From: Austropuccinia psidii
Taxonomy: Eukaryota; Basidiomycota; Pucciniomycetes; Pucciniales; Sphaerophragmiaceae
NCBI GenBank assembly: GCA_023105745.1
Contig: JALGQZ010000008.1
Coordinates: 24,627,866-24,691,865 of the forward strand
DNA length: 64,000 bases
Direction: 5' to 3'
A program made the position numbers and the translations under genes. The notes under the pieces were generated by a model. That model worked only from the letters and a program-made list of their open reading frames with translations. It was not told the origin of the DNA and did no database searches. Positions 1-64,000 of this stretch are shown here, in pieces (the stretch's first letter is position 1; each line of letters starts with the position of its first letter).

Positions 1-1118
1 ATTGGAATTCACCTTTTTTTAAAAGAAAACTTGACATAATATGGATCCAAAAAAAGGATACGGCCAGAAAGAAGAAACATCAGATTCATTATATCATCAA
101 AAACTCACATTTTGATCATTAGTGGATAGCACATAATGGGATCAAAGTACCAATTTTACAGCGGAGGTCCTCCAAAAATCAAAATTACACTTCAAAACTG
201 TTAATTTACATAAATAACACAATTTTACATACAAATTGAATTATTACTATTATATTGAACTTCAATATAGCTCAACTAATATAACTCAATCCACCAAATA
301 CAGCAAAAAATCAAGATTAAATACCTAGAGAAATGGGAATAGCTTAATATCTACTTATATTGAGATTTAATAGCCTCAAGATTAGATTTCAAAAAACCAA
401 ATTGATTCAGGTTACACGGACTCAACCACCTTTCTCCACTAAAATTTAAGGCATACAGATCTTTAAACAAAGCTAAACAACCTTATCTCCAAATTGTAGT
501 GTGAGCCGCAAGTTATTCTCAGCTAGAAGGTGTACCAATTACACAGCTTCAATATAAGTAATAAATAGAGAACAAAGGATATAGATGTAATGAAATTGAA
601 AATAATACTAAAAAAGTCTCATTATCTGCACAACATTGAGCTTAAGAAAAACTTAGATAAAACTACTATGAATCTTAGGAATTAAGAGCTACATCACCTG
701 AATAAGTAGCACATTTAAAGGTCACAGATCTCAATGGTATTAATAATTTGAAAGAAAAAGAGCCCTTTATTCCCCATTATTAACTTCAGGAGAAAATTAA
801 AAGGTTTTCTGAATTTTTTCTCCTTTTATTATTCGAGGGTCTGAACTTCCTCTCAGAGGAAATATTTGAACTTTGAAAACTTTTAAAATGAGAATTAGGA
901 CGTAGTGTTATTCCTTATTTTACTCCTGAGATTATAATTCCAATATATTGAGGAGGAAATCCAAATATTTAAGATATAAACTTTATTATGTGTAAAATCA
1001 ATATCAGAAATCAGGAGTTTTCTGGCCTTTTGAAGATTATCTCATACATATCAAGGAATAAATCTTGTTAGAAATTATTCAAGAAATTTTCTATTGTAAT
1101 AACTTCTGTTACAGCCTC
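1..1118. other. AT-rich intergenic DNA, nothing recognised
   Basis: No open frame of note, no RNA gene and no recognisable repeat in about 1.1 kb of strongly AT-rich sequence. It ends immediately before the terminal TGTGGTATTCC motif of a family-B LTR. Confidence 0.6.
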
Positions 1119-2872
1119 TGTGGTATTCCATACAATTAATTTGGCCTTTCTAAAGCTCACAAGCACTCAAAAGAGCTCAAATATTTCACAAAATAATGAA
1201 TGCATGCTCAAAACTACCACAAAAGCTATTTTAAAATAAAAATAAACTTCAAAAAATAAAAACATATTACACACACAAGCTATTATGGATTATAGCTAGT
1301 GAACTAGCTACAAGAAGGATATGTAGCACTAACAGTTTAATATAAAAATAAATTAAACATAAATTACCCATCTTAGGAAATTACACACCCTAAAACACCT
1401 TGTATACAACTCAAAAGTCAAATAGTAAGCTAAAATACACAAATATACATAAAAATCACTTTATTAAAAAAAATTCAGCAGTAATTAATTTTCAAAGAAT
1501 CTTTCAACATAAAAATTCACAACTCCTTTGAAAGTACATCAACAATTACATGACATGAAAAGAAAATTTTGTACAGCTCAGCCTCCTTGTATAAAGTTGA
1601 AGGACATAGTACAGACACTCAAACAATACAAAAGCCTAAATATCATATCATAACTCTTTAATTCAAAAAAGAAACATTGGAATTAAGCTAATAGAAAGCC
1701 CAAAAGATACTTCGAGAAGTCAGCTTTGCCAGCCACCTGAAAAATAAAGAAAAATCCTTTTATTCAATGAGAAAATATGTCATAATCTCAGCAGTAAGCT
1801 GAAATATAACATAATTTTCCTTTTATTAAATGGAAAATCACCTTGAAGAAATTAAACAGCCAGCCAGTAGATTCAAAAATTGCAAAGGATGTACTAAATA
1901 ACTTCTATTGAAGGAAAAATAAACATTCAACCAAACAAAAATTACCTCATCCCCCTCTCATAAGGGGGAGAGCCACTGGAAATAGACTATTAACTTGATA
2001 GGCTCAAGGAGAAATAGATTAGAAAGAAGAGTGATCCTATTCAAGGCACAAGGGTTCCCAAAAAGTCTAAATAGAGGGCCTCTCTCACCCAAAGCTTTAG
2101 ATTTGTACACCATGAATGAATACAAAGTGTACAATCACAGGAATAATTAATACCTTGAAAAGGAGCTAAGATAAGTGGAAGTATTAAACTTCAAATATTA
2201 CCCAGTAGCTAATCTCAGTGGAATCATAGTATTGAAAACTTACACAGTAGCAAATCTCAGTGGTATTACTTATTAAAAATGGAATTTCTCTATCTTTATT
2301 TATATTATGAGCTTTATTACCATCATCCAATACCTCAATATTATATTTCTACCATTCATATCCAAAATTACTTACAAACATTATTTCTTAACACAACCAA
2401 TAGCTATTTATAATACAAAAGCCCCTAAAAAGCTACCCCCTTCACCAGCATAAAAAATAAAATTCAAAGAGAAGCCACCAGGAAATTCAACAACTGTCAA
2501 AATTAAAGATTTCAAGATTATCCACAAGGTAAAAGAAATCACAAATAATTTACCACAAGCCATCATTGAACAGAGAAGTATTTCTCTAAGTATTCCATTT
2601 ACTGTATAGCAAACTTATTTATTTTATTTTCTTATTTATTGAGGAAATTTGATTAAAAACTCCCAAACTAATTATCTTATTTTTGGAGAAACTTGGAAAT
2701 ATTTTTTTGAATTTTGACCTCATAGGAAGAATTCATTCAGTATCCATAGGAGGGAAATGAAATTCACCTTGTTAACTTTGGTTACAGGAATTAATAGAAA
2801 TTGAAAAATAGTTACATGTGAATTCCCCCTCCAGGCACTTCCTCATTTAAATCCCACACAAGAGTAGTCACA
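1119..2872 (+). repeat. Degenerate 5' LTR, family-B retrotransposon
   Basis: The LTR starts with TGTGGTATTCCATAC, as does the better preserved LTR at 53544, and ends in CACA just before a PBS-like TGTGTCCCAATAG. At 1,754 bp it is shorter than the 1,945-bp copy, so it carries deletions. The promoter block is recognisable near 2066-2100, but the TATAAATA of the intact copy reads TCTAAATA here, so the core promoter is probably dead. An imperfect duplication of a CAGTAG..ATCTCAGTGG segment lies around 2205-2265. The downstream gag relic belongs to the same insertion. Homology was read by eye against 53544-55488. Confidence 0.8.
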
Positions 2873-3229
2873 AATTCTGTGTCCCAATAGTTCCATCAAA
2901 TTAAAACTTTGATAATAAGTCAATAAAAACTCAACATAAATAAATTTAGCTCAAATAACAATTAAATTGAATTAAGACTTAAGTAAATTTTATAATCAAA
3001 ACTGGAATAAAATGGTAAAAAGAAATAAAATCCATGATATATATAATATCAATCATTAGCTCAATACAATTATTATTCTTATCCGCCAAAAAAGAAAAAT
3101 AGAAACAGGAAACGAATCAAGATATTCTAATTATAAAGTACCCACACACAGGACCAAAAAGTGATGATTTAAGGTTATTAAAAATTAATTTCTCTAAAAA
3201 ATTGAATGAAAGAAAAAACAAACAGAAAT

Positions 3230-4720
3230 TTAGGAATTATAAAAACCAATTAATCAGCCAAAAATGGATAACCCTTCAGGAAGAAGTTCTTAATGAAGAT
3301 TATTTTTGAGGCCAAGAGAATATTTTGTAAAGAAAAATACTTCAAAATAAGATTTTTTAAATGAAAGGAGAATCATTTCCACTACTAAAGAAATAAGGGA
3401 ATAATAAATCCTCACATTATACTGCACAAGAAAGTACCATACACAAAAATACCACCCTTCCAAGATTTTTCAGTTCACAAGGATAAAATATAAATTATCC
3501 AAGAACCATGGCCACAACAATTCCATTCACAGAAGACAAAGCAAAATAACTTACCAAGAATGGGCCATTATTTTAGGCCAAAGTACAACTCCTCTACACC
3601 AAGAGCTCCTAATAAATAACACCCCAATAGTTGGAATCAAGGCCAAGGATTATAGCTTGTAATTTTATGGGAAGGAGGTTGAAATTTTAATCAATTAAGA
3701 TAAGAAAATAGAAGATATTCAAGGAGAAAGTGAAAGATATATTTCAAGAAAAATGGAATTTTACACAAATGATAAAGACATTAGCTAACCCATAAAAGGA
3801 ATTCCAGGATATGAAAAATCTGACTTTTATCAATTGAAAATGGATATGAAAGGTAGATGAGAAAAGTATCACCTGAAAGAAGACACATATTATCAGAAAT
3901 AATTTGATTATTAAAAAGGACTGAAAAATGTGGAATTAGAAACATTACAGAATACTGAAAACTAATTGAGTAATATGAAGAAATTATAAACTACCTCAAA
4001 AGATACAAATAAATAAAACAAGATATAAAATATAGTCAAGAAAGATTTTATAGCCTTTACAAAAATTCTCAAGAAGAAATCTAAAAGGAAATTCTTAAAG
4101 ATAGAGCCATGAATCAAGAATTGGATTGAGGTTATATTATTCAAAGATTAGAAATGCTTAGGAGCTATACTTATAAGGAAATTGCAGTAAAAGTACCCAT
4201 TAAAGAACAAACTCATCTATACAAAGCCTCAAGAAAAAAAACATGATTTGAGATTAAAATATTAGATGAAAGAAATCCCAAAAAGATCAACAACCCCCAC
4301 CAATCAGAATCTCAAATTAAGAATTAAGGAAAAGAATCAGTAAAGGAAGCTTTAAATAAAATCAAAAAAAATTTCAGAAGCAGTAAATACACAAAGAAAG
4401 TATAGGAAAAATAGTAAATAAAAAATATCATAGTCCAAGAAACCTTTAAGGTGTGGATATGAAACTTTTATTAAAAAATGAAGTATGTTTACTGTAATAA
4501 AAGTTTTCATAAGATAATATTATGTAAAAATTAGTTCTTTTGAGAAGTGGAAGAAAAAACCTGCCAAAATTATTGTTCTTAACTCTTTAAGTATAAAAAA
4601 ATGGTATTATAAAGATTTATTGGTTTAAAACAATACTCTACAAGAAATATTTATGGCTAAAAAGAAATTTCTTAGAGAGAAATTTCAATTTATATTAATT
4701 GAGAAAAGAGCTTCAAGAAA
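3230..4720 (+). pseudogene. Decayed family-B gag
   Basis: The segment aligns by eye, block by block, with the open gag at 55769-57757. Matching blocks include the region after the AAAATGGATAAMCC start (about 3262), the stretch equivalent to residues about 100-130 (near 3455), the core around 3640-4160 and the zinc-knuckle region (about 4480-4530). Many in-frame stops are present, and several replace Trp codons (TGG to TAA or TGA). The relic still has a Cys codon at the fourth knuckle position, which the open copy has lost. The match fades after about 4700 and no protease or polymerase follows. Confidence 0.8.
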
Positions 4721-4889
4721 CTAGCATGAGAAAAGAATCTAGAAAATTGATATTAAAGAGGCATTCCCAAAAGTTACCAGAGGAAATTTGGAAGCAAAGT
4801 GACAAATTTTACAGTGATAAAATATGCTTTAATTCACTGTTGGGGTGGTTGAAACGTAAAATGATTATAAATAGTTACAAAAAATGATC

Positions 4890-6099
4890 ATAATAGTTCT
4901 TTCATTTGGTTACAAGGTTTATAATAATCCAAAAATGATGGTTGAAATCTTTCATTGATTGGTTTGACAATTATAAGATAGTTATAAAAGGAAAAGATTC
5001 TAACATTTAGAGAAAGTTTGGGAAAAGAAGACATTCTTTTATAGAAACAAATTTCTTCCTCCAAAAGTAAAATCTACTCTAAAAATCTGTGAGAAAAAAT
5101 TTGACAATAGAAAAACCAATTATGGCATCATTGAAACTTGGTTTGTACCAAAAGGGCTTGTTTTAGTCATTTTATTCCTGTAAACCATCCAGTAATATGG
5201 TAATAGTTAGTTGAAATCCTGAAAAACACATCATAATGTGTTTGATAGACTTTAGAAACAGTTAAAACTGTTTTCATGAAGTTTTATTTAACTTCAGGAT
5301 TGTTTTACCCTCTTGGAAACAGTTAAAATTTTCCTGATTGGTATCAAAACATGGTCATAAATTGGGTAACAGACCCTGAAATTCAATTCCAGGCCAAATT
5401 TAATAAAACTTTGTGTCAATTTAAACATCTCCTGCCTGTCAGAAAGGAATCTGGGGGAGCTTGGAACCCTGGGAGCCAAGATTCCTTTTCCCCCAAAATT
5501 TAATCTTTCCAATTTATTTTTTTCTTTCATTCCTCATCATGTATTATACTTAAGTTCTTACATGTTTAATCCAATTGAAAAATTATATCAAACAGCTTTA
5601 ATTACCAATTCCTTATATTTCAACTTGAGTTCACTCATGTAATACATGTGAAAATTTTGACATTCCAATTAAAAATACTTCAATTTGTAATAGCTTCTAG
5701 CTTACACACCACAACCAAATCTTAACACAAAAGTTGATGGTTAACACCACATGTGTTGTGAATTAAACTAAAGATTTGAGAATTTTAAGATATTCATACA
5801 AAAAAAACTTGAAACTTAATTGATGCTTATTTTGTGGGGAGTTATATTTCCACGCCTCAACCTAAAATTTATGCCTACAACTACACATGAAATTTGAATT
5901 CAGATAAACCTTCATGCCTTTCATGGATTTAGTATGCTAAATCCACTCATCCAAGTGATTACTAAATCCACACCAAATAAGATGTTTATCTCAGAAATTT
6001 GAAAACAAACTCTATAATGAAAAAAGTTTTTTGTATACAAGTGATCTGTCTACATTTGCAGAATAATTTTATGGATGATGAATATAAACTTCTCCAATT
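4890..6099. other. AT-rich spacer between gag relic and MULE relic
   Basis: No convincing gene. A 78-codon minus frame at 5294-5530 has no family resemblance I can name. A cluster of three short hairpins at 5224-5296 is listed separately. The right-hand part probably includes the 3' flank of the MULE element, but I could not identify a terminal inverted repeat. Confidence 0.5.
5224..5296. repeat. Three consecutive perfect hairpins
   Basis: Three short inverted repeats lie within 73 bp. Arms AAACACAT/ATGTGTTT have a 4-nt loop (5224-5243). Arms AAACAGTT/AACTGTTT have a 2-nt centre (5256-5273). Arms TGAAGTT/AACTTCA have a 6-nt loop (5277-5296). No gene explains them. They could be a terminator-like or element-end structure. 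Confidence 0.5.
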
Positions 6100-6489
6100 T
6101 TAGGCATATTGATGTGAATGTGCCCCGGGCCACTGTTTTAGCAATTTAGGAAGAGGTAATTTGCCTATCTCATGTTCATTGAAAATAATGAATATCCAAT
6201 GATTACCATTTATGTGACCTAGGGAGATTGGATGAATAATTGAAACTCCACATGGACTGCATAGGGTTGGAAGGAATGTCCATGGTGGGTAGCTATGCCA
6301 ATCTGGATGGAAAAATACCAATGGATGCTTATTTGTATTTTCCAATATTGGGACATGATCCCATTTACTTAACCAGTTGTAAATTCTGGTAATAGCTGTA
6401 GCCTTCAGATTATCTCTTATCTTATCCATTCCCACTGCTCCTCCCAATATTTTGTTGTAAGAATTACAATTCATATCAAATATTGTCAC
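6100..6489 (-). pseudogene. MULE part: OTU-like cysteine protease domain
   Basis: An open frame of 129 codons. It has a D-x-N-C motif near residues 5-8 (the OTU-type catalytic Cys context), a following KIRDNLKA helix and, near residue 98, an NGNHWIFIIF motif matching the catalytic His strand. The tail PLPKLLKQWP resembles the C-terminal end of OTU domains fused to fungal MULE transposases. It lies about 190 bp downstream of the linker part on the same strand. The OTU assignment rests on motif recognition only. Confidence 0.7.
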
Positions 6490-6676
6490 ACTTCTCTCCA
6501 GCTCTTTCCCTTTTGTGGGCTTGAAAGTGACAATCCCTTTGCCACTTCATGAAATCCACAATTCCAATCTTGAGGAGGATTAGAAATTTTCTCAATGAAG
6601 TTTTGTATGAAAGGTGGCTGTATCTGATCAACATAGAGAGTGTAATAAAAAGAGATTATTTTTCAGTGATTCATTT

Positions 6677-7438
6677 TCATACCAAAATTGACCCACTCAC
6701 TGGTTCTTCCAAAAAATTTGATTTATTTTGGGGTCTCAATTTTATTTCAAAGTTTCCTATATCATTTAATAATTTTCTTTTTCTTTTTGTGGTAGTTTCA
6801 TCATCTTGGATTGTCTCTTTTTTCATCAAATAGAATTTTACCCCCTCATAAATTGAGCTTTGGGACCAATAGTAGCTCTGTGCATCTTTTTCAGAAATCT
6901 TTTTGTGACAATTAAGGGTGTCCTGCTGGATTTCAAGCTTGGATGAAAGCCTTTTGGTAGAATTTACCCTTTTCCTTTTTAGTGATGGCCTACCACATGA
7001 AATTAAAGCCTTTTTGGGGTGACAAAGCTTAATGGTTGGGTATTTAAAGCTAAATAGCTCCTGAATTTTCTTGATAATTTTTTTGTAATGGTATTTTGAG
7101 TCTATCAGCTTCCTTTTGAATCTTTTCCATTTTTTTTTCAAGTTCCATTGTGAATTAGAATCAATTTCCTGTTAAACATGATTTTAGCATGACTACAATC
7201 ACGCATATCAGAAATAAGATGGCACCTACTTCAAGAGGATTATAAAGTAGATTCCATTGTGGATGAAAATCTTCACTTAAAATGTATCCCTTAGTATTAA
7301 TAAGTTTCTCGATTCCATGTGAGCAAGCAATTGCCATGCCATTCATTAGTGTTTTGGAGCATTGCTGAAGATTTGGTTGGTGTTTGAGCTTTTGAAATTG
7401 TGCTTCGATAATTTTTATTGCTTTCATTCATATAGTAC
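6677..7438 (-). pseudogene. MULE part: SWIM zinc finger and basic linker
   Basis: The frame at 7161-7427 holds QQC..MNGMAIACSHGIEK followed by DFHPQWNL. This is the C-x(n)-C-x-H pattern and DxHxxW tail of the SWIM finger that follows the DDE core in MULE transposases. The next frame (6677-7141) is Lys/Arg-rich and contains an SCGRPSLKRKR..NSTKR motif, the GRP/ST.R signature usually located between SWIM and the C-terminus. The upstream edge is the solo-LTR insertion at 7439. Confidence 0.75.
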
Positions 7439-9379
7439 TGTGGAGCTCCTTTTAGTGTGGGATTGGATAAGGCAGTCCTTGAGGGGGAAATCACAGGTAA
7501 ACAGTTTTGAATTGCTGAAATAATCCTGTAACCAAGGGTGCTAATGGTGTTTTAGCTCCCCCTCTGAATATACTAAACAATCTCCCTACAGAGCTCACAA
7601 ATCAATATTTAAGATTGTGGCTTTACAACTAGAGAAGACTTTTCAGCAGTCTCTATCAGACCTATTCAATAATCAGGTAAGTAACTTATAAGTTAAAGAA
7701 AATATAAAATATAGTTTTCAAATAATAATATAAGATGATTTTAAGGGTAAAACCTTAATAGTATAAGAGGTTGATTTAATATAATAGTAATGATATATAT
7801 TTTAAGGGTTAAGTTCAATTTGATGTTATATATGTTATAATACTTAATGGTTTGAGAGGGTAATTGTTAATATAATATAATGATAAGACCTTTAATAATT
7901 TATTGGTAAGATATTTTTCAATATAGAGAGGATGTTTGTTAAATATATACAAGATATAATATAATATAAGGGTAGGTTTTTTTTATATATAATAATATAT
8001 AGTTGTAAGGTTGGTTTTTTTTAATATGAAGATATAATAAGACTATTTTTCCTTTATAATGTAAAGGTTATGGGGATAAAATCAATATTTTGAGTATTAT
8101 TGATAGTATTATAGTTATAAGACTAATAATTTAAACATAGGGTGGATTAATAATATTAAGTAGACCTTCTGTTAACTACCATTAATTAGAAATCACTATG
8201 AATTAAACCTATATATATATAATAATTTAATAAAATAACTAGATTATCCTACTAGTAAGGGATTAATGAATTATTCTCCTTTTTGGTATATAATTCCTTT
8301 TTAATAATAATACTAGGTTGACCTACTAGTGAGGGATGAATAGTTATTCTCCTTCTTGGTATATAACTAATTGGATTCATGGGGAAAAGAGGAAGAAATG
8401 AGGGAGAGAGGACCTTTATTTATATTCTTTGGGCTCTCCATAGAGGCACTCAAAAACAAGGGACTTAGAATTTTTCCACTTCTTTTAGCTGGGATAATTT
8501 CTTTATAGTGGTGAGATAGCATTTATTTGGTTTTTTGCACCAAATTTTTGTATGATTATGTAATCTGAGATGTTTTAGCTGGTGAGAAATTTTGAGATGG
8601 TGTCATTTGATCAAGATATTGCACCATATGTTTGGTATATTGTACCATTTCTGAAGCTTCTTTTATATTTTAATTAAACTTTAAAATTATTATGCACAGC
8701 CTTGAGGGAATTGAGCTGGTGAGTAATTTTGAGATGGTGCCATTTGATTAAGATATTGCACCATATGTTTGGTTTGTTGTTTGCACTTTAGGTTGAAAAT
8801 GCTGTGTATTGTGGGGATTCTGTTTGTCCTGTATGAGATTTAATTTTTCTTTATCTAACTTAATTCTGTTTTTAATTTCTATTTACTGGCTTATCAGGTG
8901 GCTGTGCTTGTATTTCCACAGATATGCTGTGTAATTTAAGGTTTTTTGATGGATTTTCCTTGCATAAATTGATTGATTTATTTTTCTTTCTGTCTTGTGA
9001 CTGTTGATTGATACAGTCTTAATTTATTCCTTGTTGAAGTGGCCTCAGTTTAAAAACTACATTGCTGAGTAATCCAAAGGTTGAGCAGAGCCTGGGTAAC
9101 TTGAGTGTTACACTACCCCTCTCACAGGTAAATTTAACATTCTTGCTAGGCTGTCTTTTTCTTTTTCCTTATTTTATTGTTATTCTTGTAATCAAATGGT
9201 CCATTCTTCCAGGATTTGATAATGGGATTATACATTTTGATGAATTTAAATCCATTTTATTGCTCAATTCCTCTATTATAGCTGATTAATTGTTGATTTT
9301 TCTTTGTTATTTCTTCAATTTATAGCCTTATGAATGAAATTTCACTTGAAACTGGGCCAATAAGGTATGGAATACCACA
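7439..9379 (-). repeat. Solo LTR of family B inside the MULE transposase
   Basis: The reverse complement starts TGTGGTATTCCATACC and ends CTCCACA, matching both ends of the LTR at 53544-55488. The lengths are nearly identical (1,941 versus 1,945 bp). The flanks are GTAC at 7435-7438 and GTAC at 9380-9383, a 4-bp target duplication. No internal retroviral sequence is attached, so this is a solo LTR left by LTR-LTR recombination. The middle (about 7660-8350) is very AT-rich. The insertion falls between the DDE and SWIM parts of the transposase. Confidence 0.92.
8417..8424 (-). promoter_or_regulatory. TATA box in family-B solo LTR
   Basis: TATAAATA on the minus strand, followed by a CT-rich CTCTCTCC block, as in the intact LTR at 54629. 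This is the presumed core promoter of the element. Confidence 0.55.
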
Positions 9380-10090
9380 GTACCAAATAGCTGCTTGAAA
9401 GGTGGGGAAACATAAGTCAATTTGCATCCTCTTTCTTTTCCTATATTATGGTAGATATTTTTCAATTGAATATCAATTGATGTTTTGAAATTTTGCAATA
9501 CTGTAGAAAGCTCTCAATTAGAATTATTAATGAATAATTTTATGTTTGAGTGTGCAGATTCAACACAGGAGCTGGCTTGGTTTCCTAGGTGAGGATGCTG
9601 GCTTGCCCAAGAAGTGACAAAGTTTTTCTTGAATGGGAGTAGGTTGTTTGAGATATATGCTCACGAACACAAGTAATATTTTGACTTCTCTTTGATTTTT
9701 TCAAGATTTTTATCATATTTCTCAGTTGAATTGAAGCTGACCAGTAGGCTCCACAATGTCTGATAATCCTTCCAATCATCCTCTTGAAAGTATTTGCAAC
9801 AATTTTGGATAAGGCTTTTTCTGATGTGCCATGTGAAATAATTATGGATTGAGCTAGGAAAGACCAATTCAATGGCAAGCTTCAGAGCTGGCTCACAATC
9901 TGTAATAATAAAATTGGGAATTATGGGTGGCTGAAATAACATTGTGAGTTCTTGAAGGGCCCATATGTATCCATCATCATTTTCCCATTACATGTAGCAA
10001 AAGGCTAATGAGAAGGTGTGACCAGTTACAGTTTGGCCAACCATGTGGAAAAGTGGAAAGTTGTACTTTCATTTATGGTAAGTGGCCTAA
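9380..10090 (-). pseudogene. MULE part: DDE catalytic core
   Basis: On the minus strand an ATYxK..KYNFPLFHMVG block (about 10030-10085) is followed by TVTGHTFSLAF, then by IITDCEPALKLAIELVFP with the second catalytic Asp. Next come a WHIRKSL motif and, near 9560, NQASSCVESAHS with the catalytic Glu. The codon before ATY, where the first catalytic Asp is expected, reads TAG. Further stops interrupt the frame near 9975, 9655 and 9512. The frame runs to the LTR boundary at 9380 and resumes at 7438. Confidence 0.8.
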
Positions 10091-10164
10091 ATCAATATCA
10101 CATGGTGGTTTATATTACCCAACCAAATGGAGGCTGGGTGTGAAAAGAGTAGGTTGGTAATCTT

Positions 10165-10770
10165 TCAATTTGTATTAATTTGATTACTATGAATCCAATT
10201 TCTCCCTTTCAGAATATGTAGTAGATATTCCAGTTGAGATTTATCATTTCTTTCCTTAACTGATAGATGTCTTTTGTAGCTATACAGAGTTCTGCTAGTG
10301 GTCCAGGTATTTCCTTGGGCATAAAGATGGCTTAAAATCTGATTAGGATAGACATTTTCCTTCATCAATCATTGAGGTTGCACAAGCTCTTTTTAATTAA
10401 GCCAACAATGAATGGGATCTACTGATGGGGTTGTAGAGGTGGACAATTATTCAGGATCTCTAGTGGGACTAAAACCAATAGCCAGATATGGTGAGGTAAA
10501 TTGTGTGAAGTTCCTCAAAAATGATATGACCTTACCAGTAAGAACACAGTAAATACATACAGTATATTTGATGAATTACTGGGAGAAGGAATAGAGAATC
10601 TGAGTCTAAACTTGCATCCACATTTTTTTGCTTTTGACTGCCTTGGGTTAGGTCCTTTAAGGCTTATATACTCACCATATTGGTTGAATTTCAAGGAAAC
10701 ATTCTTCCCTTGGTGAGAATTTTTCTTTGTTAATACATAGCCATGACCTTTAGCCCACCTTTTGTGAAAA
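10165..10770 (-). pseudogene. MULE part: N-terminal Cys-rich and helical region
   Basis: The minus strand reads WAKGHGYVLTKKN, then a Lys-rich stretch leading to KKCGCKFRLRFS. This matches the N-terminal zinc-binding module (CxC..F.LR) found in MULE and FAR1-type proteins. The next part (10165-10368) holds YPNQILSHL and YSYKRHLS, the PxxILxxL / IYNxxRR region that precedes the DDE core. Stops separate the two blocks. A single extra base near 10760 shifts the frame relative to the upstream codons (NYVDTLIQFSQK). Confidence 0.75.
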
Positions 10771-11281
10771 CTGGATCAGGGTATCTACATAATTGAACCT
10801 TGCAAGTGGAGGCGGCTCTAATTTCACTATATAGCTATTCAAATAAGTAAGATTGTAGTGGATGAATGGAAATATATGTAAGCTTACACCCAGTGGAGTA
10901 GTCATATTTATCTGAGTCAGTAATGAGAGGGAATTGTTCATGAGGGACAGAAAAAGAAGGTGTGCAATAAGTAGTGGCCTGTATAGATGATTTCATTTCC
11001 TCAATATCACCTTTTAATTGAATTTTTCCAGATTCATGTAGATTCAGAGTTTCAATGGGTTTTAATGATTCCATTCCTGTGGTCAAGAATTGAGGTGGTG
11101 GAAGGTTGTGGGGCTTCCAGGTTTTCCTGGGAGTTAATATAGTATTTTGAGAAGGATATGAGCACTCTGTTTCATTATAATAAACTGAATGAGTATCAAA
11201 TTGGGAGTAATAATTACCCTTTTGAAATTCCCTAGATTGGAGGTGTAACAAATAATCATGAAAACATTGTTGAAAGTCCAA
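10750..11281 (-). pseudogene. MULE part: N-terminal extension
   Basis: Two overlapping minus frames (10835-11281 and 10750-10941) cover the N-terminus. The second ends in PPLARFNYVDTLIQFSQK, which runs into the WAKGHGY motif after a 1-nt shift. The first is 148 codons of low-hydrophobicity sequence with no domain I recognise. The true start is unclear. Its 5' end abuts the divergent plus-strand ORF that starts near 11231. Confidence 0.5.
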
Positions 11282-12966
11282 CTTTGGGCACTCAGGAAGT
11301 AACTACTGTTCCAAATGAAAATATTGGTACAGCAACTAAAAGAACAGTGGCTGAGGATGAAATCATACTGACCCAAACAAATTCTGATTCATCAATGGAT
11401 TCTGATGCTTGTTCACTAGCTCTAAGTCTGAGTCATTCATGAATGAAAATTATATTTGAAAATGAAAACAAATTTGATCAAATTCTAATTTCATATCATG
11501 TATTCAAAAGGGAAGATTGGATCAAATTTCATTCACTCATTCAAATTACCTTCATGAAGCTAAAATCAATTGTTCTAAAGGATGAATTTACCACAAATCT
11601 CCAATGTGGGATTTGCTACAAAAGCTGTAGGGACATTAGAATTAAAGAGTGGCTTGAAGACCTCCATGAAGCTGGTAAAGAGGCTTTCAGAAATATCTAT
11701 ATTGGTTATCTATCTAATTTCATTGTTTCTATATGCTTGGATATGTTTTCATCAAAGTCCAAGGAGCTATTACTCTATGAGAAAATTTGGAATTTGCCAT
11801 TATTTCAAAATGACATGTCCATACCTGTGGGTTTACCCAAGAGGCTCCATGCACTGTATCTATTGGTGCAAAATCTTGTTAAACCAAGTCAAAATTAAAA
11901 GAAGCGAGTTTCCAATATTTTATTTGAAGCCATGTCACTTTATATGGATGATTAGAACCCTCTGGCTACATTAAATATTTCTAATTCAGCTTACAGTTAT
12001 TCTTTGCCTGTGGAGATTATTGCCATGCAATATTTGGGCTCATGTTTGAGTGTCAAAAAGGTTCCACTTTCTCCACAAAGCAATCAAAGTCAAGAAGGTA
12101 CTAGTATTACATCAAAAGTAATTTCAACACCAACTTTAACTGGCTTGATTGATAATATCCTCCAGCTAATAATTGCATTTGATTGGGTCCAGGCATATAC
12201 TAAGGTTGATTCCAAAACTACTCAGAAAATTGGAAAGAAATTGGTAAAGAGAGGAGTGTATCCATTGAAAGATATGGTGACCATTCAAGATCAGATGAAG
12301 TCTGAAAGACCATGCTACAATCTGATTGCATCATTCCTTACTGGGGGTGTACATGGACTTCTGGTGTGCTCAGCTGATTACTGCATTAGTTCAACCAAAG
12401 GGACCCTTCAACTTCTGAAAATTACATCAATGCTCAAGAGAAAAGAATTCTTGCCAGATGAAGAGATTTGGAAGCACACAAACAAGTATATATGTGAAAT
12501 CCTTCATGAAATCTTTTTCTCAAATCATTCATATTTGCCAATTTGCGCAAGCAAATACTGCCTTGCCAAATATTTAGCTTCCGACTTTAGTGAATCATGG
12601 CAAAAAACCCCCTTTGGAGCCTAATTTAATGATGAACTTACCTAAAAAGGTTGGTATTGAAAAAGCCATTCAAGAGGTGTAAAAGAGCATTTGTGTCATA
12701 TTACTTATTATTACCTGTTACCTGAAATTCATAACTATTGAGTGCAAAATATGTTTACTGTGTGGAGTCATGACTTCAAACAGCTTTGTTCCAAGCTTCT
12801 TATAAGATTAACAAGTGTGGTTTTTTCACCTCAGCTCAACAAAAGTGACAAGAAACAACTTTATGCCAAAAGTATCACATTAGAAAATAGTTGTGCTTAT
12901 GGGTATTTAGTGAAAAAATGGAAATATATGAGAGAAGTGATTCCAGGGACTTTATGTGGGGCTTGA
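11231..12966 (+). pseudogene. Unrecognised protein gene, broken, divergent from MULE
   Basis: One plus-strand frame stays coding-like for about 570 codons. An acidic Ser/Thr/Asn-rich lead-in at 11231-11440 ends in TGA. Then come 11443-11898 (151 codons), a 35-codon stretch with a TAG, 12004-12624 (206 codons), a gap with three or more stops, and 12742-12966. All blocks share the same frame, which supports a single ancestral gene rather than random frames. The sequence is rich in Leu/Ile/Lys with scattered Cys. I recognise no domain. It lies head to head with the MULE transposase and could be a second MULE gene or captured sequence. Confidence 0.5.
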
Positions 12967-13025
12967 ACCCACAGAGCCTACCTGTTCCACCAAAAATAAA
13001 AGAGTTGGATTTGGTTTGTCAAAGC
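12949..13025 (-). ncRNA. tRNA-like relic (Pol III B box)
   Basis: A 77-nt minus-strand segment ends with a perfect T-arm: stem GTGGG/CCCAC around loop TTCAAGC. This contains a consensus B box, GGTTCAAGCC. The flanking 7-mers GCTTTGA and ATAAAGT can pair in six of seven positions with two wobbles, at tRNA spacing. The D-arm and anticodon arm are not convincing. It overlaps the end of the unrecognised ORF and is most likely a tRNA-derived SINE head or tRNA pseudogene. Confidence 0.4.
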
Positions 13026-13081
13026 TATTGTTGTTAAACACCCAGATTCACAACCCAGGTGACCCCAGGTGAGTCTAGCCA

Positions 13082-13154
13082 GCACCAAGGATCAAACATG
13101 CCACATCTCAACCAATTTGAGAGGCAGAAACTCTAACCATTAGGTCATTAACAT
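13082..13154 (-). ncRNA. Second tRNA-like relic (A-box and weak B-box)
   Basis: On the minus strand TGACCTAATGGTTAGAG (13131-13147) is a good A box with D-loop GG. At tRNA-like distance lies GTTTGATCC (13089-13102 region), a weaker B box. T-stem and acceptor pairing are poor, so this is not a functional tRNA. Being 56 bp from the first relic on the same strand, the two could be the halves of a dimeric tRNA-SINE. Confidence 0.35.
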
Positions 13155-13481
13155 CAAATTGACTTCTATTGACTCTTTGGCAGCCAAACTCCCTTGTTTT
13201 CAGAATTTTTTATTATTAATGTAATCAAACAAACTTAATTTCTTTCAGCTTAATAATATATTATTCTTCAATGGAAAGTAATCCTCTCAACCCAAAACTT
13301 GTAATAAAAACATCCTGAAGTAAGTTTTTTTTGATTTCAATTTAATCATTTAATTACTTCCTATTAAATTCAATTTAATAAATTTTATTTATTAAATTGA
13401 AAAGAAATATTAATTTTAAAAATTTATTTTTAATTTTAAATAATTTCATTTTTTATCTAATTTTCTCATTTAAATTAGGTC
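13155..13481. other. AT-rich spacer
   Basis: No gene or element is visible. The sequence becomes T-rich toward the hairpin array that begins at 13482. Confidence 0.5.
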
Positions 13482-14830
13482 TCTGCGGCTCTTACAGCCC
13501 CAGCAACTTATTTTTTTGCATTCATTTTTTATTTTTGTTTTTTCATTTATTTTTTATAAAACTTCATTTTTTATTTTTATTTAATTTCAATTCTGGAGCT
13601 CTTACAGGCCTAGTGACTAATTTTTTTTTAAAAATTTAATTTTCAATTCTTTTTTCATTTTTATTTATTTTAATTTCTATTTATTCAATTTAATTGCTGG
13701 GGCTGTAAGAGCCCCAGAAAGCTTTCTTTTTTTAAAAAAATAATTTTTCATTTTTGTTTTCATTTTTTATTTATTTTTTTATTTAATTTGATTGCTGGGG
13801 CTGTAAGAGCCCCAGTGACTAATTTCTTTTTTAAAAATTTAATTTTTCATTTTTTTTTTCATTTATTTCATTTTTTTTTCATTTTTTTTTTCATTTTTTC
13901 TTCATTTATTCTTTATTAATTTTTTTTAAAATTTCATTTTTTATTTTTTTTTCATGTTCAATTATTTATTTTTATTTAATTTGATTGCTGGGGCTGTAAG
14001 AGCCCCAGCGACTCATTTTATACTTATTTTTTTCATTTTTATTAATTTTTATTTATTTATTTGATTGCTGGGGCTAATTTTTTTCAATTTTTTCTACTTT
14101 TTTTTCAGTTTTATTTATTTATTTGATCACTGGGGCTGTAAGAGCCCCAGTAACTATTCTTTCTTCTTTTTCATTTTTATTTATTTATTTGATTTCTGTG
14201 GTTGTAAGAGCCCCAGTGACTAATTCTTTTTGTTTTTTATTTTTATTTAATATGCTTTCTGGGGCTGTTAAAGTCCCAGAAAGCTCTCTTTTTTAAAAAA
14301 TTTAATTTTTTATTTTTATTTTTTATTTTTTTTAATTTGATTACTGGGGCCATAAGAGCCCCCATGGCTTATTTTTTTTTGAAAATTTATTTATTTATTT
14401 TTGTTTAATTTGATTTCTGGGGCTGTAAGAGCCCCCATGACTTTAAATCTTTTTTAAGAATTTAATTTGTTATTTTTTTCCTTTTTATTCAATTTATTTA
14501 TTTATTTTTATTTAATATGCTTTCTGGGGCCTCTTACAGCCCCAGTGACCTTTTTTTATAAATAATTTTTTTCCCCATTTTTATTTGTTTTATTTTTTCA
14601 TTTAATTTGATTGCTGGGGCTTTAAGATTCTTCTTTTAAAAATTTAATTGGCTTGCTGGGGCTCCTACAGCCACAGAGACTTATTTTTATTTAAGAATTT
14701 AATTTTTTATGCTTTTTTTCCTTTTAACTCAATTATTTTGATTTTTATTTTTGGTAATTTAATTTGCTAGCATTATTTTATGTTTTATTTACTTTTTTTG
14801 TTTAAGTTTCTTGCTGGGGAAACTTCTTTT
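13482..14830. repeat. Array of GC-rich hairpins in T-rich DNA
   Basis: About a dozen copies of a 21-bp hairpin (arms CTGGGGCT / AGCCCCAG, 5-nt loop GTAAG) plus several half copies are scattered at 60-190 bp spacing. Clear copies start at 13697, 13795, 13988, 14130, 14196, 14259, 14344 and 14417. Copies with the complementary loop CTTAC, i.e. flipped, start at 13482, 13593 and 14524. One at 14656 has loop CCTAC. Half copies lie near 14068, 14623 and 14813. Many are followed by TGACT or a near variant. The spacers are long T/A runs with no coding content. The stems are GC-rich in DNA that is otherwise almost all A and T. Confidence 0.85.
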
Positions 14831-15527
14831 TTTTGAAAAAATTAATTTTTCATTTTTTTTGGACATTTTCAATAAATTCTTTATTTATTTATTGGCCCAG
14901 TGACTTATTTAATTTATGATTTATTTTTTTATTTAAATTTTATTTGTAAAAATTTACTTCTTTATTTAATTTTTTTAATAGAAATTATTCTTGGGAAAGC
15001 GTCAAACTATGCTTCTTGCTGTCTCACCAATCATGAGTCAACAGTCACCATACTGTGTCATAAAACTCCCAAAATGTATGGAGCCACTTAATGATAAAGA
15101 AAAAAATTTAATGGGAAGGTCTATTTCACCAGTTGTAAATAATTTTTCTTAATAAATTAGTGACTCAATGCATCCAATAACTCTTCAAAACTCAATATTA
15201 CACCACAAGAACAGAAAGTATGAGTAATTTTTGAATTCTGAGGATCATTCCATGGCAAAGACTATTTCACCAGTTGCAAATGATTACCCCTTATCCAAAA
15301 ATGACTCATCTTCCAATAAGAAATCTAATAATTCACATAGAAGATTTCAGATTGCATGAAAATTACTCACCCAAATTTTGGACCATGCATCAAGAAGCAG
15401 AGGTGAATTCAGTACAGTTCCAGTTAAGCCCAAGCCAAATTGAATAAATCATCTCTTATTACCCTCTAAAAGTGAAACCCCAAATCCTTCAATAGCTTTC
15501 ATTTCAAAAAATCATGAGCCCCTCTTC
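14831..15527. other. AT-rich DNA leading into oxygenase remnant
   Basis: Short broken plus-strand frames only. The sequence turns from T-rich to a coding-like composition after about 14985, so the 5' part of the oxygenase gene may begin here, but no motif can be named. Confidence 0.4.
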
Positions 15528-16444
15528 ATGTATCACTTGCATCAATTTCATAATCCTTCCTCAGCTTTTACCTCATTAAATCAATTAATAATATCACTTT
15601 ACAAATTAGCCCAAATTTGTACTCATATCAAATTCAATAGTGATCTTATTGATGGTCATATGAAAGGAGTTGGACCTCACTGCAGAAGTGATAGTGGTAA
15701 GTCCTTATATAAGTCTTTAGAAAATTCTATTCAAGTATTTTTGTTAATTTTATTCTCCTTTTAACATGTGTTTATGCAAGGAAGACCACATTAAATCCAG
15801 AACTATTAGAGGCAGATAATGAAGAATGGATTGAGCTTTCTAGGTTTGGAAATTTTGTTTACTCCTGCATCAAGATTCTTTCTATTTCTGTTTCCCATGA
15901 GAATAATGACATAATGCAAAAAGCCCAGCTACCTGAATGGCATGAAGGTGAATGAAATCCAATGTTCCACCAAAAATTACAGTCTTTCTGCAATTTAATC
16001 ATAACAACCAATGGTTTTCATAATAATGTTCATGGAGAGACGAAGGAAATGAATACTTGGAATTATGGTTTGCTCACATTATTTGACAAATCAGGCATAC
16101 AAAAAATTCCATCTCCCATCCGCTCCTGTGGCTATGGCCTCTCATTTCCTGAATACTCCAAACTTTTGGATTTTTCTTTCAAACAAGTTATATTTGAGCT
16201 TCTCTGGAGAACTTCAATGACTTTTCACCAGACCACTGAGAAACCTCCTATTTTTGATGAACTTCCCACCATAACTCACTTTGGCTGTTCCTTCCAAATC
16301 AACTCCAAGCTATATTCAATAGCTAAAAGCCTTATATGTATGGATCCAAAAACCCAAGAAGAGAAGACTTATGGGAATCAAGAAAGGATTAAAAATGAAA
16401 AGAAAAGAAATCAACAGAAAAAAATGAAGCTTTTCAACATATAA
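15528..16444 (+). pseudogene. TET/JBP-like 2OG-Fe(II) oxygenase remnant
   Basis: The plus-strand frames contain, in order, a block near 15640-15700 (LIDGHMKGVGPHCRSDSGKS) like the segment before the fungal Tet-like core, then a 160-codon frame (15962-16444) with the core itself. That core has ITTNGFHNNVHGET, TWNYGLLTLFDKSG, GLSFPEYSKLLDFS, ELLWRTSMTFHQTT and ITHFGCSFQINSKL. This pattern fits the Tet-like oxygenases expanded in rust and mushroom genomes, which are often linked to DNA transposons. The family oxidises 5-methylcytosine with Fe(II) and 2-oxoglutarate. In the 160-codon frame the proximal His is residue 24 and the distal His residue 89, but the expected Asp of HxD reads Glu (residue 26). 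Stops separate the two blocks, so it is probably inactive. Confidence 0.7.
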
Positions 16445-17122
16445 ATTCCTTTTTAATTTCCATTTCTTTTGATGTAGCTTTTCAGGCTTAGACTAAGAAA
16501 CTTATGCATGAAATGGGATGTCTGATGCAAACTTGAGTACAAATTTTCATTTGGTGACATTTTTAAAGTATATATGTTGTTACGTATCCTTAGGAATGTC
16601 CTTCATGCATTATTTTCAAAGTCAGAACTTTGAATAGAAGTATTCTTCTCATTCAGAGCTTGATACAATTATATTGAAATATCCAAGAATATAGTTCCTT
16701 TCCTCTCTAAATTGACCTGCTTTTTTTCTACTCCAGCTTAATATAAAATGAGGATCATGTTAAGAAGCCACCCACTTGATCAAAAATATGTGAAGTATTC
16801 CTCCCCATATGTGATAAAATGTGTGGAAAAGAAATGTAGAATTGATCTCATAATATTATGATGAAGATTCTGATTGTCAAACAATATCATCATCTGCCAT
16901 GAGCTCAAGCTATGAATCAGAAACAGCAATTGAAGCCTCATGTGTCACTCAAACAATATCTCATTGTGCCTCATGTGAAATTCTGTATAACACAAATAGA
17001 ACCTGCAAACCAGAAGCCAGCCTGATTAGTATAAAAATTACTTTAGTATATATTCTTGCTCTCCAGTTCATTGTATTAACAATTAATTACTGTCAAGATA
17101 AAACTAAATATTTTTTTGAAAG
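16445..17122 (+). other. Spacer between oxygenase and SNF2 remnants
   Basis: An 86-codon plus frame at 16899-17159 has no recognised domain and includes a hydrophobic stretch. The last part may be upstream coding sequence of the SNF2 remnant, but I cannot show it. Confidence 0.4.
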
Positions 17123-17457
17123 ATGGATTATTCCAAGCCATATTGTCTTGGTATATTAAAAACCCATGTATGCCTCACTAATCCCATTCAGAAACCTTTT
17201 GCATGGGATGATTGGATTTTCTTATGTCATACAAGTCAAAATTTATTCTTGTGTAAAAATCAAAGAGAAGGTTGGGGTAGCCTTCCTCTGGATGTCACCT
17301 GTGAACTGGTACCATTGTTGGGTGACCCCAATTTATTTACATCCTGTGGTCCTTCTGGAATGTGGAACACTACTCTAGAGAAAAACCCCTACCAGAAAGT
17401 CTTCATTGAAAGCTTTCTCAAGTTTAACCTATACAACAAGATAAACATCACTATTCC
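17123..17457 (+). pseudogene. SNF2-like helicase remnant, 5' part
   Basis: A plus-strand frame (YCLGILKTHVCLTNPI..WDDW..) runs without a stop up to the left edge of element 1. After the 20.7-kb insertion and its TSD it resumes in the same frame at 38183, leading to the SNF2 ATPase motifs. Sequence before the motor is poorly conserved in this family, so this part is assigned through frame continuity rather than by its own motifs. Confidence 0.6.
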
Positions 17458-18857
17458 TGTCAGGTTGAGTCTATGTAGAATTAGTAATTAGGTTATTCAA
17501 AGCTTTAACTGTGACTGTGACATGTGATAAAAGATTAAGAATAAAGGTATTGATTGATAATAAGGGTTTATAATAAGATTTAAAGGGCTTTACTATTATA
17601 AAATAGTGGTGGTGAGTGCGGTTGAAAGCCCTGGATGCAGCTTTACCTGTTGGATGACAATAATAAAGACTAAAATAATTAATATTATAATTATACCTGT
17701 TTATTTTCCAAGGGTATAACTGTTTTTGACAGTTGTACTACATAGGAATTTAAGAGCAGGATGTGGAAAGCCCTCCTTTTATCCTGAAATGGGGTGGAAA
17801 GGCTGGTAGACCTTTCCACGTAGAGGAAGTGAAGATTTTTTCACTCTCTGAGACTGGCTTGTGGTTTGAAAATGCCTGTATAGCCTGTATTGGGCTCAGA
17901 TGTGGCTTTGAAGCCACATCTGGGCAGTTTTCACCAATACAGGGTGAAAATTTTCATCTGGGGACCACATAGCCTTCTTCTGATGTGTATGACGTGTAGA
18001 ATGCTGTACAGAAACTGTATGGGACCCCAGTATTGAAGTATAAACATGGTTCTTCATCTTTTTGACCCCTCATAACCATGGTTATGGGATATTATCCCAT
18101 GGTAAGGCTGTATTGGCCAGAATGTGGGATTTTGACCTTAAAACATCCATAACTTTGTCAGCTCTTGAGATATCAACCTCAAAATTGGGTCGGTGTGTAG
18201 CCCTGTATATGTTATACACAATAGTACCTTATTTGATATGGCTATCATTAAATATGGCAAAGTTATCCCATGTACAAGATATTTTGTACATATTTGTGTT
18301 TTAGGCAAAAGCTGTTTTGGGCTTGTTTGCCCCATAACTTTTGTTATAGTTGAGATATGAGGAAATGGATGACACCATCAAAAAGCCCTGATTGTGTGCT
18401 TTCCAAAAAGACCCCACTTTGGGTATCTCACACTAAAACTGTAGAAGTTAGATGAGAGGTGAATATTTTATTCACCCTTATTTGGCCTGAATTTGACCAC
18501 AACTTCTGTAATACTGGTGCTAGCTCAGTTTGGCTGGGACAATTGGATAGCCCTGACTTAGAGCTTCATTTTGAATATTAATGTGATGGAGTTAAGTCTC
18601 TTACTATGTATTTCAGATGAGAGGTGAAAATTAAGGTTTATGCTCAGCAACAGCTTTGAGCAGGAGTAACTCTGTTATTCTTTGTCCTATGATGATGGGA
18701 CTTGTATATTTGGAAAAGGGTGAGTTTCCCCTTTCTTTTGATACCTTTTGAGCTAATTTGGCTCAGCTCCATGTTTTGGTGGTATCTTGGCTATACCATT
18801 GGTTTATGGTATTTTGGCTGTCTTGCTTGTGCTCCGGTTTTGAGTCACAGGCTGACA
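17458..18857 (-). repeat. Element 1 3' LTR
   Basis: A 1,400-bp LTR bounded by TGTCAGG and CTGACA, preceded by the TSD ATTCC. It carries the conserved hairpin block at 17889-17951. The 12-bp hairpin here has a paired substitution on both arms (GGCTT with AAGCC) compared with the other LTRs. Confidence 0.93.
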
Positions 18858-18877
18858 TACCCTCCCTATAAAAAAGG
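18858..18877 (-). promoter_or_regulatory. Polypurine tract, element 1
   Basis: On the minus strand a purine run ending AGGGAGGGTA lies directly against the 3' LTR, the expected primer site for plus-strand DNA synthesis. The same tract abuts the 3' LTRs of elements 2 and 3. Confidence 0.75.
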
Positions 18878-20182
18878 CTCATCATTGATGAGACTTTTCA
18901 GTCCTCCTAGAGGCTCTGAATCTCCTTAAATGAAGGTTTCCATCTGGTATGCTTCATCTGCCACCCATTTGTCCTTATTAGCTGTTTGGTTCTTGAATCT
19001 GACTAAGTATTGTCTTTGATCCTTCCCATTAAGTCTGATCTTCCTGGCCCTGATGTTTTTACTCACAGGTCCAGGGGAATCCTCCACTTCCACTATCTCT
19101 GGTGGTGTGGGGTTCCTCCTCCTGGAGGGAAATTTGTCCTCCTCTGTTTGGAAGTATGGTTTGACTAAACTTACTCAAAAGACTGGGTGCTTCCTGGAAA
19201 ATTCCTCTGTAAGTTTGACTTCCGCTGCATTCTTTCCTATCAACCTAATGATAGTGCAGGGCCCTACAAATGAGTCTCTCATCTTCTTGAGTCCTTTAAG
19301 ATTATTAAAGTTTAGTGTAGACACTAGCACATGGTCCCCTTCCTTGAGGTCAAGCTCCATGGGTGTCTTGTCCCACCTCTGCTTATTATTTTCTTTTGCC
19401 TCAGCTATGCATTTTACAGCTGTGTCACAAGCCCTCATCCACATGTCATGGAAGTCCTTGGCTGTGGGGTGGATGGTCAGAAGAGTCTTCTTCAAGTGAT
19501 CCACAGGCAACAGGGGATTCCACCCTTTCTCTACCAGTGCAGGTGTTTTTCCTGTGGTAGAGTGCTGACTTGTATTATAAGCCAGTTGGACAGCTGGTAG
19601 AAGGGTAACCCAGTCATGGGTGTATCCCTCATGGTCCTTGTATTCCATGCCATAGGCACAGAAACGTCTGATGATGTCCTCCATTGTCTGGTTCATCCTT
19701 TCAGCTAGGCCCTCTGTTTGTGGATGGTAAGCTGTGGAAAATGCAAGCTTGGTGCCAAGCATGTCATACAAGTTTGTCCGAAATTCAGATGTGACTTTTG
19801 GGTCCCTATCACTAATGATTATTTTAGAGACTCCCCAGGTAGATATGATGTTATTCCAGAATAACAGAGCAGTATCCATGGCTGTGTCCTGTTTATGGCA
19901 TGTTAGAAGCCACATACTCTTGCTGAACGTATCAACTATTATTAATCAGGAGTTGTAGTTTTCTTTTCCTCCTGGGACAAGTACTATGACCGAGTCCATA
20001 TTGATGGTTTCCCATGGGTGTTTGGGTTCCTCTATATGTTGAAGTAACCCATACTTCTTCCCATGTTTCCTATTTTCCTTTTGACATCTTTCACAAGTGT
20101 TGATGTATTCACTCAACTCTTTTTCCCACTTGGGCCACCAAGCTGTGCTTGCTACCCTCTCTTCAGTCCTGTCCTCACTCAT
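18870..20182 (-). pseudogene. Element 1 integrase and C-terminal domain, broken
   Basis: Two frames cover the integrase. 19946-20182 holds the CC half of the HHCC zinc module (CERCQ) and the first catalytic Asp in INMDSVIVL, where the other copies have a Trp after the Asp. 19175-19915 holds SDRDPKVTS with the second Asp and [11 protein letters not shown] with the Glu. The chromodomain-like tail lies beyond a stop at 19175-19177. A frameshift separates this part from the upstream reverse transcriptase frame. The integrase would insert the cDNA into the nuclear genome. Confidence 0.85.
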
Positions 20183-20630
20183 GGCACTCCTGCAGGATCA
20201 GGGAGATGTGGCCTCTGTCTACCACTGTCAGTGCACTTGTGTGCTTCTCTATGTGGTAAAGCAGGCCGTCTACAAGGAAGAACTTGTTATCCTTATAGGC
20301 CCTCAAACAGGGTTCTTCCAGCTGGGATTCCAGTTCTGGGCTCCTGTATTTATGTTGAAGGAGTTGTAGTAATGTGCCATACTGTTTGTGTTTGGCATAA
20401 GACTTCAGTAGTTCACTAAAAAATTAATTGTGCAGTTCTGAGGAACTTATTCCCAGTATGGGAGTTTCTGTTCCTTCTGAATAAGTGTTTCCACTTTCAA
20501 GGGTACCACTTCCTGGTGCCCATTCAGAGAATCTGAAGTTCTTCTTCCTATCTATTTCCATGAAATGGATAGGGATCTTGGCTGCCACTTCAGGGTAATA
20601 AGCTGGATTGCTTTTGACATTATCCAGTGG

Positions 20631-21797
20631 TCATCTGCTAAGGTCATCTGCATTGGTATGAATTTTACCTTCTTTGTATATGATGGTCATATTCCCTCTA
20701 TACTCCTTGATGGCTATTTGCCATCTCAGCATGTGTCTATTGGTAGTCTTCATGTTCAGTAAAGACTTCAAGGCTGTGCAGTCTGTGTAGACTTCAAAGA
20801 CTGCACCCTCCAGATAATAATGGAGTTTTTCCAGAGCCCAGACTAGACATAGACATTCAGTCTGGGTGGCCCCATACCTGGCTTCTGAATCTTTCATTTG
20901 CCTAGAGATGTAACATATTACTCCCTCTCTTGGTTCACCATCTACAATTTGTCTTTGGTGGGGAGCTGCTTCTTAGCCTTGGCTACATGCTGCATCTATG
21001 TATAGCTTGAATGGCAGTTCAAAGTCAGGCAAGATGAGAACAGGTGCATTTGTGAGTTCATATTTGATCCTCTCATATTCATCCCTACTTTGCTTGGTAA
21101 TTTCAAAAGCTACATATTTTGAACATAACTGGTATAAACTACTAGTTATGTGGGAAAAATTCTTGATGTGGTTACTATAGTAGCTAGCAAACCCAACGAA
21201 AGATTGCATCTCTTTGATGTTCTTTGGTACTGGCTTTTGAAGTACTGCTGCTACTTTATTCTGGTCAATTGCCAGACTAAGACCTGAGACTTTATGTCTT
21301 AGAGCTAGTAGCTCTTGTTGGCCAAAATTACACTTTTTCAGTGAAATTTCCATATTAATGGGTGTACATTTACTTAAAAGTCTTTCTATGTATTGTACAT
21401 GGTCTTCCCATGTCTCTGAGCATATAATGATATCATCAATATATACCACCATCCAGCCTTCCAATGTTTCTTCCTGAAATATTGTGTCCATCATCCTTTG
21501 GAAGTGGGCTGGTGCATTTTTGATGCCAAATGGCATCCTGGTATACTCATATATGCCCATATGAAATATTATTCTGAGCAATTTAATGGAGTTTGTTTTA
21601 ACCCCATTTTGGTGGAAGCCTTTCATACAATCCATTTTGGTTATGTATTTGGCTTTTTCCAGTTTATCCAAGGCATGACCTATCCTGGGTATAGGGTACC
21701 TGTCTGCTTTTGTGTAGTTATTCAGATCTCTGAAGTCTCCACACAATCTATACTTGCCATAATGCCAGGTGATTAGGAAAGGAGTGGTTATTTCCAC
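20631..21797 (-). pseudogene. Element 1 reverse transcriptase and RNase H, broken
   Basis: Frame 20973-21797 contains the RT core: LCGDFRDLN, ITKMDCMKGFH (first Asp), MPFGIKNAPAHFQRMM and VVYIDDIII (catalytic YIDD). It then runs into the RNase H start LKLYIDAACSQG. Frame 20631-20897 holds [19 protein letters not shown] and [12 protein letters not shown] (RNase H Glu and Asp) and ends NADDLSR. A stop around 20970 separates the two. RT/RNase H copies the element RNA into DNA in virus-like particles. Confidence 0.88.
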
Positions 21798-21977
21798 TAT
21801 TTCATTATGTCAAATCTTCCTGATGACTTCCATGTCCAGGAGTTAATTGATATGTTTTTCAATTTCTTTCCCCGTTTCCAGACTTTCTGGGTAAGGAGGT
21901 CTCCTGAGAATGGGTGGATAAGGTCTTCCCACATCCAGATATAGTTCTATATCATGGCCTTTGATCTTTCCTAGTGG

Positions 21978-23203
21978 TTATTCACCAATGGCAAATGCTG
22001 GTCTATTCTTCCCCAGCATCTTTAGTAAACTTAGTTTTTGTTTACTGGTGAGGGTAGTGCTAAACTGGCCCTCTCCAAATTCATTAAGTAACTCCTCCAG
22101 TGGGTCATGGGTAGGGATTTGGTATATATCAAGTGACAATTTCTGCTCTTTGTTAGTACCTATGGTAATGTGCCTGTTTTTACTATTGTAAATACCTATG
22201 CCATACATCCTTTGGTAGTCTGTTCCCAGTAAGAAGCCTTGGATGTGGGCATCATCAAGCACTAAAAACTCTGGGTTGAGTCTGATATTACCCTTCCTGT
22301 GGGGTATAATTATCTCTTTGATAATTGCCCCAATAGAAGTCATCTTCCCTGAAGCACTTTTAAAGTTTCTTGCCTTGGTGGGCAAGAGCTGTTTTTTCCA
22401 ATTTGGGAAGTGGTTATCCAGATAATTTCTGGCCACTATGGAGAAGTGTGCCCCACTATCAATGATCAGTGGATGTTGAGAATTGTCAATACAGACAGTA
22501 ATTTTTTTGGCTGTTTTATGTATATATGCCATTCCTCTGGTTGGTGTGACCACGAATGTTTATGCATCTTGTGTATGTTTGCACAAGGCTTTGTTGGCAG
22601 TGTGCTGTGGCATCCCTGCTTCCAACTGTATGTCCTGAATTTCTAGTGGGGTTTCCTCTTGGTATTCCACTAGAAATTCCTCTCTTGGGTCTTGATCATC
22701 ATCAGATGGTTCTCTGATGGCATCACTCATGGAGTCTGATTCAGAATCCTCAGTTGGGGATTCCTCCTCTGGGACTTTCCAATGGCATAAACCTTTTTTG
22801 TTGCCTTTGGACAGTTGTTGGCATAGTAGTCTGTTGAACAACAATTGTGAAAAGAAGTCTTCTTCTTTGCCACTTCTGCCACCCTTTCCTTGGGTTTGTC
22901 TTCAAAATCTACCCTGAAAGGTTGTTTCTCTTTGAAACCACTGCTCTTATATGGGGTGAATTTCCCTATATTAGTTCTTTTCCTTGTGGCTTGTAAGGTA
23001 TTAGCAATTTCATCTAGAGTTAAATTTTGGTTGCATCTGCATTTTACTGCATGCTCTAGTTCTCCTGGAAGCTTTGTCAGAAGCTTGTGATTCCTTATTT
23101 GGATGTTCATCTGAGGATCAAGGGCTTTAAGTCTTTTAGACTGTCTAAGACACCACTCATATGGATCTTTGTCGACAGAGTATTTGTCATTGTCAAATGA
23201 CAT
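21978..23203 (-). pseudogene. Element 1 retropepsin and nucleocapsid region, broken
   Basis: Frame 21978-22553 has LIIDSGAHFSIVARNYL (protease DSG triad) and continues toward RT. The nucleocapsid knuckle in frame 22727-23203 reads SFHNCCSTDYYANNC: the first Cys is Phe and the His is Tyr compared with the CX2CX4HX4C of element 2, so it cannot bind zinc. A frameshift near 22800 joins these frames. Confidence 0.82.
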
Positions 23204-23287
23204 GGTCTTTTGCCATATCCAAGTACCATTACTTTACTTTTGGATGATTTGACTTTTCCACCATGGCCAGTTTCTTCTGCCATGGAT

Positions 23288-24466
23288 TTATTTCATTTCT
23301 GTGTACCATATACTGGCATGAACTTTGGATGCTGTGTTTATTCTAGCAGTAATCCAGTAATTTGGTATGCTTGGTACATCAATGAAGAGTCCATAAATAT
23401 AATCTAAGATTTCAATATGATCATAGTCTACTGTTCCAGAGAATTTGGGCCAGCTTGAGGCCTCAGGAAGCTGTTTCAAGGCTTCCTTCTCAGAATAAGA
23501 CATATTATCCCCATCCTGGTATTGTGATGGAGATTTTTCCTTATTCATCAAAATGGTATCTGGCTTGATGTAATCTTGGTGATATGGATTATCCATAACA
23601 TGGCCTTGTGGTTGGGGGTTGATGCTATGGTAGACATTAAACAGCTTGTTTATGTCTTGATCCAGACAATCCCTGTCCCTTTTGATGTGGTGCTGTTCTC
23701 CAAAGCCTAGATTCAGTCTTTTGTTGGTTTCTTCAGAGGCTTTTCTCAATTGAGCATGTCCTTCTTGAAGGTTTTTGACAATTTTATCCATTGAGGCTGT
23801 TAATTATTTCATCCTCTCATGGCTTGCTTCAAGTTCTTCAAACTGCTTTTGAGTTTGCTCAGCATATTGGGACATTTGTAACCACAGTGCATCACTGTTT
23901 AAGTTACTCTCAGGTGTGACAACATTATGTTCAATTTGAGTGGGGATAATATTTCTATTGATGGGACTACTGATTCTAAAGTTATTTACAACTACTTCTG
24001 GCTCTTGTGCACTTCTTTCACCAAATCCAACAGCTTCTGGATCATGGGGTCTGACTCTCTCTTCCTGTGGTTGAAGGAGGTCTTGTTTTTGCCCTTGTTT
24101 CCTTGTCTTCTCCTGGAAACTTCCTGGAATTGTGAAGAATGGTGAATCTTGGCCACTGATCTTTTGGTTTCTAAATGGTGTGAAGACACTGGAGAGCTGA
24201 TTTGGCCTGCTTCTTGTGAGCCTGAAGGAATCTGAGTATTCCCTGTCTGGGTCAGTTGTTCTTCTATAGCTTGGATAGTGGCTTGATTCTCCCTTATCCT
24301 CTGTGCCCTTGCCTCCAGGAGTCTGAACTGCCTGGTAGGATTCCAACCTTTGGTGATTAACATAAGGTCCTTGGAGTCTATCTCTTTGAGACAGATCTCC
24401 TGGCAACTTGCTCCAAGTTCTGCCCAGTGAGTTGCTACGTTTAACCTTTTGTTGTCCATGCTCCAT
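23288..24466 (-). pseudogene. Element 1 Gag (Gag-Pol frame), broken
   Basis: Frames 23804-24466 and 23288-23791 share one reading frame, split by a stop just after the ERMK heptad region. The first part is Arg/Ser/Gln/Pro-rich and overlaps ORF1 in a different frame. The second contains the capsid-like core (PKFSGTVDYDHIEILDYI, YWITARIN, WYTEMK) seen in all three copies. The frame opens at the ATG inside the 68-nt intron (24693-24760). Frames and motifs match elements 2 and 3. Confidence 0.8.
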
Positions 24467-25060
24467 TGAAACAAATCTTTGAGGAGTTGGTGGAGCTGAA
24501 GAACTTGATCCATGTCTTTCCAGTCCTCTGGTTTGAGGTCCCTGTCGAAATGGAGTGTGAATGGCAAGGTTGATATTATCTCCCTCATTGTTTTGCCATC
24601 CACCACTGTGTCAAAGGTGTCCTTTTCCAGGTCTTTGGGTTCTGGACAAGCCTTCTATGTCCTCTGGTTGGTTCCTTTGGAAGCCAAGGTCTCTGAGGTA
24701 TACATGTGACATTCCAGTGTTTGCAAGCAGTCAAAAACTTTATGTTCTTAGGGTATTTACCTTTGACTGTGCCTTTTACAAATTTGTTGTCTGCGGATTT
24801 GGGCAACTTAGCTTTAGAGGTTACAACTGGGTTAATTATAGTAATTTTCCCTGTAAAAGCTGTTAAGGTTGGTTTACCTTGTATTGAAGCAGAATTTTGT
24901 GGTTTTCTACTCTTCTGATTGGCAATAGGTGTCCACTTCTTTGCTGTTATCAGGCCTTCACTGTGCCTCTTTCCTTTTCCTTTGCTTCAATCTGGTTCTG
25001 AGGGTGTCACTGGTATGGTGGCCTGTGACTGGCTTTCAAGTGGTATGAAGTTATCTTCCA
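23992..25060 (-). pseudogene. Element 1 ORF1 (spliced), broken
   Basis: Exon 2 is 24761-25060 and exon 3 is 23992-24692, with a 68-nt intron at 24693-24760. The start codon would be formed by A27034 plus TG at 25060-25059. The product matches ORF1 of element 3 through DGKTMREIISTLPF, WKDMDQVLQLHQLLK and the C-terminal KLLDLVKEVHKSQK. Unlike element 3 it has stops in exon 2 (after SEPD) and early exon 3 (after TNQRT), so this copy makes no full protein. Confidence 0.6.
24693..24760 (-). other. Element 1 predicted 68-nt intron 2
   Basis: GTAAAT donor and ATACCTCAG acceptor on the minus strand, identical in length and position to elements 2 and 3. The stop that ends unspliced ORF1 in the other copies is TGG here, so the stop-start junction is lost. 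Confidence 0.6.
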
Positions 25061-27033
25061 CTGAATCAAATAGGAAAAGAGGGCTTAATGTCAGTTAACA
25101 CTTCTTAGAATGCTGTTTGCACGTCTAAGAATGGCCTCTGGGCTTGTATATTACTACAATATGCTCTTGTATAATGACAGTGTAATTGAATTAGTAACTT
25201 CACGTCAGAAATACAGCTTACTGATATTTGGTATAATGTTTGTATACCAATATCTCACAGAATAACTTGTAATTAGCCAGTATGAACTGATAAAAAGTGG
25301 TATGTAAGAGGGTAATTGAATTAACAATATGCCCAACCACTCCTCAACTGTTGGTTTTACAGTAAGAGGTGTCTTTATTTAATTAAAAAAAGACTTTATT
25401 AGTGGCTTAAAGTGTTTTTATATGTAAAACACACCAAAAATAAAGGTCCTGTGGTTATTAGTCATGGGTATCAGGCTGAGTCTATATTGAAGTGGTAATA
25501 AGAGTATTTACAACTAGAATTATGACTGTGACGCGTAGAAAATTGATTAAAAATAAGAGTTTTTGATTTTAAAGATGATTTATAATATATTTAAAGGGTT
25601 CTACTATTGGAAAATAGTGGTGGTGAGCGCTATTGAGAACCCAGGGTGCAATCTTACCAGTTGAGTTACTATAACAAGAGCTACAATAATTAAATATATA
25701 ATTATACCTGTTTATTACCCAAGAGTAAAACTGTTTTTGACAGTTTACTACGTAGGGTATTCAAGAGCAGGATGAGGAAAGGCTTTTGGCTGTGAAATGC
25801 CCTCCTTTTATCCTGAAATTGAGGTGGAAAGGCTGCTAGACCTTTCCTTGTAGAGGAAGTGAAGATTTTTCACTTTCTATGACAGGCTTGTGGTTTGCAA
25901 ACAGCCTGTATACCCTGTATTGGGCTCAGATGTGGTTTTGAAACCACATCTGGGCAGTTTTCACCAATACAGGGTGAAAATTTTCATCTGGGGACCTCAC
26001 AGCCTGATTCTGACATGTATGACGCGTAGAATGCTGAAAAGAAACTGTATGGGACCCCAGTATTGACTGACATATGAGGTATTGAAGTAAAAACATGCTT
26101 CTTCGTCTATTTGACACCTCATATTCATGGTTATGGGATATTATCCCTTGGTAAGGCTGTATCTGACAGCAGGTGGGATTTTGACCTTAAAATGGTCATA
26201 CCTCTGTCAGTTTTTGAGATATCAAGCTCAAGTTTGGTTCATTGAATAGCTCTGTATGAGCTCTACACAATGGTACCCAACTTGACATGGTTATCATCAA
26301 ATATGACAAAGTTATCCCATGTACAAGTATTTTTGTACATTGGCGTGGTCTGGGCAAAAGCTGTATTAAGCTTGTTTGGCCAATACCTTCTGTTGTAGTT
26401 GAGCTATGAGGACATGGATGACACCATCAGATAGCCCTGATTGTGCTCTTTCCAAAAAGACCCCACTTTAGGTATCTCACACTAAAACTGTAAAAGTTAG
26501 ATGAGAGGTGAATGTTTTGTTCACCCTTATTTGGTCTGAATTTGACCATAACTCAAGTAATACTGGTGCTAGCTCAGTTTGGCTAGCACCATTAGATAGC
26601 CCTGGCTTAGAGCTTCATTTTGAGTACCCATTTGATGGGGTTAAGCCTCTCCTTCTAGATTTTAGATGGAGGTGAAAATTAAGGTTTATGCTCAGCAATA
26701 ACTTTGAGCAGGAATAACTTTGTTATTTCTTGTCCTATGGTGATGGGACTTATATTTTCAGAAAGAGGTGAGTTTCCTCTTTCTTTTGATACCTTTTGAG
26801 CTAATTTGGCTCAGCTCCATGTTTTGGTGGTATTTTGGCTATACCATTGGTTTATGGTATTTTGGCTGTCATGCTTGTGCTCTGGTTTTGAGTCACAGGC
26901 TGACAATGGGACAGGTACTCTTTTTAATATGAGTATGAAGAAATATATAATATATATATATATTTTAAGAAAAAATTATGCCTAAAAATATAAAACAAAA
27001 TGTCAGAAATAGAGAAAATAAGTGAAAACTCAC
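25061..27033 (-). other. Element 1 predicted leader intron 1, holding a solo LTR
   Basis: Donor GTGAGT at 27033-27028, acceptor TTTGATTCAG ending at 25061. Without the 1,437-bp solo LTR and its TSD the intron is 531 nt, matching 548 and 547 nt in elements 2 and 3. The last exon base is A27034. Confidence 0.6.
25469..26905 (-). repeat. Family-A solo LTR nested in element 1 leader
   Basis: 1,437 bp, ending CTGACA and starting TATCAGG (a mutated TGTCAGG). Flanked by ATGGG at 25464-25468 and 26906-26910. The sequence on either side joins into the same leader seen in element 2, so this is an independent later insertion reduced to a solo LTR. Confidence 0.92.
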
Positions 27034-27060
27034 TTTCAATGTCCAAAAAAATTTAAAACA

Positions 27061-27077
27061 CGGCCAGGCCCCCAAAA
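27061..27077 (-). promoter_or_regulatory. Primer-binding site, element 1
   Basis: On the minus strand TTTTGGGGGCCTGGCCG follows the 5' LTR directly and is identical in elements 2 and 3. The priming tRNA was not identified. Confidence 0.7.
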
Positions 27078-27579
27078 TGTCAGGTTGAGTCTATGTAGAA
27101 GTAGTAATTAGGCTATTTGAAGCTTTAACTGTGACTGTGACACGTGATAAAAGATTAAGAATATAGGTATTGATTGATAATAAGGGTTCATAATAAGATT
27201 TAAAGGGCTTTACTATTATAAAATAGTGGTGGTGAGTGCTGTTGAAAGCCCTGGGTGCAGCTTTACCTGTTGTATGACAATAATGAAGACTAAAATAATT
27301 AATATTATAATTATACCTGCTAATTTTCCAAGGGTATAGCTGTTTTTGACAGTTTTACTATGTAGGAATTTAAGAGAAGGATGTGGAAAGCCCCCCTTTT
27401 ATCCTGGAATGGGGTGGAAAGGCTGCTAGACCTTTCCATGTAGAGGAAGTGGAGATTTTTTCACTCTCTGAGACAGGCTTGTGGTTTGCAAAGGCCTGTA
27501 TAGGGCTCAGATGTGGTTTTGAAACCACATCTAGGCAGTTTTCACCAATACAGGGTGAAAAGTTTCATCTGGGGACAAC
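27078..27579 (-). repeat. Element 1 5' LTR, first piece
   Basis: Starts TGTCAGGTTGAG like the 3' LTR and stops at ACAAC (27575-27579), where element 2 is inserted. The remainder resumes at 37270. Total length 1,410 bp against 1,400 for the 3' LTR. Confidence 0.92.
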
Positions 27580-29018
27580 TGTCAGGATGAGTCTATGTTG
27601 AAGAAGTAATAAGGCTATTTACAACTAAAAATATGACTGTGACACGGTAAAAATGGTTTCAAAAGATAATAAAGTTGATAATGGATGATTAAATTAAGAT
27701 TTTAAGGGCTTTACTATAGAGATATAGTGGTGGTGAGCGCTGCTGAAAGCCCTGGGTGCAGCTTTATCTGTTGGGTTACAATGATAAAAGACTACAATAA
27801 TTAAATTTATAATTATACCTGACTATTAACCAAGAGTAAAACTGTTTTTGACAGCTTACTACGTAGGTTATTCAAGAGCAGGATGAGGAGATGATTTTGG
27901 CTGTGAAAAGCCCTCCTTTTATCCTGAAATTGGGGTGGAAAGGCTGCTAGACCTTTCCTTGTAGAGGAAGTGAAGATTTTTCACTCTCCAGGACAGGCTT
28001 GTGGTTTATAAACAGCCTGTATACCCTGTATTGGGCTCAGATGTGGTTTTGAAACCACATCTGGGCGGTTTTCACCAATACAGGGTGAAAACTTTCATCT
28101 GGGGACCTCACAGCCTGATTCTGACGTGTATGACGCGTAGAATGCTGTACAGAAACTGTATGGGACCCCAGTATTGGCTGACATATGAGGTATTGAAGTA
28201 AAAACATGCTTCTTTGTCTATTTGACACCTCATATACATGATTATGGGATATTATCCCATGGTAAGGCTGTATATGACAGCAGGTGGGATTTTGACCTTA
28301 AACCAGCCATAACTCTGTCAGTTTTTGAGATATCAACCTAGGAATTGGTTCATTGGATAGCTCTGTATGAGCCCAACACAATGGTACCCAATTTGGTATG
28401 GTTATCATGAAATATGGCAAAGTTATCCCATGTACAAGGTTTTTTGTACATAGGCATGGTTTGGGCAAAAAGCTGTATTGAGCTTGTTTGCCTCATAACT
28501 TCTGTTATAGTTGAGATATGAATAAGTGGATGGCACCATCAGATAGCCCTGATTGTGCTCTTTCCAAAGATACCCCACTTCAGGTATCCCACACTAAAAC
28601 TGTAGAAGTTAGATGAGAGGTGAATGTTTTGTTCACCCTTATTTGGCCTGAAATTGACCATAACTCCAGTAATATTGGTGCTAGCTCAGTTTGGCTGGTA
28701 CCATTGGATAGCCCTGGTCTAGAGCTTCATTTTGAATACCCATTTGATGGGGTTAAGCTTCTTCTTCTAGATTTTAGATGAGAGGTCAAAATTAAGGTTT
28801 ATGCTCAGCAATAACTTTGAGCAGGAATAACTTTGTTATTTCTTGTCCTATGGTGATGGGAATTATATTTTCTGAAAGAGGTGAGTTTTCTCTAGCTTAT
28901 GATACCTTTTGAGCTAATTTGGCTCAGCTCCATGTTTTGGTGGTATCTTGGCTATACCATTGGTTTATGGTATTTTGGCTGTCATGCTTGTGCTCTGGTT
29001 TTGAGTCACAGGCTGACA
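27580..29018 (-). repeat. Element 2 3' LTR
   Basis: 1,439 bp, TGTCAGG...CTGACA. It contains the hairpin block: outer stem 28025-28034 with 28075-28084, inner 12-bp hairpin 28038-28063, and the alternative hairpin 28068-28092. Loosely repeated ATAACT-containing segments start near 28308, 28495, 28661 and 28810. Confidence 0.94.
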
Positions 29019-29031
29019 TACCCTCCCTCCA
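29019..29031 (-). promoter_or_regulatory. Polypurine tract, element 2
   Basis: GGAGGGAGGGTA on the minus strand, abutting the 3' LTR. Confidence 0.75.
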
Positions 29032-29042
29032 AAAAAGGCTCA

Positions 29043-30908
29043 TCATTGATTAGACTGTTCAGTCCTCCTAGAGGCTCTGAATCTCCTCAAATGAAGGTTC
29101 CCATCTGGTATGGCATCTTCTGCCAACCATTTGTCTTTATCTGCTGTCTGGTTCTTGAATCTGACTAGGTATTGTCTCTGATCCTTCCCATTGAGTCTGA
29201 TCTTCCTGGCCCTGATGATCCTACTCACAGGTCCAGGGGAGTCCTCCACTTCCACTATCTTTTGTGGTGTGGGATTCTTCCTCCTGGAGGGAAATTTATC
29301 CTCCCCTGTCTGGAAGTATGGTTTGACCAAACTCACTGGAAAAACTGGGTGTTTCCTGGAAAACTCCTCAGTGAGCTTGAACTCTACCGCATTCTTCCCT
29401 ATCAACTTAATGATAGTGAAGGGCCCTACAAATGAGTCTCTCATTTTCTTGGGTCCCTTGAGATTGTTAAAGTTCAGTGTAGACACTAACACCTGGTCCC
29501 CTTCCTTAAAGTCAGGTTCCATGTGTGATTTGTCCCACCTCTGCTTGTTATACTCTTTGGCCTCAGCTATGCATTTGGCAGCAGTGTCACAGGCTTTCTT
29601 CCACATATCATGAAAGTCTTTGGCTGTGGGGTGGATGGTTAGAAGATTCTTCTTCAAGTGATCCACAGGTAACAGGGGGTTCCACCCTTTCTCCACCAGT
29701 GCAGGTGTTTTACCTGTGGTGGAGTGCTGGCTTGTATTATAAGCCAGTTAGACTGCTGGTAAGAGGGTAACCCAATCATGGGTGTATCCCTCATGGTCCT
29801 TGTATTCCATGCCATAGGCACAGAATCTTCTGAGGATGTCCTCCATTGTTTGGATCATCCTTTCAGCTAGGCCATCTGTTTGTGGATGGTAAGCTGTGGA
29901 AAAAGCAAGCTTGGTGCCAAGCATGTCATATAAGTTAGTCCAGAATTTAGATGTGAATTTTGGGTCCCAATCACTAATGATGATCTTAGGGACTCCACAG
30001 GTGGATATGATGTTATTCCAAAACAACAGAGAAGTATCCCTGGCTGTGTCTTCTTTATGGCATGGTAGACACCTCATGCTCTTGCTGAACCTATCAACTA
30101 TGATCAAACAGGCATTATAGTTTTCTTTGCCTCCTGGGACAAGTCCTGTAACCCAGTCCATGTTGATGGTTTCCCATGGGTGCTTGGGTTCTTCTATGTG
30201 TTGAAGTAACCCATACTTCTTCCCATGTTTCCTATTTGCCTTTTGGCATCTTTCACAAGTGTTGATGCATTCACTCAACTCTTGTTCCCACTTGGGCCAC
30301 CAAGCTGTGCTTGCTACCCTCTCTCTAGTCCTGTCTTCACTCATGTGTCGCATGTAGGGGCAGTCATGGCATTCTTGTAGGATCAATGAGATGTGGTCTC
30401 TGTCTACCACTGTGAGTGCACTTGTGTGCTTTTCTCTGTGGTAGAGCAGGCCATCTATAAGAAAAAACTTATTGTCCTTATAGGCCCTCAACCAGGGTTC
30501 TTCCAGCTGGGTTTCCAGTTCTGGGCTCCTGTACTTTTGTTGAGGGAGTTGGAGTAGTATGCTACACTGTTTGTGTTTGGCATAAGACTTCTGTACTGTA
30601 CTGAAGAATTCATCATGCATTTCTGAGGAGCTTATTCCCAGTATGGGAGTTTCTGTTCCTTCTGAATCAGTGTTTCCACTGTCAAGGGTACCATTCCCTG
30701 GTGCCCATTTAGAAAATCTGAAGTTCCTCCTCCTATCTATTTCCATGAAATTGATAGGGATTTTGGCTACAACTTCTGGGTCATAAGCTGGATTGCTCTT
30801 GACATTGTCCAGTGGCCATCTGCTGAGGCCATCTGCATTGGTATGGCTTTTACCTTCCTTGTATATGATGTTCATGTTCCCTCTATACTCCTGGATAGCT
30901 ATTTGCCA
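29043..30908 (-). pseudogene. Element 2 integrase with chromodomain-like tail
   Basis: Frame 29748-30875 (375 codons) starts in the RNase H tail. It carries the integrase HHCC zinc module (His170, His177, Cys207, Cys210) and the catalytic triad: Asp240 in INMDWVTGL, Asp302 in IISDWDPKF, Glu338 in LAERMIQTM. After a stop at 29748-29750 (where the other copies encode Gln) the same frame continues as 29043-29696. That part holds the [18 protein letters not shown] strand and a chromodomain-like segment (RARKIRLNGKDQRQYLVRF..DKWLAEDAIP). Chromodomains steer such elements to heterochromatin. All catalytic residues are present. The Arg of SDRD is Trp here. Confidence 0.9.
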
Positions 30909-33224
30909 TCACAGCATATGTCTATTAGTAGTCTTCATGTTTAGTAAAGACTTCAAGGCTGTGCAGTCTGTGTAGACTTCAAGGACTGCACCCTGCAAAT
31001 AATAATGGAGTTTTTCTAGAGCCCAGACTAGACATAGACATTCAGTCTGGGTGGCCCCATACCTGGCTTCTGAATCTTTCAGTTGCCTAGAGATGTAACA
31101 TATCACACATTCTCTTGGTTCACCATCCACAATTTGTCTTTGGTGAAGGGCTGCTCCTAAGCCTTGGCTGCATGCTGCATCTATATATAACTTGAATGGT
31201 AGTTCAAGGTCAGGTAAGATGAGCACTGGTGCATTGGTGAGTTCATATTTGATTCTCTCATATGCATCTCTCCTCTCCTTGGTTATTTCAAAAACTACAT
31301 CTTTTGAACATACCTTGTATAAACTACTAGTTATGTGTGCAAAAGTTTCGATATGGTTTCTATAGTAGCTAGCAAACCCAAGGAAAGATTGCATCTCTTT
31401 GATGTTCTTTGGTACTGGCTTTTGCAGTACTGCTGCTACTTTGTTCTGGTCAATTGCCAGACTAAGACCTGAGACTTTATGTCCCAGAGCTAGTAGCTCT
31501 TGTTGGCCAAAATTACACTTTTTGAGTGAAATTTTCAGATTGATGGGTATACATTTACTTAGAACTCTGTCTATGTATTGTACATGGTCTTCCCATGTCT
31601 CTGAGTATATAATGATATCATCAATATATACTACCATCCAGCCTTCCATTATTTCTTCTTGGAATATGGTGTCCATCATCCTTTGGAAGTGGGCTGGTGC
31701 ATTCTTAATGCCAAATGGCACTCTGGTGTACTCATATATGCCCATATGGCATATTATTCCAAGTAATTTCATGGAGTTTGGTTTAACTCTATTTTTGTGG
31801 AAGCCTTTCATACAATCCATCTTGGTTATGTATTTGGCTTTGGCTAGCTTATCCAAGGCATGAGGTATCCTTGGTATAGGGTACCTGTCTGCTTTTGTGT
31901 AGTTATTCAGGGCTCTGAAGTCTCCACACAATCTAGATTTGCCATCATAGAAAGTGATTAGGACAGGAGTGGTGATTTCCACTATTTCATTATGTCCAAT
32001 CTTCCTGATGACATCCATATCCAGGAGTTCATTGATGTGTTTCTCAATTTCTTTCCTGGTTTCCAGGCTTGCTGGATAAGGAGGTCTTCTCAGCATGGGT
32101 GGATAAGGCCTTTCCACATCCAGATATAGTTCTATATAATGGCCTTTGATCTTGCCTAATGGTTCTTCACCAATGGCACATGCTGGTCTGTTCTTTCTCA
32201 GCATCTTCAGTAAACTTAGTTTTTGTTTACTGGTGAGGGTAGTGCTAAACTGTCCCTCTCTGAATTCCTTCAGAAGTTCTTCCAGTGGATCCTGAGAAGA
32301 TGTCTGGTATATGTCAAGTGAAAATTTCTTTTCTTTGTTAGTACCTATGGTGATGTGCCTATTTTTACTGTTGTAAATATCTATGCCATACATACTCTGG
32401 TAATCTGTTCCCAGTAAAAACCCTTGGATGTGGGCATCATTAAGCACTACAAACTCTGGGTTGAGTCTGATATTACCCGTCCTGTGGGGTATAATTATCT
32501 CCTTGATAATTGTCCCAATGGAAGTCATCTTCCCTGATGCACTTTTAAAGTTCTTTGCCTTAGTGGGCAAGAGCTGTTTTTCCCAGTTTGGGAAGTGGGT
32601 ATCCAGATAGTTTCTGGCCACTATGGAGCAGTTTGCTCCACTATCAATGATCAGTGGATGCTGAGCATTGTCAATACAAACAGTCATTTTTGTGGCTGTT
32701 CCATGTATATATGTCATTCCTTTGGTTGGTGCAACCAGGAATGTTTGTGCATCTTGTGTGTGTTTGCACAAGTTCTTGTTAGCAGTGTCCTGTGGCATGC
32801 CTGCTTCAAACTGTATGTCCTGGATTTCCAGTGGGGTTTCTTCTTGGTATTCCACTAGAAATTCCTCTCTTGGGTCTTGATCATCCTCGAATGGTTCTCT
32901 GATGGCATCACCCATAGAGTCTGAATCAGAATCCTCTGTTGGAGGTTCTTCCTCAGGGACTTTCTCTATGGCATAGACTTTCTTCTTTGCCTTTGGACAG
33001 CTGTTGGCATAGTGGTCTGTTGAACCACAATTGTGACAAGAATTCCTCTTCTTTGCCACTTCTGCCACTCTTTCTTTGGGTTTGTTTTTAAACTCTACCC
33101 TGAAAGGTTGTTTCTCTTTGAAACTACTGCTCTTATATGGGGTGAATTTCCCTATATTTGTCCTCTTCCTTATGTCTTGTAAGGTGTTGGCTATGTCATC
33201 TAGAGTGCAATTTTGGTTTCATCT
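30909..33224 (-). pseudogene. Element 2 nucleocapsid, retropepsin, RT and RNase H
   Basis: The longest frame in the window (30909-33068, 719 codons from a GTG; open further back to 33222). In order: zinc knuckle CHNCGSTDHYANSC (residues 11-24, intact CX2CX4HX4C), an acidic linker, retropepsin DSG at 142-144, the RT core with Asp418 and YIDD at 481-484, and RNase H from about residue 612 ([31 protein letters not shown]). It ends at TGA 30909-30911 in NRHML-stop-WQIAI, where element 1 encodes Arg, so this is a point nonsense. Upstream two TGA codons (33219-33221, 33225-33227) replace Cys codons of elements 1 and 3. Otherwise it could encode an active polymerase. Confidence 0.92.
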
Positions 33225-34896
33225 TCATTTTACTGCATGCTCTAGTTCTTCTGGAAGTTGTGTCAGGAGTTTGTGATTCCTCATTTGGATGTTCATCTGA
33301 GGATCAATGGCTTTGAGTCTTTTAGACTGTCTAAGAAACCACTCATATGGATCTTTGTCCACAGAGTATTTTTCATTTTCAAATGACATGGTCTTTTGCC
33401 ATATCCAAGTTCCATTACTGTACTTTTGGATGATTTGATTCTTCCACCATGGCCAGTTTCTTCTGCCATGGATTTCTTTCATTTCTGTGTACCATATACT
33501 TGCATGACCTTTAAATGAAGTATTCAATATAGCAGTGATCCAGTAGTCTGGTATGCTTGGTACATCAATGAAGAGTCCATCAATATAATATATGAGTTCC
33601 ATATGATCATATTCTCCTGATCCAGAGAATTTGGGCCAGTTGGAGGTCTCAGGAAGCTGTTTCAAGGCTTCCTTCTCTGAATAAGACATGCCATCTCCAC
33701 CCTGGTATTGTGATGGATATCTTGCCTTATTCAACATCATGGCATCTGGTTTGATGTCATCTGGCTGATATGGATTCTCCATACCTTGGCCTTGTGGTTG
33801 TGGCTTCAAGCTATGATAGGCATTAAACAATTTGTTAATGTCTTGATCCAGAAACTCCCTGTCCCTTGTGCTGTGGTGTTGTTCTTCAAAGACTATATTC
33901 AGTCTTTTGTTGGTTTCTTCAGAGGCTTTTCTCAGTTGAGCATATCCTTCTTGAAGATTTTAACTATTTGTTCCAAGGAGGCTTGAGTTTGTCTCATCCT
34001 TCCTTGGCTAGCTTTAATTTCTGAAAACTGCTTTGCAGATTGTTCAGCATATTGGGACATTCTTAACCACAGTGTACAATGTTGATCTTACTCTCAGATG
34101 TGACAATGTTATGTTCAGTCTGAGTGGGGGTAATGTTTCTATTACTAGGACTACTTATTCTAGAGTGGCTTACAACTACTTCTGGTTCTTGTGCACTTCT
34201 TTTACCAAATCCAACAGCTTCTGAATCATAGGGTCTGACTCTTTCCTCCTCTGGTTGAAGGAGGCTTTGTTCTTGCCCTTGTTTCCTTGTCTTCTCCTGG
34301 AAACTTCCTGGAATTGTGAAGAATGGTGACTCTTGGCCACTGATCTGTTGGTTTCTGAATGGTGTGAAGCCACTGGAGAGCTGATTTGGCCTGCTCCTTG
34401 TGAGCCTGAAGGAATCTATGTAGGCCCTGTCTGGGTTAACTGTTCTTCTATAGCTTGGATAGTGGCTTGATCCTCCCTTATCCTCTGTGCCCTTGCCTCC
34501 AGGAGTCTGTGCTGCCTGGTAGGATTCCAGCCTTTGGTGATTTCCATAAGGTCTTTGAAGTCTATCTCTTTGAGACAGATCTTCTGGCAACTTGATCCAA
34601 GTTCTTCCCAGTGAGTTTCTAGGTTGAACCTCTTGTTGTCCATGCTCCATTGAAACAAATCTTTGAGGAGTTGGTGGATCTGAAGAACTTGATCCATATC
34701 CTTCCAGTCCTCTGGTTTGAGGTTTCTGTTGAATTGGAGTGTGAATGGCAAGGTTGATATTATCTCCCTCATTGTTTTGCCATCCACCACTGTGTCCAAG
34801 GTGTCTTCTTCCAGGTCTGCTGGTTCTGGACAATCCTTCTCTGTCTTCTGGCTGGTTCCTTTTGAAGCCAAGATCTCTGAGGTATGCAGGGGACAT
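33225..34896 (-). pseudogene. Element 2 Gag (Gag-Pol frame)
   Basis: The frame opens at ATG 34896-34894, which lies inside the 68-nt intron and one base after the TGA that ends unspliced ORF1. The first 277 codons (34063-34896) are Arg/Gln/Ser/Pro-rich, poor in hydrophobic residues and wholly overlap ORF1. A frameshift near 34000 leads to 33225-33830, which holds the capsid-like core (WPKFSGSGEYDHMELI, DYWITAILN, IWYTEMKEIHGRRNWPWW, PYEWFLRQSKRLKAI). Gag builds the virus-like particle. The order Gag then zinc knuckle then protease continues downstream. Confidence 0.82.
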
Positions 34897-35244
34897 ATCA
34901 GTGTTTGCAAGCAGTCAAAAACTTTATGTTCTTAGGGTATTTACCTTTGACTGTGCCTTGTACAAATTTTTTTTCTGCTGACTTGGGCAGTTTGCCTTTG
35001 GAAGTTACAACTGGGTTAATAATTGTAATCTTTCCTGTACAAGTGGTTAAGGTTGGTTTACCTTGTATGGATGCAGAGTTTCGTGGTTTTCTACTTCTCT
35101 GAGTGGCTATGGGTGTCCACCTTTTGGCTGTAATGAGACCTTCACTGTGCCTCTTTCCTTTGCCCTTGCTGCCCTCTGGTTCTGAGGGTGTCACTGGTGT
35201 GTTGGCCTGTGACTGGGTCTCAAGTGGGATGTAATTTTCTTCCA
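34176..35244 (-). pseudogene. Element 2 ORF1 (spliced), one nonsense codon
   Basis: Predicted from a splice-formed start: A35793 plus TG 35244-35243 gives ATG, with A at -3 and G at +4. Exon 2 (34945-35244) encodes 100 residues of Lys/Ser/Thr/Pro-rich sequence. The 68-nt intron (34877-34944) then joins it to exon 3 (34176-34876), with hydrophobic helices (DMDQVLQIHQLLKDLFQW) and a charged C-terminal LLDLVKEVHKNQK. The frame is open except for TAG 34416-34418, which is CAG in element 3. In the overlapping Gag frame the same base only changes Thr to Ile. The function of ORF1 is unknown; the helices could oligomerise. Confidence 0.65.
34877..34944 (-). other. Element 2 predicted 68-nt intron 2 (ORF1/Gag-Pol switch)
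   Basis: Donor GTAAAT, acceptor ATACCTCAG. Retained, it ends ORF1 with TGA (34900-34898), and the Gag-Pol ATG starts at 34896 (TGATATG). Removed, it fuses ORF1 codon 100 to the second frame. The size is typical of rust introns. Its length is identical in all three elements. Confidence 0.65.
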
Positions 35245-35792
35245 CTGAATCAAGGCAGGAAAAAAGAGGGCTTATGTCAGTTAAGACTTCTCAAGGATGC
35301 TGGTTTTGCACGTCTAAGATTGGCCTCTGGGCTTGTATGTTACTACAATGTGCCCTGTATAATGACAGTGTAATTGAATCAACAATTTCACTTCAGAATT
35401 ACAGCTTTTGGTACCCTGTCACACTGTTTGTGTGCCAGTATCCCACAGATACACTTGTGGTTTTCAAGTGTATTCTGTACAAGTGGTTTTGTATAAGTGT
35501 TATTGAGTTAACAATACACTTAACCACGCCTCAACTGATGGTTTTTCAGTCAGAGGTGTCCTTATTCAGTCAAGAATACAGGACTTATTGATGGCTTATG
35601 TGTTTTTATATACAAAACACGCCAAAAATATTTATTTTCAGTGGGTATTAACCACGTGAATGATACTCTTATAATATGAGTATATATAAAGAAAAGGATA
35701 AAGATATATAAAATATATATCTTAATAGAGAAATCACGCCTAAAAAAAGATAAAACACTTGTTAATAAGTCATAAAAAGAGAAAAGACTTAC
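35245..35792 (-). other. Element 2 predicted leader intron 1
   Basis: Donor GTAAGT at 35792-35787, 30 nt after the primer-binding site. Acceptor is a pyrimidine-rich tract ending GATTCAG at 35245. Length 548 nt. The last exon-1 base is A35793. Confidence 0.65.
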
Positions 35793-35821
35793 TTATAAGG
35801 TCCAAAAAACGATTTAAAACA

Positions 35822-35838
35822 CGGCCAGGCCCCCAAAA
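35822..35838 (-). promoter_or_regulatory. Primer-binding site, element 2
   Basis: TTTTGGGGGCCTGGCCG on the minus strand, directly after the 5' LTR. Same sequence in all three family-A elements. Confidence 0.7.
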
Positions 35839-37264
35839 TGTCAGGATGAGTCTATGTTGAAGAAGTAATAAGGCTATTTACAACTAAAACTATGACTGTG
35901 ACACGGTAAAAATGGTTTTAAAAGATAATAAATTTGATAATGGATGATTAAATTAAGATTTTAAGGGCTTTACTATAGAGATATAGTGGTGGTGAGCGCT
36001 GCTGAGAGCCCTGGGTGCAGCTTTATCTGTTGGGTTACAATAATAAAAGACTACAATAATTAAATTTATAATTATACCTGATGATTATTAACCAAGCGCA
36101 GAACTGTTTTTGACAGTTTACTACGTAGGTTATTCAAGAGCAGGATGAGGAGATGATTTTGGCTGTGAAAAGCCGTCCTTTTATCCTGAAATTGGGGTGG
36201 AAAGGCTGCTAGACCTTTCCTCGTAGAGGAAGTGAAGATTTTTCACTCTCCAGGACAGGCTTGTGGTTTACAAACAGCCTGTATACCCTGTATTGGGCTC
36301 AGATGTGGTTTTGAAACCACATCTGGGCGGTTTTCACCAATACAGGGTGAAAATTTTCATCTGGGGACCTCACAGCCTGATTCTGACGTGTATGACGCGT
36401 AGAATTCTGTACAGAAACTGTATGGGACCCCAGTATTGGCTGACATATGAGGTATTGAAGTAAAAACATGCTTTTTCGTCTATTTGACACCTCATATTCT
36501 TGATTATGGGATATTATTCCATGGTAAGGCTGTATATGACAGCAGGTGGGATTTTGACCTTAAACCAGCCATAACTCTGTCAGTTTTTGTAATATAGACC
36601 TACAAATTGGTTCATTGGATAGCTCTGTATGAGCTCTACACAATGGTACCCAATTTGGTATGGTTATCATGAAATATGGCAAAGTTATCCCATGTACAAG
36701 GTTTTTTGTACATAGGCATGGTTTGGGCAAAAAGCTGTATTGAGCTTGTTTGCCTCATAACTTCTGTTATAGCTGAGATATGAAGGAGTGAATGGAACCA
36801 TCAGATAGCCCTGATTGTGCTCTTTCCAAAGATACCCCACTTCAGGTATCCCACACTAAAACTGTAGAAGTTAGCTGAGAGGTGAATGTTTTGTTCACCC
36901 TTATTTGGCCTGAAATTGACCATAACTCCAGTAATATTGGTGCTAGCTCAGTTTGGCTGGTACCATTGGATAGCCCTGGCTTAGAGCTTCATTTTGAATA
37001 CCCATTTGATGGGGTTAAGCCTCTCCTTCTAGATTTTAGATGAGAGTTGAAAATTAAGGTTTATGCTCAGCAATAACTTTGTTATTTCTTGTCCTATGGT
37101 GATGGGACTTATATTTTCAGAAAGAGGTAAGTTTCCTCTATATTTTGATACCTTTTGAGCTAATTTGGCTCAGCTCCATGTTTTGGTGGTATCTTGGCTA
37201 TACCATTGGTTTATGGTATTTTGGCTGTCATGCTTGTGCTCTGGTTTTGAGTCACAGGCTGACA
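35839..37264 (-). repeat. Element 2 5' LTR
   Basis: 1,426 bp, TGTCAGGATGAG...CTGACA, followed by the TSD ACAAC. It is about 2% different from its partner in the part compared. The 12-bp hairpin is at 36300-36325. Confidence 0.94.
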
Positions 37265-37269
37265 ACAAC

Positions 37270-38177
37270 ATAGCCTTCTTCTGACGCGTAGGACATGTAG
37301 AATGCTGTACAGAAACTGTATGGGACCCCAGTATTGACTTATGTATGAGGTATTGAAGTATAAACATGCTTCTTTGTTTTTTTGACACCTCATAACCATG
37401 GTTATCGGATATTATCCCATGGTAAGGCTGTATTGGCCAGAATGTGGGATTTTGACCTTGAAACATCCATAGCTTTGTCAGTTCTTGAGATATAAAACTC
37501 AAAACTGGTTTGGTGTGTATCCCTGTATGTGTTATACACAATGGCACCTTATTTGATATGGTTATCATGAAATATGGCCAAGCTAACCCATGTACAAGAT
37601 ATTTTGTACATATGCGTGTTTTAGGCAAAAGCTGTTTTGGCCTTGTTTGCCCATAGCTTTTGTTCTAGTTGAGATATGAGGAAATGGATGACACCATCAG
37701 ATAGCCCTGATTTTGCGCTTTCCAAAAAGACCCCACTTTAGGTATCTCACACTAAAACTGTAGAAGTTAGATGTGAGGTGAATATTTTGTTCACCCTTAT
37801 TTGGCCTGAATTTGACCATAACTTCTGTAATACTGGTGCTAGCTCAGTTTGGCTGGTACCATTGAATAGCCCTGACTTGGAGCTTCATTTTGAATAACCA
37901 TTTGATGGGGTTAAGCTACTTACTCTGTATTTCAGATTAGAGGTGAAAATTAAGGTTTATGCTCAGCAACAGCTTTGAGCAGGAGTAACTTTGTTATTAT
38001 TTGTCCTATGATGATGGGACTTTTATATTTGGAAAAGGGTGAGTTTCCCCTTATTTTTGATACCTTTTTGAGGTAATTCGGCTCAGCTCCATGTTTTGGT
38101 GGTATCTTGGCTATACCATTGGTTTATGGTATTTTGGCTATCATGCTTGTGCTCTGGTTTTGAGTCACAGGCTGACA
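37270..38177 (-). repeat. Element 1 5' LTR, second piece
   Basis: Resumes the LTR broken at 27579 (ATAGCCTTCTTCTGAC matches the 3' LTR at 17970) and ends CTGACA before the outer TSD ATTCC. Confidence 0.92.
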
Positions 38178-38182
38178 ATTCC

Positions 38183-39144
38183 AATAGTAATGTTTATTTT
38201 GTCATTTTACTAATCAAGCACTGATATATTTGACCTAATTAGGAAGAATTCATTATTAATTCATCAACCAGCCAGATACAACAGCTCCAAAAATTGTGGG
38301 TGTTCACTTATCTCACACAAGGAGGCCAAGCCAGTTATCTCTTCTCAGAATTTATTGTTGTCACTTGAGCTGCACTCACAGCTCCTGAAGATTCCACATG
38401 GGAATGACCTTCCAAAAATAAAATCCCTAATACTATTTTTAAAAACATCACTCCAGCATCATCAAAAGAAAAGACTAGCATTGCTCTTGGATAGAGAAAC
38501 CCCAAATGGAAAATCAGAAAATTCTCTGTGGTTAAATAAACCATCATCCTTAACTAGAAGAATAAATTTGATACATAGCACCACAAAGAAGCAAGTAAAC
38601 AACCTCCAAGGCTCCTTCAGCCCTACTCCCTTGGGCTGTCTGCTTTCATATGACATGGGACTAGGCAAATCAATTCAGTGCATATCACTCATATGTATGA
38701 CTCTTCAAGATTCCAAGAGAGATATTCCACCATCCATCCAGTTTTTTAATAAAAAAATTAAAACATTCCACACTCATAATATTATAACCTTGTTTGATAA
38801 AGAATTGGGAAGATGAATTCAAATTACACACAGACATATCCCTACTAAAACTTGTGTCACCTATCATGGGAAGAAAAGAAAGGAGATTGGAATTAAAAGA
38901 TGGTCCACAGTTGATATTGTAATAGCCAGCTATCATTTGTTAGCCCATATGTTTGGTCAGCCTAATAATATATAAAGATCTTGGATTTACCATAGTGAAT
39001 GGTACTGAGTTTTTAAGCTTGTTATTTAGAAATGGGGAATTCTGATGAAAGATTTATAAATTAAATTGACATAAATAGTCAGATAAGAAGTCAGGAGTCA
39101 ACCTCCTTCAAAGGAATTGTTGAAATCCAAACATCCAGATGCAT
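38183..39144 (+). pseudogene. SNF2-like helicase remnant, ATPase part
   Basis: Continues the frame broken at 17457. HQPARYNSS is followed by LKTSLQHHQKKRLALLLDRE and then LLSYDMGLGKSIQCISLI, the Walker A motif of SNF2/RAD5-type ATPases (usually DDMGLGKT). Further on, TCVTYHGKKRKE and VDIVIASYHLLA match the next motifs, all in one frame. Stops at 38211, 38814, 38973 and 39006 kill it. The frame loses similarity after about 39010, before the DEAH box, and no C-terminal helicase lobe is present. SNF2 proteins remodel chromatin or act in repair. This family is multicopy and often transposon-linked in rusts. Confidence 0.75.
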
Positions 39145-39149
39145 TTTCC

Positions 39150-40557
39150 TGACAGGATGAAACTATGACAAAGATTTAAGTAGGCTAATTACAGCTTTGA
39201 CTATGTTTGTGACACGGTAAAAATGATTTTAAAAAGATGTATAAAGTTTCAAGATTGTTTAAAATGAAATTAAAGGGCTTTACTATACTAGGTATAGTGG
39301 TGGTGAGCTCTATTGAAAGCCCTGGGTGCAGCTTTATCTGTTGGGTTACAATAATTTAAGATTATAATTATACCTGATTATTGAACCAAGATTAAAATTG
39401 TTTTTGACAGTTTACTATGTAGGTTATTTAAGAGGAGGATGAGGAGACAATTCTGGCTGTGAAAAAGCCTCCTTTTATCCTGAAATGGGGAGGAAAGGGT
39501 GCTAGACCTTTCCACGTAGAGAAATTGAAGATTTTTCACTCTCTAGGACTGGCTTGTGGTTTGCAAACAGCCTGTATAGCCTGTATTGGGCCCAGATGTG
39601 GTTTTGAAACCACATCTGGGCAGTTTTCACCAATACAGGGTGAAAACTTTCATCTGGGGACCTCACAGCCTGATTCTGATGTGTATGATGCGTAGAATGC
39701 TGTACAGAAACTGTATGGGACCCCAGTATTGACTTACTTATGAGGTATTGAAGTATTAACATGCTTCTTTGTCTGTTTGACACCTCATAATCAAAGTACA
39801 ACTGTATCCTGTCATAATACAGCTGTATTGGTCATATTGTGGGATTATACCTTTCAAATGGCCATACCTCTGTCAGTTTTTGAGATATCATGCTCAAAGT
39901 TGGTTCATTGGATATCTCTGTATGGGCTCTACACAATGATACCCCATTTGGTATGGTTATCATTAAATATGACAAAGCTATCCCATGTACAAGGATTTTT
40001 GTACATAGGCGTGGTTTGGGCAAAAAGCTCTATTGAGCTTGTTTGCCTCAAAACCTCTGTTATAGTTGAGATATGAAGAAGTGGATGGAACCATCAGATA
40101 GCCCTGATTGTGCTATTTCCAAAAAGACCCCACTTCAAGTATCCCACACTAAAACTGTAGAAGTTAGATGAGAGGTGAATGTTTTGTTCACCCTTATTTG
40201 GCCTGAAATTGACCATAACTCCAGTAATATTGGTGCTAGCTCAGTTTGACTGGTACCATTGGATAGCCCTGGCTTAGAGCTTCATTTTGAGTACCCATTT
40301 GATGGGGTTAAGCTTCTTCTTCTAGATTTTAGATGAGAGGTCAAAATTAAGGTTTATGCTCAGCAATAACTTTGTTATTTCTTGTCTTATGGTGATGGGA
40401 CTTATATTTTCAGAAAGAGGTGAGTTTCCTCTTTTGTTTTATACCTTTTGATCTGATTTGGCTCAGCTCCATGTTCTGGTGGTATCTTGGCTATACCATT
40501 GGTATATGGTATTTTGGCTGTCATGCTTGTGCTCTGGTTTTGAGTCACAGGCTGACA
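39150..40557 (-). repeat. Element 3 3' LTR
   Basis: 1,408 bp, beginning TGACAGG instead of TGTCAGG and ending CTGACA. Its first 230 bp resemble the element 2 LTR (GACACGGTAAAAATG) more than its own partner. The 12-bp hairpin is at 39593-39618. Confidence 0.88.
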
Positions 40558-40577
40558 TACCCTCCCTCTAAAAAAGG
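40558..40577 (-). promoter_or_regulatory. Polypurine tract, element 3
   Basis: Purine run ending AGAGGGAGGGTA on the minus strand, against the 3' LTR. Confidence 0.75.
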
Positions 40578-41900
40578 CTCATCATTGATGCGACTGTTCA
40601 GTCCTCCTAGAGGCCCTGAATCTTCTTAGATGAAGGATCCCATCTGGTATGGCATCTTCTGCCAACCATTTGTCTTTATCGGCTGTTTGGTGTTTGAATC
40701 TGACTAATTATTGTCTTTGATCCTTTCCAATAAGTCTGATCTTCCTGGCCCTGATGATTTTACTCACAGGTCCTGGGGAATCCTCCACTTCCACTATATC
40801 AGGTGGTGTGGGGTTCTTTTTCCTGGAGGGGAATTTATCCTCCCCTATTTGGAAGTATGGTTTGACTAAACTCACTGGGAAGACTGGGTGCTTCCTGGAA
40901 ATGTCCTCTGTAAGTTTGACTTCCACTGCATTCTTTCCTATCAACTTAATGATAGTGAAAGGCCCTACAAATGAGTCCCTCATCTTCTTGGTTCCTTTAA
41001 GATTATTAAAGTTCAGTGTAGACACTAGCACTTGGTCCCCTTCCTTAAAGTCAGGTTCCATGTGTGTCTTGTCCCACCTCTGTTTATTATATTCTTTTGC
41101 CTCAGCTATGCATTTGGCAGCTGTGTCACAAGCCCTTTTCCACATATCATGGAAGTCTTTGGCTGTGGGGTGGATGGTTAGAAGATTCTTTTTTAAGTTA
41201 TCCACAGGCATCAGGGGATTCCACCCTTTCTCTACCACTGCATTTATTTTTCCTGTTGTAGAGTGCTGACTTGTATTATAAGCCAGCTGGACAGCTGGTA
41301 GAAGGGTAACCCAGTCATGGGTGTATCCCTCATGGTCCTTGTATTCCATTCCATAGGCACAAAGCCCTCTAAGGATGTCTTCCATAGTCTGGATCATCCT
41401 CTCAGCTAGGCCATCTGTTTGGGGATGGTAAGCTGTGGAAAAAGCAAGCTTGGTGCCAAGAATGTCATACAAGTTGGTCCATAATTCAGATGTGAATTTT
41501 GGGTCCCTATCACTAATGATGATTTTAGGGACTCCACAGGTAGATATGATGTTATTCCAAAGTAACAGAGAAGTATCCATGGCTGTGTCCTCTTTGTGGC
41601 ATGGTAGACACCTCATGCTCTTGCTGAACCTATCAACTCTGATCAAGCAGGCATTGTAGTTTTCTTTGCCTCCTGGGACAAGTCCTGTAACCCAATCCAT
41701 GTTGATGGTCTCCCATGGGTGTTTGGGGTCTTCTATATGCTGAAGTAACCCATACTTCTTCCCATGTTTCCTATTTGCCTTTTGGCATCTTTCACAAGTG
41801 TTGATGTATTCTCCCAACTCTTGTTCCCACTTGGGCCACCAAGCTGTGTTTGCTACCCTTCCTTGGTCCTGTCTTCACTCATGTGTCCCATATAGGGGCA
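40570..41900 (-). pseudogene. Element 3 integrase, broken
   Basis: Frame 40708-41817 (369 codons) runs from the [12 protein letters not shown] part of the zinc module through [20 protein letters not shown] and [11 protein letters not shown] (complete D,D,E) to the chromodomain-like tail. A TAA at 40708-40710 replaces the Tyr of RQYLVRF in element 2. The HH half of the zinc module is cut off by an indel near 41870. Similarity to element 2 is high throughout. Confidence 0.88.
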
Positions 41901-42282
41901 GTCATGGCATTACTGCAGGATCAGGGAGATGTGGTCCCTGTCTACCACTGTGAGTGCACTTGTGTATTTTTCTCTGTGGTAGAGCAGGCCATCTATAAGG
42001 AAAAACTTGTTGTCCTTATAGGCCCTAAACCAGGGTTCTTCCAGCTGGGATTCCAGTTATGGACTCCTATACTTTTGTTGAAGGGGTTGTAGTAATATGC
42101 CACACTGTTTGTGCTTGGCATAAGACTTCAGTACTGCACTGAAAAATTCATTGTGTAGTTCTGAGGAGCCTTTTCCCAGTATGGGAGTTTCTGTTCCTTC
42201 TGAATCAGTGTTCCTATGTCAAGGGTACCACTTTCTGGCGCCCATTCAGACAATCTGAAGTTCTTCTTCCTATCGACTTCCA

Positions 42283-44094
42283 TTAAATGGATAGGAATCT
42301 TGGCTGAAACTTCAGGGTCATAAGCTGGATTGCTTTTGACATTGTCCAGTGGCCATCTGCATTGGTATGACTTTTACCTTCTTTGTATATGATGGTCATG
42401 TTCCCTCTATACTCCTTGATGGCTATTTGACATCTCAGCATGTGTCTATTGATAGTCTTCATCTTCAGTAAAGACTTCAAGGCTGTGCAGTCTGTGTAGA
42501 CTTCAAAGACTGCACCCTCCAAATAATAATGGAGTTTCTCTAGAGCCCAGACTAGACATAGACATTCAGTCTGGGTGGCCCCATACCTGGCTTCTGAATC
42601 TTTCAGCTACCTTGAGATGTAGCAAATTACTCCCTCTCTTGGTTCACCATCTACAATTTGTCTTTGGTGGAGAGCTGCTCCTAAGCCTTGGCTACATTCT
42701 GCATCTATATATAACTTGAATGGTAGTTCAAAGTCAGGTAAGATGAGCACAGGTGCATTTGTGAGTTCATATTTGATCCTCTCATATGCATCCCTCCTTT
42801 CCTTGGTTATTTCAAAAACTACATCTTTTGAACATAACTTGTATAAACTACTAGTTATGTGTGCAAAGCTTTTGATGTGTTTTCTATAGTAACTAGCAAA
42901 CCCAAGAAACAATTGCATTTCTTTGATTCTTTTTGGTACTGGCTTTTGCTGTACTGCTGCTACTTTATTCTGGTCAATTGCCAGACTAAGACCTGAGACT
43001 TTATCTCCTAGAGCTAGTAACTCTTGTTGGCAAAAATTGCATCTTTTAAGTGAAATTTTGAGATTTATGGGTGTGAATTTACTTAGTACTCTGTCTATGT
43101 ATTGCACCTGGTCCTCTCATGTCTCTGAGTATATAATGATATCATCAATATATACCACCATCCAGCCTTCCAGTATTTCTTCCTGGAATATTGTGTCCAT
43201 CATCCTTTGGAAATGGGCTGGTGCATTTTTGATGCCAAAGGGCATCCTGGTATATTCATATATGCCCATATGGAATATTATTCTGATTAATTTCATGGAG
43301 TTTGGTTTACCTCCATTTTGGTGGAAGCCTTTCATACCATCCATTTTGGTTATGTATTTGGCTTTTTCCAGTTTATTGAAGGCATGGGGTATCCTGGGTA
43401 TAGGGTACCTGTCTGCTTTTGTGCAGTTGTTCAGAGCTCTGAAGTCTCCACACAGTCTAGAATTGCCATAATGCCAGGTGATTAGGACAGGTGTGGTGAT
43501 TTCCACTATTTCATCATGTCCAATCTTCCTGATGACATCCATATCCAGGAGTTCATTGATATGTTTCTCAATTTCTTTCCTGGTTTCCAGGCTTTCTGGA
43601 TAAGGAGGTCTCCTAAGCATGGGTGGATAAGGCCTTTCCACATCTAGATATAGTTCTATATCATGGCCTTTGATCTTGCCTAATGGCTCTTCACCAATGG
43701 CAAATGCTGGTCTGTTCTTTCTCAGCATCTTCAGTAGACTTAGTTTTTGTTTACTGGTGAGGGTAGTGCTAAACTGTCCCTCTCTGAATTCCTTAAGAAG
43801 TTCTTCTAGTGGATCCTGAGAAGATATCTGGTATATATGAAGTGAAAATTTCTTTTCCTTGTTAGTACCAATGGTGATGTGCCTATTTTTACTGTTGTAA
43901 ATGTCTATGCCATACATCCTCTGGTAATCTGTTCCCATCAAAAACCCTTGGATGTGGGCATCATTAAGCACTACAAACTCTGGGTTGAAGCTGATATTAC
44001 CCTTCCTGTGGGGTATAATTATCTCTTTGGTAATTGTCCCAATGGAAGTCATCTTCCCTGATGCACTTTTAAAGTTCTTTGCCTTAGTGGGCAA
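42283..44094 (-). pseudogene. Element 3 reverse transcriptase and RNase H, broken
   Basis: Three frames in one phase. 43117-44094 runs from the protease tail through the RT fingers and palm to VVYIDDIIIYSET. 42607-43107 is the RT thumb and RNase H start (LYIDAECSQGLGAALHQRQ). 42283-42522 is the RNase H end ([12 protein letters not shown]). They are separated by stops. RT Asp in ITKMDGMKGFH and YIDD are present. A small deletion near 42350 removes part of the NADGLSRW linker. Confidence 0.87.
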
Positions 44095-44103
44095 GAGCTG
44101 TTT

Positions 44104-45484
44104 TTACCAGTTTGAGAAGTGGGTATCCAGATAGTTTCTGGCCACTATGGAGCAGTCTGGCCCACTATCAATGATGAGTGGATGCTGAGTAATGTTAATG
44201 CAAACAGTCATTTTTGTGGCTGTCCCATGTATATATGTCATTCCTTTGGTTGGTGTAACCAGGAATGTTTGTGCATCTTGTGTGTGTTTGCACAAGTTTT
44301 TATTAGCAGTGTCCTGTGGAATGCCTGCTTCCAACTATATGTCCTGAATTTCTAGTGGGGTTTCCTCTTGGTATTCCACTAGAAATTCCTCTCTTGGGTC
44401 TTGATCATCATCAGATGGTTCTCTGATGGCATCACCCATGGAGTCTGATTCAGAATCCTCTGTTGGAGGTCCTTCCTCAGGGACTTTCTCTATGGCATAG
44501 ACTTTTTTCTTTGCCTTTGGACAGTTGTTGGCATAGTGGTCTGTTGAACCACAATTGTGACAAGAATTCCTCTTCTTTTCCACTTTTGCCATTTTTATTT
44601 GGGTTTGTCTTAAAACTCTACCCTGAAAGGTTGTTTCTATTTGAAGCTACTGCTCTTATATGGGGTGATTTTCCCTATATTAGTCCTTTTCCTTATGTCT
44701 TGTAAGGTGTTGGCAATGTCATCTAGAGTGCAATTTTGGTTGCATCTGCATTTTACTGCATGCTCTAGTTCTCCTGGCAATTGTGTCAGAAGTTTGTGAT
44801 CCCTCATTTGGATGTTCATCTGAGGATGAATGGCTTTAAGTCTTTTAGACTGTCTAAGACACCACTCATATGGATCTTTGTCCACAGAGTATTTGTCATT
44901 TTCAAATGACATGATCTTTTGCCATTTCCAAGTTTCATTACTGTACTTTTGGATGATTTGACTCTTCCACCATGGAGTTCTTTCATTTCTGTGTACCATA
45001 TACTGGCATGACCTTTAAATGCAGTATTCAATCTAGCAGTGATCCAGTAGTCTGGTATGCTTGGTACATCAATGAAGAGTTCATCAATATAATCTATGAG
45101 CTCCATATGATCATTGTCTCCTGATCCAGCCAATTCGGGCCAGCTTGAGGCCTCAGGAAGCTGTTTCAAGGCTTCCTTCTCTGAATAAGACATTCCATCT
45201 CCATCCTGGTATTGTGATGGAGATCTTTCCTTATTCATCAACATGGCATCTGGTTGATATGGATTCTCCATAACTTGGCCTTGTGGTTGGGGCTTCAAGT
45301 TATAGTAGACATTAAAAAATCTGTTTATGTCTTGGTCCAGACAATCCCAGTCCCTTTTGCTGTGGTGTTGTTCTTCAAAGACTGTATTCAGTCTTTTGTT
45401 GGTTTATTCAGAGGCTTTGCTCAGTTGAGCATATCCTTCTTGAAGATTCTTAACTATCTGTTCCAAGGAGGCTTGAGTTTTTCT
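44104..45484 (-). pseudogene. Element 3 protease, nucleocapsid and capsid parts, broken
   Basis: Retropepsin LIIDSGPDCSIVARNYL is in 44104-44334. The zinc knuckle CHNCGSTDHYANNC (intact CX2CX4HX4C) is in 44335-44592. The capsid-like core lies in two frames, 44816-45298 (DHMELIDYIDELF) and 44637-44999 (PYEWCLRQSKRLKAI), shifted against each other. Stops and indels prevent a complete Gag-Pol. Confidence 0.82.
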
Positions 45485-46386
45485 CATCCTCTCTTGGCCA
45501 GCTTCAATTTCTGCAAACTGCTTTGAAGATTGCTCAGCATATTGGGACATTTGTAACCACAGTGTACAATGTTGATCTTACTCTCAGATGTGACAATGTT
45601 ATGTTCAGTCTGAGTGGGGGTAATGTTTCTATTACTAGGACTACTTATTCTAGAGTGTCTTACAACTACTTCTGGTTCTTGTGCACTTCTTTTACCAAAT
45701 CCAACAGCTTCTGAATCATAGGGTCTGACTCTTTCCTCCTCTGGTTGAAGGAGGTTTTGTTCTTGCCCTTGTTTCCTTGTCTTCTCCTGGAAACTTCCTG
45801 GAATTGTGAAGAATGGTGACTCTTGGCCATTGATCTTCTGGTTTCTGAATGATGTGAAGCCACTGGAGAGCTGATTTGGCCTGCTCCTTGTGAGCCTGAA
45901 GGAATCTGTGTAGGCCCTGTCTGGGTTAACTGTTCTTCTATAGCTTGGATAGTGGCTTGATTCTCTCTTATCCTCTGTGCCCTTGCCTCCAGGAGTCTGA
46001 ACTGCCTGGTAGGATTCCAACCTTTGGTGATTACCATCAGGTCTTTGAAGTCTATCTCTTTGAGACAGATCTTCTGGAAACTTGCTCCAAGTTCTGCCCA
46101 GTGACTTGCCAGGTTGAACCTTTTTTTGTCCATGCTCCATTGAAATAAATCTTTGAGGAGTTGGTGGAGCTGAAGAACTTGATCCATATCCTTCCAGTCC
46201 TCTGGTTTGAGGTTCCTGTTGAATTGGAGTGTGAATGGCAAGGTTGATATTTTCTCCCTCATTGTTTTGCCATCCACCACTGTGTCCAAGGTGTCCTCTT
46301 CCAGGTCTTCTGGTTCTGGACAAGCCTTCTCTGTCCTCTGGCTGGTTCCTTTGGAAGCCAAGGTGTCTGAGGTATGCAGGGGACAT
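45484..46386 (-). pseudogene. Element 3 Gag N-terminal frame (overlaps ORF1)
   Basis: 300 codons open from the intron-borne ATG (46386). Arg/Gln/Ser/Gly/Pro-rich, ending with heptad-like KCPNMLSNLQSSLQKLK before a stop. It overlaps ORF1 over 45666-46386 (721 bp) in the frame starting one base upstream of the ORF1 codons. The same relation holds in elements 1 and 2. Confidence 0.75.
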
Positions 46387-46734
46387 ATCAGTGTTTGCAA
46401 GCAGTCAAAAACTTTATGTTCTTAGGGTATTTACCTTTGACTGTGCCTTGTACAAATTTGTTATCTGCTGATTTGGGCAGTTTGTCTTTGGAGGTTACAA
46501 CTGGGTTAATATTTGTAATTTTTCCTGTAAAAGTGGTTAAGGTTGGTTTACCTTGTATTGAATCAGAGTTTTGTGGTTTTCTACTCCTCTGAGTGGCTAT
46601 TGGTGTCCACTTTTTGGCTGGAATGAGGCCTTCACTAAGTCTTTTTCCTTTGCCCTTGCTTCCCTCTGGTTCTGAGGGTGTCACTGGTGTGTTGGCCTGT
46701 GACTGGGTCTCAAGTGGTATGAAATTTTCCTCCA
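45666..46734 (-). CDS. Element 3 ORF1 (spliced, fully open, 333 residues)
   Basis: Predicted spliced ORF. The start codon forms from A47282 and TG 46734-46733, with A at -3 and G at +4. Exon 2, 46435-46734, gives residues 1-100, basic and Pro/Ser/Thr-rich. After the 68-nt intron exon 3, 45666-46366, gives residues 101-333. Visible parts of exon 3: an acidic stretch (EPEDLEEDTLDTVVDG), helices around WKDMDQVLQLHQLLKDLFQW, a basic RRRQGNKGKNK segment and the C-terminus LLDLVKEVHKNQK. No stop occurs in either exon although Gag-Pol of the same element is broken. No known domain is recognised. It could be a Gag-like or accessory protein. Without splicing there is no ATG for this frame and a TGA at 46388-46390. 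Confidence 0.65.
46367..46434 (-). other. Element 3 predicted 68-nt intron 2
   Basis: GTAAAT donor, CCTCAG acceptor. It contains TGATATG, the ORF1 stop followed one base later by the Gag-Pol ATG. Confidence 0.65.
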
Positions 46735-47281
46735 CTGAATCAAACAGGAAAAAGAGGGCTTATGTCAGTTAAGACTTCTTAAAAGGCTGGTTTTGCACGT
46801 CTAAGAATGGCCTCTGGGCTTGTATATTGTTACAATATGCCCTTGTATGATGACAGTGTAATTGAATTAACAATTCCACGTCAAAAAATACAGCTTATTG
46901 ATATGTGGCAGACTGTTTGTATACCAATATCTTACAGAATACTTGTAGTTAGCAAGTATGATCTGTCAAAGGTGGTGTATTACAGGGCAATTGAGTTAAC
47001 AATGTGCCCAAACACGCCTCAACTGTTGGTTTATCAGTGTGAGTTGTCTTGATTCAATTAAGAATTAAGACTGTATTAGTGGCTTACAAGTGTTTTTATA
47101 TACAAAACACACCAAAAATACTGGTCTTGTGGTTATGAGCCACGTGACAGATACTCCTTAAAATATGAGTATTTTTAAAAAATAAAGAAAAATATATAAA
47201 AATATATTTTTTTAAAGAAAATGACGCCTAAAAAAAGATAAAACAAGTGTCAATAAGTGATAAAAAGAGAAAAAAATTTAC
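46735..47281 (-). other. Element 3 predicted leader intron 1
   Basis: 547 nt, donor GTAAAT at 47281-47276, acceptor GATTCAG ending 46735. Donor position relative to the PBS is as in the other two copies. Confidence 0.6.
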
Positions 47282-47311
47282 TTGTAAACATCCAAACAAG
47301 GTTTTAAAACA

Positions 47312-47328
47312 CGGCCAGGCCCCCAAAA
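47312..47328 (-). promoter_or_regulatory. Primer-binding site, element 3
   Basis: TTTTGGGGGCCTGGCCG on the minus strand, after the 5' LTR. Confidence 0.7.
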
Positions 47329-48767
47329 TGTCAGGCTGAGTCTATGATGAGAGTATTGAAAAGTATTTACAACTCTTAACTATGACTGTGACACTGTAAA
47401 TAAAGATTTAAAAGAATTTTATAAGAGTTAAAGATGGTTTAATTTAATAATAAGAGGGCTTTACTATAAGGAATATAGTGGTGGTGAGCGCTGTTGAAAG
47501 CCCTGGGTGCAGCTTTACCTGTTGGGTTACAAGAATAAATACTACAATACTTTAGATCAAGAGTATACCTGGTTATTACCCAAGATTAAAATTGTTTTTG
47601 ACAGTTTACTATGTAGGTTATTTAAGAGGAGGATGAGGAGACAATTCTGGCTGTGAAAAAGCCTCCTTTTATCCTGAAATGGGGAGGAAAGGGTGCTAGA
47701 CCTTTCCATGTAGAGAAAGTGAAGATTTTTCACTCTCTAGGACTTGCTTGTGGTTTGAAAACAGCCTGTATAGCCTGTATTGGTCCCAGATGTGGCTTTG
47801 AAACCACATCTGGGCAGTTTTCACCAATACAGGGTGAAAACTTTCATCTGGGGACCTCACAGCCTGATTCTGATGTGTATGACGCGTAGAATGCTGTACA
47901 GAAACTGTATGGGACCCCAGTATTGACTGACTTATGAGCTATTGAAGTATTAGCATGCTTCTTTGTCTGTTTGACACCTCATAATCAAAGTAAAACTGTA
48001 TCCTGTCATAATACAGCTGTATTGGTCATATTGTGGGATTATAACTTTCAAATGGCCATAACTCTGTCAGTTTTTGAGATATCATGCTCAAAGGTGGCTC
48101 ATTGGACAGCCCTGTATGAGCTCTACACAATGATAGCCACTTTGGCATGGCTATCATTAAATATGACAAAGTTATCCCATGTACAAGGATTTTTGTACAT
48201 AGGCGTGGTTTGGGCAAAAAGCTCTATTGAGCTTGTTTGCCTCATAACTTCTGTTATAGTTGAGATATGAAGAAGTGGATTGCACCATCAGATAGCCCTG
48301 ATTGTGCTCTTTCCAAAAAGACCCCACTTCAAGTATCCCACATTAAAACTGTAGAAGTTAGATTAGAGGTGAATGTTTTGTTCACCCTTATTTGGTCTGA
48401 ATTTGACCATAACTCCAGTAATATTGGTGCTAGCTCAGTTTGGCTGGTACCATTGGATATCCCTGGCTTAGAGCTTCATTTGGAGTACCCATTTGATGGG
48501 GTTAAGCCTCTCCTTCTAGATTTTAGATGAGAGGTGAAAATTAAGGTTTATGCTCAGCAATAACTTTGAGCAGGAATAACTTTGTTATTTCTTGTCCTAT
48601 GGTGATGGGACTTATATTTTCAGAAAGAGGTGAGTTTCCTGTTTCTTTTGATACCTTTTGAGCTGATTTGGCTCAGCTCCATGTTTTGGTGGTATCTTGG
48701 CTATACCATTGGTTTATGGTATTTTGGCTTTCATGCTTGTGCTCTGGTTTTGAGTCACAGGCTGACA
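47329..48767 (-). repeat. Element 3 5' LTR
   Basis: 1,439 bp, TGTCAGGCTGAG...CTGACA. The 12-bp hairpin at 47787-47812 has the C of GGCTT on one arm only, leaving one C-A mismatch. Confidence 0.92.
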
Positions 48768-50024
48768 GTCCGTCTGTTTTAGCTTGTATCCATTGTGAAG
48801 GGTAAGTATGATATTTTAATGTGGTAGAGTTGACTTCTGGAGCTCAAAATCATTTGGAAGTGCTGCAGCTACTCTAAGGAACATTTTCTCAAACAAACAA
48901 TCAAGATTCAAATTGAAAACTTTATTGAATAATATTTTGAATTAATCTGGATATTTGGAAGCACATTGGAAGTGAATGAGGTTATTCCTCACTTACAGAA
49001 GGTGAGTTCTGAAAGGAATTTTGAGTGAAAGTTCCGTTTTTCCAAAATATGCAGCCAGTAATATATAGTACTTGTGGTTTTATTTTATATCCATTATAAA
49101 ACCAATGAACAAAGGATGAAAGCTGATTTCCTTTCCTATTTAACTAGATTCTATGAGTGAATTATTAATTTCCTATGCATTTTCATGGATGGAAAAAGGT
49201 TTTTCTATTAAACTCCTGATAATATTAATGATAATAAAGAGTACTATGTCTGTCCTTAGTTGAAAATATAATAAAATCAATTATTATAGCTACAAATCAG
49301 AACACTTATTGAAAATATTTGGATAGAAAAGAAGTATTATTATTACCAAGTGATTCAATAATAAAACAATTTTTAATAACTACAGTAAATTATAATTATT
49401 CTACTATTATTAAAACCACTGACAGCTATAATAATGAGAAGTATAAGGATTTGATTGAGACAATTATCTGTGGAAAATAATAACATTTATCCACTCATAA
49501 AGAATATGAATACTCTTCATAAGAAAAATTCTCACACACACAGTGCAGAGATTCTATAAAAAACTAATACTAGAGAAAAGAAAATAAGAGAAAAAACCTA
49601 CTCATAAGATTTATTCCATAAAATAAGCCAAAAACCAAGATTTATAGTATTGAATAACTATATTATGTGAAGAAAACACCTCAAAATAAATATTTTAAGA
49701 AACATAAAACAGCTTTATATGATAATATACAACCCATGAATTTTTAGAGGACATTTGTGGATTTTAAATAGAATTCAAGACAACAATTTTATATAATAAA
49801 ATCAACTATTGGTGATTACAACAATATTATCCTCAATCTATTAATTCACCTCCATATATAGATTGTATAGGTAATGAAGTGGATTTATAATTGCTTAACA
49901 ATATAAGACTTTGTATATAATAAAGTATTACTGTTTTGAAAAGTGTACTTGATTGATTGTGATGATGATGAACAAAAAAGTGATTAATAGGGCTCTTTTA
50001 TCCTTTAAGAGAAGCTCTCATGAT
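48768..50024. other. AT-rich DNA, nothing recognised
   Basis: No ORF of note, no tRNA and no link to the SNF2-like sequence on the far side of element 3. Confidence 0.5.
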
Positions 50025-50830
50025 AATTAATGTGTAAAACTTTGAGATATCACCAAATATCCAAAAATGTCACAAAAAACTTGACAAAACTTATTTTAAT
50101 GATAAGAATTGAAATTATAAGCTTAAAATGAGTAAATATGCCATAAAAAAAGCATAAATTAGTGATTATCTCATACACCAATAAATGAACATTTGAAATT
50201 AATTACAGAATTAGATTACCCATTTAAAACTACACATATAACATTTTTATGTCATATCTGTAAGTCAATACTTACTGAGATAACCTGAATATATGCACTT
50301 TTATGATCAGTGCATATATTCATGCTTTTTTGCTCATATATCTTGAAATATGCATGCTAAAGAGTTTATCCAAAGATAAAGTTACTAAAAAATAACTATA
50401 GAAATACAGATATAAGCCTTATCTGACAAGTTATAAACAAGGTTAAAGCTGACAAGGGTTCAGTGAGCAAAATAGCAATACCTGCTGACCAGTTTAATTT
50501 AAAAGTGCTCTCAACTTAAAAAAATTAGATATTCACATTATAAAAGCTCATATTTGAGTAATGATGTAATTTTAATAATTATATTCAAGGTATAACCCCC
50601 TGAAATCATGGTTTGAAGCTTAAAGTAGTATATTTTGAAGGAAAAGATGAGTTTCAAGAAAATTCATGAATTTTTTTTTGATAATTTAATAAAATTCTGT
50701 TGGAATCGTTGTAAGGATATGCCAAGCTATCAGAATCTACTCTTGGAATAGCTGTAGCATGAATAACTCAAAACTTATTAATTATCATTTATGGTCACCA
50801 ACAGTAATCTTATTTTAAGTTTAACAGATA
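50025..50830. repeat. Direct repeat, copy 1
   Basis: Aligns by eye with 52570-53543 in the same orientation, with clear similarity interrupted by indels. Anchors include ATATATGCACTTTT, AAACAAGGTTAAA, TTCAAGGTAT followed by GAAATCATGGTTTGAAG, ATGCCAAGCTAT and TTAAGTTTAACAG. Non-coding. Could be two LTRs of an old small element or two members of a non-autonomous family. Confidence 0.6.
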
Positions 50831-52569
50831 AATAAGTGATAAAACTGGTGCATACTAGTGTATTATGATTGAAACTAATCAAATTGATTAAATTTAATCT
50901 TTTCCAATACTATGAGGTCAGAAAACTTTGAGTTACAGTGATAACTCTAAATAATGGTGTAATAATGAGAGAAGGTTTAATTATGAAGTAATCATCACTA
51001 AACCTTAGATTATCAATCAATTCAAGTTTTCACAATTGATATGCATCTACTAGAAGCCTTCTGGACTCTAGAAGGGAGAATTTTAAAATAAATAGACCAC
51101 TTTTTCCTCTATGTCACCCTCAGACACATCAAAAACATAAAAATCCTTATATTAAAAAGGTATATACAGCTGTTATATTATTAAATATCAGAGCGCCACT
51201 TTATATTAAGAACCATCTTTTACATTACTAAACCAATATTATGTTTTTTTGATTAATTCTCTTAAAAATCTCTACATCAACATAAAAATAGTTGAATTTG
51301 CAATTCTCTCTATGTTTTATTGTAAATACAATTTAAATAAGTTTCATTTATATTTTTAGGGATCAATTTATTCAAAATTACTATATTAATTGACAAAAGG
51401 AGGTATTTTTCTCTTTATCAATATTCTCAATAATTATCTTATCAATATAAATCGTATTCATATTAATATATAACTTTAATATTAGTAATATAATTGTTGT
51501 AAATTGTTTTTTTATTAAATAAAAATTTCTTAAAAGTTTATTATCTGTTTGTAAAAATAGTGAATTGCAATAAATATATTTATTTCATTTATTTAAGTAA
51601 TATAAATATTTTTACACAATAATTATAATAATACTATTCTATTATAATTATTTTTACTTTTATTTTTTCATTAAAATTGGGACATTCAGAGTACAAGAAG
51701 TAAAATATTAGTAATATTTACTTATTGTTTCATAGTAAAACCTGACATTTGGAGGCATAGCCATGATATTTAATGAAAATACCTTTAGAAAGATTCAAAT
51801 TGGGCTTCTCCAATAATAAATTATATTCATAATCATAAAATTATATAATAATTCTGTGCTTATTGATTTTAAAAGCTAGTGTGGAATTTGGAAAGGAATT
51901 GTACTGTCTTACAAGTGGTTCTTCACATCCTTGGACTTGAAAGAACTTTCTTTGAGTGACTCTAGTTATTAAAAAAGATATTCATAAATTAAAAATAAAT
52001 TTATATTATAATTTAATTCTAAAGAATGATATTAATTTTCATTTTATTCTTTAAAAATGAAAAATACAATAAGAAAATAATTTTATTCTTTTTATGAATT
52101 TGTTCTACTCATTTCTCTTATTTAAAACGATTTACAAGCAGCCTTTACATGGAAATTTCCATACTTTCCCAGAAATAACACTTTTGACAAAAAAGACTTG
52201 GATTTATTTGTCTTTTTTAGTGCTTAAAGACAATCCAACAGAGGAAAATCAAGCCACTGTTTAAAGACTGGTGGAAGAAACTTGTGAAATTTCTCTAAAC
52301 CCAACATTATATAAAGAAAGAAAAGCTAAAAAAATTATTTTTCCAGTACCCACTATTCAGGACTGTGGAGGTGAGTACCTCTCTTAAATTGGCATGAAAA
52401 GATTTCCTCTTTCTAATATCTTTTTATCTTTTATTATTTAAGTATGAATACTAAAACAGGTTCCCAATAATCCATCCAAACATATGGAGGCTTACTGAGT
52501 TGTGGAAATGATTCCACAAAAAAAAGAAAGGGAAAAATCCCTGGTGGAACAGAAGCCACATAAGGAAGT
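50831..52569. other. Very AT-rich DNA between the repeat copies
   Basis: Mostly A/T with runs of TATA/AATA. No ORF or motif found. A short less AT-rich patch near 52240-52380 is too short to interpret. Confidence 0.5.
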
Positions 52570-53543
52570 GCTGTGAACCTTTTAGATATAACCACATACC
52601 CAAAAAGGTCAAAAGAAATATTTAAAATAATTATACATTGAAAATAATTACCTTAAAGCTACAAAAATGTCATAAATTGTCATAAAACTTGGATAAACCT
52701 AAAAACAAATGAGCAAAAATGTGAAATGAATTTATTCATTGGATTCCCCATGGTAAAATACACATATACCATTTTTATGGCATACCTGTAAAGCCAATAT
52801 TTAATGAGTTATAAGTAATAATACCTTATAAAAAACACAAATCCTTATTTATTTCAAAGACCAATGAAAAAACATGTAAAATAAATGGTACCATTGGATG
52901 CTCCATACAAATCCACATATGAAACAATTAAGAAGCTAAGCTCCAAAGTCAATACTTAAGGAGTTAAGCTGAATATATGCACTTTTTTGGTCAACCCATA
53001 TATTCAAGGATTTTAGCTAATATCTTTTGAGATATGCATGATAGAGTGATGAACCAAAAATAAAGTCATCACGTAATTACTGTAGGAATACATAAATGAA
53101 GTTTATTTCACAAGTTTTAAACAAGGTTAAAACCTGTAAGGGATTATTGACTAAAATCAACAGAGCTGTTGAGCACTTTGTTGTGAAAGTGGTCCAAACT
53201 TAAAAGAAAGTATACAGTTGGATTCTACTAGTTCATTTGTGATGAATGATGTATTTTGTATTATAATATTCAAGGTATGACCCCTTGAAATCATGGTTTG
53301 AAGTTTAAAATATTAAATTTCGACAGAAAAGATGAGCTATAAGAAAAATCATCAAAAATAGAGTTTTGATGATGTAACAAAATGCTCTTGGCAGAATAAT
53401 ACGGTTATGCCAAGCTATTAGTATTCACTCTCTGAATTGCTGTAGCGTGTAAATCTTAAAAGTTATTAAGGATCAAAGTTTGAGCACAGTTTGATCATTT
53501 CTGATCACTCACTGTAACTTTAAATTAAGTTTAACAGTCATAT
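52570..53543. repeat. Direct repeat, copy 2, cut by element 4
   Basis: Counterpart of 50025-50830. It has an extra internal near-duplication (two TTGGAT..CCAT..CAATA segments around 52740-52960). It stops in TTAAGTTTAACAG followed by the family-B LTR at 53544, so element 4 inserted into this copy. Confidence 0.6.
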
Positions 53544-55488
53544 TGTGGTATTCCATACCATTTTTTTCACCAGGCTCAAGCTCATAGTACCCTATAACAG
53601 CAGGAAATCCAGCCTAAAGGCAGACTTACACTCAAATTTTAGACCAAAAGGTCAATTTTACAGCAAGAAGATGGATTTAACTCATAAAACCATGGCACAG
53701 GCACCAAAGGGAAGTGTATGTGTTTAAATAACTTATTCAATTTCACTATGCATATGTAAAAATCAATTTACATATAGCAAACTAGTTACAACAAATGAGG
53801 TACCACCCTTTAAATTACACACCCCACCCAGCTTTACACCCCCTTACAGCCACAGGACTCATGCAGCAAGAAAATGACACATGCATTAGTTATACAGCCA
53901 ACTTGAATTCAAAGTCACATGATGCAAAGCTCAACTCCATGGAATTCCTGCAATTCATTTACAACACAGGCCCAGGAGTACCTTATCTTATATCCACAGT
54001 AACCCCACTTAAAACCTTAAAACATAATTATTTACACCACTCATCACCTCATACAAACCAAAGCTAGTTACAACAGGCTGCATGCAGTACACAATTCCAA
54101 TTAAATCTCAACCACATGACTATGCACAGCATGTGTCAAAATCAAAAATCACATCATCTCATAAAAAACAGTAAATTCACCAATGCAAGAAGTTATCACC
54201 TGACTGCATTTTAAAGTTCAAAAAGAAGAAAAACAAACATGACACCTGCATAAATTACACAGCCATTTCTACCCAACCTAAAATAGGACATATGCAAAGG
54301 AATTACAAGGTCATCATGTGATACTGCATCCACCAACAGAATATCATGTGACAGGAAAGAGGCTGTGCACAACAAAAATCCCCAGCCAAAATTGAATCAC
54401 CTCATGTATGCAAGGAAAATTCAAGAATATCACATCATAATTAGTTCACCAAAAAGACAATCATGTGATAAATGGAGGCTGTGCAGAAAGAAAATTATCA
54501 CCAAACCTTAAATCACCTGACCCATGCAAGAAGGGTCCTCGCCAAAAATGGAGTCACATGATGAAATCAAGAGGAATTAAAGTGGAAAAAGAAAGCTCCC
54601 ATGGAGGGCCCTCTGGGCTCCCAAAAGGTATAAATAGAGGGGCTCTCTCCCCAAATTTCAAAATCTCCCCCCATGCAAATTATATCCCATGAAAAATATA
54701 TCCCCTGCACAAGTAGGAGCATAGGAATAATTCATCCCTCACCTGGGAGGTAGTCCAGTATATCATAGTAAATTTACTTACCCAGTAGCTAAGCTCAGTG
54801 GAATCTTATTATTATTAAAAATAAAAATAAAAATCACCCAGTACCCAAAATTAGGGTTACTACTCTATTAAGATATTTTATCCAGTAAAATTAACTTCAT
54901 TCAACAAGATTTAAAACTAACTTACCCATTTAAAATCAAATATCAAAAAATCTTACCACTTGAATTTAACAAATACTATTTTATCTCATTATCAACAAAT
55001 CTTAAAGAAAATAACAAACCTTTAAAAAATTATTTTACTCTATTATAACTTTACCTTAACAAAATTACCTTTATCAACACTCATCCAACTTTCCAGAACA
55101 CCTTAAAAAACCCATCTTACCAAATTTATATCACCAAGAACAAACCACTCACCCCAATTTCACTATAAAATATTAAAATTAAACAGACAAGTATTTCCTT
55201 AAAAATCTCAAATTACCAAAATTACTGACATTATTTTTCATATTATTTATTGAATAGGTCTGATCTGAGACTGCTGAATTTTGTCTTCTGCAGTTGTAAA
55301 GCCACTTACTAATTTTATTTTGGTTTGTGAGCTCCAAGGAAGATTTTGTTCAGTATTTCAGGAGGGGCAGGCAATACACCCTTGCCACCCTTGGTTACAG
55401 GAGTTATTAGCAATTCAAAACTAGTTACCTGTGATTTCCCCCTCCAGGTACTGCCTCATTTTAATTCCACACAAGAGGAGTTCCCACA
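53544..55488 (+). repeat. Family-B 5' LTR
   Basis: TGTGGTATTCC... to ...TTCCCACA. Boundaries are fixed by agreement with the solo LTR (7439-9379) and the decayed LTR (1119-2872). The preceding bases are CATAT. The core promoter is at 54629. Confidence 0.92.
54629..54636 (+). promoter_or_regulatory. TATA box of family-B LTR
   Basis: TATAAATA followed by GAGGGGCTCTCTCCCC. The same block is conserved in the solo LTR and, mutated, in the decayed copy. Transcription is expected to start about 30 bp downstream. Confidence 0.65.
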
Positions 55489-55509
55489 TCTGGTGTCCCA
55501 ACAGTGGCC
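55489..55509 (+). promoter_or_regulatory. Primer-binding site, element 4
   Basis: TCTGGTGTCCCAACAGTGG directly after the LTR end, with TGTGTCCCAATAG at the same place in the decayed copy. The matching tRNA was not identified. Confidence 0.5.
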
Positions 55510-55768
55510 AGATAACCTCAACTTCAATAAAAATTAAAATTAAAATAAAAAAAAACAAAAAAAAAACTTAACTTTTCCAGAATATCTTTCACAACAAAAA
55601 CTGGAGTCAAATAATCAAAATCAGCAAAAACCATCATCTCAAGAATCTGAATCATCAACTCACTCTGACCATTACTATTATCCACCAAAGCAAGAAACAG
55701 AACTAGGGGAGGAATCAAATAAATATTCCAATTTCCCAATTGCAACACCAAGGACCAATAAAAGGGAC

Positions 55769-57757
55769 TTGAAGGTTGTGGAGAAATTTTTCCTTGATCT
55801 CCTTGAAAGAAATAAAATCAATAACTCAATACCAGAATCAAAAGAAGAAATAAACCAATCAAAAATGGATAAACCTTCATCATCAAAATTACCTGGTAGT
55901 ATTGAAGAAATCCAGGAAGAAAACTTTAATGAAGAAACTGTTGAAGGACAGGAAGAAATGTCTTCAACAGAGAGACTTCAGCAGAAGATGCTAGAAATGC
56001 AAGCAGAATTACTAGCACTACTCAAAAAAGAAGGGAAAAGTAAATCATCAAGTTATACTCCACAAAATAGTCCACTTGAAGAGCAAACCACCCTTCCAAG
56101 ATCATTCAGGCAGCATGGATCACCTTCACCTTATCCTAGACCCATGGCCACATCAACACCTTATACAGAACAAAGACACTTACCAAGAAGAGTCAACATT
56201 TCTTCCCAAATGCCAGCTCCATTACATCAAGAAATTCCAAGAAACACTACTCCAATAGTGAAAATCAGAGCCAAGGACTATAACTTGTGGTTTGATGGAA
56301 AGGATGTTGAAAGATTCATCAAGAAAGTTGAAAATATTGCAGAAATTGAAGGAGCAAGTGGAAGAGACATTGCAAGACAAATAGCATTTTGGACAAAAGA
56401 TGAAGAAATCAGTTATCATATTGAAGGAATGCCAGGATATGAAACAGCTGATTGGGATCAATTGAAAGTGGATATGAAAAGAAGATGGGGAACAGTCTCA
56501 CCTGAAAGAAGATACAGATTATCCTCAATCACTGAATTATTCACAAAAACTCAACAAGAAGGTGGAATAAGAAACATGACTCAATACAGAAAATTCATTG
56601 GGGAATATGAAGCAATCATCACTTACCTCAAAAGATACCAATATATCCAAGGTGATATCAATCATAACCAGGAAATATTGGCCAGCCTTTCCACCAGTGT
56701 TCAAGAATCAATTTACAAAGAAATGATTAAAGACAGGGCTATGGTTCAAGCCTCGGATGGAGGTTACATAATTCCAAGATTGGATATTTTGAGATTATAC
56801 ATTGAACAAGACTTGGAGGCCAAGGTACTTATTCAACAAAAAGAATTTTCTAAACCAAAACCTCCAGAAAAGAAAACAAGATTTGAGGATGAAAGCTGGG
56901 ATGAAGTTTCAAAACAAGTAAAAGAACTCACCCAAAAGATCAAAAATCCTCCACAACCAGAGCCTCAACCAAGAAATGAAGGAAAAGAATCAGTTAAAGA
57001 AGTTTTGAATCAACTCAAAACCCTTTCAGAAGCAGTTAATCCACCAAGAAGGAACTGGAACAATAATCAAGAGCAAAGATTCCCTCAAAATAACCAACCA
57101 TACAAGCCAAGGAATCCTTTACCACCATTTTCATCCAGTTACCAACCATACATACCAGCTCAAATGGCCCCAAGACCACCAATGAAATGTGCTTACTGCA
57201 AGGAAGAAGGCCATACAGCAACTAGAGGCACTCACCTTGCTGAAGATTTAGACAGAAGAATTTTCAGAACCCAAGGAGCATCTTACCTTTTCCCCAACTA
57301 TCAGAGAGTACCTATAGAAGGAAATGAAAGTGCCAAAGACATAGTCAGGGCCTTTGCAAAAGAACAAGCAGAACTCAACAAGAAATTTATGGAGAAACCT
57401 ATTGTCAAAGAAAAACCAGAAGAAGAGGTTAAGCCCACTGCAAAGAAATCAGAAGATAAATCAACCTCAATTGCACATGTTGAAGATTGGTCAAATTGGA
57501 AACCACCTACCATTTCCTCAGCCAATGACCCCTTTCAATCACACATTGGATTAAGGCAGACCAAGCAAAGAATGGAAAGACAATCCCAAAATCAAGAGCC
57601 AAAGAAGAAAGCAGATATTCCAGGAACTTACATGGAAGAAGAAAAAGAGGAAGAAAGAGTAATAATTCCCACCAAATTCCAAAATTCAAATATTCCAAAA
57701 CCAGACCAACCTGAGGAGGAAATTGAAAATATTGCCAATAAAAATGAAGATGAATAA
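55769..57757 (+). CDS. Family-B Gag
   Basis: Open frame of 662 codons. The first ATG is 55865 (about 630 residues), but the same frame is coding-like back to about 55568 (Gln/Ser/Asn-rich, PEYLSQQ, HYYYPPK) without an ATG, so an upstream start joined by splicing is possible. Parts: acidic coiled N-terminus (STERLQQKMLEMQAELLALL), Pro/Ser linker, capsid-like core (about residues 165-350: YNLWFDGKDVERFIKKVENIAEIEG, WDQLKVDMKRRWG, YRKFIGEYEAIITYL), basic linker, then a knuckle CAYCKEEGH whose fourth Cys is Gly. It ends in TAA 57755-57757, and the same frame continues as protease. This Gag type (WxxLKxxMxxRWG) is common in rust retroelements. Confidence 0.85.
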   Translation: MKVVEKFFLDLLERNKINNSIPESKEEINQSKMDKPSSSKLPGSIEEIQEENFNEETVEGQEEMSSTERLQQKMLEMQAELLALLKKEGKSKSSSYTPQNSPLEEQTTLPRSFRQHGSPSPYPRPMATSTPYTEQRHLPRRVNISSQMPAPLHQEIPRNTTPIVKIRAKDYNLWFDGKDVERFIKKVENIAEIEGASGRDIARQIAFWTKDEEISYHIEGMPGYETADWDQLKVDMKRRWGTVSPERRYRLSSITELFTKTQQEGGIRNMTQYRKFIGEYEAIITYLKRYQYIQGDINHNQEILASLSTSVQESIYKEMIKDRAMVQASDGGYIIPRLDILRLYIEQDLEAKVLIQQKEFSKPKPPEKKTRFEDESWDEVSKQVKELTQKIKNPPQPEPQPRNEGKESVKEVLNQLKTLSEAVNPPRRNWNNNQEQRFPQNNQPYKPRNPLPPFSSSYQPYIPAQMAPRPPMKCAYCKEEGHTATRGTHLAEDLDRRIFRTQGASYLFPNYQRVPIEGNESAKDIVRAFAKEQAELNKKFMEKPIVKEKPEEEVKPTAKKSEDKSTSIAHVEDWSNWKPPTISSANDPFQSHIGLRQTKQRMERQSQNQEPKKKADIPGTYMEEEKEEERVIIPTKFQNSNIPKPDQPEEEIENIANKNEDE

Positions 57758-59479
57758 ATTCCAAAACAAGAAAAGAAAGTCAGCAAGCCTCAAAAGAAAC
57801 AAGTTGAAACTAAATTGGAAATTGATAAAATTATCAAGAAAATTATGCAACAAAAGATCAACCTCACCATTGAAGAAATTTTGAGGATGTCACCCAATTT
57901 TGTCCATAAGTTACAAGAATTATCAGAAAAAGACAAAGAAAAGATTAAGTCACTCAACTCAATGGATCTTCAAGAAAGGTTATTATCATTTGGATTCAAA
58001 GAAATACCAAAGCCCAAGATTCATTATGCCTGTCCTTTGGGATTTATGGAAATCTTCATTGGAAAGGAAGAATATCCTATCAGAGCATTAGTGGACACTG
58101 GGGCAGAACTCAACATTATACCAGAGGAAATAGCAATCAAAGCCTCCCTCACAACAAGAAATCTCAACATGAACCTCAGAGGTATTGGAGGACATACCAC
58201 TTCATTGGTGGCACTTTCAGAATTTACTCCAATCATTTTGGCTTCAGGTGAAGAAACTCTAATTCACTTCTTCATTGCAAAAGGATCTGTCCATACAGTA
58301 CTTGGAAGACCCTTCTTGGCAGACAACAATATCAGACTAGAATTTTCCCATAGACAAGGTGAGATACTCAGTTATCAAGAGCCTGATGGAAGAAGATTAT
58401 GCATGCCAATATGCAAACCTCAAGCACTGGGATGGCAAACTGGTCCACCTAGAGGAATGGATTTATGCAACATGGCAGCATTGGTCAGAAATAACCCAGG
58501 AAGGAAGGATCAAAATGCAAAAAGAGACCATACCATAATCAATTTAACCCAGAAGACCCAAGAGTTATCCATATCTCCAAAAAGTGATGAATTTGGTCAA
58601 GATTTACAAAATACCCAATGGCCAAACAACCTCAAAAGACAACTTGAAGACTCAACCTCTGAAGATGAATTACCCAATATAAGTTACAAGACAATTAACA
58701 ATAATGAAGAAAAATTCCAAATTCTGGTGGATGGAAATGAGAAAATAAATGGAAATCCTTTCAAAACCAAACCCAAAAGAAAGAAAGTCAGATTTAGTGA
58801 ACATCATGAGCTCTCAGATGAAGAAATTATAAATGAAATTGAAAAAGACTTCAAAATTATGGAAGAAAGAGACAAAAACACATACCATATCAACTTCTTG
58901 GACAGACCATTGAACAGCCAAGAAGAGCCTTATGAATGGCAACTGGAAAACCCTGAATTCATCCAGCAACCTCCCAATGAAGATGATGAAACAGAATCCA
59001 TCCTAGAAAATGAATACAACTACCTTTATCTGCCATATATTACCTTTGAAGACCTTTATGGGGATGAAGCTCAAGAAATTTTATGTGAAGATAAATATTT
59101 ATGTCAACTTCCAGGAGCAAACTTGAGCAAAATCCAATTCTTAGAGATATTAACTGAAGAAGGAATTAAAGGAAAACTCTCAAATCAATTCTGGGATAAA
59201 ACATTTTCAATGGGAATTTTACCAAGAAGAGGCCTCTACTTCAATCAAATTTGGGCCCAGTGGTACCTTGGATTGAATGGATCAACATATCAAACTGGAA
59301 GACTGAAATGGGTTGGAGATGGATATATATTCATTGATGAAAATTTATGGTGGTCAGAATTTCCATCAGAAGCAGAAATAGAAGAAAGAAATGCCTTTTT
59401 GGAAGCCCTCAAAGATCTTATTTTGGCCAGATTAATCAACAGACACTCACCTTTCCCACCTGGGGGAGCTCAACTTTAA
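57758..59479 (+). CDS. Family-B retropepsin polyprotein
   Basis: Same frame as Gag after one TAA; 554 codons counting from a TTG at 57815, no ATG at the start. Retropepsin at about residues 72-155: YACPLGFMEIFIG, ALVDTGAELNIIP (DTG at 93-95) and VLGRPFLADNNIRLEF. A Lys-rich KPKRKKVRFSEHHE stretch and a long acidic Glu/Asn-rich region follow, then a Trp/Phe-rich end (LKWVGDGYIFIDENLWWSEFP). It has no RT domain. Expression would need readthrough of the TAA, or the TAA is a mutation. Confidence 0.82.
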   Translation: MPKQEKKVSKPQKKQVETKLEIDKIIKKIMQQKINLTIEEILRMSPNFVHKLQELSEKDKEKIKSLNSMDLQERLLSFGFKEIPKPKIHYACPLGFMEIFIGKEEYPIRALVDTGAELNIIPEEIAIKASLTTRNLNMNLRGIGGHTTSLVALSEFTPIILASGEETLIHFFIAKGSVHTVLGRPFLADNNIRLEFSHRQGEILSYQEPDGRRLCMPICKPQALGWQTGPPRGMDLCNMAALVRNNPGRKDQNAKRDHTIINLTQKTQELSISPKSDEFGQDLQNTQWPNNLKRQLEDSTSEDELPNISYKTINNNEEKFQILVDGNEKINGNPFKTKPKRKKVRFSEHHELSDEEIINEIEKDFKIMEERDKNTYHINFLDRPLNSQEEPYEWQLENPEFIQQPPNEDDETESILENEYNYLYLPYITFEDLYGDEAQEILCEDKYLCQLPGANLSKIQFLEILTEEGIKGKLSNQFWDKTFSMGILPRRGLYFNQIWAQWYLGLNGSTYQTGRLKWVGDGYIFIDENLWWSEFPSEAEIEERNAFLEALKDLILARLINRHSPFPPGGAQL

Positions 59480-59639
59480 ATAAATCAACAAAATCAAGAT
59501 TTCTTTTTCTAAAATGTATCAGTATCACCCATAAAATGTATCATTAGTTTCTTTTTTTATTTATTTCATTTTTCTTTCTCTCAAAGGGCAGTGACTTCCT
59601 GCCTTAACAAAGAAGACATTCATCAACAAAGTATTTCTT

Positions 59640-59692
59640 AAAAAAAAAAAAAAAAAAAAAGAAAAAAAGAAAAAAAAAAAAAAAAAAAAAAC
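59640..59692. repeat. Poly-A tract
   Basis: About 50 bp of nearly pure A with single G interruptions, between the protease frame and the small ORF. Similar tracts are at 60799-60822, 61871-61904 and 62082-62098. Confidence 0.8.
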
Positions 59693-59720
59693 TTACAAAA
59701 ATATATCAATCACTTCCACC

Positions 59721-60071
59721 ATGCCCAATTCACCAAATTTTGGATCCTATGGGGAAGAATTAATAAAAGAAGATCAAATTAATAATGAAGATTCAATTTT
59801 GGAAGCTGAAGATTATGATTTAAATAAAGAGAAAGTTTGGCACTTTAAGGATACTTCATCAAAATCAAGAAACCAAGAAATTGAAGAAATCAAGGAATTG
59901 CTGAAAATTTTGGAGGTTTCTGACAAAACCAATGATCAAATTACTCAAGAATTAATGGACCAATTAAATTTCAAACCATCAAGGCCCATCTTGAAGACAC
60001 ATAACAGCTCCAAAAATCAAAAATCAAACAAAATAGTCAGATTTAAACTTCAAAAATCACTAAGGCAGTGA
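59721..60071 (+). CDS. Small acidic ORF downstream of family-B protease
   Basis: 116 codons from an ATG in good context (CACCATGC). Acidic, Asn/Glu/Lys/Ser-rich, with a helix EIEEIKELLKILEVS and a basic end (SNKIVRFKLQKSLRQ) reminiscent of the KKVRFSEHHE stretch of the upstream ORF. It may be a duplicated and diverged piece of that protein. Its TGA stop (60069-60071) lies in the loop of the first tail hairpin. No known domain. Confidence 0.45.
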   Translation: MPNSPNFGSYGEELIKEDQINNEDSILEAEDYDLNKEKVWHFKDTSSKSRNQEIEEIKELLKILEVSDKTNDQITQELMDQLNFKPSRPILKTHNSSKNQKSNKIVRFKLQKSLRQ

Positions 60072-60399
60072 CCTCCTGCCTTATCAAAGAGGAATATCAA
60101 TTCTCATCAAATCAAATCAATAATTCCACTCACCAATAAAAAACACAATACCAAAACCCAAAGATCACTAGGCAGTGACCTCCTGCCTTATCAAAGAGAA
60201 AAAAACAATTCTTATTAACCAAAATCACCAATTTCACTCACCCAAAATCAAGAATCATTAGGCAGTGACCTCCTGCCTTATCAAAGAGGAAAATCCAAAA
60301 ATTTTACCCAAAATTATCATCAAAAACCCTCTAAACTATTAAGCTCTTGACAGTAACTTCCTGCTTCAACAAGGAATATTACCATTTCATCAAGTTTAA

Positions 60400-61480
60400 A
60401 TAATTAAACAACAAAAAAAAAAGTCATCCAAATAAATTTGATAGTATTTTCAAGTGAACTTACCTTTAAAAACTTCAAAAAAAATCAATCAACAATCATA
60501 TAAAAAAACCCTAAAACATGGAATCATGTACCTTACCTGAATAAAATACCAGGTCAATGGCTACAGAAATTAGCTGGAAGGAGGAATAATATTGGATCCA
60601 TACCAACTATCAAACAAAAATTGGTGAAGAAAATGATTGGTCAAAGGAATTAATCAAAATAAATCTCACCTGCTAAGTCCCTAATTCTTTGTTTTTCAAT
60701 CCATCTTTTTTCATTAATATTATCATTTATTTCTTTTATTATTTTACTCTTTTTTCATTTTTATTATTATTATTATTGAATTTCTTTTTTCAACCTAAAA
60801 AAAAAAAAAAAAAAAAAAAAACAAGCTTCAATTCATATAAGCTTAGAAGGAAGAATTAAAATAGAAACCTACTTGATATTGAATATGTTTTATAATTATA
60901 TTTCTCTTTTTTTTAATAGAAAGAGGAAAAAAAAAATATATGAAAAAAATAATAAAAAAAATAAATAACAAATTACTCATTAGTTTCAAGCCAAATCACT
61001 TTAGAGGATAAATAGAAAAGTGACAGCTTACATGCTTTTTTAAATTCTATTTCTTATATATATAATGAATAATATGTCTCCAAATAACTCAACAAAAGAG
61101 CATATACTTAAAGAAATATGAGAAAGAATTAAACATAGACTATGACTTCAGTGTTATTATTTTCAATAATTGTTTTAGCCGTCAACCACAGTGTATTTGT
61201 TTATTTTATTCAAACTAATATCCTTTCTATTTCTTAAAATTGTTTCATTTCATTTCATATTTATTTTTATTTCTTATTTCAAATAAATGGATACAGCTAA
61301 CTGAACACTTTTCTTGGGCCTCTATACACTGATTGTTCAGAGCTCATACAAAAGAAAATAATCTTTTATCTTTTATTTTATATCACTATTTCACATGACC
61401 AACTTATCTGCTTGCTTATAAGCTCAATGAAGTTTTTTTCTTAGGCTTCAAGTTTGGATTGATGACCATGTTGTAAAAAC
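60400..61480. other. AT-rich DNA with poly-A and poly-T runs
   Basis: No ORF, LTR end or RT motif. Contains low-complexity runs near 60690-60830 and 60900-60970. Confidence 0.5.
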
Positions 61481-61499
61481 AAAAAAAAAAAACACACCA

Positions 61500-61863
61500 A
61501 TAGGCGACTTAAAAAGGAATTTGAAGCAAAGACGCGCAATAAAGGATTCTTTAACCAAAACATGGAGATAACAAATACCTATCGAAATATCATGAACAAT
61601 TGCATACGAGCTAAAGCTTAAGCCTTAGTATCATCAAGGGGTATGTAACTTGAAATACCAAAAACCCAAAAGACCTCAACATATTCAACGAGGCAATTTA
61701 AAAGCAAGCAAACAGAGTCAATGAAGTTTCTTTCAAGAGACGACTTGGGATATTTCATTAACAAGCAATTTGGGCTGTATTGCTTGACCTCATCAATATT
61801 ATTCAATTAATCAGCTAAGTTAATGTCTTATTTACAATTTCTATTTGTTTTGTTGTTTTTGTT

Positions 61864-61905
<42 letters not shown>

Positions 61906-63700
61906 GGGGGGATTACAACCCAGAAACCTAAAACGACCAAGCTGCCTAGTAACTACAAGGGTAATGGATGAAGACGCAATTAAAACTAAAGGTGGCGTTC
62001 GCGAGAATCCACCTTGTGCGTACTGGTCGACACACCTCGCTTCACTAAAAAGATTTTAGCGCCAAATTATTCCTTAAAAATTGAAAAAAAAAAAAAAAAC
62101 AAACAAATTGTTGGCTTACTTATTATTTAAAATGGGAGGTTATTGCACAACCATCTGGACCACGCGGTCGCAATTTATACTTATAGGGAGCTGGGTTCTT
62201 AGGACCTTTAGGGTTGGAAGCCGGCCCACTTGAAAAGAAAACCTCGGGATCGTCGACAAAAAGTTCGGGGAGGTAATCACCGTTTATGAAGGTCTAAAAA
62301 GCCAACGCCGCAGACGGAGGCTCCTCCTCAGGTGAGGAGGCTCGGGTAGAACTAACGGAGTAATTGGCAAGGGCTGGTGTTGAAGGGGGAGTCATCGAGG
62401 TGATCCATTCCCACATGGATTGCTTGACAGGCGTGGCTGGAGTACCGAAAACCAATTCCTCAAACTCTTGAATCGTAAAGGGCTCAATTGCCTTTAAGAA
62501 GGTGGAGGAGTATATGGGGATATCGGAGCTCATGTTACAAATTAAAATAAAAGAGGAAACTATAAAAGAAAGGGGAAAGAAGTCGTCAATCTCAATAAAA
62601 ATTACTCAACACAGGCCACTCACATAAGGCGAGTTCAAAATCGAGTCAACGTAACAGGCCCTATAAAAGTCCAATGGAAGATTAGCGGGAATGGGGAGAA
62701 CAGAGAGATCGACGTCCTATTTATAGTATTTCGGAACCAGCGTGGTATGGAAGGGTTCACCTTGTCGAAAGCTCTCAAACTCCTACATTAGCAAATAAAA
62801 AAAATAATAAAAATAAAAATAAAGTAATAAATAAAATAATAAAAAGGGGAAGAAGAGCAAGAAATAGATCGAAACGAAAAGCAGATAACGTTGCAGGTAA
62901 TTCAATGGCAACCGACTTTAGCGAGCGTGGAATCCATGAAACATTTTGCTTAGTGGAGTCAATCCGAGGCAGTGCCATAACCTTGCAGAATCGCCAATGG
63001 TACTGGTCAGATAGAATATGAATTTAAGAACTGAGTAATTATCAACTGAATTACTTACCAACCGCCATAATATACCAAGAAAACGAATTAGCCAATTAAT
63101 AACGGACAAATACAATTTTGGGTCCGAGGAGGGCGTTGAGGCATGGAAGCTGCCGATAAAAGTCCTAAAGCTGTCGAAGAATCACGAAAGCAGTGGGCCT
63201 GGGAAGCGAATGCAGCTATAGGAAGGAGGAATCCACTAACTCCACGACGAACTGGTGAGCTACTCCGATTAGAGCGGATTTAGCTTGGTTGGCTTAACGT
63301 TACCTAGAAATTATAACATCACAGAAGGCGCTAAGCCACACTGCGAGGGCGGAATTAGCTAGGGCAACAAACGTACACTGTTGGGCACTATCCGACTTGG
63401 CTCGCTAATCACTTCCTGGGATACGTCAAGAGAATACAGTATCAACGAGTCGTTTGAGGTGTTCGTAAGGCCAGCAGTCTTCTCCAGGGACCTGCTCTTG
63501 AAGTAGGATGGATTGAGGAATTTGAATCGTAAAGGCGCATAATAAAATAATAAAAAAAAAAAAAAAGAGAAAAAGTAATATAAAAAAAATATAAAGAAGG
63601 TAGGATAAATGAGTCAAAGAGCAGGAGTCGCGGAGAGGATATAGGACGCCAACCTCCTGCAGCCGGTACCGGGCTGTACGACCCGATAGCTAGCTAGGAC
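61500..63700 (-). other. CpG-retaining segment, possible intron-containing minus-strand gene
   Basis: CG dinucleotides occur in almost every line here, in sharp contrast to the rest of the window. Minus-strand frames look coding but short: 63426-63617 (IPQSILLQEQVPGEDCWPYE), 62918-63115, 62775-62978, a stretch near 62620-62740 (LSVLPIPANLPLDFYRACY), and 62294-62533 (79 codons). After a TAG the same frame continues to about 62125 (NGDYLPELFVDDPEVFFSSG, YKYKLRPRGPDGCAITSHF). Plausible short introns with GT..AG ends lie at 63003-63058 (GTAAGT, 56 nt) and 62560-62623 (GTGAGT, 64 nt). I recognise no domain and cannot build a full gene model. It may be a young element or a host-gene fragment. Confidence 0.4.
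61871..61904. repeat. Poly-A run beside G6
   Basis: About 34 A followed by CGGGGGG. It could be a retroposon tail on the plus strand or a low-complexity part of the minus-strand segment. Confidence 0.6.
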
Positions 63701-63720
63701 TAAACGAATGGGTCCTGGAT

Positions 63721-64000
63721 AAAACGAAATATAATATATATATATAATTAATAATAAATTAATGAAGGATTAATGTATGAATATATTCAAAATAAAAAAA
63801 ATAATAATAATAAAAAATAAAAAAAATAAAGTAAAATAAAATAGAATAAATATAAAAATAAAAACAAAAAACAATAAAATTTCCTCAGCAAGACATTAAA
63901 CTGCTGGAATTTGTTGATTGTCTCATTAATATCAAATTAAGCTGACATTTTTCATTTTGATGTGCTATAGGGCTTTAAATAAAAAAAATGTCCTCAGCAA
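63721..64000. other. AT-rich window end
   Basis: TA and AAT repeats, then a less biased 110 bp in which TCCTCAGCAA appears twice (63883 and 63991). Nothing assignable. Confidence 0.5.

Follow-up and report, generated by a model that had tools for sequence, protein, structure and literature searches.

LTR retrotransposons must divide one RNA among Gag-Pol synthesis, genome packaging and other proteins, and to our knowledge the solutions are mostly frameshifting or simple splicing. In complex retroviruses the major splice donor lies near the primer-binding site; unspliced RNA serves for Gag-Pol, and spliced RNA serves for accessory proteins in overlapping frames. Termination-reinitiation systems, found in fungal viruses and some LINEs, have a stop codon that adjoins a start codon.

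Alternative splicing of LTR retrotransposon RNA has been described for BARE1, a Ty1/copia element of barley with a facultative intron of 104 nt, and for Drosophila copia (PMC3735527). In the account cited, a small facultative intron alters what is translated, as we propose here, but the spliced RNA of BARE1/copia makes Gag alone, whereas the join proposed here would remove the Gag ATG and read another frame; unlike in those elements, a start codon would be made by a second intron. In Saccharomyces GCR1, translation of unspliced RNA begins at a start codon within the retained intron, and the spliced RNA uses an exon 1 start (PMC7826247). The element proposed here would likewise use an ATG inside an intron, which is kept in 68 of 69 copies. 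GCR1 is a host gene whose two isoforms (844 and 789 residues) seem to have most of the protein in common, and the passages on it in that article mention no second overlapping frame or splice-made AUG, both of which are proposed here (PMC7826247). Elements of the Drosophila MDG1 group, as presented in the source cited, likewise carry accessory ORFs upstream of gag; LTR-to-LTR transcripts of the accessory region gave no evidence of splicing there, and an extra short transcript was consistent with a polyadenylation site (PMC11952523).

We analysed a 64-kb stretch of Austropuccinia psidii DNA (the window), and sequence and evolutionary comparisons suggest that its Ty3/gypsy elements probably belong to a lineage with a two-intron start-codon switch. 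No description of such an arrangement was found in the open-licence literature searched. The proposed element would share with complex retroviruses a donor near the primer-binding site, unspliced Gag-Pol RNA and spliced, overlapping accessory frames; unlike them, it is a fungal Ty3/gypsy element, and its putative accessory frame overlaps the N-terminal part of Gag. Unlike termination-reinitiation systems, it has an upstream ORF that lacks an AUG on unspliced RNA, and a branch point would explain the stop.

Elements and copies

The window holds three minus-strand elements (elements 1, 2 and 3, which are copies 1, 2 and 3 below), in each of which two LTRs flank the coding region; the LTR pairs are 83.6%, 95.4% and 91.8% identical, respectively. 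Element 2 matched the Pfam families RVT_1, RT_RNaseH, Integrase_H2C2, rve and Tf2-1-like SH3 above cut-off, and its match to zf-CCHC, the zinc knuckle of Gag, scored 20.6 bits at a cut-off of 20.8. An integrase match was found in element 3, where the Pfam scan covered the integrase part only, and element 1 resembles the other elements by DNA similarity. With reverse transcriptase, RNase H, integrase, zinc knuckle and paired LTRs, the elements are Ty3/gypsy LTR retrotransposons.

All three window copies have decayed. The Gag-Pol frame is one base short ahead of the MSQ of Gag in copies 2 and 3, and it meets a stop at codon 34 in copy 1. Because of these lesions, the unbroken Gag-Pol frame from the intronic ATG to MSQ is found in other copies and not in these three. 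The initial annotation had placed the Gag-Pol start inside an intron; the ATG itself is kept in 68 of 69 copies, but in the window copies the frame that it opens is broken before MSQ.

The genome of A. psidii, the myrtle rust fungus, is described as ~1.02 Gb in size and more than 90% transposable elements, mostly Gypsy (PMC8063080). In the 1,015,390,075-base assembly the family is abundant: two queries gave 6,151 and 6,595 first-look DNA candidates, 40 of which were scored for each. The closest deposited proteins are those of A. psidii MF-1, with 94% identity at the head of the list. From this one genome we compared 69 copies, namely the 3 window copies, 58 loci picked by DNA similarity and 8 from a protein search; the set of 61 DNA-selected copies comprises the DNA-similarity loci including the three window copies. 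The sample consists of two close clades (A and B) and the eight more divergent copies, all eight of which were picked free of stops in the second frame (f2, below). Three regions adjoining reverse-transcriptase matches were also retrieved, and those matches turned out to belong to other families. Beyond MSQ, shared variants are frequent and the two clades separate less cleanly (G000 copies), which may reflect recombination between subfamilies.

Other features were seen in the window. Between elements 2 and 3, a solo LTR fragment adjoins an open frame whose match to an SNF2-related Pfam family is slightly above cut-off (37269-38177, 38214-38816). Another retroelement-like stretch on the plus strand (55544-59479) has two long open frames, an aspartyl protease match and a DUF4100 match under its cut-off. 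Imperfect repeated blocks of ~75-79% identity lie at 13534-14627.

Introns and reading frames

Feature coordinates are collected in Table 1, in which f0 denotes the frame of ORF1, f1 that of the intronic ATG and Gag, and f2 that reached by splicing.

Table 1. Positions of the proposed introns, frames and signals within the window (a slash marks a splice junction).
Feature	Element	Position	Strand	Remarks
5' LTR	2	35839..37264	-	partner 27577-29018, 95.4% identical
TATA-like GATAAAAGG in 5' LTR	2	36177..36185	-	~1.29 kb ahead of Gag ATG; start site inferred
Intron 1	2	35245..35792	-	548 nt; AA/GTAAGT ... TTGATTCAG/TGG; join = ATAATGG
Intron 1	3	46735..47281	-	547 nt; ACAA/TGG junction
ORF1 exon	2	34945..35244	-	300 nt, 100 codons from splice-made ATG, no Met codon of its own
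ORF1 exon	3	46435..46734	-	joined ORF1-f2 open for 333 codons
Intron 2	1	24693..24760	-	branch point and TGA lost (CTGGA); copy reads TGGAATG
Intron 2, holds putative Gag(-Pol) start	2	34877..34944	-	68 nt, GTAAAT...CCTCAG
Intron 2	3	46367..46434	-	68 nt, GTAAAT...CCTCAG
Branch-point-like CTGAT (CTRAY), includes TGA of ORF1	2	34897..34901	-	
Intronic ATG (MSP...)	2	34894..34896	-	putative Gag(-Pol) start on unspliced RNA
Exon 2 of spliced frame f2	2	34176..34876	-	premature stop; joined frame 253 codons
Exon 2 of frame f2	3	45666..46366	-	
Gag N-terminal extension, f1	2	34060..34896	-	836 nt to MSQ, usual 837
Gag N-terminal extension, f1	3	45550..46386	-	one base short ahead of MSQ

The initial annotation had reported a 68-nt intron with GTAAAT and CCTCAG ends in each element, and its coordinates were confirmed in all three copies (intron 2). 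Removal of this intron indeed joins ORF1 (100 codons from the splice-made ATG plus one base) in frame to a second open frame, f2. With the intron retained, as had also been stated, ORF1 ends at TGA and an ATG follows one base on in copies 2 and 3, and the loss of the TGA (to TGG) in element 1 was likewise borne out. TCAAAG lies directly 5' of the intron in all three window copies. Its length was 68 nt in 69 of 69 copies, of which 66 kept the GT, 68 the AG and 68 the intronic ATG, with CTRAY in 59 and TGANATG in 59. The joint upkeep of TGANATG and both splice sites, put forward earlier as a genome-wide check, was found in 56 of the 69. Intron 2 thus has the sequence features of a fungal spliceosomal intron: GT...AG ends, CTRAY near the 3' end, a short length and a join that preserves frame. 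In three divergent copies (L072, L074, L078) the acceptor appeared to be missing; this was rejected as an artefact of gap placement, each having an 18-nt in-frame deletion directly after a retained CAG.

CTRAY is the usual fungal branch site, and the survey cited found it in 91% of 2022 Fusarium introns (PMC5677156). Because CTRAY always includes TGA or TAA, the stop of ORF1 comes along with the branch point. The branch-site A is located 21 nt ahead of the intron end, and the clade variants (CTGAT/CTGAC) stay within the consensus. Between TGA and ATG the single base was T in 35 copies, C in 22 and A in 2, that is, a pyrimidine in 57 of 59. We read the TGA as the core of a fungal branch point, which may also serve as a stop.

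In all three window copies ORF1 lacks a methionine codon of its own, and it would gain an AUG only through the removal of intron 1 (547-548 nt), which joins A/TG. The intron 1 donor is situated just 3' of the LTR and a primer-binding-like site, and the acceptor, TTGATTCAG/TGG, directly ahead of ORF1. The join would give ...ACA ATG G... or ...AAA ATG G..., which by Kozak rules is a good start context (A at -3, G at +4). The donor is mostly AA/GTAAGT in one clade and AA/GTGAGT in the other, both of which keep the consensus. Of 61 copies, 44 have both the donor and the acceptor with A/TG, and one of these 44 (TCCA/) probably matches by chance; the 17 failures lacked the donor (11), the acceptor (4) or both (2). 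In element 1 the donor falls in a deletion. Among three further leaders, only L073 (~85% identical) retains the donor and A/TG; in L079 a deletion spans the acceptor, and in L072 no donor can be recognised and the base after the acceptor is altered. Two other arrangements were rejected. The first was an ORF1 start at the MKLLIQ methionine of some deposited models, whose ATGs (-414/-412) are CpG sites in other copies; the other was a short intron 1 whose donor, near position -446, is seen in most clade B copies and is mostly missing from clade A.

Frame f2 overlaps the Gag frame over 699 nt, and the doubly spliced ORF1-f2 frame is open for 333 codons in element 3. Of 61 copies, 53 have a distance of 837 nt from the intronic ATG to MSQ, and in 55 this distance is divisible by three, stops not counted. 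Deposited models, which are software predictions, were compared with both frames by pattern tests. Among the best 120 of 1618 matches to f1, 107 begin at the intronic ATG and 52 have the Gag MSQ at residue 280; among the best 120 of 1001 matches to f2, 31 are joined to ORF1 at the intron 2 junction. The first ATG in exon 2 of element 2 begins a short frame of 4 codons, MAKQ (34769-34783, minus strand), with identical letters in elements 1 and 3. The TGA of this frame overlaps the next ATG (ATGA), that of MREI in f2, at which several deposited models begin; the ATGA may be a reinitiation site on spliced RNA.

The spliced product would have ~333 residues, made up of the 100 codons of ORF1 and C-terminal 233 codons that overlap the Gag extension in the other frame. 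A profile search gave no PDB match, and Pfam yielded only weak, scattered one-member matches and no recognised domain. The predicted structure is helical and of low confidence (pLDDT 54). From its basic, helical make-up one might guess at an RNA-binding or post-transcriptional helper.

Selection on the overlapping frames

Copies decay freely after insertion, and terminal branches were therefore taken as the neutral pattern; internal branches were taken to show which changes active lineages had kept. The first tree placed 186 changes of the 699-nt overlap on internal branches and 1209 on terminal ones. Among the 69 copies, with changes stratified by mutation type, internal changes that altered f1 were synonymous in f2 in 73 cases (52.9 expected, p = 4.7e-5), and those that altered f2 were synonymous in f1 in 46 cases (30.4 expected, p = 1.4e-4). 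The same stratified test of the 69 copies showed no synonymous bias in the third frame (p = 0.49). Dropping CpG changes left the results for f1 and f2 unaltered, and a rebuilt tree gave 72 against 53.5 expected for f2 (p = 1.9e-4) and 44 against 30.5 expected for f1 (p = 0.0011). Across runs the odds ratios were 2.2-2.3 for f2 (p = 5e-5 to 2e-4) and 2.1-2.5 for f1 (p = 1e-4 to 1e-3). Changes making a stop in the Gag frame numbered 1 of 183 on internal branches versus 84 of 1211 on terminal ones (69 copies). Internal-branch change was also rarer in the overlap than in the single-frame stretches that flank it (186:1209 versus 105:471, p = 0.006).

In the 61 DNA-selected copies, the f2 signal was significant (p = 2.7e-4) and the f1 signal was not (14 versus 10.5 expected, p = 0.18); f1 stop changes in this set were 1 of 90 internal versus 59 of 951 terminal (p = 0.054). 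Between the main clades, f2 had a synonymous excess (12 of 21 fixed versus 100 of 442 private changes), and f1 had none (5 of 21 and 85 of 442, respectively). By sub-region, neither f1 over the initial 104 nt of exon 2 (p = 0.59) nor f2 in the second half (p = 0.11) reached significance. At least one Gag-frame stop is held by 6 of the 8 divergent copies. These results indicate that f2 is clearly under purifying selection. They point with moderate strength to purifying selection on the Gag frame, f1, a signal that depends on the 8 more divergent copies. That is, as evidence for dual coding (overprinting), both frames appear constrained with 69 copies, and only f2 reaches significance with 61. 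The finding named in advance as one that would overturn the initial annotation, a frame 3' of the intron not under selection, did not occur.

ORF1 is under selection in f0, as judged from its substitutions: 20 of 25 clade-fixed changes were synonymous versus 45 of 181 private ones, and on internal branches 44 were synonymous versus 31.9 expected (stratified, p = 0.0016). Its last 114 nt alone gave no significant result (p = 0.33). Intron 2 had 13 internal versus 138 terminal changes in its body, which is more conserved than scanning requires, and this conservation leaves room for a restart at Gag or another RNA role. The part of the body up to the TGA (34897-34944, minus strand) has few internal-branch changes, fewer than the coding overlap, and could be a short ORF1 tail or an RNA element. 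Of four segments compared, the one with the lowest ratio of internal to terminal changes (3 versus 97) was a stretch of 59 nt at the 3' end of intron 1.

Shortage of AUG in the leader

The TATA-like GATAAAAGG lies at about -1.29 kb in copies 2 and 3 and closer in copy 1. From it to the intronic ATG, each window copy has one upstream ATG; farther upstream in the LTR, ATG occurs about once per 45 nt. In the leader from -1260 (61 copies), the mean number of ATGs was 3.9 in clade A and 6.5 in clade B, and that of CATs 23.7 and 21.7. At 181 of the 318 leader ATGs at least 3 other copies have CpG, and at 137 of 318 they do not; an ATG at -853 in clade B (13 of 30 copies) is of non-CpG origin. CpG sites recur in the leader (e.g. 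-759/-757, -495/-493 and -414/-412 from the Gag ATG), and CpG decay makes ATGs in old copies, so that decayed copies gain starts that gene predictors seem to use.

In the stretch from -620 to -52, which comprises part of intron 1 and all of ORF1, none of the 140 internal non-CpG changes made an ATG, compared with 46 of the 825 terminal ones (p = 9.5e-4). The CAT control for this stretch gave 6 of 140 versus 57 of 825 (p = 0.35), and the direct contrast of ATG with CAT gave p = 0.038. In ORF1 alone, CAT showed the same shortage as ATG: 84 internal changes made 1 CAT and 0 ATG, and 372 terminal changes made 22 of each. CpG-type changes on internal branches made an ATG in 10 of 21 cases. The start-codon part of our argument is weakened by this ORF1-only CAT control, the CpG-type internal ATGs and the two failed extra leaders. 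In intron 1 and ORF1, a shortage of AUG matters only if unspliced RNA is scanned. With so few AUGs in the leader, scanning ribosomes could reach the intronic ATG, and no reinitiation would be needed.

Discussion

We propose that on unspliced, full-length RNA, ribosomes would scan to the ATG in intron 2 and start there on a Gag(-Pol) extended by 279 residues at its N terminus. Intron 1 would start just 3' of the primer-binding-like site, and its removal would join ...A to TG..., creating the ORF1 AUG; removal of intron 2 would delete the Gag AUG and fuse ORF1 to f2, giving the accessory protein. RNA without intron 1 but with intron 2 would carry a 116-codon ORF1 and could restart at Gag. That splicing would choose between two proteins is supported by coordinates, frames, splice-site conservation, the upstream AUG shortage and selection on ORF1 and f2, with weaker selection on Gag; splicing itself, the transcription start, the primer-binding site, scanning and any regulation of the ratio are inferred. 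The initial annotation had already suggested a switch between two proteins. Selection on f2 and the conserved Gag start sustain that idea; its mechanism has changed, scanning and intron 1 taking the place of termination-reinitiation, which we no longer regard as the main route.

Under termination-reinitiation, ORF1 would be translated from RNA that retains intron 2, terminate at the TGA, and let ribosomes restart one base on at the Gag ATG. The adjacent stop and start fit this reading, as does TGANATG being kept in 59 of 69 copies, and the route would be open on RNA that has lost intron 1 but still carries intron 2. The intron 2 body up to the TGA is also unusually conserved, with 3 of 6 internal changes synonymous in f0 versus 0.9 expected (p = 0.005), but a second alignment of the body gave 2 of 7 (p = 0.28). 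On RNA with both introns in place, ORF1 of the window copies lacks an AUG from which it could be translated, the AUG-poor leader fits direct scanning, and the TGA belongs to CTRAY, with a pyrimidine next in 57 of 59. We consider this route unlikely. Intron 2 might instead be an ordinary constitutive intron, the ORF1-f2 protein being the sole real product here and the Gag extension a passive open frame, with Gag starting downstream, e.g. at MSQ. The stronger f2 signal, the non-significant Gag-frame test in the 61 DNA-selected copies, and the Gag-frame stops in 6 of 8 divergent copies (all 8 chosen free of f2 stops) agree with this. Yet the ATG-to-MSQ distance of 837 nt in 53 of 61 copies, MSQ at residue 280 in 52 of the best 120 of 1618 models, and the single stop change among 183 internal changes of the Gag frame speak for a maintained extension, and a shortage of AUG through intron 1 and ORF1 is unexpected unless unspliced RNA is scanned; we judge a constitutive intron to be quite improbable. 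That neither intron is spliced, and that the spliced frame is an artefact arising from gene prediction and from constraint at the nucleotide level (RNA packaging signals, for example), seems very improbable: ORF1 and f2 show frame-specific synonymous bias whereas the third frame does not, and both introns have a conserved donor, branch point and acceptor, with clade differences that keep the consensus (GTAAGT/GTGAGT, CTGAT/CTGAC).

The two-intron start-codon switch could be part of a programme like that of complex retroviruses, in which unspliced RNA would serve as Gag-Pol message and genome, and the overprinted product of the doubly spliced RNA would feed back on splicing, export or packaging. 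In such a programme splicing would make one start codon and destroy another in the same RNA, and the start of the spliced RNA would exist only after splicing. We offer this extension tentatively, as a possibility that we hold with less confidence than the switch itself.

If the switch is real, splicing would both build and remove start codons over an overprinted gene, a compact new solution to the sharing of one RNA. The element group is abundant in the gigabase genome of a plant pathogen, and its many decayed copies provide a neutral control for the study of overlapping genes.
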